Origin: Acidobacteriota bacterium | GTDB taxonomy: Bacteria > Acidobacteriota > Thermoanaerobaculia > UBA5066 > Gp7-AA6 | Assembly (NCBI GenBank): GCA_027307335.1 | Contig: DAHUXD010000051.1 | Location: 1-64,000 of the forward strand | Length of the DNA stretch: 64,000 bases | Direction: 5' to 3' | Part shown: one piece after another, positions 1 to 64,000 of the stretch | Numbering within the stretch: position 1 is the first letter of the stretch | How the letters are laid out: each line of letters begins with the position of its first letter | Translations under genes and position numbers: made by a program | The notes under the pieces: generated by a model | Databases searched by the model: none | Seen by the model: only the letters and a program-made list of their open reading frames with translations | Told to the model about the DNA's origin: nothing

Positions 1-1058
1 GACAGGCCGGCGTCGGCCGCGCGCTGCTGCGCGGCGGCCGCGTCCGCCTGCGCGGCGGCGGCCTGCTGCTGCAGCCTCACCATCTGCTGCTGCTCGGCCT
101 CGGCCTGCCGGCGCGACTGCTCGAGCTGCTGCTGGGCGGCGTAGGCGTCCTCGCGCGCCTTCAGCGCCGCTTCGCGCGCGGCCAGCGCCTGCTGCTGCGA
201 CTCGGCCGCCTGGGCCTCTGCCGCGGCGCGGCTCTCCTCGAGAGCGCGGCGCTCGGCCGCCTGTCGCGCGGCCTCCGCGGCCGCCGCCTCGGCCGCGAGG
301 TTGCGCTGCGTGTCGCGGATCGCGGTGGAGGAGAGCGAGAGGCTGCGCCGGGCGTAGTCGGCGCCGACGCTCTTGTTGCCGGCGCCGTACGAGTTCGCCG
401 CCTGCGCGAGCGCCGTCGACGCCTCGCGCATCGTGTCGGGCGCGTACTTCTCGGCTCCCATCGCGCGCGCCTGATCGAGAACGTGCTGGGCCTGAACGAG
501 CTCGATCGGATCCGCGCCGGAGAAGGTCATCCCGCCGATCTGCACGTTGCCGATTCGCGACACCGCGAGGAGGCCGGTCACCGTCACCGGCGTGCTCCGC
601 GCCTTGTTCGGCTTCGGCGGCGCCGAGGCGAAGCAGACGATCTCGGACGGGTGCAGCACGAGCGGATGGGGCTCGGCCGTGACGAGGATGCCGAACTCCT
701 TCTGTCCGGTCCGGTACTTCACGTCCGCCTTGTTGTTCGGCTTGACGATCAGCTCGCCGAGGTTCTCCGAGCGCCCGTCCCGCGAGACGGCCCACACGAC
801 GTAGGACGTGACGTCGCCGCCGAAGAGGACCGCCGGCGGCAGCTTCTTCGCCTCGACCTCGACGTCCGCCTGACCGTCCCGGACCTTCACGTCCGCGTCG
901 GCCTCGGCGGGCGACACGCGGCTGGTGGCCGCGAGCGGCACGTCGATGCCGGAACGGTCGGGGAACTGCACGACCGCGACCGGCACGTCGGCCGCGAGGA
1001 CGCAAAAGGCGGGTATCGATGCGGCCACGGCGAGAATTCGGGCCACGGTGCGGATCAT
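1..1058 (-). CDS. Envelope protein with Ala/Gln-rich coiled coil (DUF4398/OmpA-like precursor), 3' end off window
   Basis: This gene is absent from the ORF track because it runs off the left edge. It reads leftward from ATG 1056-1058, preceded by a strong AAGGAGG ribosome site. The product begins with a signal peptide (MIRTVARILAVAASIPAFCV...) and has a beta-rich domain to about residue 200. From about residue 205 comes a helical segment (VQAQHVLDQARAMGAEKYAP) typical of DUF4398 proteins. A long Ala/Gln/Glu/Arg coiled coil then runs to the window edge. Proteins of this build often end in an OmpA-type peptidoglycan-binding domain, but that part is not visible here. It is probably periplasmic or outer-membrane associated. 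The family call is inference; the open frame and signal peptide are seen directly. Confidence 0.72.
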   Translation of the reverse strand, partial: MIRTVARILAVAASIPAFCVLAADVPVAVVQFPDRSGIDVPLAATSRVSPAEADADVKVRDGQADVEVEAKKLPPAVLFGGDVTSYVVWAVSRDGRSENLGELIVKPNNKADVKYRTGQKEFGILVTAEPHPLVLHPSEIVCFASAPPKPNKARSTPVTVTGLLAVSRIGNVQIGGMTFSGADPIELVQAQHVLDQARAMGAEKYAPDTMREASTALAQAANSYGAGNKSVGADYARRSLSLSSTAIRDTQRNLAAEAAAAEAARQAAERRALEESRAAAEAQAAESQQQALAAREAALKAREDAYAAQQQLEQSRRQAEAEQQQMVRLQQQAAAAQADAAAAQQRAADAGL

Positions 1059-1114
1059 GGATTCCTCCTTCGCTTCGGACCGCGCGCCCGTGAGGGCGCC
1101 GCAGGGGCCGGAAT

Positions 1115-1120
1115 TCTATA
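1115..1120 (-). promoter_or_regulatory. Possible -10 box for the leftward gene
   Basis: In the 123-base divergent gap (1059-1181) the minus strand reads TATAGAAT in an AT-richer stretch about 60 bases before the leftward ATG. No convincing -35 hexamer sits at 16-18 bp; the best is TTGTAT at only 14 bp. This is a weak candidate. Confidence 0.25.
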
Positions 1121-1181
1121 CAGCACGCGATCGAATACAAGCGGCGTGCCGGGAACGCCGTCGCCGGGATAGACTCGCGCC

Positions 1182-2522
1182 ATGCGGATGCTCCCGTCGG
1201 TTCATCGGCGGCTGCTCTGCGCCGCCGTGGCCGGCGGGCTCTTGTTCCTCGCCGCCGGCGGCTGCTCCTACCTTCAGTGGCGGCGTACCAAGGCGGAGCA
1301 GCGGTCGGAGCTGGAGAAGAGCCCGGGCGATCTCGTCCTCGAGAAGGAATACGCCCCGCAGGACTGCTTCGGACTGGCCGGGCGCATCGCGGCTCCTGCC
1401 GCCGCACCCGGTCCGCTCTTGGTCGCGGCCTTCGCGCACGAGGGCAGTCGCGAGCTTGTCGGCTCCAGGGAGGTCGTCGACGTCACTGGCTACTGGGGCC
1501 TCCTGCTTCCCCGCGGCGCCTATGACGTCGTGTTCTTCGCGGACCTGAATCGCAACGGCTTCTACGAGTCGGACGAGGTCGTCGGGCGCACGCCGCCCGG
1601 CGCGCCCGTGACCGTCGGCCCGGAGCAGGCCCCGGACGGGATGCTCGTCCCCGCCCCCGCGGTCCCCATCGACATCTCGCGCCCGGGCCGCGTCGAAGCC
1701 TCCGTCCGCGTTCACGTCGTGCCGCTGCCCTTCGTCGTCGAGTCGGTCGACGATCCTCTCTTCGACCCCGAGATGGGGGAGATGGGCGTCTACGAGCCCG
1801 TCCGGTTCCTGGCGAGGACGCAGAGCTGGTTCTTCTCGCTCGGCGTGCCGGACTTCTCGAAGGTCCAGCTCGTGCTCGTCCACGGCATCGACGGGACGCC
1901 GCGCGACTTCAAGACGCTCGTCGCCTCGATCGACCGCTCGAGGTACCACGTCTGGCTCTTCTATTACCCCTCGGGCCTGAGACTCGACCAGCTCGGCGTC
2001 GTCCTCGCGGGCGGCGTGCAGCGGGTCGCGGCGGAGCGGCCGAAGGGCCTGCAGGTCGCGATCGTCGCCCACAGCATGGGAGGGCTCGTCGGCCGCCGTG
2101 CCGTCAACGAGCTGTGCTCCAAAGGCCGGCCGCCGTACCTGAAGCTCTACGCGTCCTTCGACACCCCGTACGGCGGGGTCGAGGCGGCGGCGGGCGCCGT
2201 CAAGCGGGGGACCGAGCTGGTGCCGTCATGGGTCGACGTCGCCGCCGGGAGTCCGTTCCTGACGCGGCTCTATGCGACGCCGATACCAAAGGACCTGCCG
2301 TTCCACCTGTTCTTCGGCTGGGGCGAGCCGGGCGACCACGGCCCCGCGCCGGCCGGGGACGGCACCATCGCGCTGCCGAGCCAGCTCGACCCGCGCGTCC
2401 AGGTCGCCGCGACGCGGATGATGGGGTACGGCTCGACGCATGTCGGCGTGCTCAGTAACCCCGAGGCACTCGCCGAGCTCGGCCGCGTCCTGGAGACGAC
2501 GACCGCGAAGGGAGGCTCGTGA
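1182..2522 (+). CDS. Lipoprotein alpha/beta-hydrolase (lipase/PGAP1-like)
   Basis: The product has 446 residues. An N-terminal lipobox (LAAGGC) predicts a lipid-anchored envelope protein. Residues about 45-200 form a beta-rich region. The hydrolase domain follows, with the strand-turn VHGIDGTPRDF near 233, the nucleophile elbow AHSMGG near 296, a plausible acid in GDGTIALPS near 392 and the catalytic His in GSTHVGVL near 420. This order fits lipases/esterases and PGAP1-like hydrolases; the substrate is unknown. Its stop overlaps the GTG of the next gene (GTGA), so the channel gene downstream is probably translationally coupled. Confidence 0.8.
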   Translation: MRMLPSVHRRLLCAAVAGGLLFLAAGGCSYLQWRRTKAEQRSELEKSPGDLVLEKEYAPQDCFGLAGRIAAPAAAPGPLLVAAFAHEGSRELVGSREVVDVTGYWGLLLPRGAYDVVFFADLNRNGFYESDEVVGRTPPGAPVTVGPEQAPDGMLVPAPAVPIDISRPGRVEASVRVHVVPLPFVVESVDDPLFDPEMGEMGVYEPVRFLARTQSWFFSLGVPDFSKVQLVLVHGIDGTPRDFKTLVASIDRSRYHVWLFYYPSGLRLDQLGVVLAGGVQRVAAERPKGLQVAIVAHSMGGLVGRRAVNELCSKGRPPYLKLYASFDTPYGGVEAAAGAVKRGTELVPSWVDVAAGSPFLTRLYATPIPKDLPFHLFFGWGEPGDHGPAPAGDGTIALPSQLDPRVQVAATRMMGYGSTHVGVLSNPEALAELGRVLETTTAKGGS

Positions 2523-3217
2523 AGCGTCCAACGGCTTTCTCGCAGGTCTGGTGGCAGGAGCGGGGCCTGTCGGCGATGCTCGTGTTCCTCTGCGTGGCGC
2601 TCTTCGTCGGCCTGCCGCTCGAGACGCTCGGCCTCGTCAGTCCGACGGTCGTTGGCGTGGTCATGACGTTCCTCTTCGTTTCCGGGATCGTCGCCATGGC
2701 CGGCCGGGGGTGGGTGACGACGGTGGTCGCCGCGGTGGTTCTCCTCTTTCAGGTCGTGCGCTGGCTGTCGATGATCTTTCCCAGCCGGACGATGAGCGTC
2801 TGGGACCTCTCGCTCGGCCTCGTCGCGCTGGCGCTCCTGACCACCTTCGTCCTGCGTCACACGTTCCGGGACGCACGGATCACGGCCGACCGGGTCCGGG
2901 GCGGGATTCTCGCTTACATCCTGCTCGGCCTCTCGTGGTGCGTGGCTTATCAGCTCGTCGAGACTCTCGTGCCGACCGCCTTCCGGTTCCCCGACGCCCA
3001 CGTGCCCGCCGGGCCGGGCCGCCTGAGTCACGACCTCGTCTACTACAGCTTCGTGACGCTGACGACCGTCGGCTACGGCGACATCACGCCCGTGTTTCCC
3101 TTCGCGCGCACCCTGGCCATCGTCGAGGCCCTCGTCGGGCAGCTCTATCCCGCGATCCTCATCGCGCGGCTGGTGTCGCTGCAGATGGCGAACCCGCCAG
3201 CCGGCGATCGGCGTTGA
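2519..3217 (+). CDS. Two-pore-helix-type potassium channel (Kch-like)
   Basis: The protein has 232 residues and several membrane segments. A canonical K+ selectivity filter TTVGYGD lies near residue 183 within SFVTLTTVGYGDITPV, followed by a last transmembrane helix and no RCK domain. The N-terminal half has extra hydrophobic helices (about 20-110), as in small inner-membrane ion channel proteins. The GTG start overlaps the upstream stop and has GGAGG 3 bases ahead. The role is K+ conductance across the inner membrane; gating is unknown. The gene sits directly before the Mla-like transporter operon. Confidence 0.85.
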   Translation: MKRPTAFSQVWWQERGLSAMLVFLCVALFVGLPLETLGLVSPTVVGVVMTFLFVSGIVAMAGRGWVTTVVAAVVLLFQVVRWLSMIFPSRTMSVWDLSLGLVALALLTTFVLRHTFRDARITADRVRGGILAYILLGLSWCVAYQLVETLVPTAFRFPDAHVPAGPGRLSHDLVYYSFVTLTTVGYGDITPVFPFARTLAIVEALVGQLYPAILIARLVSLQMANPPAGDRR

Positions 3218-3224
3218 GCCGCTC

Positions 3225-4358
3225 GTGAGCGGGGAGGCGGCGGCGCGGGTCGCGCTGCGGTCGGAGGCGGGCGCCGGATCGGTGCTCGCTCTCTCGGGGA
3301 CGCTCGACGTCGCGTCGGCCGCCGCGGCGCGCCGCGAGATCGCCGCGCAGGTCGCCTCGGCGCGGCCGAACGCGCTCGCCGTCGACGCCGCGGGGATCGA
3401 GCACGGCGACATGTCCGGAATGGCGCTGCTCTACGAGCTCGCCGAGGGACGGCTCGTCCCCGGCGTGCGCGCCACGATCCGCGGGCTGCGGCCCGAATTT
3501 CAGACGCTCCTTTCGGCCTTCCCGGCTTCGGACGCGCTCGCCGCGATCGAGGCGCCGGCGCCCCGGCGCGGTTTCCTCGACCAGGTCGGGGCCGCGACCC
3601 TCTCGGTGCTCGCCGACCTGCGGGCGCAGCTCGTGTTCCTCGGGGGCATCGTTCTCGGGTTCCTCGCCGTCCTCCGGCGACCGCGGGCGATGCGCTGGCG
3701 CGAGGTCGGCGTGGTCTTCGAGAAGGCCGGCGTCAACGCGCTGCCGATCGTCTCGCTCATCAGCTTCCTCATGGGCCTCGTCATCGCGTTCGAGGCGGCC
3801 CAGCCGCTGGAGATGTTCGGCGCGCAGATCTTCATCGCAAACATGATCGGGCTCGTCATGATCCGCGAGTTCTCGCCGATCTTCACCGCGATCATCTTCG
3901 CGGGGCGGTCCGGCTCGGCCTTCGCCGCCGAGATCGGCACGATGAAGGTCAACGAGGAGCTCAACGCGCTCGAGACGATGGGCCTCGACCCGCTGCGGTT
4001 CCTGGTCATCCAGCGCGTGTTCGCGGGCACCATGCTGATGCCCGTGCTCGCCGCCTACTCGATGGTGTGGGGCGTCCTCGGCGGCATCGTGGTCATGATG
4101 GCGATGGGGTTCCCGTTCGCGCAGATCTGGACCCAGCTCGTCGGCGCGCTCGGCGTCTGGGACGTGATCGTCGGCATCTCGAAGTCGTTCGTCTTCGGCG
4201 CGATCATCGCGGGGCTCGGCTGCCTGCGCGGGATGCAGACGCAGGAGGGGCCGAACGCCGTCGGCGACTCGACGACCCGCGCCGTGGTCGCGGGCATCCT
4301 GATGATCATCCTCGTGGATGCGGTCTACAGCATCCTGACGTACGTGCTGCACGTATGA
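3225..4358 (+). CDS. mlaE: MlaE-type phospholipid ABC permease with N-terminal STAS domain
   Basis: The product has 377 residues. Residues 1-110 look like a STAS (MlaB-like) domain (LALSGTLDVASAAAARREI... MALLYELAEG). Residues 120-377 are an MlaE/YrbE permease with several membrane helices and the conserved segment GRSGSAFAAEIGTMKVNEE. In the E. coli Mla system MlaB and MlaE are separate; here they are joined. It should form the inner-membrane channel of a retrograde or anterograde phospholipid transporter with the ATPase and MCE protein encoded next. The start is GTG, 7 bases after the channel gene, and the stop overlaps the next ATG. Confidence 0.9.
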   Translation: MSGEAAARVALRSEAGAGSVLALSGTLDVASAAAARREIAAQVASARPNALAVDAAGIEHGDMSGMALLYELAEGRLVPGVRATIRGLRPEFQTLLSAFPASDALAAIEAPAPRRGFLDQVGAATLSVLADLRAQLVFLGGIVLGFLAVLRRPRAMRWREVGVVFEKAGVNALPIVSLISFLMGLVIAFEAAQPLEMFGAQIFIANMIGLVMIREFSPIFTAIIFAGRSGSAFAAEIGTMKVNEELNALETMGLDPLRFLVIQRVFAGTMLMPVLAAYSMVWGVLGGIVVMMAMGFPFAQIWTQLVGALGVWDVIVGISKSFVFGAIIAGLGCLRGMQTQEGPNAVGDSTTRAVVAGILMIILVDAVYSILTYVLHV

Positions 4359-5146
4359 ACGACGCGCCCGTCGTCATCTCCGTCGAGGGCGTCACGATCG
4401 CTTACGGCGAGCACGTCGTGCAGAGGGACGTGTCCTTCGACGTGCGCCGGGGCGAGGTTTTCGTGATCCTCGGCGGCTCGGGTTGCGGCAAGAGCTCGCT
4501 CCTGAAGACCATGATCGGGCTCTACCGGCCCGCGGCGGGCCGGATCCTCTACGACGGAGAGGACATCGTCACGGCCGAAGGCGAGGACCGGGTGCGGCTG
4601 CTCCGGAAGTTCGGGGTGATGTACCAGAGCGGAGCCCTGTTCGGCTCGATGACCGTGCTCGAGAACGTGCGCCTGCCGCTCGACGAGTTCACGGATCTCG
4701 GCGGCGAGGAGAAGGAGCTGGTGGCGGCGGCCAAGCTGAACCAGGTGGGGCTGCTCGACGCGGCCTCGCGGAAGCCCTCGGCTCTGTCGGGCGGCATGCA
4801 GAAACGGGCGGGAATCGCGCGCGCGATGGCTCTGGACCCCGGCATCCTCTTCCTCGACGAGCCGTCGGCGGGCCTCGACCCGATCACTTCGGCCGGGCTC
4901 GATCGGACGATTCGCGAGCTGTCGAAGGGGCTCGGCATCACCTTCGTGGTCGTGACGCACGAGCTCCAGTCGATCTATGCGATCGCGGACCGATGCGTCA
5001 TGCTCGACGCCCGGACGAAGACGATGATCGCCGAGGGGAGGCCCGCCGACCTGCGGGACCGTGCGAAGGACCCGTACGTGCGTCAGTTCTTTCTCCGCCA
5101 GGCCGATCCGGCCGCGGCGGCGACCGAGGGGAGTCGGAGCTCATGA
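4355..5146 (+). CDS. mlaF: MlaF-type ABC transporter ATPase
   Basis: I placed the start at ATG 4355 (ATGA overlap with mlaE); the longer ORF in the track extends through mlaE in another frame. The 263-residue product has Walker A GGSGCGKSS near residue 41, the signature LSGGMQKR near 145, Walker B ILFLDEPSAGLDP and the switch VVTHE. It is the cytoplasmic ATPase that powers phospholipid transport with MlaE and MlaD. The stop overlaps the next ATG. Confidence 0.93.
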   Translation: MNDAPVVISVEGVTIAYGEHVVQRDVSFDVRRGEVFVILGGSGCGKSSLLKTMIGLYRPAAGRILYDGEDIVTAEGEDRVRLLRKFGVMYQSGALFGSMTVLENVRLPLDEFTDLGGEEKELVAAAKLNQVGLLDAASRKPSALSGGMQKRAGIARAMALDPGILFLDEPSAGLDPITSAGLDRTIRELSKGLGITFVVVTHELQSIYAIADRCVMLDARTKTMIAEGRPADLRDRAKDPYVRQFFLRQADPAAAATEGSRSS

Positions 5147-6111
5147 GCGACAAGGCCAGCCCGCTGCGCATCGGGATCTTCGTGACGCTGGGGGTGGCGA
5201 TCGTGCTCGCCGCCCTCTTCCTCTTCGGGATCCGCAGCGCCTTCCAGCCCACGCACGAATTCGAGACGTACACGACCGGCGACGTCGAGGGGCTCGCGGT
5301 CGGCTCGGTCGTGACGCTGCGCGGCGTCGAGGTGGGCAAGGTCGTGGAGATCGGCTTCAGCTGGAACCTGTACGAGCCGAAGCCGCCCGCCTGCGTGGTC
5401 GTCCGCTGCGCGGTCAAGCAGGACATCACCCCGCGGAGCTGGGCGGCGGGCTGGCAAGACGACGTCCAGAAGGTGGTCGCGCAGGGGCTGCGCGCGGTCG
5501 TGCAGACGAACGGCATCACCGGCTCGAGCATCATCGCCCTGCAGACGCTCGACCCGAAGCTCTATCCGCCGCTGAACGTGCCCTGGACGCCCAGGTACCT
5601 CTACGTTCCCTCCGCGCCGAGTCAGCTCGGACGGCTCCTCGCGTCGGTCGACCGGACGCTCGCGAATCTCGAGAAGCTCGACGTCGGCGCGATCTCGCGA
5701 AGCCTGACGCACGTGCTCGACACGGCGGACACGACGCTCAAGGGTCTGAATCGCCTGGACGTCGGACGGCTGTCCCAGAGCGCCAACGGGACGCTGCAGG
5801 ACGCGAGCGCGGCGATCCGCGAGATCCAGGGCCTCGCGCAGGACGCGCGCGCGGACCTGAAGGCGATGAAGCTCGACGCCGTCGGATCGGACGCCAACCG
5901 CCTCCTCGACAACCTCGACGCGAAGCTCTCGGCTCTCCTCGACAAGCTCTCGGGCGTCGACGTGCGGGCCCTGAACGAGACGCTCGCCGGCACCCGGGAC
6001 GCGGCGCGGAGCCTCAACCAGGCCCTGGACGAGCTGAAACGGTATCCCTCCGGGTTCCTGTTCGGCGGCGCGCCTCCGCCCGCGCCCGCCCTCGAGGAGA
6101 AGCAGAAGTGA
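5143..6111 (+). CDS. mlaD: MlaD/MCE-family lipid-binding protein
   Basis: The product has 322 residues. One N-terminal transmembrane helix (about 9-29, IGIFVTLGVAIVLAALFLFG) is followed by an MCE domain (about 38-125, DVEGLAVGSVVTLRGVEVGKV). A long C-terminal helical region (about 170-310) carries repeated Leu/Asp motifs, as in MCE proteins that extend across the periplasm. It starts at ATG 5143 inside the mlaF stop. It is the periplasmic lipid shuttle of the Mla-like system. Confidence 0.9.
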   Translation: MSDKASPLRIGIFVTLGVAIVLAALFLFGIRSAFQPTHEFETYTTGDVEGLAVGSVVTLRGVEVGKVVEIGFSWNLYEPKPPACVVVRCAVKQDITPRSWAAGWQDDVQKVVAQGLRAVVQTNGITGSSIIALQTLDPKLYPPLNVPWTPRYLYVPSAPSQLGRLLASVDRTLANLEKLDVGAISRSLTHVLDTADTTLKGLNRLDVGRLSQSANGTLQDASAAIREIQGLAQDARADLKAMKLDAVGSDANRLLDNLDAKLSALLDKLSGVDVRALNETLAGTRDAARSLNQALDELKRYPSGFLFGGAPPPAPALEEKQK

Positions 6112-6773
6112 ACGCCGCATTCGCCCTCCGCACCCGGTTCTTCGCCCCGCGCCGCGCTCTTCTCGCGGCCGCCCTCGCGGCACCGCTCTTCGTCGGCGCC
6201 TGCGCCTCGAGGCTGCCGCGCACGCCGCAATCGTTCACGCTGGACGCGCCGCCGGCTCCCGCATCGCCGCCGCCCGGCGCCACGCGGGTCGTCGCGCTCC
6301 GGTCGGCGGAGGCCTCGCCCGTCTACGCGGGAACCGAGTTCGTCTACCGCGTCGGCGACCACGCGGTCGAGCGCGACCCGTACGCGAGCTTTGCGACGCC
6401 GCCCGCCTGGATGCTGACGTCGGCGCTGCGCGGCTACCTGCGCGGCGCGGATTTCATCCGCGACGTCGTGCCGCCGGGAGAGGGTGTGCCCGTCGAGGCC
6501 GAGATCGAGCCCGCGCTCACCGAGATCGCGGGCGACTTCACCGGCGCCTCGCCCGAAGCGGTCCTCGTCGTTCACTTCCGCGTGCTCGCGCCCGCGACGT
6601 CCTCCGCGCCGGAGCGCGAGATCCTGCTGAAGTCCTACACGGCCCGGCGGCCGATCGCCCGGCACGAGGCTTCGGCCGTCGCCGCGGCATGGAACGAGGC
6701 GCTCGCGGCGATCGCGAGCGAGTTCCTCGCGGACCTGAAGGCGGCGCTGCCGCCGCCGCGTTCCGCGGGCTAA
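6108..6773 (+). CDS. ABC-type transport auxiliary lipoprotein (PqiC/YmbA-like)
   Basis: GTG 6108 overlaps the mlaD stop (GTGA). The 221-residue product has a signal peptide ending in the lipobox VGAC, then QSFTLDAPP, a typical start of the ABC-transport-auxiliary lipoprotein domain (PF03886-like). Such proteins sit on the inner face of the outer membrane and pair with MCE proteins. Its place at the end of the mlaE-F-D operon supports a role in outer-membrane lipid trafficking. Confidence 0.8.
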   Translation: MNAAFALRTRFFAPRRALLAAALAAPLFVGACASRLPRTPQSFTLDAPPAPASPPPGATRVVALRSAEASPVYAGTEFVYRVGDHAVERDPYASFATPPAWMLTSALRGYLRGADFIRDVVPPGEGVPVEAEIEPALTEIAGDFTGASPEAVLVVHFRVLAPATSSAPEREILLKSYTARRPIARHEASAVAAAWNEALAAIASEFLADLKAALPPPRSAG

Positions 6774-6786
6774 GATCCGGACCACG

Positions 6787-8430
6787 ATGCCGGATTCCAG
6801 GGCGGGCGCCCGCGGCGCCCGAGGGACGAGAACGGCCCTGCTCCTCGCGCTCCTCGCGGGCCTGACGCTGGCCGCTCCGGCGGTCGCGCAGATCCCCGTG
6901 CCGGCGACGCCGACGCCCTCGCCCGCCGAGGAGGCGACCTCCGACCCGTACGGCCGCGAGACGCCCTACGGCTGCTTCTTCGGTTTTCTGCACGCGGTCG
7001 AACGCGGCAGCTACGCCCAGGCGGCCGAGTACCTGCAGGTGCCGGCGTCACTGCGCGCGCAGCGGGAGACGATCGCGCGCGAGTTCCAGGCCGTTCTCGA
7101 CCATCGCTTCGTCTCGACGAGCCTCGAGCGGATCAGCCGCAGCTCGCGGGGGTCCCTCGACGACGGGTTCCCGCCGGACGTCGAGAAGGTCGGCGAGATC
7201 CTGGGGGAGAACGGCCGGTTCGACGCGCTGCTCGTGCGCGTGGAGAAGCCCGGCTCGCCGCCGCTCTGGTTCTTCTCCTGGGAGACGATCCGCGAAGCGC
7301 GCCACCTCTACGGCGAGCTGGGACTGCCGGAGATCGAGAGCCGGCTGCCCGACTTCCTCGTGAAGATTCACGTGGGGCCGCTCGCGCTCTGGCAGGTGGC
7401 GGCGTTCGTGCTGCTCCTGCCGGTCCTCTACGGCGTCTCGTGGGTGCTCCTCGCCGGCATCTTCGCGGTCGCCGGCCTCGTGCGGCGCCGCAAGGTGGCG
7501 AAGGAGTGGACCGCGTCCGCGCGCCATCCCGCCACGCTGCTCCTGACGCTGCTGCTCCATCGAATCGCCGTCTTCTGGGTCGGCATGCCGATCCTGTACC
7601 GGATCTACTACAACCGCCTCCTTTACGTCCTCCTGCTCGTCGCGTTCCTCTGGCTCCTGCTCCGTCTGGTGGACGTGGTCGACCGGCATCTTCTCCGACG
7701 CGTGATGCCCGGAGGGACGGCCCGGCCCTCGATCTCGCTCGGCCGGCGCGCCCTGCGCGGCGCGGCCTTCCTCCTCGTCATCGTCCTCGCCCTGCCGGCG
7801 TTCGGCGTCAACGTCACCGCGACGCTCGCCGGCCTCGGCATCGGGGGCCTCGTGCTCGCGTTCGCCGCGCAGAAGAGCCTCGAGAACGTCTTCGCGGGCG
7901 TCGCCATGCTCGCGGACAAGCCGTTGACCGTCGGCGACACGTGCCGGATCGGCGGCCAGCTCGGCGAGGTCGAGGACATCACGCTCTGGGCCACGCGCCT
8001 CCGCACGAACGAGCGCACCGTCGTGAGCATCCCGAATGGCGCAGTCATGGCGGGTCAGATCGAGAACCTGACCCGGCGGGACAAGTTCTGGTTCCACCCG
8101 ACGGTCGGGCTCGACTACGGCACGACCCCGGCGCAGATGCGGCAGGTGCTGGAGGCGATCCGCGGCCTGATGGTGGCCGACCCACGCGTCGAGACCGACG
8201 GCTCGCGCGCCCGCTTCGCCCGCCTCGGCGCCTCCTCGCTCGACATCGACGTGTACGCCTACGTTCGCGCCGAGTCCTACGCCGAGTTCCTCGGCATGCA
8301 GGAGGAGCTGCTGCTGCGCATCCTCGGCATCGTCGAGCAGGCCGGGACCTCCGTGGCCTTCCCGACCCAGACGGTGCACGTCCGCTCGGCCGAGGCGCCG
8401 CCGCCGCCGAAAGGTCCGTCTCCCGCTTGA
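6787..8430 (+). CDS. MscS-family mechanosensitive channel with exported N-terminal domain
   Basis: The protein has 547 residues. A signal peptide (ALLLALLAGLTLAAPAVAQ) leads into a periplasmic domain of about 170 residues. Membrane helices follow between about 190 and 340. The MscS pore helix and beta domain come next (TATLAGLGIGGLVLAFAAQK and DKPLTVGDTCRIGGQLGEVE), then a C-terminal domain. It should open under membrane tension and release solutes. It starts 13 bases after the Mla-like operon and may be co-transcribed. Confidence 0.9.
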   Translation: MPDSRAGARGARGTRTALLLALLAGLTLAAPAVAQIPVPATPTPSPAEEATSDPYGRETPYGCFFGFLHAVERGSYAQAAEYLQVPASLRAQRETIAREFQAVLDHRFVSTSLERISRSSRGSLDDGFPPDVEKVGEILGENGRFDALLVRVEKPGSPPLWFFSWETIREARHLYGELGLPEIESRLPDFLVKIHVGPLALWQVAAFVLLLPVLYGVSWVLLAGIFAVAGLVRRRKVAKEWTASARHPATLLLTLLLHRIAVFWVGMPILYRIYYNRLLYVLLLVAFLWLLLRLVDVVDRHLLRRVMPGGTARPSISLGRRALRGAAFLLVIVLALPAFGVNVTATLAGLGIGGLVLAFAAQKSLENVFAGVAMLADKPLTVGDTCRIGGQLGEVEDITLWATRLRTNERTVVSIPNGAVMAGQIENLTRRDKFWFHPTVGLDYGTTPAQMRQVLEAIRGLMVADPRVETDGSRARFARLGASSLDIDVYAYVRAESYAEFLGMQEELLLRILGIVEQAGTSVAFPTQTVHVRSAEAPPPPKGPSPA

Positions 8431-8442
8431 GGCCGTCGGTTC

Positions 8443-8583
8443 GTGTCCTCGCCGGAGCGCTCGCCGGGGCGCTGGCCGCGGGTCTACTACGACCTGAACT
8501 ACGGGCATTGGTACCGACCGGGGATCGGTGATCCGTGGCCCGGATACGACGCCCCGGCGACGCGGCGGGGGAGGAAGCGGTAA
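8443..8583 (+). CDS. Possible 46-residue protein after mscS (unrecognised)
   Basis: GTG 8443 opens a frame to TAA 8581-8583, the same frame as mscS after its stop. The product has coding-like composition, rich in Tyr, Trp, Gly, Pro and Asp (VYYDLNYGHWYRPGIGDPWP). This is unlike random high-GC frames, which are usually full of Arg and Ala. A weak GAGG lies 11 bases upstream. It could be a small protein gene or the tail of a frameshifted short secreted gene, because TTG 8427 in another frame encodes a signal-like stretch (VLAGALAGALAAGL). No family is recognised. Confidence 0.3.
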   Translation: MSSPERSPGRWPRVYYDLNYGHWYRPGIGDPWPGYDAPATRRGRKR

Positions 8584-8600
8584 GGAGCCCGGCTCCAGTT

Positions 8601-8639
8601 CTCCCCTCACCCCCGGCCCCTCCCGGAGGGAGAGGGGAG
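8601..8639. terminator. Hairpin between convergent mscS and glycosidase genes
   Basis: CTCCCCTC (8601-8608) pairs with GAGGGGAG (8632-8639), with a smaller CCCTC/GAGGG stem inside. A perfect GGAGCC-C-GGCTCC palindrome lies just before it (8584-8596). There is no U tract, so it is a possible bidirectional terminator or a C-rich intergenic repeat of the kind common in GC-rich genomes. Confidence 0.45.
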
Positions 8640-8645
8640 CGGGCA

Positions 8646-11306
8646 TCAGCCCAGCTCGTCGAGCAGCTTCGCCACCAGCCCCGTCCATCCCGTCTGGTGG
8701 CTCGCGCCGAGGCCGAGGCCGTTGTCCCCGTGGAAGTACTCGTGGAAGAGCACGAGGTCCTTCCAGTGCGGATCGGTTCGGAAGATCTCGCGGCCGCCGA
8801 AGACCGGCCGGCGCCCCGTCGCATCCGGCAGGAAGATGTTCGAGAGCCGCGTCGCGAGCTCGTGGGCGACCTGGTGCAGGGTCATGCGGCGCCCCGATCC
8901 GGTCGGGCACTCGACCGTGAACGAGTCGCCGAAGTACATGTGGTACCGCTTGAGCGACTCGAGGATGAGGTAGTTCAGCGGGAACCAGACGGGGCCGCGC
9001 CAGTTGGAGTTACCGCCGAAGAGCTTGGTGCGCGACTCGCCGGGCTCGTAGTCGAGGCGGAAGTTCTGTTGGCGCGCGACGAGCTGGTAGGGATGGTCCC
9101 GGTGGTACTGAGAGACGGAGCGGATGCCGTAGGGCGACAGGAACTCCGACTCGTCGAGCATGTACCCGAGCATCCGGGTCAGCTGCTCGGGGCGCACGAC
9201 CGACATGAGGATGCGCTCGTGCTTCCCGTGCGCCGTCATGGACGCGCAGGACCCGGTGAGGTCCGGCCGGTGCTGGAAGAACCACTGCATCCGGCGCTTG
9301 AAGCTCGGGAACCGGTCGATCAGGGCCGAGTCGCCGGTGACGACGGCGGTCAGCGGCAGCAGCCCGACCGCCGACCGCACGCGGATCGGGACCTGGCGTC
9401 CGTCCTCGTGGTGGATCTCGTCGTAGAAGAAGCCGTCCTGCTCGTCCCAGAGCCCGTCGCCGGGCACGTCCGGGCGCTGGACGGCGTAGGCGATGTAGAC
9501 GAAGTGCTCCCAGAACTTGCTCGCGACATCCTCGTAGACCGGGTCCTTCGACGCGAGCTCGAGCGCCATGCCGAGCAGGTTCAGGCAGTACATCGCCATC
9601 CAGCTCGTGCCGTCGGCCTGCGAGAGCACCCAGCCCTCGGGCAGCCTCATGTTGCGGTCGAAGATGCCGATGTTGTCGAGCCCGAGGAAGCCGCCCTGGA
9701 AGATGTTGTTGCCGAGCGCGTCCTTGCGGTTCACCCACCAGTCGAAGTTCAGGAGCAGCTTGTGGAAGACCCGCTCGAGAAACGCGTAGTCGGCGTTGCC
9801 CGTCTTCGCCCGTTCGATCTGGAACACCCGCAGCGCGGCCCACGCGTGCACGGGAGGATTGACGTCGGCGAAGTTCCACTCGTACGCGGGAATCTGGCCG
9901 TTCGGGTGCATGTACCACTCGCGCAGCATCAGCACGAGCTGGTCCTTGGCGAACTGCGCGTCGACGAGCGAGAACACGACGCAGTGAAAGGCGAGGTCCC
10001 ACGCCGCGTACCAGGGAAACTCCCACGTGTCCGGCATCGACAGGATGTCGGCGTTGAAGACGTGGCGCCAGTCGCTGTTGCGCCCCTTCTTCCGCGACTC
10101 GGGCGGTTTCGGCTGCAGCGGGTCCCCGTCGAGCCACCGCCTCACGTCGTACTTGTAGAACTGCTTGGACCAGATCATGCCCGCAAAGGCCTGGCGGGCG
10201 ACGCTCTTCTGCTCGGGCGTCAGGCGCTCGGCGATCACGGCGGCGTAGAACTCGTCGGCCTCGGCCTTCCGGAGCGCCAGGGTCTCTCCGAACGCGTCCC
10301 CGAACGGATCGTCCTTCTCCCAGGGCTCCTCGGTCAGCCGGAGGCGCCGCCGGACGCTTCCGCCCGCGGGCACCTCGAGCCGGAAGCGCGCGGCCGCCTT
10401 CGTGCCGCGGAGCGCCGCGTTCACGGCGGACGCGTCGCGGTCGATCACGTAGCGGTGGAACGCGTCCTTCACGTAGGGAGAGGGATTCGGGGCGCCGAAG
10501 AGCCGAGAGGCGTTCGTCTCGTTCTCGGTGAAGAGGAGCTCCGCGCCCGCCTCGACGTGGAGATAGCGCCGGCCGAGGTAGGCCTCGTCGAGCTCGATCA
10601 CGCGCCGGCCGGCCGGCCGCTCCGCCGCCGCTGCCGAGGGACGCGGACGGTCCGGCTTCCACGACCACGTGTTGCGGAACCAGACGGACGGCAGGAGATC
10701 CAGCGTCGCCGCCTCGGGGCCGCGGTTGAACACCGTGATCGCGATGACGACGTCCTCGGGCGACGCCTTCGCGTATTCGACGAAGACGTCGAAGTAGCGG
10801 CCCTCGTCGAAGATCCCGGTGTCGAGGAGCTCGTACTCCGGATCGTCCATCGTGCGGCGCCGGTTCTCCTCGAGGAGGTGGACGTACGGGTACGCGGCGT
10901 GCGGGTACTTGTAGAGGTACTTCAGGTACGAGTGCGTGGGCGTCGCGTCGAGATAGAACCAGTACTCCTTGACGTCCTCGCCGTGGTTGCCCTCCTCGTT
11001 GTTGAGGCCGAACGGCCGCTCCTTCAGGATCGGGTCGCGGCCGTTCCACAACGCGAGCGCGAAGCAGAGGAGCTGGTGCCGGTCGCTGATGCCGCCGAGC
11101 CCGTCCTCGTTCCAGCGGAACGCGCGCGAGCGCGCGTGGTCGTGGGGAAAATAGTTCCAGGCCGCGCCGTTCGGGCTGTAGTCCTCGCGGACGGTGCCCC
11201 AGGCGCGCTCGGAGAGGTAGGGCCCCCAGCGGTTCCAGTGCTCCCGCCGCGCGTCGTTGGCCGCGACGCGCCGCCCCTCGGCCGTTTCGGCGGGCCTCGG
11301 CCTCAC
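8646..11306 (-). CDS. MGH1-like / GH63-family glycoside hydrolase
   Basis: The ORF track overextends this frame. I chose GTG 11304-11306, which overlaps the zwf stop (GTGA), giving 886 residues. The protein starts at [24 protein letters not shown], the opening typical of GH63/MGH1-like glucosidases. The C-terminal (alpha/alpha)6 barrel has [19 protein letters not shown] and [14 protein letters not shown]. Relatives act on alpha-glucosides such as kojibiose, mannosylglycerate or glucosylglycerate. It has no signal peptide and is probably cytoplasmic. It is the last gene of the gnd-ppgK-zwf operon, so it may free glucose for PpgK; that is inference. Confidence 0.82.
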
Positions 11307-12682
11307 CGATCGGCGGCCGGGTTGCTCCAGCCCTCCAGCCCCGCGGTCATCCGGTCGGCCTCCTTCGGCCCCCACGTTCCCGGGGCGTAGGGGTGGACCG
11401 GGGTCGCGTCGCCGAGGATCCCGTTCACGACGAGCCAGGCGGCCTCGACGGCGTCCTCGCGCACGAAGAGCGTCGGGTCCCCCTTCATCGCGTCCGTCAG
11501 GAGGCGCTCGTAGGCGTCCACCTCGTCCCTTCCGGAGCTCTGAACGGCCATCAGCTCGGTCGGCATGGAGGCGGCCTCGGTGCCCGGCTTCTTGACGCGC
11601 GCGCCGATCGAAATCGCGATCTTCGGCCCGAGGCGGAAGCGGAAGTAGTTGCTCTCCGTGGGCGAGAGGCGCGACATGGGCGGCCGCTTGAGGTCCACGA
11701 CGACCTCGGTCGCCGTCAGCGGCAGGCACTTTCCGGCGCGGATGAAGAACGGGACGCCGGCCCACCGCCACGAGTTGACCTCCAGTTGCACCGCGGCGAA
11801 CGTCTCGACGGTCGATCCGGGCTTCACCCCGGGCTCCTTCGTGTAGCCCGTGAACTGGCCGCGCACGACGTCTTCGGGTTTCAGAGGCCGGATGGCCCGA
11901 AAGACCTTCACCTGTTCGTCCCGGATCCGGTCGGCGTCGAGCGAGATGGGCGGCTCCATCGCGAGGTACCCGACGACCTGGAGCAGGTGATTCTCGATGA
12001 CGTCCCGGATCGCTCCCGTCTCGTCGTAGAACCTGCCCCGGCCCTGGATGCCGAACTGCTCGGCCATCGTGATCTGGACGCAGTCGACGTAGTTGCGGTT
12101 CCAGATCGGCTCGAGGAAGGTGTTCGCGAACCGGAAGTAGAGGAGGTTCTCGACCGCCTCCTTGCCGAGATAGTGGTCGATCCGGAAGACGTTCGTCTCG
12201 GCGAAGACCGTGTGGAGCGTCTCGTTGAGGGCGCGGGCCGTCGCGTAGTCGTGGCCGAAGGGCTTCTCGATCACGACCCGGGCGCCCGCGGCGCAGCCGG
12301 ACTTGCCGAGCTGCTCGACGACGGCGCCGAAGAGGCTCGGCGGGATCGCGAGGTAGTGCGTCGGCCGCTTCGCCCCGCCCAGGGCCTGGCGCAGCTTCGC
12401 GAACGTCGCCGGGTCCGCGTAGTCGCCGTCGATGTACTGGAGGAGCGAAACGAGCCTGCCGAAGGCCGCCTCGTCGACGCCGCCGCCGTACTCCTGGAGG
12501 CTCTGGCGGGCCCGCTCGCGCAGCTGGTCGACGCTCCAGCCGGATTTCGCGACTCCGATCACGGGCACCGACAGGAAGCCCCGTTTGACCATGCCCTGCA
12601 GGGACGGGAAGATCTTCTTGTAAGCGAGGTCCCCGGTGGCGCCGAAGAAGACGAGGGCGTCCGAGACCTCACCGGACGCCAT
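11303..12682 (-). CDS. zwf: Glucose-6-phosphate dehydrogenase
   Basis: The protein has 459 residues, normal for Zwf. The N-terminal dinucleotide motif [15 protein letters not shown] lies near residue 14, and the active-site peptide RIDHYLGKE follows near 168. It oxidises glucose 6-phosphate to 6-phosphogluconolactone with NAD(P)+, the entry to the oxidative pentose phosphate pathway. The start overlaps the 3' end of ppgK by 14 bases, and its stop overlaps the glycosidase start. No opcA is visible nearby. Confidence 0.97.
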
Positions 12683-13382
12683 AGCAGTTCTCCTTCCCGC
12701 GCCAGAGCACGACGCCGCCGAGGAGCCCCTCGACGTTGGAGACCGTCTTCACGCGCGGCGGCAGCTCGAAGTCGATCCGGGCCGCGTTGCCGCCGCCGAT
12801 GTACAGACGGTCGTAGTTGAAGAGCTCCGACAGCGACGCGATCGCCTTGCGGACGCGCCGGTTCCACCGCTTTCGCCCGGCCTTCTTCAGGGCCTTCTTG
12901 CCGACCTCCTCCTCGTAGGTCCTGCGGCGCCAGGCGGCGTGGTGGGCGAGCTGGACGTTCGGCACGAGGCGGCCGTCGACGAAGAGGGAGGAGCCGAAGC
13001 CGGTCCCGAGCGTGATCACGAGCTCGACGCCCTGGCCGCGCACGGCGCCGAGCCCCTGCACGTCGGCGTCGTTGGCGGCGCGCACCGGCACGCCGAGCTC
13101 GCGCGTCAGGAGCCGGTCCACGTCCACGCCGATCCAGGAGGGGTGCAGGTTGAAGGCCGTCTCGACGACGCCCTTGCGCACCCCGCCGGGGAAGCCGACC
13201 GAGGCGCGGTCGTACGCGCCCTGCTGGCCGGCGAGGCCGAGGATCGCCTTCACGAGGGCGCGCGGCGTCGCCGGCCGGGGCGTCTCGACGCGCCGGCGCT
13301 CGCCCAGCGGCTTGCCGGCGTCGTCCACGACGAGCGTCTTGACGCCCGTGCCGCCGATGTCGATGCAAAGGGTCTTCGGCAT
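12669..13382 (-). CDS. ppgK: Polyphosphate glucokinase (ROK family)
   Basis: The protein has 237 residues. The ROK/ASKHA phosphate-1 motif [11 protein letters not shown] is followed by [16 protein letters not shown] (catalytic Asp) and the phosphate-2 motif [11 protein letters not shown]. The segment [20 protein letters not shown] is typical of PpgK rather than ordinary ROK kinases. It phosphorylates glucose using polyphosphate (and often ATP), giving substrate to the overlapping zwf. A PPK2 gene lies 35 kb away in the same window. Whether it prefers polyphosphate cannot be read from sequence alone. Confidence 0.88.
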
Positions 13383-13388
13383 GGCGCG

Positions 13389-14402
13389 CTAGTCCTTCTT
13401 CTCCTCGTGGCCGCCGAACTCGAACCGCATGGCCGACATCAGCTTGTTCGCGAAGTCGGCCTGGCCCCGCGAGGCGAAGCGTTCGTACAGGGCCGACGTG
13501 AGCACCTCGGCGGGCACGCCCTCGTCGATCGCGGCGAGGATCGTCCAGCGGCCCTCGCCCGAGTCCGAGACGCGTCCCTCGAAGTTCTCGAGCTCGGGGG
13601 ACTTCAGCAGCGCGATCGCCGTCAGGTCGAGGAGCCACGAGGCGATGACGCTGCCGCGGCGCCACACCTCGGCGACGTCGGGGATCGGGATGTCGTACTG
13701 GTAGTGCTCCGGGTTCCGGAGCGGCGTCGTCTCGGCGTCGACCTCGCGCGACGTCTTGCCGACGTTGGCGTGCTTCAGGATGTTCAGGCCCTCGGCGTAG
13801 GCCGCCATGATCCCGTACTCGATCCCGTTGTGGACCATCTTGACGAAGTGCCCGGCGCCGGAGGGGCCGCAGTGGAGGTAGCCCAGCTCCGCCGTGCCGC
13901 CGGCCTTCTCGCGGCCCGGCGTCCGCTCGATGTCGCCGCGGCCCGGCGCCAGCGTGCGGAAGACCGGATCGAGCCGCAGGACCGCCTCGCGATCGCCGCC
14001 GATCATCATGCAGTAGCCGCGCTCGAGCCCCCACACGCCGCCGCTCGTGCCCACGTCGACGTAGTGGATGCCGCGCGCGCGCAGCTCGGTCTGCCTCCGG
14101 ATGTCGTCGATGTAGCAGGAGTTGCCGCCGTCGACGATCGTGTCGTCCTTCGAGAGGTTCGGCGCGAGATCGGCGACCGTGCCGTCGACGGCGGCCGCCG
14201 GGACCATCAGCCAGACGGAGCGGGGCGGAGAGAGCTTCGCGACGAACTCGTCGAGCGACGTCGCGCCGACGGCGCCCTCGCCCGCGAGCGCCTTCACGGT
14301 CTCGGCGCTGCGGTCGTAGACCACGCACTGGTGCCCGCCCTTCATCAGGCGGCGGACCATGTTCGCGCCCATCCGGCCGAGACCGATCATGCCGAGCTGC
14401 AT
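13389..14402 (-). CDS. gnd: 6-phosphogluconate dehydrogenase, short (GndA/YqeC-type) form
   Basis: I trimmed the start to ATG 14400-14402 because AGGGAGG lies 6 bases upstream and the Rossmann motif [19 protein letters not shown] begins at once. The 337 residues match the short, often NAD+-preferring class rather than the 470-residue E. coli form. The signatures [14 protein letters not shown] and [19 protein letters not shown] are intact. It decarboxylates 6-phosphogluconate to ribulose 5-phosphate. It is the first gene of the leftward operon gnd-ppgK-zwf-glycosidase. Confidence 0.95.
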
Positions 14403-14511
14403 GGATCCTCCCTGGGAAACGGGGGAGGCAGCATATCGCGCGCCCGCGGAGAGCGGCCACGGGTCCGCGTCGGGAGAGCGGGATAGGATCTCCGAAACGC
14501 GGAGGAATTTC
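14403..14511. promoter_or_regulatory. Divergent promoter region of the two sugar-phosphate operons
   Basis: This 109-base gap lies between divergent gnd and the DUF4136-pgm-tal-pgi-pgl operon, so both operons must start here. Each side has a clear ribosome site (AGGGAGG leftward, GCGGAGG rightward). GGATAGGATCT (about 14481-14491) is a possible rightward -10. No repressor operator is obvious. Confidence 0.4.
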
Positions 14512-15075
14512 ATGAGATTCGGACCGGGGAGGGGTCTCGTCGTCGCGGCGGCCATCGCGTTGACGGCGGGCTGCGCGTCGGCGCCGGCGACGAAGGTCGG
14601 CTGGGACCAGAACGTGACGTTCTCGAACTACCACACCTGGGCGTGGAGACCGGACGGCTCCATCAACGATCCGACGTGGGCGCGCCGCTGCCAGGACGTG
14701 CTCTCCGATCAGCTCAAGTCGGACGGGCTGAAGCAGGTCTCGCTCGACGAGAACCCCGACCTCTGGGCCGTGATGCACGTGCGGCTCTCGGCGGAGGCCG
14801 TCGTGACCCCGTTCGATCCGAACTGGGGCTACGCGTGGGGCGCATGGGCGCCGCTCGACGACTACGAGACGCAGATCCCGGTCGGGACGATCATCGTCGA
14901 CCTCGTCGATCCGAAGCTGAAGCGCATCGTCTGGCGCGGGCGCGCGAAGGACGCGATCGATTCCGGCAAGTCCAACGAGGCGCGCGAGGAGAAGCTCCGG
15001 TCGGTCCTCGCGCAGCTCTTCGCGGGGTACCCGCCGTCCACGGCTTCAAAAGCGGCGGCGGGGCAGGGCCTTTGA
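14512..15075 (+). CDS. DUF4136 lipoprotein
   Basis: The start is ATG 14512 after GCGGAGGAATTTC; the longer ORF in the track is in frame but starts inside the divergent gnd. The product has 187 residues, lipobox LTAGC, and the DUF4136 pattern FSNYHTWAW...ADPRVRAR-like region followed by [19 protein letters not shown]. Family members are outer-membrane or periplasmic lipoproteins without a known function. Its place at the head of a sugar-phosphate operon is unexpected. The stop overlaps the TTG of pgm. Confidence 0.8.
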
Positions 15076-16715
15076 CCGTTTCGCCCCTCGCGGGCAAAAC
15101 GGCGCCGTCCTCGATCCTCGTCGACGTTCCGAAGCTCGTCACCGCGTACTACACGGGCCGGCCCGACCCGGCGGTGCCGGCGCAGCGCGTCGCGTTCGGC
15201 ACGTCCGGTCACCGCGGCTCCTCCTTCGACGACGCGTTCAACGAGGCGCACATCCTCGCGATGACCGAGGCGATCTGCCGCCACCGGCGCGCGCAGAAGA
15301 TCGATGGGCCTCTCTTCCTCGGCATCGACACTCATGCGCTCTCGGCGCCGGCGTTCGCGACGGCCGTCGAGGTGCTCGCGGCGCACGAGGTGGAAGTCCG
15401 CGTCGACGCCGAGGGCGGCTACACGCCGACCCCCGTCGTGTCCCACGCGATCCTCACGCACAACCGCGGCCGCGGCGACGGTCTCGCGGACGGCATCGTG
15501 ATCACGCCGTCGCACAATCCGCCGCGATACGGCGGCTTCAAGTACAACCCGCCCACCGGCGGCCCCGCGGAGGCGGACGTCACCGCAGCGATCGAGAAGA
15601 CCGCGAACGAGCTCCTCGCCGACGCGCCGCGGAGCGTCCGGCGCATGCCGTACGAGCGCGCCCGCAAGGCGGCGACCACGCGCCCGCATCCCTTCCGCGA
15701 GCGTTACGTCGACGACCTCGCCTCGGTCGTCGACTGCGAGGCGATCCGCGGAAGCGGCGTCCGCATCGGCGCCGACCCGCTCGGCGGCGCGAGCGTCGCG
15801 TACTGGGACGCGATCCGCGAGCGCTGGGGACTGAACCTCGAGGTCGTGAACCGCGAGGTCGACGCGACGTTCCGGTTCATGACGGTCGACTGGGACGGTC
15901 AGATCCGAATGGACCCCTCGTCGCCGCCCGCGATGGCGAGCCTGGTCGCGCTGAAGGACCGCTACGACGTCGCGTTCGCCAACGACGCCGACGCGGACCG
16001 CCACGGCATCGTCACGCGCGGCCAGGGACTCCTCGAGCCGAACCACTACCTTTCGGTCGCGATCGCTTACCTCTTCGCGGAGCGTCCCCGGTGGCCCGCG
16101 GCGGCCGCCGTCGGCAAGACGCTCGTCTCGAGCGGGATGATCGACCGCGTCGCGGCGCGGCTCGGGCGGCGGCTCGTCGAGGTGCCGGTCGGGTTCAAGT
16201 GGTTCGTCGAGGGACTCCTCTCCGGCGCGCTCGGCTTCGGCGGCGAGGAGAGCGCGGGAGCGGCGTTCCTGCGCCGCGACGGCACCGTCTGGACGACGGA
16301 CAAGGACGGCATCGCCCCGAACCTCCTCGCCGCCGAGATCACCGCGCGCACCGGGAAGGACCCCGGGGAGCGGTACCGCGCGCTCACCGCGGAGTTCGGC
16401 TCGCCCTGCTACACGCGCATCGACGCGCCGGCGACGCCCGAGCAGAAGGACAAGCTGAAGCGCCTGTCCCCCGAGTCGGTCGCGGCCGCCACGCTCGCGG
16501 GCGAGCCCATCCGCGCGAAGCTGACCCGGGCGCCCGGCAACGGGGCGCCGATCGGCGGCCTCAAGGTCGTGGCGGAAAGCGGCTGGTTCGCGGCCCGACC
16601 GTCCGGAACCGAGAACATCTACAAGATTTACGCGGAGAGCTTTCGCGACCGGACCCACCTGGAGGCCATCGTGGCCGAGGCGCAGCGGATCGTGGGCCGC
16701 GCCCTCGTGTCATGA
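15072..16715 (+). CDS. pgm: Phosphoglucomutase (alpha-D-glucose-phosphate specific)
   Basis: TTG 15072 overlaps the previous stop (TTGA) and gives 547 residues, almost the same length as E. coli Pgm. The phosphoserine loop VITPSHNPP, the metal loop DADADRHG, the sugar loop [10 protein letters not shown] and the phosphate-binding [12 protein letters not shown] are all present. It interconverts glucose 1-phosphate and glucose 6-phosphate, linking glycogen and trehalose metabolism to the pathway around it. Confidence 0.96.
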
Positions 16716-16744
16716 TCGGCCCTTCGTTTTCGGCGAGGTGACCC

Positions 16745-17830
16745 ATGAAAGCCACGGAGAAGCTCCACGCCATCGGCCAGAGCCTCTGGCTCGACAACAT
16801 CACCCGCGACCTCCTCGACAGCGGCACGCTCCAGCGGTACGTGGACGAGCTGTCGGTGTCGGGCCTGACGTCGAACCCGACGATCTTCGATCAGGCGCTC
16901 AAGAAGAGTCCGGCGTACGACGCGTCGATCCGGAAGAAGGCCGGACGGAGCAAGTCGGACGAGGCGCTCTTCTTCGAGATCGCGCTCGAGGACCTGACGC
17001 GCGCCGCGGACGTCTTTCGCCCCGTCTGGGACCGCACCGACGGCGTCGACGGGTGGGTCTCGCTCGAGGTGTCGCCGCTCCTCGCGCACGACACGGCCCG
17101 GACGATCGCGGCGGCGAAGGATCTCTTCGCGAAGGCCGCGCGGCCGAACCTCTTCATCAAGATCCCCGGCACGCCGGAGGGGCTGCCCGCGATCGAGGAA
17201 GCGATCTTCGCGGGCGTGCCCGTCAACGTCACGCTGCTCTTCTCGCGCGACCAGTACGTGGCCGCGGCCGAGGCGTTCATGAAGGGCGTCGAGCGCCGCA
17301 TCGACGCGGGCCTGAACCCCGCCGTCGCGTCCGTCGCGTCCCTCTTCGTCAGCCGCTGGGACGTCGCGGTGGCCGACAGGGTGCCGGACGCGCTGAAGGA
17401 CCGGCTCGGCATCGCCGTCGCGCGCCGCGCGTACAACGCCTACTGCGCGCTCCTCGGATCGCCGCGCTGGCTGCGCGCCTACAACTCGGGCGCGAGGCCG
17501 CAGCGCCTGCTGTGGGCGTCGACCGGCACGAAGGACCCGAAGTCTCCCGACACGCTCTACGTCAAGGCCCTCGCGGCGCCGTTCACCGTGAACACCATGC
17601 CCGAGGCCACGCTGAAGGCGATGGCCGACCACGGCGAGGTCGGCGGGACGCTCCCGCCCGACGGCGGCGACGCGGAGGCGGTGCTCGTGCAGTTCGAGGA
17701 CGCCGGCATCCGGGTCGGCGCGCTCGCCGCGAAGCTGCAGGAGGACGGCGCGAAGGCGTTCGTCGCCTCCTGGAACGAGCTCCTCGGCGGGATCGCGTCG
17801 AAGAGCGCCGCCCTCGGCAAGGCGAGCTGA
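16745..17830 (+). CDS. tal: Transaldolase (long, actinobacterial-type)
   Basis: The protein has 361 residues. [16 protein letters not shown] near residue 38 and the Schiff-base lysine segment [13 protein letters not shown] near 136 are typical of the long transaldolase class. GAGGTGA precedes the ATG. It moves a dihydroxyacetone unit between sugar phosphates in the non-oxidative pentose phosphate branch. It lies 29 bases after pgm. No transketolase is visible in the window. Confidence 0.95.
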
Positions 17831-17831
17831 G

Positions 17832-19481
17832 TTGACGACCGGCGCCCTGCCGCCGCTCGCCGGGCGCCCGGCCTGGAGGGCGCTCGCCGTTCATCACGCG
17901 CAGGTTCGCGACGTCACGCTCCGGCGCCTCTTCGCCGACGACCCGGGGCGCGGCGAGCGGCTGACGCTCGAGGCTGCGGGCCTCTTCCTCGACTACTCGA
18001 AGAACCGCATCACCGACGAGACCCTCCGCCTCCTCGCGGACCTCGCCCGCGAGTGCGGGGTCGCCGAGCGGCGCGACGCGATGTTCCGCGGCGAGAAGAT
18101 CAACGTCACCGAGAACCGCGCGGTGCTCCACGTCGCGCTGCGCGCGCCGAAGGGCGAGGTCATCCGCGTCGACGGGAAGGACGTCGTGCCGGAGGTCCAC
18201 GCCGTCCTCGACCGGATGGCGGCGTTCTCCGAGAAGGTGCGCGGCGGCGCATGGACCGGCCACACCGGGAAGCGGATCCGAAACGTCATCAACATCGGCA
18301 TCGGCGGCTCCGACCTCGGTCCCGTCATGGCTTACGAGGCGCTCCGCCACTACAGCGACCGCGCGATGGCGTTCCGCTTCGTCTCGAACGTCGACGGGAC
18401 CGACTTCGCCGAGGCGACGAGGGACCTCGATCCCGCGGAGACGCTCTTCATCATCTCCTCGAAGACGTTCACCACGCTCGAGACGATGACGAACGCGCAC
18501 ACCGCGCGCGACTGGGCGCTCGCCGGCCTCGGGGGCGACGCGAAGGCGGTCGCGAAGCACTTCGTCGCGGTCTCGACGAACGCGGCGAAGGTCTCGGAGT
18601 TCGGCATCGACACGGCGAACATGTTCGGCTTCTGGGACTGGGTCGGCGGCCGCTACTCGATGGACTCGGCGATCGGACTCTCGACGATGCTCGCGGTGGG
18701 CCCGGAGAACTTCCGCTCGATGCTGGCGGGCTTCCACGCCATGGACGAGCACTTCCGCACGGCGCCGCTCGAGAAGAACCTGCCGGTGCTGATGGGTCTC
18801 CTCGCGGTCTGGTACAACGACTTCTTCGGCGCGGCGACGGTCGCGGTCCTGCCGTACGAGCAGTACCTCGAGCGCTTCCCGGCGTACCTGCAGCAGCTGA
18901 CGATGGAGTCGAACGGCAAGCACGTCCGGCTCGACGGGTCGCCGGTCGGCGCCGACACGGGGCCGGTGTACTGGGGCGAGCCCGGCACGAACGGGCAGCA
19001 CTCGTTCTACCAGCTCATCCACCAGGGCACGCGCCTGATCCCGTGCGACTTCATCGCGTTCGCCGAGGCGCTGAACCCGCTCGGCCGCCACCACGACCTC
19101 CTCGTCGCGAACGTGTTCGCGCAGGCGGAGGCCCTCGCCTTCGGCAAGACGGCCGAGGAGGTGAAGGCGGAGGGCACGCCGGGCGGACTCGTGCCGCACC
19201 GCGTCTTCGAGGGCAACCGGCCGACGAACGTGATCCTCGCGCCGAAGCTGACGCCCGAGGCGCTCGGCGCGCTCGTCGCGCTCTACGAGCACAGCGTGTT
19301 CACGCAGGGCGCGATCTGGGGCATCGACTCGTTCGACCAGTGGGGCGTCGAGCTGGGGAAGGTCCTGGCCCAGCGGATCGTGCCGGAGCTCGAGGCGGAG
19401 GACGAGCCGAGGCTCGCGCACGACACGTCCACGAACGCGCTGATCCGCCGCTACCGCCGGAGAAAATCACCGGCCCGATGA
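17832..19481 (+). CDS. pgi: Glucose-6-phosphate isomerase
   Basis: TTG 17832 lies directly after the tal stop and gives 549 residues, the same length as E. coli Pgi. The family signatures [25 protein letters not shown] and the C-terminal [14 protein letters not shown] are present. The catalytic Glu and His segments ([25 protein letters not shown]) are intact. It interconverts glucose 6-phosphate and fructose 6-phosphate. Its stop overlaps the pgl ATG. Confidence 0.96.
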
Positions 19482-20170
19482 AGCTCGAGGTCCTGCCCGA
19501 CGCGGCAGCGGCCGCGGCGCGGGCCGCCACGCGGCTCGCCGACGCGGCTCGGCAGGCCGTCGCGGCGCGAGGCCGGTTCGTCTTCGCCGTCAGCGGCGGG
19601 CACAGCCCCTGGGTCATGCTGCGGGCCTTCGCGGGGGAGCCGCTGCCCTGGGAGAACGTCCACGTCTTCCAGGTGGACGAGCGGGTCGCGCCGGCGGGGG
19701 ACCCTGACCGGAACCTCACGCACCTGAAGGAGAGTCTCCTCTCGCACGCGCCCCTGCCCGAGGCCAACGTCCACGCGATGCCGGTCGAAGCGGCGGATCT
19801 CGACGCCGCCGCTCGCGAGTACGCGCGCGAGCTCGAGCGGATGACGGGAAGACCGCCCGTCCTCGACCTCGCGCATCTCGGGCTCGGCCCCGACGGGCAC
19901 ACGGCGTCGCTCGTTCCGGGCGACCCGGTGCTTTCCGTGACGGACCGCGACGTCGCGCTCACGGCGGTCTACGCGGGGCACCGCCGCATGACCCTGACGT
20001 ATCCGGTCCTCGACCGTGCGCGCCGGGTGCTCTGGCTCGTCACGGGCGGGGAGAAGGCGCCCGTCCTTCCGCGTCTGATGCGGGGCGACCCCTCGATTCC
20101 GGCGGGCCGGGTGAGCGCTGCCGCCGCCGACGTGATCGCCGACGCGGCCGCCGCCGCGACCGCGACGTAA
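19478..20170 (+). CDS. pgl: 6-phosphogluconolactonase
   Basis: I set the start at ATG 19478 (ATGA with pgi); the longer ORF in the track belongs to another frame inside pgi. The 230-residue product has [22 protein letters not shown] and [16 protein letters not shown], all typical of Pgl/DevB. It hydrolyses 6-phosphogluconolactone, completing the oxidative pentose phosphate branch together with divergent zwf and gnd. Confidence 0.93.
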
Positions 20171-20193
20171 GTAAACACTTTCCCCGTTGGAGC

Positions 20194-22593
20194 TCAGCCC
20201 GCCGAGCGTTTCGCCACGAACTCCCTCTGACGGCGCAGAGCGTCGCTGCGGATCGCGGCGAACTGGGGATCCCCGCGGATCGAGTCGAACGCCCGATCAC
20301 GGTCTCCGTCGGGGAAGCAGAGGTAGTTGGCCTCCACCGCCGCGCGAAGCAGCCGCAGCGCGGGCGCGGGGTAGTGGGCGGCGGCCAGCAGAACGGCGGA
20401 CGAATACGTGCCCTCCGAGTCGAAGAACAGGCGTCCGTACTCCTCGACGCGGGCCGCGGCGGCATTGCGTTCCTCCGCCGTTCCCGTCTTCAGGAGCAAC
20501 CGCGCCTCGTCGGCTCCGCCGGCGGAGGCAAACAGACGCCCGGCGTCTTCCGGCCGGCCCTGATGCAGGCGCAGGCGGGCCTCCTGCAGCATCGCCCAGT
20601 TGGATCCGGGGTCGAGACGGAGGTACGCGAATGCCCGGTCGAAGTCGCCCCTCCGTTCGTAGACCAGGTGGCACGAACGGAAACGCGCGTTGTGCGGATC
20701 GGCGGCGAGCGCGGCGTCGCATTCCCGCGCCGCATCCTCGAGCAGACCGGCGTATCGAAGGACATAGGCCGCCGCGAAGTGGGCGCCCGCGTCCCGGGGT
20801 CTCTTGCGAAGCTGATCCATCGCGTGCCGGTAGGCGCCGATCAGGTTTCCCTGTTCGGTCTCATAGACGATCAGCTGTTGGGTCGCGTCGGCGAGGTTCG
20901 GATCCAGCGCACGGGCCTTCTCCTGCGCCGCAACGGCCTGGGCGACCACGCTCTTGCGGCGGCCGGAATCGATGCTCGCGTAGGACGCCTCGTAGTGGTA
21001 GCGACGACCGAGCTCGCAGACGGCGGGCGCAAAGTCGGCGTCGAGGCCCACCGAGCGCTCCAGCATCTCGATGGCGCGGCGATTGGGGTCGGGGTCGCTC
21101 GAGAGGGCCTTGCTGCGAAGGTAGAGGTCGTAGGCTTCTTCGCTCTTCGGGCGCGTGGAGGGTGCCACCGTGCCCGCGGCGGCCCCGACGAGCGGGAAGA
21201 GGCCGTCGCGGAGGCGCGAGGCCACCTGCTCGCGCAGGGCGATCGCGTCGGTGGCCGGCACACTCATCGTGTCGTGCCAGATCACGCGGTTCGAATCGGC
21301 ATCCACGACCTCGAGCGTCAGGCGCAGCAGGTCGCCTTCCTTCCGAAAATGCCCCGTCAGGACGTCGGCCACCTGGAGCTCGCGTCCGGCGGCCTGAGGG
21401 TCGGCGTCTTCCCTGGCGTACTTCTGGGTCGACGCGAACGGGCGGATCGCGAGCGTCGGGATGTACGAGAGCGTCGTGACGACCTCGTCCGGCAGCGCCA
21501 GACGCAGATGGTCGATGGACGGGTCGCCGCCGAGGTTCTGGAAAGGGAGGACCGCCAGCGTGATCTGGGCCGCGCCGCCACCCGGAGCCGACGAAGGCGT
21601 CCGTCGGTGCCGGGCCGCCCACCACGCGCCCGCGGCGAGCGCGACGACTGCCGCGACGGCGGCGGGGACGATCCATCTCCGCGAGCGCGGCGCCGGCGTC
21701 CGTGGCGCGGCGGGCTGCGCGCCGCTCGTCGCCAGCGCCGGCCCCGACGCCTCGGAGAGAGCGAAGGCGATGTCCCTGGCCGACTGGAATCGGTTTTCGC
21801 GGTCCTTCTCCAGGCAGTGCCGGATGACGTGGTCGAGGGCGATCGGGACGTTCCGGCCCGACTCCGACAGCTCCGGCGGCTCGTCCCGCACGATCGCCGC
21901 CATCGTGTCGATCGCCGTGTCCTTCTTGAATGCTCGCCGGCCGGACAGCATCTCGTAGAGAACGGCGCCGAAAGAGAAGATGTCGCTCCGGTGATCGACC
22001 GGCTGTCCGCGCACCTGCTCGGGCGACATGTAGCCGGCCGTGCCCATCACGGTGCCGGGCTCGGTGCGGCCGGACTGAGTCGGCGCGCTGGTCTGTGATC
22101 CCGGGGCGGCCGTCTCCACTCGCTTTGCGAGGCCGAAATCGAGGATCTTGACGTGGCCGTCCCGCGACACGAACAGGTTCTCCGGTTTGAGGTCCCGGTG
22201 GACGACGCCCTTCTCGTGAGCGGCGGACAGGCCCTTCACGATTTGGAGGCCGTAGTCCACCGCCTGCTTGGGCGCGATCCGTCCGGCATCGAGGCGGTCG
22301 CGAAGGGTCTCTCCTTCGAGGAGCTCCATCACGGCGTAGGCGGTCCCGCTCTCCGTCCCGAAGTCGAAGATCGAAAGGATGTTCGGATGGGAGAGCGAGG
22401 CCACGGCCAGCGCCTCGCTCTCGAACCGCGCGAAGGCGTCGCGATCGAGCGCCAGAGATTCCGGAAGGACCTTGATCGCGACGTCGCGCTGGAGCTTTGG
22501 GTCCCGCGCCCGATACACCTCGCCCATCCCGCCCGCACCGAGGGGCGACAGGATTTCATAGGGGCCGAGACGAGTCCCGGCGGCAAGCGTCAT
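20194..22593 (-). CDS. PknB-type Ser/Thr protein kinase with TolB-like/TPR C-terminal region
   Basis: The protein has 799 residues. The kinase domain spans about 10-270 with the glycine loop [20 protein letters not shown], catalytic [14 protein letters not shown] and [13 protein letters not shown]. One transmembrane helix follows near 310-330 ([19 protein letters not shown]). The outer part begins [14 protein letters not shown], as in adenylate-cyclase-like kinase tails, and continues with helical repeats of TPR character to the C-terminus. This architecture is very common in acidobacteria. The signal it senses is unknown. It converges on pgl. Confidence 0.9.
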
Positions 22594-22831
22594 GAGAGGA
22601 CCGCCGATGGGGATTCTAAGTCGGGATCGTCGCCCGCTGACCCCAGGTCATCGGACGGCGATGCCCACCGAAGCGAGCCGAAAGCCTCATTACTTTTTCG
22701 AGGTTTTCGGGGGTCGCGGTGATAGAAAGTCTCGCCGAGTTTCCAGAGCAAGGAAGTCAGAAGCACCATGGGCTCGGGCAACTAGGCCATCGAGTCCCAC
22801 CGTGGTCGCAAGACAGGAGAGGGGGAGACCG
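22594..22831. other. Divergent gap without a recognised gene
   Basis: This is a 238-base gap between the leftward kinase and the rightward DUF1254 lipoprotein. It has an AT-richer patch (CATTACTTTTTCGAGGTTTT around 22687-22706) that may carry promoters. The short ORFs in the track here look like shadows: they start in either neighbour and have no coding character. GGAGAGGGGGAG serves the downstream ATG. Confidence 0.4.
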
Positions 22832-24301
22832 ATGCATTCCAGGTTCCGGAGGGCGTTCCTGAGCGCCGCGACCGCGCTGCTCGTGGTCGCGGGCTGCGAG
22901 AAGAAAGGCGAAGTGGCCGAGGCCGTCAAGCAGGACGCCAAGGCGGCCGAGGCGGACGTGAAGGCCCGGGAGGCCCGCGACGCCGCGATCGAGGCGTACA
23001 TCTACGCGTACCCGCTCGTCACGATGGAGTTCACCCGGCGCGTGTCCACCAACGTCGAGAAGCCCGAGGGCGCCGCGGCGCCGGTGGGTCAGTTCGCGCG
23101 GCTGCGCACGTATCCGGCCGTGGACAACCACACGGTGACGGCGCCGAACGCCGACACCCTCTACACGATCGTCTGGCTCGACGTCTCGAAGGAGCCGTGG
23201 ATCGTCAGCATCCCCGACATGAAGGATCGGTTCTTCCTGTTCCCGATGCTCGACGGCTGGACCAACGTCTTCCAGGATCCGGGCAAGCGCACCACCGGCA
23301 CCAAGGCGCAGAAGTACGCGATCACGGGCCCGGGCTGGACGGGGACCCTCCCGGCCGGCGTGACGGAGTACAAGTCGCCGACGGGCATGGTCTGGGTGCT
23401 CGGCCGCATCTACTGCACGGGGACTCCCGAGGACTACAAGGCCGTGCACGCGCTGCAGGATCAGGTGACGGCGGTGCCGCTGTCCGCCTACGGCAAGGCC
23501 TATACGCCCCCGGCCGGAACGGTGGATCCGAACATCGATACGAAGACCGCGGTGCGGGACCAGGTCGACAAGCTCGACGGCGCGGCCTACTTCAAGCTGT
23601 TCGCCGACCTGCTCAAGACCAATCCTCCCTCGGCGGACGACGCGCCGATGGTGGCCAAGCTCGCGACGCTCGGCGTAATCCCCGGCCAGGATTTCGACGC
23701 CTCCAAGCTGGACCCGGCCGTGGCGAAGGGAATCGCCGAGGCTCCCAAGCCCGCGCAGGACAAGATCATGGCGTGGATGAAGGAGGGCATCGTCGCGGGC
23801 GACATGAAGCTCGAGCACGGCTGGCTCTTCACGACCAAGACGGGCCTCTACGGCACGGGTTATCGCCAGCGCGCGCTCGTCACCGCCATCGGCCTCGGCG
23901 CGAACCGGCCGCAGGACGCGGTCTATCCGACTTCCGAAGGTCCCGACGCCATCAAGAAGTACAGCGGCGAGCACAAGTACACGATGCACTTCGACAAGGG
24001 CGGGCTCCCGCCGACCAACGGGTTCTGGTCCATCACGATGTACGACGCGAGCTACTTCTTCGTCCCGAACGCGCTCAACCGGTACACCGTCTCGGCGCGC
24101 AATAAGTTCAAGACGAATCCCGACGGATCCGTCGACCTCTACTTCCAGCACGACTCGCCGGGCAAGGACAAGGAGGCGAACTGGCTGCCCGCTCCGTCGG
24201 GACAGTTCATCCTCATGATGCGCCTCTACTGGCCCAAGGAGACGCCGCCGTCCCTGCTCGACGGCAGCTGGAAGATCCCGGAGGTCAAGGAGGCGTCTTA
24301 G
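22832..24301 (+). CDS. DUF1254/DUF1214 lipoprotein
   Basis: I chose ATG 22832, preceded by GGAGAGGGGGAG, instead of the longer track start. The 489 residues begin with a lipobox peptide (LLVVAGCEKKGE). A DUF1254 half follows (EAYIYAYPLVTMEFTRRVST, TVTAPNADTLYTIVWLDVS), and then DUF1214 near the C-terminus (NGFWSITMYDASYFFVPN, DLYFQHDSPGKDKEANWLPAP). The function of this paired-domain family is not established. It sits just before a porin-like gene. Confidence 0.88.
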   Translation: MHSRFRRAFLSAATALLVVAGCEKKGEVAEAVKQDAKAAEADVKAREARDAAIEAYIYAYPLVTMEFTRRVSTNVEKPEGAAAPVGQFARLRTYPAVDNHTVTAPNADTLYTIVWLDVSKEPWIVSIPDMKDRFFLFPMLDGWTNVFQDPGKRTTGTKAQKYAITGPGWTGTLPAGVTEYKSPTGMVWVLGRIYCTGTPEDYKAVHALQDQVTAVPLSAYGKAYTPPAGTVDPNIDTKTAVRDQVDKLDGAAYFKLFADLLKTNPPSADDAPMVAKLATLGVIPGQDFDASKLDPAVAKGIAEAPKPAQDKIMAWMKEGIVAGDMKLEHGWLFTTKTGLYGTGYRQRALVTAIGLGANRPQDAVYPTSEGPDAIKKYSGEHKYTMHFDKGGLPPTNGFWSITMYDASYFFVPNALNRYTVSARNKFKTNPDGSVDLYFQHDSPGKDKEANWLPAPSGQFILMMRLYWPKETPPSLLDGSWKIPEVKEAS

Positions 24302-24317
24302 CTCGTTCACTCCGACC

Positions 24318-25319
24318 GTGGTCCCCCCTCGACGCAACGCTCGACCCTCATCGGCGTTTGCGTCGTCGGGGCGCCCCGGTCGGATTCTCATATCCGCCTT
24401 GTTAAGATTCGCTCAGTTGCCGTTCCGAGAACTTCTGGTGGCAGCGGCCCTGTGGGCCGCGATCGGCGCGCTCGCGGCCGCGCAGCAGCTCGAGCCGCGG
24501 GCATACGTGCCGATCCCAGTCGGCGTGAACATCGTCGGAGCTCCCTTCGTGTATCAATCGGGTTCGGTCGTCACCGACCCGTCCCTGCCGATCCAGAACG
24601 TCGATGCGAAGGTCGAGACGCTCGCCGCCTTCTACGACCGGAGCTTCTCGTTCTTCGGCCGTACGGCGACCGCGCTCCTCACCGTCCCCTACACCTGGGC
24701 GCAGGTGAGCGGTCAGGTTTTCGAGCAGTCGCGGAGCGTGACGCGCTCCGGCCTGAGCGACCTGCAGATGCGCTTCAGCTCGAACATCTTCGGATCGCCC
24801 GCCCTCGACCCCCAGGAGTTCGCGCACACCGCGGTCAAGACCACGCTCGGCGCGAGCCTGACGGTCACCGCCCCGACTGGCCAGTACGACGGCACGAAGC
24901 TGATCAACCTCGGGACCAACCGCTGGGCATTCAAGCCCGAGCTCGGGCTGTCGGTCCCGGTGAGCCGCTGGATGTTCGAGTTCTACGCGGGTTCCTGGTT
25001 CTACACGCCGAACGACGACTTCTTCGGCGGTCATCGCCGGACGCAGGATCCGCTCGTCGCCCTGCAGGGCCACGTCAGCTACAACTTCACCCCGTTTCTG
25101 TGGCTCTCGCTCGACGGGACCTGGTACACGGGAGGCCAGACGACGACCGGAGGTGTCCTCGACGACGACCGCCTCAAGAACAGCCGCGTGGGGGCGACGC
25201 TGGCCCTTCCCCTGGGGCACGGCCACGCTCTCAAGCTCGCCGGGGCGAGGGGAGCGACGACCCGGTTCGGCCAGAACTTCACGACCGTCGGGCTGACCTA
25301 CCAGTACCACTGGTTCTGA
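24318..25319 (+). CDS. Outer-membrane porin-like protein (MetA-pathway phenol-degradation family)
   Basis: The longest frame gives 333 residues, but the start is uncertain. TTG 24399 or GTG 24438 would place a neat signal peptide (ALWAAIGALAAAQQ) at the N-terminus. The mature part alternates short amphipathic strands and ends YQYHWF, with the terminal Phe usual for outer-membrane barrels. Motifs such as TVTAPTGQYDGTKLINLGTNRW match the 'transporter / phenol MetA' family. Sixteen bases separate it from the DUF1254 gene, so the two may act together. Confidence 0.75.
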   Translation: MVPPRRNARPSSAFASSGRPGRILISALLRFAQLPFRELLVAAALWAAIGALAAAQQLEPRAYVPIPVGVNIVGAPFVYQSGSVVTDPSLPIQNVDAKVETLAAFYDRSFSFFGRTATALLTVPYTWAQVSGQVFEQSRSVTRSGLSDLQMRFSSNIFGSPALDPQEFAHTAVKTTLGASLTVTAPTGQYDGTKLINLGTNRWAFKPELGLSVPVSRWMFEFYAGSWFYTPNDDFFGGHRRTQDPLVALQGHVSYNFTPFLWLSLDGTWYTGGQTTTGGVLDDDRLKNSRVGATLALPLGHGHALKLAGARGATTRFGQNFTTVGLTYQYHWF

Positions 25320-25398
25320 CCACACCCCCGTCTCCGCCTCGAGCGATTCCGATGACTCGGCGCAGCCATTTTCTCGACCGACTCGTATGAAGAGTTGA

Positions 25399-25545
25399 AA
25401 GCACGACAGCATCAAGGACACCCTGTTCCATCTCGGCCTCCCCCCGAGCCGCATGGACGGGCAGAAGGGCTTCATGACGTACGAGACCGACGGGCGGATC
25501 AAGGAGGCCGAGGGGGCGCCCACGAACGCGGTGCACATCCTGTAA
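25399..25545 (+). pseudogene. C-terminal remnant of an unrecognised gene
   Basis: Immediately after an in-frame stop (TGA 25396-25398) the frame reads 48 coding-like residues (DSIKDTLFHLGLPPSRMDGQ ... EGAPTNAVHIL) to TAA 25543-25545. No start codon lies before the first part; the only ATGs are internal (MDGQKGF, MTYETDG). The balanced amino-acid composition and the clean stop suggest the tail of a once longer protein whose 5' part is lost. The family is not recognised. It lies in the roughly 300-base gap between the porin-like gene and the next small membrane protein. Confidence 0.4.
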
Positions 25546-25619
25546 GGAGTCTGAATCCAAATCTCTGGCGAGGATGGACCCCGGTGCTCGGCCGCCAGAC
25601 TCCGCTCTTCGAGGGTGTC

Positions 25620-26021
25620 ATGAATCTCGGACTGCCGAACCACTGGCACGAAGTCATCGAACGGGCGCACGGGCCGATGAAGATCCGGCTCGTGCTCCAG
25701 CCTGTCATGGCCGCGTTGTTTGCGATCCGTGCCGGCAGACGCGATGCCCGGGAGGGCCGCCGACCCTACCTCTGGGCCGTGGTGTGGGCCAGCTCGAACC
25801 GAAGGGAAATGATCCTGCACGGCTGGAGGGACGTCGGCCGGGTCTTCGTCCTGGCCATCGGGGTCGACCTGATCTACCAGTTCGCGGTTCTCCATGCGTT
25901 CCGGCCGGGTGAAGCGGTTTTCCTCGGGATCGTTCTCGCGATCGTTCCGTACCTGATTTTCCGGGGCGTGGTGAACCGGATCCTGCGGCGCCGCGAGGAT
26001 CCCGCCGGACCGGAGATATAG
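25620..26021 (+). CDS. Conserved small membrane protein, unknown function
   Basis: I start at ATG 25620 with GAGGG just upstream. The earlier part of the track ORF overlaps the remnant gene in another frame and lacks coding character. The 133 residues begin MNLGLPNHWHEVIERAHGP and have hydrophobic helices at about 25-40, 80-100 and 105-125. No domain with a known job is recognised; the protein is probably inner-membrane. It lies upstream of the CYTH-like/FUSC pair. Confidence 0.6.
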   Translation: MNLGLPNHWHEVIERAHGPMKIRLVLQPVMAALFAIRAGRRDAREGRRPYLWAVVWASSNRREMILHGWRDVGRVFVLAIGVDLIYQFAVLHAFRPGEAVFLGIVLAIVPYLIFRGVVNRILRRREDPAGPEI

Positions 26022-26049
26022 TCCCCTTCACCCTCAGAAAGGAATCGAC

Positions 26050-27000
26050 ATGGCGAAGAAGGCGTCAGCGCCTGCCCCTGCGAAGAAAAAGTCTGCGGAG
26101 CCGGTTCGTCGGGTGCCGCTTCTGAAACCCGGCAAGTACGCCGACGGGATGCCGCTGCACGAAGTCCAGTACCTCGAGTGCAAGCTGATCCTGCGGCCGA
26201 ACCATTTCACGTCGCGCCAGAGCCTGTGGGATTTTGCCAAGGTCATGAAGAAGCCGGCCGCGAGGCACGACGTCTCCTTCTCGACCGAGGAGTTCCAGGA
26301 CGCGCCGCTCCAGATCCGCGAGGTCCTCTTCATGGACACGGAGGACTTCCGGCTCTACAACAACGCGTTCATCCTGCGCCGGCGCATCGCCTACGAGGAC
26401 GGCTTCCCGATCGGGGACCCGGAGATCGTCTTCAAGTTCCGCCATCCGGACATGCAGGTGGCGGCCGAGACCGACGTGCGGCCGCAGATCTTCGGGGACT
26501 ACCGGATCAAGTTCAAGTGCGAGGCCCTGCCGCTGAAGAACGAGCTCGGCGGCATCCGCCTGCTCTTCTCGCACAACGTCGAGTTCCCGCTCTCCCACGT
26601 TCACGAGAACGATCCGACCTCCTTCGAGACCCTGATGCGCGTTTTTCCCGTGCTCGGAAAGCTGAAGACTCATCCGGGCGAGCGCGTCGCGCTCGTGGGC
26701 GAGACGATCGTCGAGGAGGTCCTGCAGGACATCGGCGTCGTCGACTTCGGCGACGGGATGTCCGCGAAGGCCAACGTCGCCCTGTGGCGGGCCCGCGGCG
26801 ACCACCGCCCGCTCATCGGCGAGTTCGCGTTCCAGATCAAGTTCAAGAAGCGCGAGGACCTGCGCGAGGCGGCGATGAAGCGGGCCGAGGCCTTCTTCCT
26901 CGACCTCCAGTACTCGGCGAAGGACTGGATCGCGCTCGGGGCGACGAAGACGGGAGTGGTCTACCGCCTGAAGGGCAATCCGCCGCACGCGCACGAGTGA
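26050..27000 (+). CDS. CYTH/TTM-like domain protein (tentative)
   Basis: The protein has 316 residues. After a Lys/Ala/Pro-rich head, YLECKLIL resembles the first CYTH strand (ExExK degenerate). FMDTEDFRLYNNAFILRRRI resembles the classic 'yyDT.d..L...g..LR.R' element. IKFKCEALP and GEFAFQIKFKKRE could supply the later acidic and basic strands of the triphosphate tunnel fold. The protein is longer than most CYTH enzymes and its first motif has Cys where Glu is expected, so catalysis is uncertain. The stop overlaps the GTG of the FUSC-like gene. Confidence 0.55.
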   Translation: MAKKASAPAPAKKKSAEPVRRVPLLKPGKYADGMPLHEVQYLECKLILRPNHFTSRQSLWDFAKVMKKPAARHDVSFSTEEFQDAPLQIREVLFMDTEDFRLYNNAFILRRRIAYEDGFPIGDPEIVFKFRHPDMQVAAETDVRPQIFGDYRIKFKCEALPLKNELGGIRLLFSHNVEFPLSHVHENDPTSFETLMRVFPVLGKLKTHPGERVALVGETIVEEVLQDIGVVDFGDGMSAKANVALWRARGDHRPLIGEFAFQIKFKKREDLREAAMKRAEAFFLDLQYSAKDWIALGATKTGVVYRLKGNPPHAHE

Positions 27001-27539
27001 CCGCCGAACCCCGAAAGGCCGAGCATGCTCCCTGGCTCGAGCCGGTCCGCCACGACCTGGTCGGCGTCCGCTTCGCCGTCAACGTCTTCATCGCGTCGTT
27101 GATCGTCTGGTTCGTGCTGCGGCGCATCGCCGACACGAACCCGATCTGGGCGATCGCGTCGATGGTGGCTTCGTCGGAGCCGGTCGTGAAGGAGGCGGCG
27201 CGGATGTTCCGCAGCCGCCTGATCAACGTCATGATCGGCTGCGTCGTCGGTCTCGGGTTCATCGCCATCGGCGGCGTGAACCTCTGGAAGCTCCCCGTGG
27301 CGCTCGCGGTCACCGTTCTCATCTCGTCCTACGTGATTCACGTCCAGACGATGTGGCGACAGGCGCCGATCACGGCGGCGATCGTCATCGCCTCGGGTGT
27401 CGAGCATCATTCGAAGCTCACCGGCATCGAGCACGGTCTGCACAAGGTCGGCGAGGTGATCTTCGGCTGCGTGGTGGGGATCGGGGTCAGCTGGACGATG
27501 TCGAAGATCTGGCCGGTGAAGTCCGCCAAATCGGCGTGA
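26997..27539 (+). CDS. FUSC-like / aromatic-acid-exporter-type membrane protein
   Basis: GTG 26997 overlaps the previous stop (GTGA) and gives 180 residues. Several membrane helices (about 28-45, 75-130, 155-172) surround the FUSC-type pattern NPIWAIASMVASSEPVVKEAARMFRSRLINVMIGCVVGL. Full FUSC exporters are longer; this is a one-domain form. Coupling to the CYTH-like gene suggests a joint role, unknown. Confidence 0.65.
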   Translation: MTAEPRKAEHAPWLEPVRHDLVGVRFAVNVFIASLIVWFVLRRIADTNPIWAIASMVASSEPVVKEAARMFRSRLINVMIGCVVGLGFIAIGGVNLWKLPVALAVTVLISSYVIHVQTMWRQAPITAAIVIASGVEHHSKLTGIEHGLHKVGEVIFGCVVGIGVSWTMSKIWPVKSAKSA

Positions 27540-27563
27540 CCGGCGGAATCGCCGAGGATCCAC

Positions 27564-28316
27564 ATGGCTGAGACACAACCGAAGCGTTCCGGCGGGCGCC
27601 GCTGGCTCTACGGGATCGGCGGGCTGCTGCTCGTCTATCTCGTGGTGGCCTACCTGATCCTGCCCGGGGCGTGGCGGCGGCGGATGCTTCGCCATCCGGA
27701 TCTGGCGGGCGGTCCGCGCGTCACGCACACGCCCAACGGGATCCCCGGCGACCCGGTCAATCTGGCCCTCGCGGGCAGCGAGACCGACGTCGTCGCCGCG
27801 ATGATCGCGGCGAGGTGGGACCCGGCCGATCCGATCACTCTCGAGAGCAGCCTGAAGATCTCGGCGGACTCCTTGTTCCGCCGCCCCGATCCGAACGCTC
27901 CCGTCAGCACGCTGGAGCTCTTCGGCCGCAAGCAGGACCTCGCCTTCGAGCTGCCCGTCGGCAACAACCCGCGCCAGCGTCACCACGTTCGGTTCTGGAA
28001 GTGGGACCGCCTGCACGACGGCCGGGAGGTCTGGTTCGGCGCCGCGACCTTCGACGAGCGAGTGGGGCTGAGCCACACGACGGGCCAGGTGACCCACCAC
28101 ATCGGTCCCGACGTCGACGCCGAGCGGGACCGGATTCTGTCCGGTCTGCGGGGCACGGGTCGAACCCTCGAGGTCTCGTGGGACGACGGCTTTCACGAAG
28201 TGCTGCAGGGCAGGAACGGCGGCGGCGACCCGTGGCAAACGGATGGACGCCTCGGAGTCGTGATGCTCTCGAAGCACCAGAGTCTGACTCCCACCGCCGG
28301 TGCCTCGAGCCCGTGA
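27564..28316 (+). CDS. LssY C-terminal-domain membrane protein
   Basis: The protein has 250 residues. One N-terminal transmembrane helix (about 13-34) precedes a soluble domain with GIPGDPVNLALAGSETDVVAAMIAARW and FGRKQDLAFELPVG...RHHVRFWK, the pattern of the LssY-C domain. LssY was named from the Legionella type I secretion locus; its biochemical role is not known. The domain is probably periplasmic. It converges on the channel-like gene 9 bases away. Confidence 0.8.
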   Translation: MAETQPKRSGGRRWLYGIGGLLLVYLVVAYLILPGAWRRRMLRHPDLAGGPRVTHTPNGIPGDPVNLALAGSETDVVAAMIAARWDPADPITLESSLKISADSLFRRPDPNAPVSTLELFGRKQDLAFELPVGNNPRQRHHVRFWKWDRLHDGREVWFGAATFDERVGLSHTTGQVTHHIGPDVDAERDRILSGLRGTGRTLEVSWDDGFHEVLQGRNGGGDPWQTDGRLGVVMLSKHQSLTPTAGASSP

Positions 28317-28325
28317 GCGGCGCGA

Positions 28326-28835
28326 TCAGGACTCGGGCGCCGCTTCCTTCTCCTTCGAGCCATAGAGGTGGTGCTTGCGGAGGTATTTCCGCCGCGCCTC
28401 GGTGATCCACGACGTCTGGTTGAACAGCACGCCCGTGGACCACGCGAACATCAGGAGCCCCGTGATCCCTTCGGCCGCGGAGAGGAACTTCCAGTCGGGC
28501 GGCAGCTCGGCGACGTCCATGGTCGTGAAGGCCAGGGCGGATTCGTACAGCGCGACCGCGAAGCTCTGGTAAGGCGCCAGCGGAAGATAGACGGCCGCCC
28601 AGACGGACATCTGAATCAGGTGCAGGGCGAAGAGGTAGACGATCACGGCAGACAACGTGAGCAGCATCCGCGCCCGCGTCGTGTTGCGCGCGATTTCGTC
28701 GCGGACCCGTTCCACCATTTCCTCGAGAAAGACGACGCCGAACGTCTGCAGGATGGCCGTGACGAGCATCAATAGCGCGCCGACGACGAGCTGCCGGGGC
28801 TCCCGGACGACGTGGACCAGCAGTAAGGTTTCCAT
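28326..28835 (-). CDS. Two-transmembrane ion-channel-like protein with degenerate filter
   Basis: The protein has 169 residues. Its layout of TM helices, pore region and last TM matches small bacterial K+-channel-like proteins: YESALAFTT...DWKFLSAAEGITGLLMFAWSTGVLFN strongly resembles them. Where those have TxGYGD, this protein has TTMDVAEL, so the usual K+ filter is absent. The start is ATG 28833-28835. It may be a non-selective or non-conducting relative. Confidence 0.65.
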   Translation of the reverse strand: METLLLVHVVREPRQLVVGALLMLVTAILQTFGVVFLEEMVERVRDEIARNTTRARMLLTLSAVIVYLFALHLIQMSVWAAVYLPLAPYQSFAVALYESALAFTTMDVAELPPDWKFLSAAEGITGLLMFAWSTGVLFNQTSWITEARRKYLRKHHLYGSKEKEAAPES

Positions 28836-28859
28836 CGAATCTGCGGCTCTGGATTATTC

Positions 28860-29759
28860 ATGATTCCGGGTGACGGCGCTCGGCTCACCGCCGGCGACCT
28901 CGAGGCGGTCTTCCTCCCGCGCCTCGGCATGGTCGGCGCGTCGCTGTCGCACCGCGGCGTCGAGCTCCTGCGCCGCGTCGACGACCTCGAGCGGGCCGCG
29001 ACGCGCGGATCGACGGCCGGGATCCCGCTGCTCCATCCCTGGGCGAACCGGCTGGAGGGGCAGGTCTACCGCGCCGCCGGCAAAGAGGTGGTCATCGACA
29101 TGTCCTCACCGCTCGTCCATGCGGACGAGCGCGGCCTGCCCATCCACGGCGTGCCGTGGTCGCGGCTTCCATGGGAGGTCGTCTCGGCAGACGCGGGCCG
29201 CGTCGTCGCGCGGCTCGAATGGCGCCGCCCGGAATGGCTCGCGGTCTTTCCGTTTCCGCACTCGCTCGAGATGAGCGTTTCGCTCTCGCCGGAAGCGCTC
29301 ACGATCGAGACGAGACTGACGGCGGGAAGCGAGAGTTCCGTTCCGGTCTCGTTCGGCTTTCACCCGTACCTGGGGTTGGCCGGCATCCCACGCTCGGAGT
29401 GGCGCCTCGAGCTGCCGGCGATGCGCCGGCTTCTCTCAGACCCGCGGCACATTCCCACCGGCGAAGACGCGCCGTTCCCCGCCGAGGAGGCGCCCCTCGG
29501 CGGCCGGACCTTCGACGATGGGTTCGCGCTGGACGCGGATGGCGCCGTGCTCGCGATCGCCGGCGGGGGCCGCCGGCTCGCGGTCGAGCTCGTCGAGGGT
29601 TACGGCTACGCGCAGGTCTACGTCCCGTCCGGGCAGGACCTCGTCGCGCTCGAGCCGATGACCGCGCCGACGAACGCGTTCGTCAGCGGCCGCGGGCTGA
29701 CAGTGATCGCGGCGGGGGAGAGCTTCCAAGCGTCCTTCCGGATCCGGATCGACTCATGA
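28860..29759 (+). CDS. Aldose 1-epimerase family protein
   Basis: The protein has 299 residues and a beta-rich galactose-mutarotase-like fold. The conserved substrate His appears in SFGFHPYLGL near residue 165, and the catalytic-base region in LVALEPMTAPTNAF near 262. It should interconvert anomers of hexoses or a hexose phosphate (YeaD-like relatives act on glucose 6-phosphate). It overlaps the antiporter gene (ATGA). Confidence 0.85.
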   Translation: MIPGDGARLTAGDLEAVFLPRLGMVGASLSHRGVELLRRVDDLERAATRGSTAGIPLLHPWANRLEGQVYRAAGKEVVIDMSSPLVHADERGLPIHGVPWSRLPWEVVSADAGRVVARLEWRRPEWLAVFPFPHSLEMSVSLSPEALTIETRLTAGSESSVPVSFGFHPYLGLAGIPRSEWRLELPAMRRLLSDPRHIPTGEDAPFPAEEAPLGGRTFDDGFALDADGAVLAIAGGGRRLAVELVEGYGYAQVYVPSGQDLVALEPMTAPTNAFVSGRGLTVIAAGESFQASFRIRIDS

Positions 29760-30970
29760 CCGTCCTCGCCGCGTTCGTCCCCCTTCTCCTCCTCTACGGT
29801 CTCGTGTCCGGTCGCGTCGAGCGCTCGTGGCTGACGCCTCCCATCCTCTTCACCGCGGCGGGGGCCGCGCTCGGCCTCGCGGTGCCGGCGCTGCGGGACT
29901 GGCGGGCCGACCCCGAGCTGGTCCTGCGCGTCGCGGAGGCCGGTCTGGTCCTCCTGCTCTTCACGGACGCGAGCCGCACCGACCTCCGCGTGCTGCGCCG
30001 CATCCGGGCCCTCCCGACGAGGCTCCTCTCGACCGGCATGCTCCTGACCCTCGCCCTCGGGGCCCTCGCGGCCCGGGCGATCTTTCCGGCGCTCTCCTGG
30101 TTCGAGGCCGGAATCCTCTCCGCGATCCTCGCGCCGACGGATGCGGGCCTCGGCCAGGTCGTCGTGACGAGCGAGCGCGTGCCGATGCAGGTCCGGCAGG
30201 CGCTCAACGTCGAGGCCGGATTGAACGACGGCCTCTCGGTCCCGTTTCTCCTCTTCTTCCTGGCGCTCGCGCAGGCGAAGGGAGGCGACCGGGCGAACCT
30301 GACGCCCTTCATCGTCGAGCAGCTGGGCTACGGCGCCGCGATCGGTCTCGTCGTCGGGGCCCTCGGCGGCCGGGCGCTCGGGGCGGCGATCCGCCGGGAT
30401 GCGATCGTGCATTCCTTCCGGCAGATCGCCCTCGTGACGCTGCCGCTGCTGTGCGCTCTCGCCTCGGAGTGGGCGGGAGCGAGCATGTTCATCGCCGCGT
30501 TCGTGTGTGGACTCGCAGTGCAGCCCGGCTTCCCCGATGCCGGCCGGGAGGCCGTCGAGTTCACGGACGAGTGGGGGCAGGTCTTCAACCTGTTCGTCTT
30601 CTTCCTGTTCGGCATCGTGGTGGCGCGTCGGGCGCCGGAGCTCTCGGCCGCAACCTGGATCTACGCGCTCCTGAGTCTGACCGTCGTCCGGATGCTTCCG
30701 GTCGCGGTCGCGCTCCTGGGGACGCGGCTCTCGCGGGCCACGGTCGCCTTCATGGGATGGTTCGGCCCGCGGGGCCTCGCCTCGATCGTGCTGGCGCTCG
30801 TCTATCTCGAGGGCGAGGCCCATCCGCCGGCCGAGACGGCGATCCTGCGCGCGGTCATCGCGACCGTCCTCCTGTCGATTCTCGCGCACGGCCTGTCGGC
30901 AAAGCCCGGGATCGCGGCCTACGCCCGGCGGCTCGCGGCACTCGGGCCCGACCCTCCCGAGCTGAAGTAG
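29756..30970 (+). CDS. Cation/proton antiporter (CPA-type)
   Basis: Starting at ATG 29756 inside the upstream stop gives 404 residues and about 11-12 membrane helices. The unwound-helix motif AILAPTDAGLGQ and the ion-binding NVEAGLNDGLSVPF (Asn-Asp pair) mark a Na+/H+ or K+/H+ antiporter core domain. There is no C-terminal regulatory domain. The track ORF begins earlier in another gene's space. Confidence 0.9.
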   Translation: MTVLAAFVPLLLLYGLVSGRVERSWLTPPILFTAAGAALGLAVPALRDWRADPELVLRVAEAGLVLLLFTDASRTDLRVLRRIRALPTRLLSTGMLLTLALGALAARAIFPALSWFEAGILSAILAPTDAGLGQVVVTSERVPMQVRQALNVEAGLNDGLSVPFLLFFLALAQAKGGDRANLTPFIVEQLGYGAAIGLVVGALGGRALGAAIRRDAIVHSFRQIALVTLPLLCALASEWAGASMFIAAFVCGLAVQPGFPDAGREAVEFTDEWGQVFNLFVFFLFGIVVARRAPELSAATWIYALLSLTVVRMLPVAVALLGTRLSRATVAFMGWFGPRGLASIVLALVYLEGEAHPPAETAILRAVIATVLLSILAHGLSAKPGIAAYARRLAALGPDPPELK

Positions 30971-30981
30971 GATCGCGCCGC

Positions 30982-31752
30982 TTGAACCACCCGTTGAACG
31001 CGTTGCTCTTCGCGGCGGCATTGTTCGCCGGGATGCTCCTCGCTCTGGAGGTGGGGCTGCGCATCGGGCGCCGTCGGCTCGCCGCCGAAGGAGAGCGGGC
31101 CCGGACCGGGCTCGGCCCCATCGAGGGCGCGGTCTTCGGCCTGATGGGCCTGATGATCGCGTTCGCGTTCCATGGCGCGGCCTCGCGCTTCGACATCCGC
31201 CGGGGTCTCGTCGTCGAGGAAGCCAACGACATCGGGACCGCGTACCTGAGACTCGACCTGCTGCCCGCCGCCGCGCAGCCGAAGCTGCGGGAGCTCTTCC
31301 GCGGCTACGTGGACGCGCGCGTCGAGGTGTACCGGGCGTTGCCGGACGCCGCCGCGGCCCGGGATGCGCTCGTCCGGGCCGATCGTCTCCAGCGCGAGAT
31401 CTGGACGGCCTCCGTCGAGGCGGCGCGCGAGGCGCCGCAGGCGACGATGCTTCTTCTGCCCGCCGTCAACGCGATGATCGACATCACGACGACCCGGACC
31501 GTGGCCCTCCAGACGCATCCTCCGCTCCTGGTCTTCGGCATGCTGGCGTTCCTCGCCGTCGCCTGCTCGCTGCTCGCGGGTTACGGAATGGCGGGAGCGC
31601 CCTCGCGCAGCGTCCTCCACGTTCTCGGCTTCGCGGCGATCCTGACGCTGACCGTGTACGTGATTCTCGACTACGAGTTCCCCCGGCACGGGATCATCCG
31701 CCTCGACTCCTACGACCGCCTTCTGCTCGACGCCCGCGCCGCGATGCGCTGA
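30982..31752 (+). CDS. DUF4239 (bestrophin-like) membrane protein
   Basis: The protein has 256 residues from TTG 30982. Membrane helices at both ends (about 5-22, 48-66, 180-200, 210-230) enclose a helical domain starting RFDIRRGLVVEEANDIGTAYLRLDLLP, which is the DUF4239 signature. These proteins are remotely like bestrophin channels; the function is unproven. The gene follows the antiporter by 11 bases. Confidence 0.82.
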   Translation: MNHPLNALLFAAALFAGMLLALEVGLRIGRRRLAAEGERARTGLGPIEGAVFGLMGLMIAFAFHGAASRFDIRRGLVVEEANDIGTAYLRLDLLPAAAQPKLRELFRGYVDARVEVYRALPDAAAARDALVRADRLQREIWTASVEAAREAPQATMLLLPAVNAMIDITTTRTVALQTHPPLLVFGMLAFLAVACSLLAGYGMAGAPSRSVLHVLGFAAILTLTVYVILDYEFPRHGIIRLDSYDRLLLDARAAMR

Positions 31753-31761
31753 CGGGGCCGC

Positions 31762-32601
31762 CTAGCGGGCGAGCAGCGTTCCGAAGTCGTAGAGCGAGGC
31801 CGCCCGGCGCTCGAGCCCCCGATCCGCCGCCAGGACGTCCAGGTGGAGCGACGTCCAGTCGGCCAGGAGGACCTCCTCGTCCCCCTGCCCGTCGTAGGTC
31901 TTCAGGTAACCGTGGCACGCCTTGCAGGAGTCGATGCGCAGGCCGGCCTCTCCTTCGACCACCACAACCGACAGCTGCTGCGCGTCGTTCTCGCAGAACG
32001 GACACTGCGTTCTTCGGAACTGCCACCGGCACCCGCAGCGGCCGCAGACGAGGCGCCTCATGCGTCCGGGGTCGGCGCCCGAGAGCTGAGCCATGGCGGG
32101 ACCGGAGCCGCAGATGGGGCAGTAGCGGCGGAGCCACTTCTCCTCGTCGCGCCAACCTTCGTACGACGCGCGCAACGGGCGCAGGTAGCGCTCGGCCGAA
32201 AGCCACCCGAGGCATAGCAGGAGACCCGGAGCCATTGGCGCGAACACGGTGTCGCCCAGGAGCCAGGCGGCGACTACCCGCGGCGGATCATCGAGGCCCT
32301 GGAGCTCACGAGCCAGAGAGGAGAGCGCGTCCGAGAGAACTCCGAGACCCGGTTCCACGGCGAGGCGCTCCACCAGGGCGATCGCGACCGTGCCGGCAGG
32401 CTCGAGATCGACGCCGGCGCGGGCGCTTTCGAGCACCGGGACTCCCTCGAGGTAGTCGGTCCGGTAGTCCTCCCAGCGCGGCACCACGGCGGGCGGCATC
32501 GGAACTTCAGCCAGTGCGGCCTCGATCCGCGCGTAGACGCCGCCCACCCGGGCGAGGTACGGATGGGCGGCGAGCCACGCGTCGCCGGCTGGCGCGCTCA
32601 T
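31762..32601 (-). CDS. fdhE: Formate dehydrogenase accessory protein FdhE
   Basis: ATG 32599-32601 overlaps the cytochrome stop (ATGA); the longer track ORF is another frame of the cytochrome gene. The 279 residues carry four Cys pairs in the C-terminal half (CPICGSGP, CGRCGCRW, CPFCEND, CKACHGYLKTYD), the rubredoxin-like metal sites of FdhE. FdhE matures Tat-exported formate dehydrogenases after assembly. It is the last gene of the fdh operon. Confidence 0.95.
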   Translation of the reverse strand: MSAPAGDAWLAAHPYLARVGGVYARIEAALAEVPMPPAVVPRWEDYRTDYLEGVPVLESARAGVDLEPAGTVAIALVERLAVEPGLGVLSDALSSLARELQGLDDPPRVVAAWLLGDTVFAPMAPGLLLCLGWLSAERYLRPLRASYEGWRDEEKWLRRYCPICGSGPAMAQLSGADPGRMRRLVCGRCGCRWQFRRTQCPFCENDAQQLSVVVVEGEAGLRIDSCKACHGYLKTYDGQGDEEVLLADWTSLHLDVLAADRGLERRAASLYDFGTLLAR

Positions 32602-34064
32602 CGGCTCTTCATCGCCTCGATGTGGTCCCAGACGCCGAGCTTCTTGAGGATCGCGGGAGACTCCTCGTCCTGCGCCAGCACCTCGTGGCACGAGCTGCAG
32701 TCCTGATTGATCGCGTGCTTCTTGTCCGAGGTCTCGTGGGACCCGTCGTGGCATCGAAAGCATCCCGGGAAATCCACGTGCCCGAGATTGTTGGCGTAGG
32801 TCCCCCACGTCACCTTCTGGTCCAGGAAGACGTTGCGGTCGTACACGGCGGCGATCGCCTTGCCTGCGGCGGCGACGTCGGCCGGCCGCTCCGCGGCGAT
32901 CTGCGGGTAACCCTTCGCATAATACGCCGCGATCGCCTCGGGGATCTTCCAGGCGGCTTCCGCGTTGCTCGCGTAGTCCGCCTTGAGCAGCGCGAGGCCC
33001 TCCTTCTTGACGAAGGGAAGCGTGTTCGGGATGCGCCCGAGCGCGAGCGCGCGGTCGAGGGCCCGTCCGGGCAGCAGGAAGTCGTGCGTCGGCCGGTTGT
33101 GGCAGTCCACGCACTGCATCGTGTGTTTGTCGAGACCGGCGGCCTGGTCGGCCTTCGTCCCGTCCGCGAGGTAAGTCTGCGTCTCGCCGGTCCGCGTGTT
33201 GCGGCGCTCGACCCACGGGATCGTCTCGCGCATTGCGTCGGAGGCCGCGTAGCGGATCTCGTAGCCGCCGGCAAAGTGCGCGTTGTGAATCCCCTGCATG
33301 CGCGTGCCGCCGACGAGCATCAGGAGGACCGTGTACGACACCGTGTTGCGCTCGTCCTCGGCGTACGAGGGAATCAGCAGGAGGCGCGTCGCGACGATCT
33401 TCTGCGCCCAGTGGCAGTGCTCGCAGGTCTCGCGGGAGGGCACGAGCCGTCCGGAGGCGAGCGCCGGAGGACAGGGCCGCTCGTAGGTGTTCGTGATCTC
33501 CTGCCAGAGCTGCCGCGTCCCGTTCATCTTCGACTGGATCCAGCCGGCCTGGCCGGGAGCCACGTGACACTCCGCGCACGCGACGCTCGCGTGGTTCGAG
33601 TCCCGATGAGCGACGAACTCGGGCCGCTCGGAGTGGCAGACACCGCCGCAGAACTGGGGCGTCTCCAGGTACTGGATCGCCCGATAGGAGGCCTGGCTAC
33701 CGATCAGCAGGTTGCCGGCGAGCGTCACGGCGAGGAAGACGATCAGCCCGCGAACGGCGGTGGCTGAATTGAGGGTTCCGGCCGCCAGGCGGTCGCGGAT
33801 CCGCTTCCGGCCGGCGAAGACGCCGATCACGCCCAGAACGAGTCCCAGCGCGAAGACGGACGGCAGAATGAGATAGACCACGAGGCCGCGATAGGGGTTC
33901 TCGCCGCCATGCTCCGAGTGCCCGGCCGGGAGGAAGAACAGCCACGTACAGATCGCGGTGATGACCAGGACGAGCCCGAGCCTCGTCAGCCAGTGGCTGG
34001 TCAGCAGCACGAACCCCGGTCGATCCCTCTGCCCGTCGGGCGCCGCGGATCGACTCGGGGGCAT
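32598..34064 (-). CDS. Multihaem NapC/NirT-like cytochrome c
   Basis: The protein has 488 residues. Three hydrophobic helices lie in the first 140 residues. Six haem motifs follow: CGGVCH (CX3CH), CAECH, CEHCH, CVDCH, CFRCH and CSSCH. The first pair resembles the quinol-site haems of NapC/NirT/NrfH. It should pass electrons between the quinone pool and a periplasmic partner. Lying between the NrfD-type subunit and fdhE, it suggests that formate oxidation is tied to a haem relay, not only to quinone. Confidence 0.88.
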   Translation of the reverse strand: MPPSRSAAPDGQRDRPGFVLLTSHWLTRLGLVLVITAICTWLFFLPAGHSEHGGENPYRGLVVYLILPSVFALGLVLGVIGVFAGRKRIRDRLAAGTLNSATAVRGLIVFLAVTLAGNLLIGSQASYRAIQYLETPQFCGGVCHSERPEFVAHRDSNHASVACAECHVAPGQAGWIQSKMNGTRQLWQEITNTYERPCPPALASGRLVPSRETCEHCHWAQKIVATRLLLIPSYAEDERNTVSYTVLLMLVGGTRMQGIHNAHFAGGYEIRYAASDAMRETIPWVERRNTRTGETQTYLADGTKADQAAGLDKHTMQCVDCHNRPTHDFLLPGRALDRALALGRIPNTLPFVKKEGLALLKADYASNAEAAWKIPEAIAAYYAKGYPQIAAERPADVAAAGKAIAAVYDRNVFLDQKVTWGTYANNLGHVDFPGCFRCHDGSHETSDKKHAINQDCSSCHEVLAQDEESPAILKKLGVWDHIEAMKSR

Positions 34065-34070
34065 GAGGAA

Positions 34071-36257
34071 TCAGTGGCCGCTTGATTCGGTCTTCGCGAG
34101 CACGGGCACCAGCCGCGCCCCGAGGCCGAAGAGGAAGATCGTCGCGGCGATGAGACCGACCGAGATGCCCCACTCGAAGATCGACGGCCAGTACGAATGC
34201 GGGGCGACCCAGGGCATGCGCCCCTTGAAGGTCATGGCGAACAGGACCACGTTCGCGCGGTTGTAGACCACCCCGAGGACCGCGAGGAGGGAAGCCCAGG
34301 GGAGAACGTCGGGGCGATCCCTCCACGCCTTGCGGGACAGGAGGACTAGCGGCACGACGCCCAGGAGCAGGACCTCCACGGCAAGCGCCACGCCGAGCAT
34401 TCCGGAGAACGCCCCCGCGAGCTGGCCTCGGATCGCCATGTCTCCCAGTCGAAACACCAGATAGACGATGAGCGACCAGAAGGTGATCTGCCCGACCGAG
34501 GACAGCGGCTTCATCTGGAGCGGCCGGTGCCAGGCCTTCGAGATCCACATGTCGATCAGGATCACGAGGGCGGTGCCGGCCACGATCGAGGAAATGAAGA
34601 AGGAGACCGGCATCACGGGCGACCACCACTGCGGCGCCAGCATGTTCGGCATCAGCAGGTACAGCGAGCCGAGGGAGCTCTGGTGCATGGTGGACAGCGT
34701 GACCGCGGCGATCGCCAGCATGATCGGCTCGGCCCTCTGGTCCCGCGCGCGGAACAGCCAGGCCAGGGTGAAGAAGATGATCGCCGTGACCAGCGTGTAG
34801 ATCGGGTTGCGCGACATCATGTAGATGAACAGCGTCACGGCGACGGCGACGTAGAAGCCGGACCACCTCCGCCAGGCGTCCATCGCCTTCTTCAGCCCGA
34901 GCTTCTCCAGCGGCACCGGCAGGAACTCCAGAAGCAGGATCGTGACGTAGAGCCCGACGCACCACGAGACCTCGAACATCGCCGAGTGCTCCGGCGCATT
35001 CAGGCCGAGCTGGTAGAAGTGCCAGGGCAGGCCGAGGTCGGCGATGAGCGTGACGGTGACGAAAGAGTAGGAAAGCAAACCCATCAGCACGGCCATCCGG
35101 CCGAGACCGTAGAGGTCCTTTCGCTGGAAGACGTAGATCGCTCCCGCCATCGCGAAGGCGCCCGCGGCGACGGCGATCCAGACCAGATCGAAGAGGATCC
35201 AGAGCCCCCACGGGAAGGTGTCGGAGAGGCGCGTGCTGCCTCCAAGTCCCATCGCGAAGCGCGCGACCATCGAGACGCCGCAGAACGCCATCAGGAGCAG
35301 AAGAATCCAGTTGACCGGCGTCATCAGCTTGTTCGGGAGGCGCTCGAACTCGGCCTGATGGTCGTCGTGAGCGCCGGAAGCGCTGGCGACCGCCGCGACC
35401 CGCTTGCGGAAGAAGGCGTATGTCGCGCCGAGCAACGCGCCGATGGCCATGACGGCGGGAGGCACCGCCCCGAGCGCTGCGGCCGTGAACTTGGGGAAGG
35501 GCTTCTCCCCGAACTTCGGGAAGCCGAGTTTCTCGAACGGCACGGCCGAGAGATAGACGACGCTCGTTCCGCCGAGCTCCTTCTCGCCGTACACGTGGTC
35601 CACGTACTTGTCGGGCCGGTCGGCGATGCGCTTGTGGGCGAGCGCGAGCATCTCGTCGCGCGTCCCGTAGCGCAGGGCGTCGGCGGGGCAGGCCTTGACG
35701 CAGGCCGGCGTCGCGATCGTGTCGAGGAAGCGCTTCGTCTCGTCCGGAGGCGCCGGCTGGCCGTTGAAGGCGATCGGCGCCGGCTGATCGGCCCGATCGG
35801 CGCAGTGCGTGCACTTCTCGATCTTCGGCGCGAGCCGGTCCCACTCGGCGGTCGGCACGTCCCAGGGGCAGGCGAGCATGCAGTAGCGGCAGCCGATGCA
35901 CTTGGCAGCGTCGTAGGAGACGGGGCCGTCCGGCTGGCGGTAGAGCGCGGTCGTGGGGCACGCGGAGACGCAGCCCGGCTCGAGGCAGTGGAAGCAGCGC
36001 CGCATGACGTAGGCCGCGTCGAGCCCGCCCGGCTCCTTCGGGTCCTCCATCTCGTGGAACGAGATGAGCGTGTAGGTCTTCGACGACAGCGTCGCCGGGT
36101 TCTGGAAACCGAGCGTCGGAAGGAGCTCGGTCTCCTGGCCGGGCCGGTCGTTCCACTGCTTGCAGGCGACCTGGCAGGCCCGGCAGCCGATGCAGTTGGT
36201 GATGTCGATCAGCGTCGTCCGGATCGGCATGGGGACGCCGGGAGCGGGCTCACTCAT
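34071..36257 (-). CDS. Formate dehydrogenase Fe-S subunit fused to NrfD/HybB-type membrane subunit
   Basis: The protein has 728 residues. Residues about 12-210 are an FdnH-like ferredoxin subunit with four Cys clusters (CIGCRACQVACKQW, CFHCLEPGCVSACP, CIGCRYCMLACPWD, CTHC...CVKACP). A transmembrane anchor near 265-285 follows, and then an NrfD/HybB-like integral domain with about nine helices to the C-terminus (TPVNWILLLLMAFCGVSMVAR, FPWGLWILFD). In most formate dehydrogenases these are separate proteins. It should carry electrons from the selenoprotein to quinone. ATG overlaps the fdnG stop. Confidence 0.9.
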   Translation of the reverse strand: MSEPAPGVPMPIRTTLIDITNCIGCRACQVACKQWNDRPGQETELLPTLGFQNPATLSSKTYTLISFHEMEDPKEPGGLDAAYVMRRCFHCLEPGCVSACPTTALYRQPDGPVSYDAAKCIGCRYCMLACPWDVPTAEWDRLAPKIEKCTHCADRADQPAPIAFNGQPAPPDETKRFLDTIATPACVKACPADALRYGTRDEMLALAHKRIADRPDKYVDHVYGEKELGGTSVVYLSAVPFEKLGFPKFGEKPFPKFTAAALGAVPPAVMAIGALLGATYAFFRKRVAAVASASGAHDDHQAEFERLPNKLMTPVNWILLLLMAFCGVSMVARFAMGLGGSTRLSDTFPWGLWILFDLVWIAVAAGAFAMAGAIYVFQRKDLYGLGRMAVLMGLLSYSFVTVTLIADLGLPWHFYQLGLNAPEHSAMFEVSWCVGLYVTILLLEFLPVPLEKLGLKKAMDAWRRWSGFYVAVAVTLFIYMMSRNPIYTLVTAIIFFTLAWLFRARDQRAEPIMLAIAAVTLSTMHQSSLGSLYLLMPNMLAPQWWSPVMPVSFFISSIVAGTALVILIDMWISKAWHRPLQMKPLSSVGQITFWSLIVYLVFRLGDMAIRGQLAGAFSGMLGVALAVEVLLLGVVPLVLLSRKAWRDRPDVLPWASLLAVLGVVYNRANVVLFAMTFKGRMPWVAPHSYWPSIFEWGISVGLIAATIFLFGLGARLVPVLAKTESSGH

Positions 36258-39200
36258 GCGCGCCTCCCGGCCTCGGGCGCCTTCGGAGGCGGCCGATCCG
36301 CCTTGACGACGTTGACGAGGCAGGCCTTCGTCTCCTGGGTTCCGGCGCCCGGGTCCGTGGCGTCGATCGTCAGGTGGTTGACGCTCGCGCCCGGCGAGAG
36401 GCCCGCGAAGCCCCAGTTGTAGGGCATCCAGACGATCGTGACTTCCTTCCCGTCGGCCTTGACGGGCCGCATCCTCGGCGTGACCAGCGCCTTGACCGTC
36501 AGCGCGCCGCGGGCCGAGGAGATCGTGACGAAGTCACCGCTCTTCACGCCGATCTTCGCGCCGAGCGACGGCGGGATCTCGACGACCGGCTCGGGGATGA
36601 GCTCGTTCAACCAGGGAATGTTCCGGGTCGACGAGCCGCCGCACCAGTGCTCGGCGACCGTCGACGTCATCAGGACGTACGGGAACTTGTCCGCGGTGCC
36701 GATCGGCTGATGCGAGGGGACGCGGGGGTACTTCAGCGTGGGATTCGTCCGGACCTTGGGGTGAAGCACGTTTTCCACCGGACTCTCGACGGGCTCGTAC
36801 ATCTCCGGCAGCGGGCCGTCCTTGGGCACGTAGCCGACGTCGCGGGGGATCGGGCTGTCGCGGCGCGCGTTGTCCGCCTTGTCGTCGGGATCCTTGTAGA
36901 CGGCGGCGAAGAGACGGCCGACGCCCTCGGCGTTCATGTGAAAGGCGCGGACGCCGTTGGGCGTGTCGGGTCCGTCGGTGATCTTCGGGACGTCGGGCAG
37001 GTCGTAGCCCGTCCACTTGCCGGCCTTCTCGTCCCACCAGACGATGGGCTTCGAGCCCGGATAGGGCTTGCCGTGCCGGTCGCAGGAGGCGCGGTTGTAG
37101 AGGACGCGCATGTTGTTGGGCCACGTCCACGCGAAGCCGGGGTAGATGCCGAGGTTGCCGGGGTCCGTCCGCGAGTCGCGCCGCTTGGAGAGGTTGTTCC
37201 CGCCCGCGAAGATGCCCGCGTAGAGCCATGCGCCGGAAGACGTCGAACCGTCGGGCTTCAGGTCCGCCACTTTCGTGATCAGGTCCCCGGCCTTCAGGTT
37301 CGCATCCGGCTGGTCCTTCAGGGCGTAGCCGTTCATCTCCTTCAGCACGTCTTCGGCGGAGAGGTAGGTCCAGCGGGCCTTCTGGATGGGCTCGTCCCTG
37401 GGATCCCGGGACTCGTGCGACAGGTCCCGGATGCGGCGGAAGACGTAGTCGACGACCTCGCCGTCGGGCAGGGCCTTCCCCGGCGGGTTGACGGCCTTGT
37501 TGCGCCACTGGATCAATCCGCCGGAGTTGGTGATGGTGCCGTTCTTCTCCATGAAGAACGCGGCGGGAAGCAGGAAGACCTCCGTCTGGATCGACTTCGG
37601 ATCCGCGCCGGGCCGCTTCCAGAACGTCGCCGTCTCCGTCTCCCAGATCTCCTGGATGACGAGGGTGTCGAGTTTGTCGAGCCCCGCGAACGTCATGTTG
37701 AGGTTGGGTGTCGTGACCGCGGGGTTCTGGCCGACGATCCAGAGCAGCTTCAGCTTGTCCGTGAGGGCGTCCTCGAAGATCGAGAGCGTGCCGTAGTTCT
37801 TGGCCGCGTCCTTCTTCGGCAGCCAGGCGTAACAGAAGTCGTTCGCGGGCGTGGCGTAATCGCCGTAAAACGCCTTGAGCATGTTGACGAGGAACCGGCG
37901 GTCGCCGGTCCCGTTCTTCATCGTGTACGCCTCGAGCGTGGGCTCCGTGTGCGACGGGTAATCCATGTAGCCCGGCAGGTAGTTGTTCAGCACGCCCATG
38001 TCGCAGGCGCCCTGCACGTTGGGCTCGCCGCGCAGCGCATTGACGCCGCTGCCGGGTTTGCCGAGGTTGCCGAGGAGAAGCTGCAGGATCGTGAACCCGC
38101 GGATGCCCTGGACGCCGGTCGTGTGCTGAGTCATCCCGAGCGCGTACAGGATCGTTCCCGGCCGGTTCCTGGCGAACGTCTCGGCGATTTCCTGGATCTG
38201 CGATGCCGGGATGCCGGTGATGCGCTCGCCGGTCGCGAGGTCGTAGCGCGAGACGAAGCTCTTCAGTTGAGCGAAGACGCAGTGGGGATCGTCCAGGCTC
38301 GTCGCGACGCGCGGCTTGCCCTTTCCATCTAGCTGATACCCCCAGCTCTTGGTGTCGTAGGCGTGCTTCTCCTCGTCGTAGCCGCTGAAGAGCCCGTCAT
38401 GAAACGCGAAGTCGGGCTGGATCAGGAAGAGCGCGTTGGTGTGCGTGGTGACGAAGTCCTCGTCGTAGAGCTTGTGGACGAGGATGTGATGGATCATCGT
38501 GTTCAGGAAGGCGGCGTCGGTGCCGGGGCGGATCCGCGCGTACATGTCGGCGGTCGCCGACGTCCGCGTGAACCGCGGATCGACGTGGATGATCTTCGCC
38601 CCGTTCTCCTGCTGGGCTTTGCGGATCCACTTGAACGCCATCGGATGGTTCTCGGCGACGTTGCTGCCTTCCACCAGGAAGGTCCTGGCGTTCTGCATAT
38701 CGGCCCAGTGGTTCGTCATCGCGCCCCGACCGAACGCGGCCCCCAGACCGGGGACCGTGGGGATGTGTCAAAGTCGAGCCTGGTGCTCGACCCACGGGAT
38801 GCCGAGCAGCCGGCTCGCTTTCTGGAAGATGTAGCACTCCTCGTTGGTGTTCTGCGCGCCGCCGAGGAAGGCGATCGCATCCGTGCGGTTGACCGGGACG
38901 TCCTTGTCGCCGAGCTTCTGGGTTGCGACCCAGGTCTCGTTGCGGATCTTGTGGATCTTCCGGGCGACCTTCTCCGCCGCGTCCTTCCACTCCATCTCTT
39001 CCCAGTGGTCGCTGCCCGGCGCCCGGTAGAGCGGCTTCGTCAGCCGCTTCGGCGAGGCGTGCGTCGCGAACATCGAGATGCCCTTGACGCACAGGGAGCC
39101 GCGGCTGACGATGTGGTCGTAGTCGCCCTCCATCGAGATCAGCTTCCCGCCGCGCACGGAAGCGATCATCCCGCACCCGCACGAGCAGAAGTTGCAGGAG

Positions 39201-39406
39201 GTCGTGAACTCGCCGACGTTCGAGAGTTTCAGCTCCTGCGTCGCGGCCCGCATCACGGGGACGTCGACGAGGCCGTCGAGTGCAAGACCGGCGGCGCCGG
39301 AGAGCGTCAGCTTGAGGAGCTCGCGGCGGCTGACGGAGGAGGAAGAGGGTCGCGCCTCGGAGTGTTCCTCACAGCCGTCGAGACGATCCTTCGGAGACTC
39401 ATCCAT
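36254..39406 (-). CDS. fdnG: Formate dehydrogenase catalytic subunit, selenoprotein (Sec213), Tat-exported
   Basis: The ORF track shows two frames (38768-39556 and 36254-38719). They are one gene read through TGA 38768-38770. The flanks NQ/HQARL-U-HIPTVPGLGAAFGRGAMTNHW align with the Sec site of E. coli FdnG/FdoG, and a SECIS-like hairpin follows. The chosen ATG 39404-39406 has AAGGAGAGG upstream and gives 1050 residues. A Tat motif VSRRELLKL is near residue 26, and a [4Fe-4S] set CNFCSCGC...GSLC near 60-95. The molybdopterin domains run to the C-terminus. It oxidises formate at a Mo/W-bis-MGD site in the periplasm. Confidence 0.95.
38738..38756 (-). promoter_or_regulatory. Bacterial SECIS element of fdnG
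   Basis: On the coding strand, 18 bases after the UGA, GGUCCCC pairs with GGGGGCC around the five-base loop GGUCU. The loop sequence and the 18-base distance match the E. coli fdhF SECIS as I remember it (GGUCU loop recognised by SelB). No selA, selB, selD or tRNA-Sec is visible in the window. Confidence 0.88.
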
Positions 39407-39538
39407 GGGCCTCTCCTTCACGTCGACGCGACCGATGATCGTCCGGGTGGCGCTGCGCCGAGTATATGGCCGCGCGACGGACCGCGAAGCGAAAGACCTC
39501 TTCGACAGCGTCTGTCGCAGTCGGAGGACAACTACGAC

Positions 39539-39576
39539 GGGCCTCGCCCCGAACACGGAGTGAACGGGCGAGGCCC
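39539..39576. terminator. Perfect 11-bp hairpin downstream of cax, upstream of fdnG
   Basis: GGGCCTCGCCC (39539-39549) pairs perfectly with GGGCGAGGCCC (39566-39576) across a 16-base loop. It sits 4 bases after the cax stop and 132 bases before the fdnG ATG, both reading leftward. It has no U run, so a Rho-independent role is only likely, not certain. The rest of the gap (39407-39538) probably holds the fdn promoter; I see no clear boxes. Confidence 0.55.
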
Positions 39577-39580
39577 AGGA

Positions 39581-40666
39581 TCAATTCGGAAACAGATACG
39601 CCGTCACCGCGAAGATCGCGTAGACGGCGAGAAGCTGGACTCCCGAGTACCACGCCGATCGGCCGCCCGAGACGACGAAGGAGACGGTCAGGGTGGTCAG
39701 CAGGACCAAGAGCACCTGGCCGCCGCCGAAGTTCAGGTCCATCGGTGCCGGCGCCACGAAATAGCTCAGGATCAGGAGGACCGGCGCCACGAAGAGCGCG
39801 ATCTGCGAGGAGCTGCCCATCGCGACGCCCACGGCGAGGTCCACCCGGTTCTTGCGGGCCGCCGAGAAGGCGGTGGTCATCTCGGCTGCGGCGCCCACCA
39901 GCGAGACGACGATGAAGCCGACGAAGGCTTTCGACATGCCGAGGCTCGTCGCGGCCTGCTGCACCGACCCGACGAAGATCTCGCTCACGACGGCGATGCC
40001 GATCGTCGACAGCGCGAGCGCGACGAGCGCCGCCGGGAGGGGCCAGGGCGCCTCGCCGTGCTCTTCTCCGCCGGCGCTCGCGAAGAGGTCGCGGTGGGTC
40101 CTCAGGGAGAACAGGAGGGCGAGCGCGTAGCTGACGAGCAGGATGCAGGAGAGCCCGAGGGACAGCGGCAGCATGTAGGAGGAAACGTTGACCTGGTCCA
40201 CGCGGGCGACCGCGGACGGGACGACGAGGGCGATGGTCGCGAGGAGCAGCATTCCGGCCTGCGTGCGCGCGTTGGCCGGGTTGAACTCCTGCGTGTGGTG
40301 CTTGAGGCCGCCGAGCAGGAACGCGCCGCCCAGCATGAAGAGACTGTTGGTCACGACCGCGCCGACGATGGACGCCTTGACCAGGTCCAGCATCCCGGCG
40401 CGCAGGGCCGTGATGGCGATGACGAGCTCGGTCAGATTGCCGAGCGTGGCGTTGAGCAGGCCGCCGATCGCGTCTCCCGTCTTCGCCGCCACGCTCTCGG
40501 TGGCCTCGCTGAGGAGGGAGGCGAGCGGAATGATGGCGAAGACCGAGAGGAGGAAGAGGGCGGTGTGGGCCTCGGGGCGCAGGCGCTCGGCCGCCATGAC
40601 CACCGGCACGAAGACGAGAAGCCAGTTGAGGGGCTTCTTTCGGAGCTCCGCGAGCACGCCGCTCAC
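39581..40666 (-). CDS. cax: Calcium/proton exchanger
   Basis: The protein has 361 residues and about 11 membrane helices. The two inverted alpha repeats carry the ion-binding acids in NATLGNLTELVIAI and SLVGAAAEMTTAFSAA, typical of the CAX family. It should export Ca2+ in exchange for H+. The start is GTG 40664-40666. It lies 40 bases downstream of the DUF2950 gene. Confidence 0.93.
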   Translation of the reverse strand: MSGVLAELRKKPLNWLLVFVPVVMAAERLRPEAHTALFLLSVFAIIPLASLLSEATESVAAKTGDAIGGLLNATLGNLTELVIAITALRAGMLDLVKASIVGAVVTNSLFMLGGAFLLGGLKHHTQEFNPANARTQAGMLLLATIALVVPSAVARVDQVNVSSYMLPLSLGLSCILLVSYALALLFSLRTHRDLFASAGGEEHGEAPWPLPAALVALALSTIGIAVVSEIFVGSVQQAATSLGMSKAFVGFIVVSLVGAAAEMTTAFSAARKNRVDLAVGVAMGSSSQIALFVAPVLLILSYFVAPAPMDLNFGGGQVLLVLLTTLTVSFVVSGGRSAWYSGVQLLAVYAIFAVTAYLFPN

Positions 40667-40706
40667 CGGTGGTCTCCGGTCGGCCGATCGATGGTGACGC
40701 TGTCCC

Positions 40707-41732
40707 CTAGGGATGCGCCGCGGGCGGCTTGGCGGTCGCTCCCGTTTCCGACGGCGTTTCCGGCATCCCGGTCTCTTCGTCGACCGGGGTCCACGTCTTG
40801 TCGGGGTTGTACCGGTCCATCTTCTGGAAGATCTCGAGCGTGTGCGGCCCGAGGTCCTTCTGGTAGACGACGCCGTCGTGGCTGACGATGAAGGTCATCA
40901 CGCCGGTGACCCGGTAGTCGCTCGGCGCGGCCGCGAGCGCGAAGCCGCCGATCATGACCCCCTTCACGACGAAGTCCATCTTCCCGAGCGGCGCCGCGGA
41001 CCCCTGGCCCTTCAGGACCTTGAAGTAGTAGCCGTGGAGCGGCTCCGACTTCTTCGAGTAACCCTCGGCGATCGCGTCGGCGACCGTGTCGGAGATCGGC
41101 CCGGCCATGGAGCCGTCGGGGTTTCTCCACGCGAGCCCGTCCTGCCTTCCGGGGGTGGCGATGATCTTCTGCGCGTACTGGTTCAGCTGGGAGCCGTCGT
41201 GCTTCTCGAGCGCGTACTCGCGCTGCGCGTCGACGTACTCGTAGCAGACGTCGATCGCGTCGAGCTCGTTTCGGCCGATCCGCCGGTAGAGGACCTCGCG
41301 CTTGCCGGCCTTGGAGTCGAAGAGCCACCGACCGTTCTTGCGGACGATCGGGATCGGCAAAGGCCAGTCGTCGTCTCCGACCGAGAGCGTCGCGCGATCC
41401 GGGTTCTTCGGGTCGAGGACGACGGCGGTGTCCTTCTGGGCCTGGGCCGCGAAACCCTCGAGTTGATTCTTCGTCTGAACGGCGTCGCTGGTTTCGACGA
41501 GACTCTTTCCGTCCGGGCCGAGGATCTCCTTCAGGGCCGCGATGTCGTCGCTCGCGGCCGCCGCGATCAACGCGTCGGCGGCGGCCTTCGGCGTGTCGAA
41601 CGTCTTCTGCGTTGCCGCGGCCGGAGCCGCGGGCGCGGATTTCGGCTTGTCCTGCGCCGAGGCGGGCACGGCGCAGGCGAACACGAGCAGGCCGACCATG
41701 CCGGAGCCGAGCCGCTGCTTCATGGTGCTCAT
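40707..41732 (-). CDS. DUF2950 exported protein, copy B
   Basis: ATG 41730-41732 overlaps the DUF3300 stop (ATGA); GGGAGG lies 5 bases upstream. The 341 residues start with a signal peptide (VGLLVFACAVPASAQ). DUF2950 marks follow: FDTPKAAADALIAAAASDD, GDDDWPLPIPIVRKNGRWLFD, DGYYF-like HGYYFKVLKGQG and GVMTFIVSHDGVVYQKDLG. The function is unknown. It is paralogous along its whole length to the product at 44373-45353. Always following DUF3300, it is presumably a periplasmic partner. Confidence 0.88.
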   Translation of the reverse strand: MSTMKQRLGSGMVGLLVFACAVPASAQDKPKSAPAAPAAATQKTFDTPKAAADALIAAAASDDIAALKEILGPDGKSLVETSDAVQTKNQLEGFAAQAQKDTAVVLDPKNPDRATLSVGDDDWPLPIPIVRKNGRWLFDSKAGKREVLYRRIGRNELDAIDVCYEYVDAQREYALEKHDGSQLNQYAQKIIATPGRQDGLAWRNPDGSMAGPISDTVADAIAEGYSKKSEPLHGYYFKVLKGQGSAAPLGKMDFVVKGVMIGGFALAAAPSDYRVTGVMTFIVSHDGVVYQKDLGPHTLEIFQKMDRYNPDKTWTPVDEETGMPETPSETGATAKPPAAHP

Positions 41733-42931
41733 CTCCGCCTCCCGCCGCCGCCACCACCCCTGGAGCCTCCGCCGCCTCCTCGCGAGCTCATGCTCGAGGA
41801 GCCGCGGGAGCTGCTCGACCGGGCGCTGCTGCCGCTGTAGCCGCCGGACCCGCCGCCGAAGGCGCCGCCGCCTCCGCCGCTTCGGCCGCTCGCGCTGGCG
41901 CCGCCGCTGCTGCGGGTGCTGGCGCTGGCCCCGGCGCCGCCGCCGCGGCTTCCGGCTCCGGCGGACCGGCTGCTGGCGCTGGCCGTGCCGCCCCGTGAGC
42001 CGCCCTGCGCCCGACCTTCGCCGCGTGCGGATCCTCCGTACTTGTTCGCCGTCGACTTGTTCGAGTAGGGAGCGCCACCGCGATGCTGGGAGTTGTGCTG
42101 CCAGTTGCCGCTCCCGCCCTGGCCGCGGTTGACGTTCGTGTTCCGGTTGAAATTGTTGTTGTTGTTGATGTTGATGTTGTTCCCCCCTCCGCCCCAGTTG
42201 CACCCGCAACAGGAGCCGCCCCAGATGGCGGCGCCCATCGCCATGCCCACGCCGAAGGAGACCAGCCCGGCGCCCGGGTAGTAGGGCGGGTAGTAGACCG
42301 GCGGGTAGGGGTAGACGGGCGGGGGGTAGACGACCGTCGGGTTGTAGGACGGGACGTAGACGACCTCGGGATTCGTGGGCTGGACGACGATGACCGTCTT
42401 GCTCTCGACGACTTTCGTCTCGACGGTCTGCTGCTCGTTCGACTTCAGCGCCCCTTTCTGCTCGGCCTTCCCCCGCATCCGCTGGACGGCCTCCATGACG
42501 TCGTCCCCCTGGGCGAGGAAGGCATCCCCGAGCTCCGTGGTCCACTGGATGTCGTCGGAGAGCCGCTTGACGACCTCGGGAACCGCCGCCATCGACTGGA
42601 TCGCCGGGTCCCACGGCTGCTTCGCGACCGCGTCGGCGAGCGCCTTGTCCTTCAGGTCCTTGTTCTTCGCGAGCCACTGCTGCAGCTGGATCAGCTCGAG
42701 CGGATACGTCGACGCGGCGAGCGTCTGCGCCAGCAGCGGATCGGGGTAGAGAGCGATCGGAGCGACCAGCGAGTCGAGCTGGTCGGGCGAGAGCTTCTCG
42801 GCCGCCGGCTCGGTCGCGGTCGGCGTCGACGCTGACGCTTCCTGCGCGAGGAGGGCGCTCTCGCCGTGGGCGAGCAGGGCAACGCAGACGAGCGCCACGA
42901 GCCTGCGGAGTCGAGACGAAAGCGTTTCCAT
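41729..42931 (-). CDS. DUF3300 exported protein, copy B
   Basis: The start is ATG 42929-42931 after AAGGAGG; the track start is longer. It has 400 residues and a signal peptide. The DUF3300 core is LVAPIALYPDPLLAQTLAASTYPLE...QQWLAKN, then VVYVPSYNPTVVYP. A Tyr/Pro tract, an Asn run (NININNNNNFNRN) and a long Gly/Ser/Arg-rich disordered tail complete it. The DNA of the Asn run is a GTT-repeat tract on the plus strand. The function is unknown; such tails suggest a cell-surface or matrix-associated protein. Confidence 0.88.
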   Translation of the reverse strand: METLSSRLRRLVALVCVALLAHGESALLAQEASASTPTATEPAAEKLSPDQLDSLVAPIALYPDPLLAQTLAASTYPLELIQLQQWLAKNKDLKDKALADAVAKQPWDPAIQSMAAVPEVVKRLSDDIQWTTELGDAFLAQGDDVMEAVQRMRGKAEQKGALKSNEQQTVETKVVESKTVIVVQPTNPEVVYVPSYNPTVVYPPPVYPYPPVYYPPYYPGAGLVSFGVGMAMGAAIWGGSCCGCNWGGGGNNININNNNNFNRNTNVNRGQGGSGNWQHNSQHRGGAPYSNKSTANKYGGSARGEGRAQGGSRGGTASASSRSAGAGSRGGGAGASASTRSSGGASASGRSGGGGGAFGGGSGGYSGSSARSSSSRGSSSMSSRGGGGGSRGGGGGGRRR

Positions 42932-43060
42932 GGCTCCTCCTTCAAGAGGGCGTCGCGTGCCAAGTCTACGACCCGGGCCGAGCATATACCTCGCTCTTCC
43001 CGCCGCGAGAGGGTCGTTTGCTTCTGTCGCGTCGAAGCGCGCCGTCACGAGGAGCCGCCG

Positions 43061-43702
43061 CTAGAAGCTGACGGCGAGCGAGCTGACGACGGTCGGCGTC
43101 TCCCAGCCGGGATTGAAAACGTACACGTTCAGGGACAGGTTCTTGTACGTGAACCCGACGAAGAGGCCCCGCTGGACGTCGAGGCCGGTGTGGTACGCGC
43201 GCGTCCGCTGCGATACGAGTCCGACGCTGAGCCATTCCCACGGCGACCAGCCGAGCTGTGCCCAGTTGTAGAAGAAGTTGCCGGACGAGTCCGTCGTGTC
43301 GAAGACGTACTCGCCCTCGCTGTAGAGCTCGAAGGCCTTCCAGGCGAGCGTCAGCTCGTAGCCCGGCGCCACTCCGCGGAGGTCTCCGACGACGCCTCCC
43401 GCCAGCAGCGTCGCGTTGAGCTTGAGCTCCTTTCCCGCCTCGAGGTTCCAGCCGATCCAGGCCGAGCCGGACTTCAACGCCTCGTAGTTGTAGCGGGCCT
43501 CGAGGTGGAGCGCACCGCGGTCGGCCGTGACGGTGGGCTGGGCATAGTGCGCGTCCTCGGGAGGAAAGTAGCCGTAGACGCTCGCGTTGAACGCCCAGGA
43601 TTCCTTCCCCGGTGTTGCGGGAGACGACGCCTCCTGGGCGGTCAGCGTCACTGCGCCGCCGAACAGGAGCGTCAGCGCGAGGAAGAGTCCCGAAGCCTTC
43701 AT
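43061..43702 (-). CDS. Predicted outer-membrane protein, unknown
   Basis: ATG 43700-43702 overlaps the upstream stop (ATGA). The 213 residues have a signal peptide (LFLALTLLFGGAVTLTAQ). Alternating amphipathic strands rich in Tyr/Trp follow (HLEARYNYEALKSGSAWIGW) and end VVSSLAVSF, with a terminal Phe as in beta-barrels. No family is named with confidence. It lies between the two DUF3300-DUF2950 modules, coupled to the VIT-like gene. Confidence 0.65.
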   Translation of the reverse strand: MKASGLFLALTLLFGGAVTLTAQEASSPATPGKESWAFNASVYGYFPPEDAHYAQPTVTADRGALHLEARYNYEALKSGSAWIGWNLEAGKELKLNATLLAGGVVGDLRGVAPGYELTLAWKAFELYSEGEYVFDTTDSSGNFFYNWAQLGWSPWEWLSVGLVSQRTRAYHTGLDVQRGLFVGFTYKNLSLNVYVFNPGWETPTVVSSLAVSF

Positions 43703-44376
43703 CCGCCGAGTGCGATCGTCAACCCGACGAGCGCGACGCCGATGCCGACCATGGCGAGGCCGGTCCGCCAGGGACGGAAACCCGAATACTGCGCGAGCTT
43801 GTAGCCGCCGACGAAGAGGAGCGCGATCGCGATCGCGTTCGAAACGCGCAGCGCCCACATCGCGTCCTGCATGAAGAAGAACGGGAGGGTGACCGGAAAC
43901 GTGGAGAGGAACACGAGAAGGAAAACGCCGACCGCGCCCCGAAGGTCGTCCCGATGGAGCGGCGCGCGGGCGGGCGGCTCGGGCATGGTGGCGAGGCGCT
44001 GCCGGAGGCGTTCGTAGTCGGCAGGCTCCAGGGCCGAGGCGAGGGCCGGAGGGAGAGCCTCCTCGATCAGGGCGCGCGCTTCGACCGGGTCGGACGTCTT
44101 CCGAAGCCCCCGGAGCGCCACGATGCCGTGACCGCGCTGACCGAGCGTGTTCATCAGGTAGAAGATCGCGTCGATGATGCCCCAGGCCAGGTTGCAGCCG
44201 AGGGCGCCGATGAGCATGGTCCGGACTCCGTTGCGGCCACTCTCGGCGGCCGAGAGGGATCCCGTGAAGGTCAGGACCATGATGAGGCCGAACAGGATCT
44301 CGGAGAAGCGCTCGGTCGGATCGAGGACCCGCCGACTCTCTTTCCGCGCGGCCGCGGGCGCCGCGGGGGCCGTCAC
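43699..44376 (-). CDS. VIT1/CCC1-like membrane protein
   Basis: I start at GTG 44374-44376, which overlaps the DUF2950 stop. The 225 residues have membrane helices near 25-45, 55-80, 145-165, 170-190 and 200-220. The start RFSEILFGLIMVLTFTGSLSAAE resembles the first helix of VIT/CCC1 iron/manganese transporters. The metal-binding cytoplasmic loop of true VIT1 is not obvious, so the transport function is uncertain. Confidence 0.6.
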   Translation of the reverse strand: MTAPAAPAAARKESRRVLDPTERFSEILFGLIMVLTFTGSLSAAESGRNGVRTMLIGALGCNLAWGIIDAIFYLMNTLGQRGHGIVALRGLRKTSDPVEARALIEEALPPALASALEPADYERLRQRLATMPEPPARAPLHRDDLRGAVGVFLLVFLSTFPVTLPFFFMQDAMWALRVSNAIAIALLFVGGYKLAQYSGFRPWRTGLAMVGIGVALVGLTIALGG

Positions 44377-45353
44377 GGCTGGTCCGAGGGTTCTTCCTCG
44401 TCGTGCGTGACGGTCCAGCCCTCGTCCGGGTTGAACGCCCTCATCGCGGAGGCGATCTTCTCGGTGTCGTCGCCGAGGTCCTTCTGGTACACGACGCCGT
44501 CGTTGTTGACGAGGAACGTCTGCACGCCGGTCACGCCGTACCTCGCCGGCCACGCGACCGCGGCGAAACCGCCGATCATGATTCCGCCGACGACGTAGTC
44601 GCGCGCGCCGAGCCGCGCCGCCGGTCCCTGCGCGGTCAGCGTGCGGAAGTAGTAGCCATCCACCGGGTCGGCCTTGTTCGTGTAGCCCGCGGCGAGGAGC
44701 CTGGCGATCTCGTCGCCGATGGGACCGGCGGGCTTGCCGTCGGGCCCGTACCACGAGAGGCCGTCCTGCTTGCCGGCAGTGCTCACCCACTTCTGGGCGT
44801 ACTGGTGGACGGTGGCGCCGTCGTGGAGCTCCGCGGCGTACTCCTTCTGCGCGACGACGTAGCCGCGCAGCAGGGAGATCGCGTGGAGCTCGTTGCCTCC
44901 GATGCGGCGGGCGAAGATCTCTTCGCGGCCTTCCTTCGCGTCGAAGCGCCACTTCCCGCCCGTCTCGACGATGGGCACCGGCATCGGCCAGTCGTCGTCG
45001 CCGGCGATCATGACGGCCCGCCTGGGGTCGGCGACGTCGAAGGCGACCTTCATCTTCGCGCGCGCCTTCCTCGCGAATCTCGCCAGGTCGTTCTTGTCCT
45101 CGACCGGGTCCCCGGAGGAGACGATGTCCTTTCCGTCGGGACCGAAGATGGCGAGCAGGGAGGAGGTGTCGCCGGCCTCCGCCGCCTTGACAAGGGCCTC
45201 GGCCGCCTGCTGCGGCGTGTCGAAGGCGCGCGGACCGGCGTCCGGCGTCGCGGCGACCGCGCGGAACGCGAGGAGAGAAGCACCGAGTCCGAGGGCGATC
45301 GCGCCGAAGCGGGCGACGAACCCGGCCGCCGTCACATTCTTGCTGTTCATCAT
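44373..45353 (-). CDS. DUF2950 exported protein, copy A
   Basis: ATG 45351-45353, with GGGAGC 4 bases upstream, starts a product of 326 residues. After a signal peptide it has FDTPQQAAEALVKAAEAGD, GDDDWPMPVPIVETGGKWRFD, DGYYFRTLTAQG and GVQTFLVNNDGVVYQKDLG, aligned in order with copy B. It lies 11 bases behind DUF3300 copy A. The function is unknown; the pairing with DUF3300 is repeated twice here. Confidence 0.88.
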   Translation of the reverse strand: MMNSKNVTAAGFVARFGAIALGLGASLLAFRAVAATPDAGPRAFDTPQQAAEALVKAAEAGDTSSLLAIFGPDGKDIVSSGDPVEDKNDLARFARKARAKMKVAFDVADPRRAVMIAGDDDWPMPVPIVETGGKWRFDAKEGREEIFARRIGGNELHAISLLRGYVVAQKEYAAELHDGATVHQYAQKWVSTAGKQDGLSWYGPDGKPAGPIGDEIARLLAAGYTNKADPVDGYYFRTLTAQGPAARLGARDYVVGGIMIGGFAAVAWPARYGVTGVQTFLVNNDGVVYQKDLGDDTEKIASAMRAFNPDEGWTVTHDEEEPSDQP

Positions 45354-45364
45354 CGCTCCCGCGG

Positions 45365-46582
45365 CTATCGCCGCCGCCCTCCGCCGCCGCCGCGCATGCC
45401 GCCCATGCTCGAGGCTCCGCGAGAGCTCGTCGACCGCGCCCAGCTGCCGCTCTGGGCGCCGCCGAACGCGCCGCTCGAACGCGAGCTCGTCGAGGCGCTG
45501 CGGTTGCCGACCTGATTGCCGCTTCGGCTGGTGCTGCTCGCACCGGAGCTGCGATTCGTGGCGCTCGCGCCGCCCCGCTGCCCCTGCCGCTGGCTCGCCT
45601 GGGACTGCCGCGCCTGCGCCGAATCCCCGCGCGCCCCGCCGCCGTACTTGCTCGCGGTCGCGCGGTCCTTGTACGGCGCGCCCCCGCGCTGCTGCGCGTT
45701 GTGCTGCCAGTTGCTGTTGCCGCTCCGGTTGACGTTGTTGTTGCGGTTGTAGTGGCTGACGAAATTGTTGTTGTTGTTGATGTTGATCGTGTTGCCGCCA
45801 CCGTGCCAGCCGCAGCCCCAGCCCCACCCGCCGCTGATGCCGATGCCGATCGCGATGCCCACCCCGAAGCCCAGCCACGCGCCGCCGTAGTAGGGCGGGT
45901 AGTAGAGGGGCGGGTACGGGTAGTACATCGGGCCCCAGATGACCGTGGGGCTGTACGCGGGAACGTAGACGACCTCGGTCGAGGCGGGCTGGATCTCGAC
46001 GACCGTCGTCGACTCGACGGTCTTCGTCTCGACCTTCTGCTGCTCGGTCGTCTGGAGCTTGCCTTCGTTCTTGGCCTTCAACCGGAGGGCCTGGACGGCG
46101 TCCATGACCTCGCTTTCCTGCGCGAGGAATGCGTCGCCGAGATCGGTCGTCCACGAGATGTTCTCGGACAGGCGCTTGAGCGCGTCGGGGACTAGGACGA
46201 GGGCCTGGACGCTCGGGTCCCACTTCTGCTGCTCGGCGGCTTTGCCGAGCTCCTCGCCCTTGAGGCTCGAGTTCTGGTTGAGCCACTGCTGGGCGGCGAC
46301 GACGTCGAGGGGATAAGTCGAGGCGACCAGGCACTGCGCGAGGAGCGGATCCGGGTAGAGCGCGATCGGAGCGACCAGCGCCTCGAGCTCGTCCTTCGTG
46401 AGCTTCGCCGATTCCGGGGCTCCGGCCGCGGCCTGCTTGGATGAGGTTGTGGACGCCGGCTGGGCCGGAGGAGGCGTGTCCGACGAGGAGCACCCGATCG
46501 GCGCCGCCAGCAGGGCGCAGAGCACACCCGCGAGCATCGTGCCCCCGGCTCGATGCATCCGGGACGCCATGAATTGAAGCAT
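45365..46582 (-). CDS. DUF3300 lipoprotein, copy A
   Basis: The protein has 405 residues from ATG 46580-46582 (CGGAGGATCC upstream). Unlike copy B it has a lipobox (LLAAPIGC), so it should be lipid-anchored. The core LVAPIALYPDPLLAQCLVASTYPLDVV...QQWLNQN and VVYVPAYSPTVIWG aligns with copy B. It carries the same Asn run (TININNNNNFV) and Ser/Gly/Arg-rich tail ending GGGGRRR. The lipid anchor in one copy only suggests that the two modules act at different places. Confidence 0.88.
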   Translation of the reverse strand: MLQFMASRMHRAGGTMLAGVLCALLAAPIGCSSSDTPPPAQPASTTSSKQAAAGAPESAKLTKDELEALVAPIALYPDPLLAQCLVASTYPLDVVAAQQWLNQNSSLKGEELGKAAEQQKWDPSVQALVLVPDALKRLSENISWTTDLGDAFLAQESEVMDAVQALRLKAKNEGKLQTTEQQKVETKTVESTTVVEIQPASTEVVYVPAYSPTVIWGPMYYPYPPLYYPPYYGGAWLGFGVGIAIGIGISGGWGWGCGWHGGGNTININNNNNFVSHYNRNNNVNRSGNSNWQHNAQQRGGAPYKDRATASKYGGGARGDSAQARQSQASQRQGQRGGASATNRSSGASSTSRSGNQVGNRSASTSSRSSGAFGGAQSGSWARSTSSRGASSMGGMRGGGGGRRR

Positions 46583-46750
46583 GGATCCTCCGAACGCCGT
46601 CAGACTATCTCAACGCCTCGACTCTCCGCACCGTGGCGCCATCGGAACTGATGCTTCCGCATCATGTCCTCGTGGGGGCGGATGCTAGCGTGGAGACCGA
46701 CCTTCGGACCGGCGTAGCACCCCGATCTCGGAAGCGTCCGGGAGGTTGCC
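46583..46750. promoter_or_regulatory. Divergent promoter gap
   Basis: This is a 168-base gap between the leftward DUF3300/DUF2950 cluster and the rightward pta-like operon. It holds an AT-richer patch (GGAACTGATGCTTCCGCATCATG, about 46646-46668) and should contain both promoters, but no convincing -35/-10 pair is visible. Confidence 0.35.
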
Positions 46751-47779
46751 ATGGAGACACGGAATGCCTTCCTTCGCAGCGGGCGACCGGGGCTCGTGAC
46801 GCGAGGCCCGGATCGCCGCGCGTCGGGCACCACGGATGGCGGCCTCGCGCAAAAATACGAGGACCTGCTCGAACGCTGCCGCGGGCTCGAGCCGGTCGCG
46901 ACGGCGGTGGCGCACCCGTGCGACGAACCGACGCTGGCGGGCATTCTCGAGGCGAGGGCGCGTGGACTGATCGCTCCGATCCTCGTGGGACCGGCGGCGA
47001 AAATCGCGGAGGTTGCCGCGGCCGCCGGCATCGACCTGGACGGAGTTCGGGTCGTCGACGCCCCTCACAGCCACGCAGCGGCCGGGCACGCCGTTGAGAT
47101 GGTCCTGCGCGGTGGGGCCGAGCTCCTGATGAAGGGAAGCCTCCGGACGGAGGAGTTCCTCTCGGCCGTGGTGTCGCGGGAGGGCGGCCTCCGAACGGGG
47201 CGCCGCATCAGCCACGCCTACATGATGGACCTGCCCGCATACCACAAGGTCCTCATCGTGACGGACGCCGCCATCAATATCGCGCCGACGCTCGAGCAGA
47301 AGGTGGACATCTGCCAGAACGCGGTGGACCTCGCGCTCGCGCTCGGCGTCGAGCGGCCCAAGGTCGCGATCCTCGCGGCCGTCGAGACGGTGAGCTCCAA
47401 GATGCCGTCGACCCTCGACGCCGCGGCCCTCTGCAAGATGGCCGACCGGGGTCAGATCCGTGGAGCGCTCCTCGACGGCCCGCTCGCCTTCGACAATGCG
47501 ATCAGCCGCGAGGCCGCCGACATGAAGGGTATCCGGTCGGAGGTCGCCGGCGACCCGGACATCCTGCTCGTCCCGGACCTCGAGACGGGAAACATCCTCG
47601 CCAAGCTCCTGAGCTTCCTGTCCCGGGCGGACGGCGCGGGCCTCGTCCTCGGGGCCCGGGTGCCGATCATCCTGACGAGCCGCGCGGACAGCGTTCGCTC
47701 GCGGATCGCGAGCTGTGCGGTCGCGATGCGGGTGGCCCACGCTCGCCGGCGCCGGACGGAGGCGGGCGTCGAGATATAA
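46751..47779 (+). CDS. Phosphate acetyl/butyryltransferase-family protein
   Basis: The protein has 342 residues; GGGAGG precedes the ATG. The Pta/Ptb fold is supported by ILVGPAAKI, LLMKGSLRTEEFLSAVV, RRISHAYMMDLPAYHKVLIVTDAAINIAP and VKGIRSEVAGDPDILLVPDLETGNILAK. It should swap CoA for phosphate on a short acyl group (acetyl or butyryl phosphate), or be the phosphotransacetylase half of an enoyl-CoA-hydratase fusion family. No acetate or butyrate kinase is visible. It is followed by PPK2, so a link with energy phosphate handling is plausible. Confidence 0.85.
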   Translation: METRNAFLRSGRPGLVTRGPDRRASGTTDGGLAQKYEDLLERCRGLEPVATAVAHPCDEPTLAGILEARARGLIAPILVGPAAKIAEVAAAAGIDLDGVRVVDAPHSHAAAGHAVEMVLRGGAELLMKGSLRTEEFLSAVVSREGGLRTGRRISHAYMMDLPAYHKVLIVTDAAINIAPTLEQKVDICQNAVDLALALGVERPKVAILAAVETVSSKMPSTLDAAALCKMADRGQIRGALLDGPLAFDNAISREAADMKGIRSEVAGDPDILLVPDLETGNILAKLLSFLSRADGAGLVLGARVPIILTSRADSVRSRIASCAVAMRVAHARRRRTEAGVEI

Positions 47780-47848
47780 CTCCTCCCACGTCGCGTAGCG
47801 ACGGATAGGCTCCGCCCACCCGGCGAGGCAGCGTGTGAGGAGGACGAC

Positions 47849-48805
47849 GTGAAGGACTCCGCCCGGAAGCGTGGAAACGAGACGAGCGATCGCCGGGCGC
47901 CGAAGCCGGTCGAGCTCCGCGAACGCGCGCGCCGCCTCGCGCGTCGGTACCGCGTCAAGGATGGCGACGGTTTTCGTCTGGACGACGTCGACCCCGCCGA
48001 CACCGCCTGGCTGAAGGCCGAGGACAAGCCGGCGGCCAAGGAGGCGCTGCAGCACGGCGTCGAGATGCTCGCGGAGCTCCAGGACAAGCTCTACGCGCAG
48101 GACCGGTGGGCGGTGCTCCTGATCTTCCAGGCGATGGACGCGGCCGGCAAGGATGGCGCGATCAAGCACGTCATGTCCGGGGTCAACCCCCAGGGCTGCC
48201 AGGTGGTCTCCTTCAAGGCCCCTTCCTCGGAGGACCTGGACCACGACTTCATGTGGCGGTGCACGAAGCACATGCCCGAGCGGGGGCGCATCGGGATCTT
48301 CAACCGTTCGTACTACGAGGAGGTCCTCGTCGTGCGGGTGCACGATGCGCTCTTGAAGAAACAGAAGCTTCCGGCAGCGCGCTTCACCAAGGACATCTGG
48401 GACGAGCGCTTCCGCGACATCCGCTCGATCGAGCGCTATCTCGACAACAACGGCGTGGTCGTCCGCAAGTTCTTCCTCCATGTCTCCCGCAAGGAGCAGA
48501 AGCGTCGCTTCCTCGAGCGCATCGACAATTCCGAGAAGAACTGGAAGTTCTCGGCGACGGACGCGCAGGAACGCGGGTACTGGAAGGACTACATGCGCGC
48601 CTACGAGGACATGATCCGGAACACGGCGACCAGGCACTCGCCCTGGTACGTGATCCCCGCGGACAACAAGTGGTTCACGCGGATCGCGGTAGCGGCCGCG
48701 GTGATCGACACGCTCGACGGACTCGACCTCCACTATCCCGAGGTCGGCAAGGAGAAGCTCGCCGAGCTCGCGGACACGAAGAAGAAGCTGCTCGCGGAGA
48801 AGTAG
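47849..48805 (+). CDS. Polyphosphate kinase 2 family protein
   Basis: The protein has 318 residues from GTG 47849 (GGAGG 7 bases upstream). Walker A-like FQAMDAAGKDGAIKHVMSGVNPQG and Walker B-like GIFNRSYYEEVLVVRVH, plus the lid region FSATDAQERGYWKDYMRAYEDMI, are the PPK2 signature. It transfers phosphate between polyphosphate and nucleotides (ADP or AMP depending on class). The length and the 'polyphosphate:nucleotide phosphotransferase' style suggest a class I or III enzyme; the class is not certain. Confidence 0.93.
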   Translation: MKDSARKRGNETSDRRAPKPVELRERARRLARRYRVKDGDGFRLDDVDPADTAWLKAEDKPAAKEALQHGVEMLAELQDKLYAQDRWAVLLIFQAMDAAGKDGAIKHVMSGVNPQGCQVVSFKAPSSEDLDHDFMWRCTKHMPERGRIGIFNRSYYEEVLVVRVHDALLKKQKLPAARFTKDIWDERFRDIRSIERYLDNNGVVVRKFFLHVSRKEQKRRFLERIDNSEKNWKFSATDAQERGYWKDYMRAYEDMIRNTATRHSPWYVIPADNKWFTRIAVAAAVIDTLDGLDLHYPEVGKEKLAELADTKKKLLAEK

Positions 48806-48812
48806 CGCGCCC

Positions 48813-50489
48813 GTGGCGGAACGAACGTCCGGGAGTCGCCTCCTGCCGAGCTGGCTCGCCGGCTATCACGGCGACTGGCTGCGCCCGGATCTCGTCGCGG
48901 GACTGACCGCGGCGGCCGTCGTCATCCCGAAGGCGATGGCCTACGCGACGATCGCCGGTCTGCCGGTCGAAGTCGGCCTCTACACGGCGTTCGTCCCGAT
49001 GCTCGTCTATGCGTTCCTCGGGACGTCGAGCATCCTCTCGGTCAGCACCACGACGACGCTCGCGATCCTGACGGGCGCCGACATGGCCGGGGTCGTCCAG
49101 GCCGGCGGCGCCGACGCCCTTCCGCGGGCCGCCGCGACGCTGACGCTGCTCGTGGGCGCGATTCTCCTCGCGGCCTCGCTGCTCCGGCTCGGCTTCGTCG
49201 CGAACTTCATCTCGGAGCCTGTCCTCGTCGGCTTCAAGGCCGGCATCGGGATCGTCATCGTGCTCGACCAGGTGCCGAAGCTCCTCGGCTTCCACATCCC
49301 CAAGGGCTCCTTCTTCCAGAAGCTCGGCTCGACCGTGACGCACCTGCCGGAGACGTCGATGGCGACGCTCGTCCTCTCCGCGGCGACGATCGTCGTCCTC
49401 GTCGCGCTCGAGCGCTTCCTCCCGAAGCTGCCGGCGCCCCTCGTCGCGATCGCCGCCGGCATCGCGGGAGCGTCGCTCCTCGGCCTCGAGGGGCGCGGCG
49501 TCGAGCTCGTCGGCCACATCCCGAAGGGGCTTCCGTCCGTGATTCTTCCGGACCCGTCGCTGGCCGGCGGCCTCTGGGCGGGCGCGGTGGGCATCGCGCT
49601 GATGAGCTTCACGGAGACGATTGCCGCGGGCCGCGCGTTCGCCCGCAGCGAGGAGCCGCCGACGAGGGCCAACCGCGAGCTCTTCGCGACCGGGATCGGA
49701 AACGCGGCCGGAGCGCTCTTCGGGTCGATGCCCTCCGGCGGCGGCACCTCGCAGACCGCCGTCAACCGTCTCGCCGGTGCGCGCTCGCAGGTGGCGGAGA
49801 TCGTGACGGCGGCCGTCACGCTCGCCACGATGATCTTCCTCGCGCCGCTGATCGGCCGGATGCCGCAGGCGACGCTCGCGGCCGTCGTCGTCGTCTACTC
49901 GATGGGTCTGATCAAGCCGGCGGAGTTCCGCTCGATCGTCCGGATCCGCCGGACCGAGTTCGTCTGGGCGCTCGCCGCGCTGGCGGGCGTGATCGCGCTC
50001 GGGACATTGAAGGGGATCGTGATCGCGATCATCCTCTCGCTCGGCGCTCTCGCGCACCAGGTCGCCAATCCGCCGGTCTACCGGCTCGGCCGCAAGCCCG
50101 GCACGAACGTCTTCCGTCCCCGGACCAGGGAGCATCCCGAGGACGAGACGTTCCCCGGCCTGCTCATCGTGCGGCTCGAGGGCCGCGTGTTCTTCGCCAA
50201 CGCGGATCGCATCGCCGAGAAGATGCGCGCGCTCGCGGAGGAGGAGGCCCCGCGGGTGGTCGCGATCGACATGAGCGCCGTCTTCGACCTCGAGTACACG
50301 GCGCTGAAGATGCTGATCGAGGCGGAGAAGAGGCAGCGCGACCGGGGCGTCGAGGTGTGGCTCGTGGGCCTCGTGCCGGCGGTCCTCGCGATGGTCCAGC
50401 GCTCTTCGCTCGGCGAGACCCTCGGCCGCGAGCGCCTGCTCTTCAACCTCGAGACGGCGGTCGAGCGTTACCGGGCTCGGGCGAAATAG
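48813..50489 (+). CDS. SulP-family anion transporter with STAS domain
   Basis: The protein has 558 residues from GTG 48813, 7 bases after the PPK2 stop. About 12 membrane segments are followed by a C-terminal STAS domain near 440-550 (LLIVRLEGRVFFANADRI...VVAIDMSAVFDLEYTALKMLIEAE). The first part, PDLVAGLTAAAVVIPKAMAYATIAGLPVEVGLYTAFVP, is diagnostic for SulP. The substrate could be sulfate, bicarbonate or an organic acid. Confidence 0.92.
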   Translation: MAERTSGSRLLPSWLAGYHGDWLRPDLVAGLTAAAVVIPKAMAYATIAGLPVEVGLYTAFVPMLVYAFLGTSSILSVSTTTTLAILTGADMAGVVQAGGADALPRAAATLTLLVGAILLAASLLRLGFVANFISEPVLVGFKAGIGIVIVLDQVPKLLGFHIPKGSFFQKLGSTVTHLPETSMATLVLSAATIVVLVALERFLPKLPAPLVAIAAGIAGASLLGLEGRGVELVGHIPKGLPSVILPDPSLAGGLWAGAVGIALMSFTETIAAGRAFARSEEPPTRANRELFATGIGNAAGALFGSMPSGGGTSQTAVNRLAGARSQVAEIVTAAVTLATMIFLAPLIGRMPQATLAAVVVVYSMGLIKPAEFRSIVRIRRTEFVWALAALAGVIALGTLKGIVIAIILSLGALAHQVANPPVYRLGRKPGTNVFRPRTREHPEDETFPGLLIVRLEGRVFFANADRIAEKMRALAEEEAPRVVAIDMSAVFDLEYTALKMLIEAEKRQRDRGVEVWLVGLVPAVLAMVQRSSLGETLGRERLLFNLETAVERYRARAK

Positions 50490-50532
50490 GTCCGCATTCT
50501 GGCCGCGTCGTCGGCCGGCGTCTTTCTCTCGC

Positions 50533-50589
50533 GACCTCGGCCCGGCTGTGCCCGGCCCGAGGTCCCGGCGCGGCGTCTCCCCGCCGCGC
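50533..50589. repeat. Two-hairpin palindromic repeat, copy 1 (intergenic)
   Basis: Stem 1 is GACCTCGG (50533-50540) with CCGAGGTC (50557-50564). Stem 2 is GCGCGGCG (50568-50575) with CGCCGCGC (50582-50589) and loop TCTCCC. It lies between the convergent SulP and exported-repeat genes, touching the latter's TAA, so it may also terminate both. The same two-stem layout and much of the sequence recur at 53207-53269. Confidence 0.7.
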
Positions 50590-51342
50590 TTAGGGCTGCG
50601 GCGTCGGGACGGGCGCCGCCTTTGGCACGTCGCCGGGCGACGCCTGCACCGCGGAGGGAGGAGCCCAGGCGTCGCTGACGCCCGGCTGCCCCTGGTAGAG
50701 CCAGTTGCCCTGAGAGTCCTGCCCGGGCGCCGGCGCTCCCTGGGCCGGGGCCGGCTCCGCTCCGGGGATGACGGTCACGTTGCCGGTGCCCTCCATCGGG
50801 AGGTCGTCGATGCGGGCCGCGCCCTTCTCCTGCTGCTGGGCCTTGAACGCGTCGAGGCCCGTCAGCTTCGTGATCTTCGCGACGTCCGACTGGCGCAGGC
50901 TCATGAGATCGCCGCCGAGCCATTTCTTGAACGTGTAGGTCTTGCCCTTCAGCGCCGGCTCGCCGGCCGCGATGATCCTGCCCGACGGGACGAGGTCGAC
51001 CTGGTAGACGACTTCCGCGTTGAGGTCGTTGGTGCGCGGGTGGATGCCCTTGACCTTGTCCTTCGCGAGCTTCACGGTCGTGCGCTCCGGCCAGACCGTG
51101 AAGAAGTACGCGTTGCCGATCTGGCGCGGCTTGCCGATCGCGAACGCATGGCCCGTCGGGATCAGGTCGATCTGGTAGATCACGAGCGGCGCCTTCGGCG
51201 CGCCGTCGGGCGCGGGGGTCGGGGCGGCGGTGGACGGCCCTCCCTGGAGCGCGGGCGCCGGCTTTACGGGCTGGGCTTGGCGTGCGCCCAGGGGAGCGGC
51301 GGCCAGGACGACCGCGGTGAGCACACCGGTCCAGATTCTCAT
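50590..51342 (-). CDS. Exported protein with two related repeats, unknown
   Basis: I chose ATG 51340-51342 with GGAGG 8 bases upstream; the long track ORF is another frame of the next gene. The 250 residues have a signal peptide, then two related units: YQIDLIPTGHAFAIGKPRQI and YQVDLVPSGRIIAAGEPALK, each about 60 residues. A Pro/Ala/Gln-rich tail follows. No family is recognised. The repeat suggests an internal duplication of a small beta domain. Confidence 0.65.
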   Translation of the reverse strand: MRIWTGVLTAVVLAAAPLGARQAQPVKPAPALQGGPSTAAPTPAPDGAPKAPLVIYQIDLIPTGHAFAIGKPRQIGNAYFFTVWPERTTVKLAKDKVKGIHPRTNDLNAEVVYQVDLVPSGRIIAAGEPALKGKTYTFKKWLGGDLMSLRQSDVAKITKLTGLDAFKAQQQEKGAARIDDLPMEGTGNVTVIPGAEPAPAQGAPAPGQDSQGNWLYQGQPGVSDAWAPPSAVQASPGDVPKAAPVPTPQP

Positions 51343-51404
51343 GGAGAAGTCCTCCTCTGTTCCGAGATTCGCGAGCAGTGTACCCGGCGCGTCGCGAAAA
51401 AGAT

Positions 51405-53534
51405 CTAGTTCAAACGGATCGACAGCGCCACGCTCAGGATCTCCTTCGCGGCGAAGGGCTGCGAGCTCCAGGCGATCGTGGGCGCCTGGACGAGGATGTC
51501 GACGATCCCCGCGTTGAAGGCGATGCCGAGGCGCGAGCCGGCCTGGAGGTAGTACTGGCCGCCCGGCGAGCCGTGGACTCCCGGCGAAGTGTCGATCTCC
51601 GAGTCGCCGCGAACCTTGGGTCCGCCCTCGACGCGCACCGGCGTGAGCGACAGTCCCAGCACGCGGAGCGCGTACCAGCGCAGATCGAGCGCGAGGACGC
51701 CGGTGAGATAGGCCGAATCGCCCGAGGTCCGCCGCGCGCCGATCGAGAGCGAGCCGCCCGGCGCCCAGACGAACCGGCCGCCCCAGCGGTCCCGGTCCCA
51801 CAGGACCATGCCGTCGATCGACCCCGCTCCGTACGGCCGCCCTTCCACGACGAGGGACGGCGGTTCGACCGTCGTGACCGCGGTGCCGACGTACCAGCTC
51901 GCGGCCCTTCCCTCGAGCCGCCCGTAAGGAGCGTCCGGCGGGGACCACGTCTCGTCCGTCCTCTCGACCTTGTCGGTGTGATGACTGATGAGCGAGCCCC
52001 CGGCGAACCTCGGCGACGTCAGCGCCCAGCTCACGCCGAGGCCGACCGACCACTCGGCGGCGGGCTTGCGCCAGTCGATCTCGAGCGGACCGTGCAGCGT
52101 CAGCGCGAAACGATCGTTCACGATGTAGTCGAACCGGAAGAAGTCGGAGACGACCTCGGAGCCCGTCCCCTGGCCGCCGAACGCCACGCGCCAGGCCGCG
52201 GGCGTGAACCCGAGCGCCGCGCGCTTCCCGAGCGGAAGAGCGAGGTCGAGCTCGAGACCGGCGAGGCCCGCGCCCGAGCCGTCGTCGTAGTGGCGGTAGC
52301 CGAGCTCGCCCGCGAGCGCGTAGACGAAGGGATTCAGCTCCCAGCTGTACTTGAAGAGCGTTCCCTTCGCGGTGACGTCGAGGAACTTTCGCGTGACGTT
52401 GTACGTCGAGTCGAGCCCCAGGAAAGCGTAGGAGCCGGGAGACAGATCGGGCGGCTGCTTCTGCCGGCACTCGTCGCCCTCGCACGGATACGCCGCGGCG
52501 AACCAGCGTTCCTCGAATTCGCGCCACGCGGGGGACTGCTCCGGCGCCGGAGCCGACGCCGACGGAGCGGCCTTCCGGGACATGCGCAGCTCGCGCACGA
52601 CGACGAGCAACTCCACGATCGCCCGTCGTGCTCGGTCGCCGTCCTCCGAGAGGCACTCGAACGGGACCATGTAGGGGAAGTCGACGAGGTCCTTGCAGTG
52701 GCGGCCGCCGGCGACGACCTTCTCCTCGATCACGTAGGTCTTGTCCCGATGGTCGTCCCAGTTGTGGAACGCGGAGTCGGGGATCTTCGCGACCTTCTCC
52801 GGCGTCAGGCCTGGCAGGCGCGTCAGCGGCTTCCAGACGCGCAGCTCCTCGATCCCGCCGCCGTCGGGCCGGCGCTGCGTGTGGGCACCCGAGAACGAAT
52901 CGCCGACCGCGTGCATCAGCTCGTACAGCCCGTATCCGCTCTGGCGGGTGCCGGGCCCGCCGTCGAGAACGACCTGCCGCATCAGGTCGTCGAGGAGGTC
53001 CCGGCAGCGCACGAGGGCGGAGGTCGCGAGCGCGCGGGGGATCTCCGTGCCCTCGATCTTCTCGGAGTCGGCGTCATCGAGCTTCGCCATGAAGTGGAAG
53101 CACTGACCCGCGTCCGAGAACTGGCGCCGGAACGCGGCGTCGGGCTGGTCGGTCAGCGGCTTCGGCCAGTCGAGGAGGGGATTGGAGGCGGAGGCGTCTC
53201 CTTCTCGGAACTCCGGCCCGGGCTCAGTCGCCCGGCCCGAAGTTCCGACGCGGCGTTCCCTCGCCGCGTGGGCGCAGAACCCCGGCGGATGGCTGTCCCA
53301 CCCGAAGCAGAGCGGCGGCGCGAGGTCCCCGTCGTTGAGCAGATCGCGCAGAACGTCCGGCCGCGGCGGCTGGCCGTCGTCACCGTCGACGAGGCTGCGA
53401 TACACGAGCGCCTCGATCACGACGTGGCCCTTGCTGTCGAACGCGGCGGCGGAGGCGGAAAGAAGGATCGACGCGAGGACGAGCGCGAGGGAGCGCCTCC
53501 CCGGGCTCAAGCGGCCTCGATCCAACCCATCCAT
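51405..53534 (-). CDS. S1/P1-nuclease/phospholipase C-like protein with barrel-like C-terminal half
   Basis: I place the start at ATG 53532-53534, giving 709 residues with a signal peptide (LALVLASILLSASAAA) and a mature end FDSKGH. His/Asp ligands of an S1/P1 or zinc-phospholipase fold can be seen, notably ELMHAVGDSFSGAHTQR near 205-220 and DSAFHNWDDHRDK. From about residue 330 the sequence becomes strand-rich like an outer-membrane barrel (FLGLDSTYNVTRKF...LGLDLALPLGKR-like). The reading frame contains a palindromic repeat insert near residues 90-110. Catalysis is inferred, not proved. Confidence 0.65.
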   Translation of the reverse strand: MDGLDRGRLSPGRRSLALVLASILLSASAAAFDSKGHVVIEALVYRSLVDGDDGQPPRPDVLRDLLNDGDLAPPLCFGWDSHPPGFCAHAARERRVGTSGRATEPGPEFREGDASASNPLLDWPKPLTDQPDAAFRRQFSDAGQCFHFMAKLDDADSEKIEGTEIPRALATSALVRCRDLLDDLMRQVVLDGGPGTRQSGYGLYELMHAVGDSFSGAHTQRRPDGGGIEELRVWKPLTRLPGLTPEKVAKIPDSAFHNWDDHRDKTYVIEEKVVAGGRHCKDLVDFPYMVPFECLSEDGDRARRAIVELLVVVRELRMSRKAAPSASAPAPEQSPAWREFEERWFAAAYPCEGDECRQKQPPDLSPGSYAFLGLDSTYNVTRKFLDVTAKGTLFKYSWELNPFVYALAGELGYRHYDDGSGAGLAGLELDLALPLGKRAALGFTPAAWRVAFGGQGTGSEVVSDFFRFDYIVNDRFALTLHGPLEIDWRKPAAEWSVGLGVSWALTSPRFAGGSLISHHTDKVERTDETWSPPDAPYGRLEGRAASWYVGTAVTTVEPPSLVVEGRPYGAGSIDGMVLWDRDRWGGRFVWAPGGSLSIGARRTSGDSAYLTGVLALDLRWYALRVLGLSLTPVRVEGGPKVRGDSEIDTSPGVHGSPGGQYYLQAGSRLGIAFNAGIVDILVQAPTIAWSSQPFAAKEILSVALSIRLN
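53207..53269. repeat. Two-hairpin palindromic repeat, copy 2 (inside a CDS)
   Basis: Stem 1 is GGAACTCCGGCCCGGG with CCCGGCCCGAAGTTCC (two mismatches, loop CTCAGTCG). Stem 2 is ACGCGGCG with CGCCGCGT (loop TTCCCT). The order, spacing and orientation are those of copy 1. It is a 63-base (21-codon) unit read in frame on the minus strand, adding the segment RERRVGTSGRATEPGPEF to the S1/P1-like protein. Confidence 0.7.
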
Positions 53535-53539
53535 TCCTG
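53499..53539. repeat. 41-bp repeat matching the 3' end of the AI-2E-family gene
   Basis: This segment matches 59146-59186 at 36 of 41 positions, ungapped. At 59 kb it encodes the last residues of the AI-2E-family gene (QEWMSRIEAA-stop). Here the same frame would read QEWMGWIEAA-stop, while the S1/P1-like gene starts inside it in another frame. It looks like the relic of a duplicated gene end. Confidence 0.6.
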
Positions 53540-53620
53540 AGCGGGCGAGGGCGGTGAGATCGCCTCGTTGGGCCGAGATCTCGGGCTCGGCCAGGAGGAC
53601 AGTCCGTCGACAAGACGACC

Positions 53621-54532
53621 TCAAGCGAGGAGGGCGCATTCGGGCGGGAGCGCCAGCGTGAGGCGCTTCGGCAAAAGCTCGAATCGAAATCGCGTTCCCG
53701 AGACGGGTTCACCATCGAGGTTGATCTGGAGGGTCTCATCGGTCTCGACCTCGACCTGCGCCAGGCGCGCGCCGACGACCGCGTGTTGAATCGCGTCGGG
53801 GCCGTGACGAAGCAGCGCGCGCAGCGCATGCGGCACTTCGTCGTTCGGCAATTTGGGAAGGACCCGGACGTCCAGCAGTCCGTCGTCGAGCAACGCCTCC
53901 GGGCAGAGCGGATGGCCGCCGCCCGCCTGGCGCCCGTTGCCAATGGCCAGCACCAGGAATTCGCCTTCCCATCCGAATCCCGGGCCCCTCAGCCGTCCGC
54001 GTGAGGGACGGATGGAATTGAAATGAGTCAATCCGGTCAGGAGATAGGCCGCACCGCCGAGCAGGCGTTTTAACTCCGGTGGCGTCGCGGTCGTCAGCGA
54101 CGCGCCGAATCCGCCGGTGGCGACGTTGAGGAAAGGACGCCCATCGACGCGCCCGACGTCCACCCTCGCCTCGGATCCGGACACGGCCAGAAGCAAGGCC
54201 TCCGAAGGGTCGAGCGGGATTCCACAGGCGCGTGCCAGATCGTTCGCCGTGCCGAGGGGCATGATCGCCAGCCGGGGTGGTTTCCGGTCCGATGGCGCCA
54301 GGAGCCCGGCCACGACGCCGTTGACGGTTCCGTCCCCGCCGGCGGCGACGACGACCTCGAACCCCTCGCTCGCCGCGCGGCGCGCGAACCGCTCCGCGTC
54401 GGTCCCCTCCCAGGTGACCCCCACCTCGATCTCCAGAGCGTCGCCGCGGGCCGCTCCCACGGCCGCGCGGACGTCCTCCCGCCCGGCCGCCTTGCCGTTC
54501 AGAACGATGAATGCGGATCGGGCGAGGCTCAT
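53621..54532 (-). CDS. YegS/diacylglycerol-kinase-family lipid kinase
   Basis: I use ATG 54530-54532; the much longer track ORF runs antisense to the sigma-54 gene. The 303 residues carry the kinase glycine motif VVAAGGDGTVNGVVAGL, MPLGTANDLARA and VATGGFGASL, typical of YegS/BmrU/DgkB. It phosphorylates a lipid such as diacylglycerol or phosphatidylglycerol at the inner membrane. It is divergent from the sigma-54 activator gene. Confidence 0.92.
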   Translation of the reverse strand: MSLARSAFIVLNGKAAGREDVRAAVGAARGDALEIEVGVTWEGTDAERFARRAASEGFEVVVAAGGDGTVNGVVAGLLAPSDRKPPRLAIMPLGTANDLARACGIPLDPSEALLLAVSGSEARVDVGRVDGRPFLNVATGGFGASLTTATPPELKRLLGGAAYLLTGLTHFNSIRPSRGRLRGPGFGWEGEFLVLAIGNGRQAGGGHPLCPEALLDDGLLDVRVLPKLPNDEVPHALRALLRHGPDAIQHAVVGARLAQVEVETDETLQINLDGEPVSGTRFRFELLPKRLTLALPPECALLA

Positions 54533-54622
54533 GAAGAGACGGTTTGGACAGTGTAAAGGACACCTTGATAAGTCAGGGACGGCTTGATAACGAATTCTCG
54601 GCGGGAGGATGATTTCGGGAAG

Positions 54623-56047
54623 ATGAGTCTCCCTGAGGACGGCGCCGGCTCCGCCGCGGAGCGGGAGCTCCGGACGATTCTCGACACCATACCCGCGTTC
54701 GTCTGGACGGCACGCCCCGATGGCGCCCTCGACTTCGTCGCGGGCAGCTGGCTCGAGCACGTCGGGCGGGGGGAGCCGGCGCTCGGCTGGGAGTGGACGA
54801 GCCAGGTGCATCCGGACGATCGCGACCGCGCGGTGCGGGACTGGCGGAGCGCGGTCGCCTCGGGAACCCGGTTCGGCATCGAACTGCGGTTCCCCGACCC
54901 CGATGGGAAGTATCGATGGCACCTCGCGCGGGCCGTTCCCCTGCGCGACGACGCGGGGCAGGTCTTGCGCTGGTATGGAACGCTCACCGACATCGAGGAT
55001 CTCAAGCGCGCGGAGCAGGAACTCCGCGAGCTGAAGGACCGGCTCCTCAGCGAGAACATCGCCTTGCGGGACGAGGTCGACCAGGCGTCGATGTTCGAGG
55101 AGATTGTTGGCTCCTCGTCGGCGCTGCGCCGCGCCCTGATGCTCGTGGGCAAGGTGGCGGGTACCGATTCCACCGTGCTCCTCACCGGCGAAACCGGCAC
55201 TGGCAAGGAGCTGATCGCCCGGGCCATTCACAAGCGGTCGCCGCGCGCGTCGCGGCCCTTCGTGTCCGTCAATTGCGGCGCGACGCCGCCGTCGCTCATC
55301 GCCTCGGAGCTGTTCGGACACGAGAAGGGGGCCTTCACCGGCGCGGTGCAGCGCCACCTCGGCCGATTCGAGGTCGCGGAGGGAGGGACCCTCTTCCTCG
55401 ACGAAGTGGGCGAACTGCCGCCGGAGACGCAGGTCGCCTTGCTTCGGGTCCTGCAGGAACGGACGTTCGAGCGCGTGGGGAGCACGCGGATGATTCCCGT
55501 CGACGTTCGGGTGATCGCCGCGACGAACCGCGATCTCGAACGCGCGATCGCGGATGGGTCGTTTCGAGCCGATCTCTACTATCGGCTCAGCGTGTTCCCG
55601 ATTCGCCTGCCTCCGCTTCGCGAACGGACCGAGGACATTCCGCTGCTCGTCGAGTATCTGACCCAGCGGTATGCGTCCAGGGTGGGAAAGAAAATCAGGA
55701 GCGTGAATCGGCGGACGATCGATCTTCTCACGGCGTACTCCTGGCCCGGAAACGTGCGCGAGTTGCAGAACATCATCCAGCGCGCGGTGATCCTCAGCGA
55801 GGGGACGCTCGAAATCGATGCGACCTGGCTGAGCCGGGGATCGACCCCACCACCCGAGGGCACACTTCGTCTCGCCCGCGCGAGCGCCGGCGAAGAGAAG
55901 AACGCGATCGAAAAGGCACTGACCGCTTCTCGGGGCCGTGTCGCCGGTCAGGACGGGGCGGCGGCCAGGCTCGGAATCCCCCGGTCGACGCTCGAGTCGA
56001 GGATTCTGGCGCTCCGCATCGACAAGCACCGGTTCAAAACGCTCTAA
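54623..56047 (+). CDS. PAS-AAA+-Fis sigma-54-dependent activator
   Basis: I prefer ATG 54623 over the upstream TTG 54584; both lie in the same frame. The 474 residues have a PAS domain (about 20-140; [43 protein letters not shown]) and a short coiled linker. The AAA+ domain follows with [29 protein letters not shown] and the sensor region [10 protein letters not shown] Fis-type HTH lies at the end ([16 protein letters not shown]). GAFTGA contacts sigma-54. A palindrome and a sigma-54 promoter follow directly, so the stress operon is the probable target. Confidence 0.92.
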
Positions 56048-56070
56048 CCGTCCAGCCCGGCAAGATCGGC

Positions 56071-56085
56071 TGTCGAGTCTCGACA
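56071..56085. promoter_or_regulatory. Candidate enhancer palindrome for the sigma-54 activator
   Basis: TGTCGAG-T-CTCGACA is a perfect 7-bp inverted repeat with one central base. It lies 24 bases after the activator stop and about 75 bases upstream of the -24 element. Position and symmetry suit a Fis-type dimer binding site. No second copy is seen in this gap. Confidence 0.55.
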
Positions 56086-56146
56086 TTCGTCGGGTTTCGT
56101 CACTCGCTTTCCAGGTCTAAGTCTATTTAATTCAGTTATTTAGTTC

Positions 56147-56161
56147 TGGCACTCGCCTTGC
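56147..56161 (+). promoter_or_regulatory. Sigma-54 (-24/-12) promoter
   Basis: TGGCAC-TCGCC-TTGC matches the RpoN consensus TGGCACN5TTGC at every fixed position. It follows an AT-rich stretch (CTATTTAATTCAGTTATTTAG) that stands out in this GC-rich window. Counting from the -24 GG, transcription should begin near 56173, just before the STAS gene. Confidence 0.9.
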
Positions 56162-56176
56162 CATCTTACGGGCTCG

Positions 56177-56452
56177 ATGGTGATGAGAGTCGATTCCGTT
56201 TCCGATCGAGCGCGGACGATTTTCGTGCTCATCGGGAGGATCAACTCGCCGGAAGTGCAGGAGTTGAAGACGAGGATGGCCGAAAACGGGAACCGCGTCG
56301 CGCTCGACCTCCAGGAGGTGCGGCTCGTCGACCTCGACGCGGTGCGGTTTCTCGCCTCGGCGGAGCGGAGCGGGGTCGAGCTTCGTCGGGTGCCCGATTA
56401 CGTCCGCGAGTGGATCCAGCTGGAGAAGCGAAGGCTCAGTGATCTCGAGTGA
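56177..56452 (+). CDS. Small STAS-domain-like protein
   Basis: The protein has 91 residues. The pattern TIFVLIGRINSPEVQELKTRM, VALDLQEVRLVDLDAVRFLASAE and VELRRVPDYVREWI fits a STAS/anti-sigma-antagonist fold. The Ser/Thr phosphorylation site is replaced (LVDLDAVRF). ATG 56177 or 56183 lies only about 5-11 bases after the predicted start of transcription, so the mRNA may be nearly leaderless. It is the first gene of the sigma-54 operon, possibly a regulator of its output. Confidence 0.75.
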   Translation: MVMRVDSVSDRARTIFVLIGRINSPEVQELKTRMAENGNRVALDLQEVRLVDLDAVRFLASAERSGVELRRVPDYVREWIQLEKRRLSDLE

Positions 56453-56496
56453 GCGGCGCGTCGCCGCTTCACGAATTCGAAAGGGGGATGGGAATC

Positions 56497-57216
56497 ATGG
56501 AACGGATGTTGGTGGTGGTCTTCGACAACGAGAAGAAGGCGTACGAAGGACGATCGGCGCTGACCCAGCTCCAGAAAGAGGGCAGCATCACGATTTTCGC
56601 CGGAGCGGTGGTGGCGAAGCACGCCGATGGCACGGTCGACTTCAAGCGGATCGATGACTTCGAGCCGACCGGAACGCTCGGCGGGACCGCCGTCGGCAGC
56701 CTCATTGGACTGCTGGGGGGACCGGTCGGAGTCGCCATCGGCGGCGCCTCGGGTCTCGCGCTCGGCGCTCTCTACGACGTCGAGACGGCACGCGTCGGCA
56801 GCGATTTCCTCGAGGACGTCTCGAAGACGCTGACGCCGAACAAGGTCGCGGTCGTCGCCGAAGTCGAGGAGGAGTGGACGACCCCGGTCGACGCGCGGAT
56901 GGAGCAGCTCGGCGGGACCGTGTTACGCCGCGCGCTCTGGCAGGTGGAGGAGCAGACTCGGCGTGAGGAGATCGCCGCGATGAAGGCGGATCTCGCGCAG
57001 CTCAAGAGTGAGGCCGCGAAGGCCCATGCCGACCGCAAGGCGAAGCTCGAGAAGAAGATCTACGAGCTTGCCGCGAAAATCGACGCGCAGGACAAGAAAG
57101 CGACGGAGCGGCTGAATGCTTTCGAGGCACGCCAGAAGACGAAAAAGGCTCTGCTGAAGAAGAACGCCACGGCCGCCGGCCGGGCGCTCAAGGAACTGGC
57201 GCAGACCCCGGTCTGA
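56497..57216 (+). CDS. DUF1269 protein with glycine-zipper segment, copy A
   Basis: I choose ATG 56497 (MERMLVVVFDNEKKAYEG) by match with its paralog; GGGGGATGGG lies upstream. The 239 residues have an N-terminal DUF1269 fold, a Gly-rich hydrophobic stretch (GTAVGSLIGLLGGPVGVAIGG) near 70-95, EVEEEWTTPVDARMEQLGGTV, then a long Lys/Ala/Glu coiled coil (about 150-235). DUF1269 proteins are stress-associated, probably membrane-interacting. The paralog sits two genes on. Confidence 0.85.
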   Translation: MERMLVVVFDNEKKAYEGRSALTQLQKEGSITIFAGAVVAKHADGTVDFKRIDDFEPTGTLGGTAVGSLIGLLGGPVGVAIGGASGLALGALYDVETARVGSDFLEDVSKTLTPNKVAVVAEVEEEWTTPVDARMEQLGGTVLRRALWQVEEQTRREEIAAMKADLAQLKSEAAKAHADRKAKLEKKIYELAAKIDAQDKKATERLNAFEARQKTKKALLKKNATAAGRALKELAQTPV

Positions 57217-57245
57217 CGCCGGACGGCAAGAAGGAGGAAATCGAA

Positions 57246-57836
57246 ATGCTCTCCGAAGATGTTCACAAGGCGTTTCAGCGGGGATGGTGGGGCCTCGTCA
57301 TCCGTGGCCTACTCGCCATCGCCCTCGGCATCCTCGTCCTGGTGCGGCCCCTCGAGTCCGTCGCCGCGTTCGCCCTGCTCATCGCGATCTGGGCGATCTT
57401 CGGCGGGATCACGGAAATCGTCCACGCGATCGACCTGCGGCAGGTCTTCGCCTCCTGGTGGGTGATGCTGCTCGGCGGGCTCGTGAGTGTGAGCTTCGGC
57501 GTGGCCGCCCTGTATTACTACCCCGGTCTCTCCCTGGCGTTCGCCGTGACATGGACGAGCTTCTGGCTCATGTTCTCGGGGATCCTCGGCATCGCAGCCG
57601 CCATCACGGAGTATCGGCTGGGCGTCTCGTGGGGATGGACGCTCGCGTGGGGCCTGGTCGCGATCGCCGCCGCGGTGATCGCGCTCGTGTCCCCCCCCAC
57701 GACGCTGGCGGCGATCATGGGCCTGATCGCGGGATTCGCGCTTGTCAGCGGCACGGTTCTCCTCATCGGCGCGTTCCGCATCCGTTCGGTCGTCGGTGAG
57801 ATCCGTCATTCGGTGGGGGAAATGAAGAGGGCGTGA
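57246..57836 (+). CDS. HdeD-family acid-stress membrane protein
   Basis: The protein has 196 residues with AAGGAGG before the ATG. Six membrane helices are predicted, with the HdeD pattern RGLLAIALGILVLVRPLESVAAFALLIAIWAIFGGITEIVHAI. HdeD confers acid resistance in E. coli at high cell density. Here it is flanked by DUF1269 paralogs in a sigma-54 operon, which supports an envelope-stress role. Confidence 0.9.
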   Translation: MLSEDVHKAFQRGWWGLVIRGLLAIALGILVLVRPLESVAAFALLIAIWAIFGGITEIVHAIDLRQVFASWWVMLLGGLVSVSFGVAALYYYPGLSLAFAVTWTSFWLMFSGILGIAAAITEYRLGVSWGWTLAWGLVAIAAAVIALVSPPTTLAAIMGLIAGFALVSGTVLLIGAFRIRSVVGEIRHSVGEMKRA

Positions 57837-57882
57837 CTGCCGGGTGTCCCGGCGATTCGAAGGCAAATGGAGGAGTGAAGTC

Positions 57883-58584
57883 ATGGACAGAATGCTCGTA
57901 ACGGTGTTCGACGACGAGAGCAAGGCTTATGCGGGGAAGAAGGCCCTGGTGGATCTCGATCGGGAGGGAAGCATCGCTCTTTACGGCTATGCGATCGTCC
58001 GGAAGAATGCGGACGGCACGACCAGCGTCAAGCAGAGCGACGAGCCGTTCCCGATCGGCGGTGTGAGCGGTTCGGCTCTGGGCGCGCTCATCGGAGCCCT
58101 GGGCGGTCCCGCGGGCGCGGCGATCGGCGCCACCGTCGGCCTCGTGGCGGGAGGCGCCGCGGATGTCTACAACTACGGCGTCAGCGAGGATTACTTCTAC
58201 GATGTCGAGAAGGCGCTCAAGCCCGGCAAGGTCGCCGTGGTCGCGGAGATCGACGAGGACTGGACGACGCCCATCGACGATCGGATGGATGCCATCGGCG
58301 GAACGGTGCTCCGCCGTTCCATCTCGGAGGTCCGGGAGCGTCTCCATCAGGAGGACGTCACCGCGATGAAGGCCGACATCGCACAGATGAAGGCCGAGCA
58401 CGCGATGGCGCAGGCACAGCGCAGGGTGAAGTTGTCTGAGAAGATCCGACTGCTGGACTCGAAGCTCCAGGCCAAGCTCCAGAAGCAGAAGGAGCACCGC
58501 GACGCTCTCGACCGTGAGGCGAAGGCGAAGGCCGATTACATGAAGGGCCGGGCGACCGTCGCGGCGTCCCGCGCCTCCGTGTAA
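57883..58584 (+). CDS. DUF1269 protein with glycine-zipper segment, copy B
   Basis: ATG 57883 follows ATGGAGGAGTG. The 233 residues align with copy A throughout: MDRMLVTVFDDESKAYAGKKAL, SALGALIGALGGPAGAAIGATVG, EIDEDWTTPIDDRMDAIGGTVLRR and a C-terminal coiled coil. The clear divergence suggests an old duplication with HdeD inserted between, or duplication around it. Confidence 0.85.
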   Translation: MDRMLVTVFDDESKAYAGKKALVDLDREGSIALYGYAIVRKNADGTTSVKQSDEPFPIGGVSGSALGALIGALGGPAGAAIGATVGLVAGGAADVYNYGVSEDYFYDVEKALKPGKVAVVAEIDEDWTTPIDDRMDAIGGTVLRRSISEVRERLHQEDVTAMKADIAQMKAEHAMAQAQRRVKLSEKIRLLDSKLQAKLQKQKEHRDALDREAKAKADYMKGRATVAASRASV

Positions 58585-58649
58585 GGCGAGAGCCATCGTG
58601 GCGGACTCACAGGCGGGCGGGCGTTCTCGGGGTCGTCGCCCTCGCGGGC

Positions 58650-59081
58650 GTGGTCCTGGGGGCGTCGCCCGCCTCCCAGAATTCCGGGTCCGAGCGTCCG
58701 GCAACGGATCTGGAGCTCGTGATGGGTCAGTCGATGTTCGAAGAGCTCGTGAAACGGGCCGAGGTGATCGAGTCGTCGCCGCTTTACGACACCCTGCTGC
58801 CCGTGATCGAGCCGATCCTGAGGACGGCTCAGCCGCAGTATCCGTACCCCTTCAAGGTCTATCTGGTCCACGAGCCCGCCCCCAATGCGTTCGCGACGCC
58901 GGGCGGGAACGTCTACGTCACGGATGCGCTCCTCTATTTCGCGAAGAACAAGGAGCAGCTCGTGGGCACGCTCTGCCACGAGATGGCCCATACGATCCAT
59001 CACGATTCGATGGAGATGCTCGCGAAACGAGAGCGGGTCGCACGAGCGGAGCTCGGAGCCGCGATCCTTCTGGGCCGCTGA
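58650..59081 (+). CDS. M48-family metallopeptidase, probably frameshifted at both ends
   Basis: The open part has HEMAHTIHH (HExxH) near residue 112, typical of M48 peptidases. The in-frame sequence upstream of GTG 58650 encodes a signal peptide core (GVLGVVALAGVVLGASPAS) but has no start. GTG 58598 lies in another frame, and removing one G near 58612-58620 would join them. After the stop, another frame reads LVEREIFLNSESADAVDR, like the third zinc-ligand region (ExxAD). The gene is therefore either broken or carries sequence errors. It is last in the sigma-54 operon. Confidence 0.6.
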   Translation: MVLGASPASQNSGSERPATDLELVMGQSMFEELVKRAEVIESSPLYDTLLPVIEPILRTAQPQYPYPFKVYLVHEPAPNAFATPGGNVYVTDALLYFAKNKEQLVGTLCHEMAHTIHHDSMEMLAKRERVARAELGAAILLGR

Positions 59082-59145
59082 TCTCGTCGAGCGTGAGATC
59101 TTCCTCAACTCGGAATCGGCGGACGCTGTCGACCGAAAGTCCTCG

Positions 59146-59186
59146 CCCCGGGCTCAAGCCGCCTCGATCCGGCTCATCCACTCCTG
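59146..59186. repeat. 41-bp repeat, original copy at the AI-2E gene end
   Basis: This is the counterpart of the repeat at 53499-53539 (36 of 41 identical). Here it covers the final coding bases and the first bases after the TGA of the AI-2E-family gene, so this copy is probably the source. Confidence 0.6.
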
Positions 59187-60092
59187 AACGAGGTTGTACG
59201 CGACGGCGAGAAGCGTCGGCCCGATGAAGAGGCCGAGGAAACCGAAGGCGAGGATGCCGCCGACGACGCCGAGAAAGATCAGCGCCATCGGCGCGTCGAC
59301 GCCCTTGCCGATCAGGATCGGGCGCACGACGTTCTCGGCGCCGCCGACGACCACGATGCTCCAGATGGCGAGGAAGATCGCGCGGCCGGTCGAGCCGTTC
59401 GCGCCGAGCCAGAGCGCGGCGGGAAGCCAGAGGAGGGCCGGGCCCATGGGGATGACGGACAGGAAGAACGTCGCCATGCCGAGGACGAACACGCCCGGAA
59501 CGCCGGCGATGGCGAAGCCGATCATCGCCAGGACCGCCTGGACGGCGCAGGTCCCGAGGAGGCCGCGGAACACCCCGCGCACCGTCGAGCGGACGACGGC
59601 GACCTGTCTCCGGCCGGTCTCGCCGCCGAGGCGCAGGGCGACCCGATCGACGGCGCGGGCGACCTCGGCGCTGCGGACGTAGAGAAGACCCGCGATGACG
59701 ACCGCCAGCGCGAACTGGAGAATTCCCGCGCTGACGCCGCCGGCCGCGGCGACCAGGAAGTCCTTCGCCGGTCCGACGACCGGCCGGAGATCCCGGCGGA
59801 AAACTTCGGGATCGGCGGCCCAGACCTGCCACTTCGCGTCGGCGGCCCGGCCGACGAGAGGCACGGTGCCGAGCCATGCCGGCGGCTCCCGCAGTCCGCC
59901 CGAGAGCATTTCCCGGACGCGATCGACGACGTTGGGAGTTCCACCGGCGAGCCGCAGGGCGAACGCCGTGATCGGGACGAAGAGGACGGCCGCGATCGTG
60001 AGACCGGCGAGCGTCGCGGCGAGTTTTCTCCGGCCGCGGACGAGCCGGAGAAACTTCTCGAAGAGTCCGCGGGTCGACAGCGAGAGGATCAC
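59154..60092 (-). CDS. AI-2E/PerM-family transporter, start unclear
   Basis: From GTG 60090-60092 there are 312 residues. The family hallmark lies near the C-terminus (GVDAPMALIFLGVVGGILAFGFLGLFIGPTLLAVAYNL). Several membrane helices and a periplasmic loop precede it. The frame stays open upstream to the TAG at 60267-60269. It encodes a good first transmembrane pair (YAVFAAIVLLLIGCYLVVRP), so the true N-terminus likely lies upstream, yet no ATG, GTG or TTG is present there. Transport of AI-2 or of Na+/H+ is possible; the substrate is unknown. Confidence 0.85.
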   Translation of the reverse strand: MILSLSTRGLFEKFLRLVRGRRKLAATLAGLTIAAVLFVPITAFALRLAGGTPNVVDRVREMLSGGLREPPAWLGTVPLVGRAADAKWQVWAADPEVFRRDLRPVVGPAKDFLVAAAGGVSAGILQFALAVVIAGLLYVRSAEVARAVDRVALRLGGETGRRQVAVVRSTVRGVFRGLLGTCAVQAVLAMIGFAIAGVPGVFVLGMATFFLSVIPMGPALLWLPAALWLGANGSTGRAIFLAIWSIVVVGGAENVVRPILIGKGVDAPMALIFLGVVGGILAFGFLGLFIGPTLLAVAYNLVQEWMSRIEAA

Positions 60093-60266
60093 GCCCCAGA
60101 GAAAAGCGGTCAGGAAGGGGCGGACGACCAGGTAGCAGCCGATGAGGAGGAGGACGATCGCGGCGAAGACGGCGTACCGCTCGTAGTCGCGGGCGCGAGC
60201 GGCCGACTCCGCGGGACGGGCGGTGGGCGTGCCGGAGTCGGTGGCCGTCGTCCGGGCTCCTCGCCG

Positions 60267-61724
60267 CTAGGGTTTCGCCGCCGGCGGCGGAGCGGTCTGG
60301 GCGGCCGGCGAGAACCAGGTGGGACTCGAGCTGTCGGGCTGGATGTTCCAGCCTCCGCCGAGCGCCTTGTAGATGTTGACGTAGTCGATCAGGAGGTTCA
60401 CCTGGGAGAGGACGCGCGCGGACTCCGCCGGGTAGAGCAGCTGCATCGCGTAGAGGACCTCGAAGTAGTTCGCGAGGCCGGTGTTGTAGCGCAGCGTCGA
60501 CAGGCGGACCATCTCGCGGTACGAGTTCGCGGTGCGCGTCAACTGGGCCAGGCTCGCGGCGATCTTCGTGCGCGCGTAGAGGACGGTGGTCGTTTCGGCG
60601 AAGGCGCCCGTCACCGTCTGCTCGTACTGCGTCTTCGCCTGCTCCCACTGCGCGAAGGCGACGTCGTACTCGCTGCGGAGCTGGCCGCCGTGGAAGAGGG
60701 GGCCGAGGAGCCCGGCCGCGATCGTCCAGGTCTTGCCCGCGGGGTAGAGGTTGCTGACGTCGGGGCTGACGGCGCCGAATAGACCGGTCAGGCTGATCTG
60801 GGGAAAGAAGTTCGCGGTCGCCACGCCGACGAGGGCGTTCGACGCGATCAGGTTCTGCTCGGCCTGCTGGATGTCGGGCCGGCGCTCGAGGAGGCTCGAC
60901 GGCAGGCCGGCCGGGACCTCGGGCGGCACCGGCTGCTGGGAGATCCCGAGCCCCCGCTTCACGGGGCCGGGGTCGCGCCCGAGCAGGAGGTTGAGGCTGT
61001 TCTCCGTCGCCTCGATCTGCCGCTCGAACTCCGGGATCTGCGAGGCCACCTGCGCGAGCGCGGCCTCCGCGTAGGAGGTCTCGAGCGCGGAGGCGGCTCC
61101 CTCCTGGAGCTTGCGGTTGAAGAGGTCGTAGGTCTCCTGGAAGGCCGCCACCGTTTCGTTCGCGATCGCCAGCTGCTCGTCGAGACCGCGGAGGATGAAG
61201 TACGTGGTCGCGACCTCGGCGACGAGCGACAGGAGCACGCCGCGCCGCGCCTCCTCGCTTGCGAGGTACTGCGCCTTCGCCGCCTCGTTGAGCCGCCGGA
61301 TCCGGCCCCAGACGTCGAGCTCCCAGCCGAAGTTGACGTTGACTGAGTTGAGGTTTCCCGTCGCGGTGCTGAAGGGGACGACGAACTGCGAGTTGCGCCC
61401 GCGAGACCACTGGCCGCCGTAGTTGATCTGCGGGAAGAACTCCGAGCGCGCGATGCCCGCGCGGGCGCGCGCCTCGTCCACCCGCTCCGCCGCGAGCGCC
61501 ACGTCGTAGTTGCCGGCGAGTGCCTGGTCGATGAGCTCGTTCAGGGTCGGATCGCGGAACAGCTCCCACCACGGCTCGTCGGCGAGCGAGGCGGCTGGCG
61601 CCGGCGGTCCCTGCACGTCGCGGTAGACGTCGGGAGCCGTGACGGGCGGCTGCTTGTAGTTGGGGCCGACGGCGCAGCCGGTCAGGAGCGCGAGGGCGAG
61701 CGCGGAGGCGACGAGGGTCTTCAT
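60267..61724 (-). CDS. OprM/NodT-type efflux outer-membrane lipoprotein
   Basis: I prefer ATG 61722-61724, since GGAGG is 9 bases upstream; the GTG at 61728-61730 is too near it. The 485 residues have the lipobox LLTGC, then VGPNYKQPP, DEPWWELFRDPTLNELIDQALAGNYD and ERRPDIQQAEQNLIASNALVGVATANFFP, all typical of this family. It forms the outer-membrane duct for the RND pump encoded directly upstream. Confidence 0.95.
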   Translation of the reverse strand: MKTLVASALALALLTGCAVGPNYKQPPVTAPDVYRDVQGPPAPAASLADEPWWELFRDPTLNELIDQALAGNYDVALAAERVDEARARAGIARSEFFPQINYGGQWSRGRNSQFVVPFSTATGNLNSVNVNFGWELDVWGRIRRLNEAAKAQYLASEEARRGVLLSLVAEVATTYFILRGLDEQLAIANETVAAFQETYDLFNRKLQEGAASALETSYAEAALAQVASQIPEFERQIEATENSLNLLLGRDPGPVKRGLGISQQPVPPEVPAGLPSSLLERRPDIQQAEQNLIASNALVGVATANFFPQISLTGLFGAVSPDVSNLYPAGKTWTIAAGLLGPLFHGGQLRSEYDVAFAQWEQAKTQYEQTVTGAFAETTTVLYARTKIAASLAQLTRTANSYREMVRLSTLRYNTGLANYFEVLYAMQLLYPAESARVLSQVNLLIDYVNIYKALGGGWNIQPDSSSPTWFSPAAQTAPPPAAKP

Positions 61725-61726
61725 CG

Positions 61727-64000
61727 TCACTTCCCTCCGCCTGCCGGGCTCGGGTGCGGCTCGGGCGTCGCGCCGGGCGCGGCGGCCTCGTCCTTCTTAC
61801 CCCGATGGGCCAGCTTCTCGATCATCACGAAGAGCGAGGGGATGATGAAGATCGCGATTCCGGTCGCCGCCAGCATGCCCGCGATGACGACCGTCCCGAG
61901 GATCTTCCGCGACTCGGCGCCGGAGCCCGAGGCGCGCCAGAGCGGCACGCATCCGAGAATGAACGCGAACGAAGTCATCAGGATCGGGCGGAGGCGCAGG
62001 CGCGCGCCCTCCAGCGCCGCGTCCACGATGGTCTTGCCCTCCTTCAGCTGCAGCAGGGCGAACTCGACGATGAGGATCGCGTTCTTCGCCGCGAGGCCGA
62101 TCAGCATGATCAGGCCGATCTGGGCATACACGTCGAGGTCGAACTTCCGCCCGAAGAGCCCGAGGAACGCGCCGAGGACCGCGACCGGAACGGTCAAGAG
62201 CACGGAAAACGGCAGCGACCAGCTCTCGTAGAGCGCCGCGAGAATCAGGAACACGAAGATGAAGGACATGAGGAAGACCATGCCGCCCGTCCCCTCCGCC
62301 GCCTTCTCCTGGTAGGACAGGTCGCCCCACGCGTACCCCATCTCGCGCGGGAGGACCTCCTTCGCGACCGCCTCGAGCGCCGCCATCGCCTGGCCCGAGC
62401 TGTAGCCCGGCGCGGCGTTGCCCACGATCTTGGCGGCGTTGTAGAGGTTGAAGTGCATGGCGTACTCGGGACCCGAGACGTCCTTCGTCGTCATGAGCGC
62501 GGACAGTGGGACCATGTTGCCCGAGTCGTTTCGGACGAAGTAATTGGCGACCTGCTCGCGGTGCGTCCGGTCCGCACCCTCGGCCTGGAGGAAGACCATC
62601 CACTGGAGGCCGAACCGGTTGAACTGGTTGAGGTACAGACCGCCCAGATACGCCTGGAGCGTCTGATACACGTCGCCGAGCGGCACGCCCTGCTTCAGGA
62701 CCTTGTCGCGGTTGACGTCGGCGAAGACCTGCGGCACGCCGTAGGAGAAGAGCGGGACGGGGCGCTGGAGCTCCGGACGCTTGGCGCACGCCGCGATGAA
62801 CTTCTGGACGTTCTGCGCCAGGAAGTCGATCGAGCCGCCCGAGAGATCCTGGAGCCAGAAGGAGAACCCGCCCGACTGGCCGAGACCCGGGATCGCGGGC
62901 GGCGGGAAGGCGAAGGCCGTGCCCTCGGGAAACCCGACGGCGAGCTCGCCGTTCAACTTCTGCATGATGGCGGTGGCGTTGAGCTCGGGCGCCTCGCGCT
63001 CGTGCCACGGTTTCAAGCCGACGAACGCGAAGGCGTAGTACGTGGCGTTGGTCTGCGCGAGCAGGCTGTAGCCGACGATAGACGTGACGTACTCGACGCC
63101 GGGCGTCTTCTGGAGGATGGCCTCGACCCGCCGCGCCGCCTCGTTGGTCCGCTCGAAGGACGACGCGTTCGGGAGCGTCATGTTGAAGAAGAAGTACCCC
63201 TGGTCCTCCGTCGGCAGGAAGCTCGTCGGCAGCCGCTTGCCCGCGAATCCGTCGGCGAAGACGAAGCCGAGGAGGATCAGGATCGTGAGGAACGCCTTTC
63301 GGACGAGCGCGTGCGAGAGGTCGACGTAGCCGCCGGTCATCTTCAGGAAAACGTCGTTGAACCACTGGAAGAAACGGGCGAGCGGGCCCTTGCCCTCCTT
63401 GCGGGGACGCAGCAGCATCGCGGCGAGCGCGGGGGAGAGTGTCAGCGCGTTGAACGCCGAGATCAGGACGGAGATCGCGATCGTGACCGCGAACTGCTTG
63501 TTGAGGCGTCCCTGGATGCCGCCCATGAAGGCGACCGGGATGAACACGGCGGAGAGGACGAGTGCGATGCCGACGACCGGCCCCGATACCTCCTCCATCG
63601 CCTTGAACGTGGCGTCCTTGGGGGAGAGTCCGTGCTCGATGTGGTGCTCGACGGCCTCGACGACGACGATCGCGTCGTCGACCACGAGGCCGAACAGCGA
63701 CAGCGTATTGATCGAGAAGCCGAGCATCGGGAAGACGGCGAAGGTGCCGATGAGCGAGACGGGCACCGCGATCATGGGGATCAGGGTCGCGCGCCAGTTC
63801 TGGAGGAACAGGAAGACGACGATGATGACGAGCACCATCGCCTCGAGGAGCGTGTGCTCGATCTCCTTCATGCCCTCCGTGACGGGCAGCGTCGTGTCGA
63901 GGGAGATGGTGTAGTCGAGGTCCGACGGGAACTTCAGCTTCAGCTGCTCGAGGGCCGTCCGGATGCCGGTGGCGACCGCGATCGCGTTCGAGCCGGGCGT
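61727..64000 (-). CDS. RND multidrug efflux permease (AcrB/MexB, HAE1 type), 5' end off window
   Basis: The frame continues past the ORF-track start (63871) to the right edge, so the N-terminal third is missing. The visible part has the helix 4 motif [19 protein letters not shown] (Asp pair for proton relay), [21 protein letters not shown], porter domains and the last helices with [15 protein letters not shown] and [12 protein letters not shown]. 'EAVEHH' replaces the usual 'ENVERH'. It is an inner-membrane H+-driven exporter. Its stop lies at the start of the outer-membrane factor gene. Confidence 0.95.

What the first reader, a model, noticed from the sequence alone, without database searches (positions are those of the whole stretch)
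50533..53269. Two-hairpin palindromic repeat, one copy in frame inside a gene
Two copies 2.7 kb apart share the layout long stem, short gap, 8-bp GC stem, with similar loops, in the same orientation. Copy 1 is intergenic. Copy 2 is 63 bases (21 codons) inside the S1/P1-like gene and is translated as an Arg/Gly/Pro-rich insert. This recalls Rickettsia palindromic elements, which also enter coding regions in frame.
Basis: partly seen in the sequence, partly recalled or inferred. Interest (0 to 1): 0.6.

Follow-up and report, generated by a model that had tools for sequence, protein, structure and literature searches.

The report
Two-hairpin repeat that invades genes
A 66-base DNA element that folds into two hairpins occurs about 120 times in this one bacterial genome and in none of about 395 other genomes of its phylum that were searched, and it has landed in frame inside conserved genes, adding about 23 amino acids to their proteins, much as palindromic elements do in Rickettsia.

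Summary
The two copies belong to a family of about 120 copies at 103 sites in the window's own genome. The unit is about 66 bp: a pyrimidine lead, a long variable stem, then an abutting, almost invariant 7-bp stem with a 6-nt loop. The long stem varies widely but stays paired (94% of cells; 283 double-sided changes against 76 in shuffles). The model finds nothing in 18 other genomes of the order, 148 of the class or about 395 of the phylum. About 29 sites lie inside called ORFs. For four genes homologs show an in-frame insertion: 24 residues in the window gene, 23 in a PlsB-like acyltransferase, 23 in a PfkB kinase, about 28 in an RluD-like pseudouridine synthase. It behaves like Rickettsia palindromic elements and REPs, but has no GTAG or CGTC tag and no end-to-end inverted repeat. 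Best reading: a new, lineage-restricted family of non-autonomous palindromic elements, copied in trans by unknown machinery and tolerated in genes because it is nearly stop-free. Expression and mobility are untested.

The parts
50522..50588 (+). Copy 1 of the two-hairpin element (67 nt), intergenic; the 3' end lies 1 nt from the stop codon of the gene at 50590 (-)
   Evidence: covariance model R1, 45.1 bits, E 3e-6; whole genome E 3e-5
50533..50564 (+). Copy 1, long stem (arms GACCTCGG / CCGAGGTC)
   Evidence: sequence; folds
50569..50588 (+). Copy 1, short stem CGCGGCG-TCTCCC-CGCCGCG
   Evidence: sequence; folds; nearly invariant in the family
53198..53268 (+). Copy 2 of the two-hairpin element (71 nt), antisense to and inside the ORF 51405-53534; read as part of the protein
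   Evidence: R1 61.1 bits, E 2.4e-9
53198..53204 (+). Copy 2, pyrimidine lead CTCCTTC
   Evidence: sequence; the family has a pyrimidine-rich lead of 6-8 nt
53205..53248 (+). Copy 2, long stem (outer arms TCGGAACT / AGTTCCGA with inner mismatches)
   Evidence: fold
53249..53268 (+). Copy 2, short stem CGCGGCG-TTCCCT-CGCCGCG
   Evidence: sequence; fold
51405..53534 (-). Host gene of copy 2 (710 codons in my call; a longer start at 53639 is possible); unnamed family
   Evidence: ORF, codon-model call, ortholog in G005 with 63-64% identity lacking 24 residues; no Pfam match
50590..51342 (-). Gene whose stop codon TAA (50590-50592) abuts copy 1
   Evidence: ORF list; the stop is called; the ATG at 51342 is my choice

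Best explanation
A lineage-restricted family of about 66-bp non-autonomous palindromic DNA elements. Shown: about 120 copies with sharp ends, single or in tandem arrays of 2-4; strong pair conservation in a variable long stem; a nearly invariant short GC stem; a mostly intergenic position although about 93% of the window is coding; in-frame insertion in four genes. Inferred mechanism: the element spreads as hairpin-forming single-stranded DNA (during replication, or by a host or transposon enzyme acting in trans), and tandem units then arise by slippage. Copies survive where they do least harm: just after stop codons, just upstream of the -10 box of short-leader genes, and in permissive spots of proteins (loops, linkers, the region after signal peptides). 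In genes they are tolerated because the GC-rich unit has few stops in any frame and in-frame lengths (69, 72 nt) occur. The arms change together, most likely because one arm templates repair of the other, or because variants come from several source copies. The insert most likely has no useful function in the host proteins.
For: Copies and ends. Covariation: with sliding and shuffle controls; 38 different arm pentamers, and 98 of 108 copies keep the outer 6-bp arm with at most one mismatch. Few wobble intermediates (40 G-T, 60 A-C, 2363 Watson-Crick cells), which fits DNA-level templating better than slow RNA compensation. Insertion: PlsB-like protein, 23 extra residues against seven order-level orthologs, with the empty site readable at DNA level; RluD-like; PfkB; window gene. 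Absent from sister genera. In-gene copies pair as well as intergenic ones (0.936 against 0.940). Openness is explained by composition: 83 of 115 copies open in all six frames, 71% in dinucleotide shuffles.
Against: No mobilising enzyme found: the two Y1 transposase-like genes are not next to any copy and have their own flanking repeats. No target-site duplication beyond weak signals; a GAC repeat at the PlsB site is a single case. No genome of the same genus was available, so no polymorphic site was seen. The 3' end abuts stop codons far more often than placement within the gap predicts (17 against 2.7 expected), while the 5' end does not; plain selection does not explain this asymmetry.
Confidence: 0.72

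Rival explanations
1. REP/REPIN-type element moved by a RAYT (Y1 tyrosine transposase): single-strand hairpins recognised by the enzyme and pasted elsewhere.
For: Two Y1_Tnp genes over the Pfam cut-off in the genome; hairpins, dispersed singles, sharp ends, no clear duplication. RAYTs are proposed to mobilise hairpin REPs (PMC3733652).
Against: No GTAG tag at either end. One Y1 gene is flanked by a different pair of GTAG-type repeats and the other by GGGGTCAGGTCT terminal repeats. No copy lies within 3 kb of either gene.
Confidence: 0.25
2. A functional RNA or DNA signal (mRNA 3'-end protection, or a promoter-adjacent site) maintained by selection at gene borders, with the in-gene copies as strays.
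For: Stem-2 end within 3 nt of a stop codon at 17 of 32 sites facing a stop. A -10-like box follows the 3' end of 17 of 41 copies facing a start, and 0 of 32 facing a stop. The minus strand folds better in 112 of 115 copies.
Against: Sits in both orientations between tandem, divergent and convergent genes. No run of T after the hairpin, so not an intrinsic terminator. Absent from sister genera. Few G-U pairs. Genes without a copy also have the -10 box at -12 to -17 and no -35 box, so a place upstream of -10 is simply free space.
Confidence: 0.12
3. A homolog of Rickettsia palindromic elements acquired by lateral transfer.
For: Same behaviour: palindromic and in frame in conserved genes, a pseudouridine synthase among them, as reported for RPE-1 in TruB (PMC3733652).
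Against: Different length, architecture, ends and tags (PMC2229807).
Confidence: 0.02
4. Chance similarity of GC-rich hairpins; no family.
For: High-GC genome with many chance palindromes.
Against: Model R1 gives more than 100 hits here and none in about 395 other genomes of the phylum; pattern control 2 against 0.03; covariation controls.
Confidence: 0.01

Closest known systems
Rickettsia palindromic elements (RPE)
   Same: Dispersed palindromic repeats, some read in frame in conserved genes; the host gene keeps its frame; restricted to one lineage.
   Different: RPEs are 105-146 bp with terminal inverted repeats (PMC2229807) and carry conserved peptides (PMC10969869). Here about 66 bp, two unlike adjacent hairpins, all six frames used by in-ORF copies, and a GC-rich genome with no RPE-type end structure.
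GTAG and CGTC REPs, REPINs (PMC3733652)
   Same: Short palindromes with covarying stems, mostly intergenic and close to gene 3' ends, some in genes (20-30 residues), some units grouped.
   Different: No GTAG or CGTC tag with a single 20-40 bp hairpin; the unit is two unlike hairpins in fixed order; units in arrays are head to tail, whereas REPs favour inverted dimers.
Caulobacter CerM-associated intergenic repeats (CIR)
   Same: Two separate stem-loops in one unit and no end-to-end inverted repeat (PMC2229807).
   Different: CIRs are about 110 bp, carry GANTC, have stops in all frames and are not found intragenically (PMC2229807).
MITEs with terminal inverted repeats (Correia/NEMIS, ERIC, RUP)
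   Same: Non-autonomous, dispersed; some fuse in frame with genes.
   Different: Those have terminal inverted repeats and target-site duplications (PMC2229807); neither is seen here.

Membership tests
Rickettsia palindromic element | Dispersed palindromic repeat with copies inserted in frame in protein genes | tested here: met
   about 120 copies; four genes with insert-free homologs
Rickettsia palindromic element | 105-146 bp with terminal inverted repeats, one long hairpin | tested here: not met
   about 66 bp, two hairpins; the ends are not complementary
Rickettsia palindromic element | Sequence similarity to an RPE family | not tested
   no RPE consensus was at hand; Rfam has no matching family
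GTAG REP (RAYT-associated) | Unpaired GTAG at one end of the hairpin | tested here: not met
   ends are a pyrimidine tract and CGCCGCG
GTAG REP (RAYT-associated) | Copies flank a RAYT gene | tested here: not met
   two Y1_Tnp genes, no copy within 3 kb
CGTC REP | Terminal CGTC, 8-9 bp stem, 4-5 nt loop, CCA-like tail | tested here: not met
   CGTC occurs only at the internal junction on the minus strand; stem and loop sizes differ
MITE with terminal inverted repeats | Terminal inverted repeats | tested here: not met
MITE with terminal inverted repeats | Target-site duplication | tested here: inconclusive
   weak 3-5 nt signal at one offset, near chance once tandem remnants are removed; GAC repeat at the PlsB site
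CIR | Two stem-loops joined by a linker | tested here: inconclusive
   two stem-loops, but abutting
CIR | GANTC motif at a loop; not intragenic | tested here: not met
   copies lie in genes; the consensus loops TTC and TTCYCT hold no GANTC
Rfam RNA families | Covariance match over the gathering score | tested here: not met
   one chance match, mir-61, 23.9 bits against 77

The most novel reading that the evidence does not exclude
A palindromic mobile element of a new class, two unlike hairpins moving as one unit with its own site preference (3' end next to stop codons and -10 boxes) and an unknown enzyme, that is generating protein insertions in a lineage other than Rickettsia.
Probability: 0.25. 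Interest if true: 0.75.

Novelty: new variant of a known kind. Interest (0 to 1): 0.52.

Why it matters
In-frame palindromic insertion was first described in Rickettsia, where it was taken as a possible source of new protein segments; intragenic REPs were later reported in other species. Here a family with a different architecture does the same in a compact, GC-rich genome, with readable empty orthologous sites in sister genera. That makes the question whether such inserts are neutral or useful testable gene by gene, and the covarying arms allow a test of how such elements keep their palindromes.

Tried and rejected
RAYT link by proximity: none. Target-site duplication: apparent 5-8 nt matches came largely from remnants of neighbouring units and are near chance without them. 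Special selection for open frames: openness equals dinucleotide shuffles. RNA-level selection through G-U pairs: wobble cells are rare and not clearly unequal between strands (40 against 60, P = 0.057). Rfam: nothing. Exact 25-nt stem-2 pattern in GTDB contigs: no match. Naming the window gene: no Pfam or PDB match; a genome-contig search for its relatives found none. PfkB orthologs in the order: none, so that insertion rests on PDB homologs only. A wider GTAG-REP family in the genome: pattern hits no better than the reversed control. The organism could not be named with the tools at hand.

Full report
Observation. By covariance model they span 50522-50588 and 53198-53268. A 25-nt consensus with up to 3 mismatches hits only these two places in the window, with 0.03 expected.

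Family. A BLAST search of the own genome gave 48 matches. A model built from 17 copies with the two-stem structure (R1) gives 115 copies at E <= 1e-3. I read 120 of them with flanks: 103 sites, 89 single and 14 tandem arrays of 2-4 head-to-tail units. The unit is a pyrimidine-rich lead (6-8 nt), a TCG...CGA long stem with a 3-nt loop, then CGCGGCG-(6 nt)-CGCCGCG. The flanks show no strong consensus past the ends. The 66-nt copies average 75% identity.

Structure. On 119 distinct rows 93.9% of pair cells are standard pairs (82.0% in shuffles, 30-55% when slid by 1-3 columns), with 283 double-sided changes (75.8 in shuffles). The shuffle control does not keep relatedness, and A4 is fitted to the model, so I rely also on A3, which was aligned without structure and gives the same picture. 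Stem 2 is almost invariant and says nothing for or against pairing. Thirty-eight different pentamers occur in the 5' arm, and the outer 6 bp match perfectly in 62 and with one mismatch in 36 of 108 copies. Wobble intermediates are few: 40 G-T and 60 A-C against 2363 Watson-Crick cells. I infer concerted change of the arms at DNA level, or several source copies; this was not tested further.

Distribution. R1 finds no copy in two other genera of the family, 18 other genomes of the order, 148 of the class or 395 of the phylum (the larger searches use stricter filters). An exact stem-2 pattern finds nothing in GTDB contigs, where near relatives may be left out. No other genome of the genus turned up in the family search.

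Insertion in genes. With a codon-model gene caller of my own (93% coding in the window), about 29 sites lie inside ORFs, in both orientations and all six frames. Several near the N-terminus may really be 5' leaders. Four genes have homolog evidence. Window gene: 24 extra residues against G005. PlsB-like acyltransferase (L108): 23 extra residues, with FDPxxx-RDxVFxPVG uninterrupted in the orthologs of seven genomes of the order, and the DNA showing CGG GAC | ATC GTC interrupted by 69 nt. RluD-like pseudouridine synthase (L110): about 28 extra residues against nine orthologs, and extra residues at the same place against E. coli RluD. PfkB kinase (L061): 23 extra residues against PfkB-2 structures. 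In three proteins (L053, L058, L122) the copy sits just after a likely signal peptide (by eye). In-gene copies keep their pairing (0.936 against 0.940). Openness in six frames equals dinucleotide shuffles, so the tolerance follows from composition.

Position between genes. Seventy-four sites are intergenic. Where the 3' end faces a stop codon, it lies within 3 nt in 17 of 32 cases, against 2.7 expected for uniform placement in the same gaps. Where it faces a start, a TAnnnT box lies 5-19 nt past it in 17 of 41 cases, against 0 of 32 facing stops. Genes of this genome without a copy show TAgaaT-type boxes most often 12-17 nt before the start and no -35 box, so the space upstream of -10 looks free. 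The stop-codon contact of the 3' end only, and not the 5' end, remains unexplained.

Mobility. There are two Y1 transposase-like genes. One (L161) has GGGGTCAGGTCT-type terminal repeats and the other (L160) a GTAG-type inverted pair; no copy lies near either. No target duplication is convincing. The mover is therefore unknown.

Comparison. RPEs (PMC2229807, PMC10969869), tagged REPs (PMC3733652) and CIRs (PMC2229807) are the nearest kinds; each fails at least one defining feature here (see the membership test). It works like an RPE; it is not shown to be one. The REP survey reports REPs in pseudouridine synthase genes of several species, and RPE-1 in TruB of R. conorii (PMC3733652); the RluD-like case here is a parallel.

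Limits. The taxon is unnamed. Gene starts are approximate. Translation, activity and movement are inferred. The counts of ORF-internal sites rest on my own gene caller.

Noticed in passing
own genome, stretches L041-L135 and the window: Many genes look leaderless or short-leadered: TAgaaT-type -10 box about 12-17 nt before the start codon, no conserved -35 box.
   Followed up: partly
L160 and L161 (G000:C60:53529-53840, G000:C16:106995-107315): Two RAYT/Y1 transposase-like genes, one with a GTAG-type inverted repeat pair, one with long terminal repeats TGGGGTCAGGTCTCTGAAAGTGTGACTTT.
   Followed up: partly
L179:66-145, L181:7835-7939, L184:391-472 and 13198-13261, L185:15451-15532: A sister genus (G002) carries a different short dispersed GC-rich repeat, GACCGCGGAGKACCGCGGCCGTCTCGCTCCCGTTGGTCGCTCGGCTCCCG.
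   Followed up: no
all intergenic sites facing a stop codon, for example window 50588-50590: The stem-2 end, not the other end, sits 0-3 nt after stop codons at 17 of 32 sites; unexplained.
   Followed up: partly
L053, L058, L122: In three genes the insert lies just behind the probable signal peptide.
   Followed up: no
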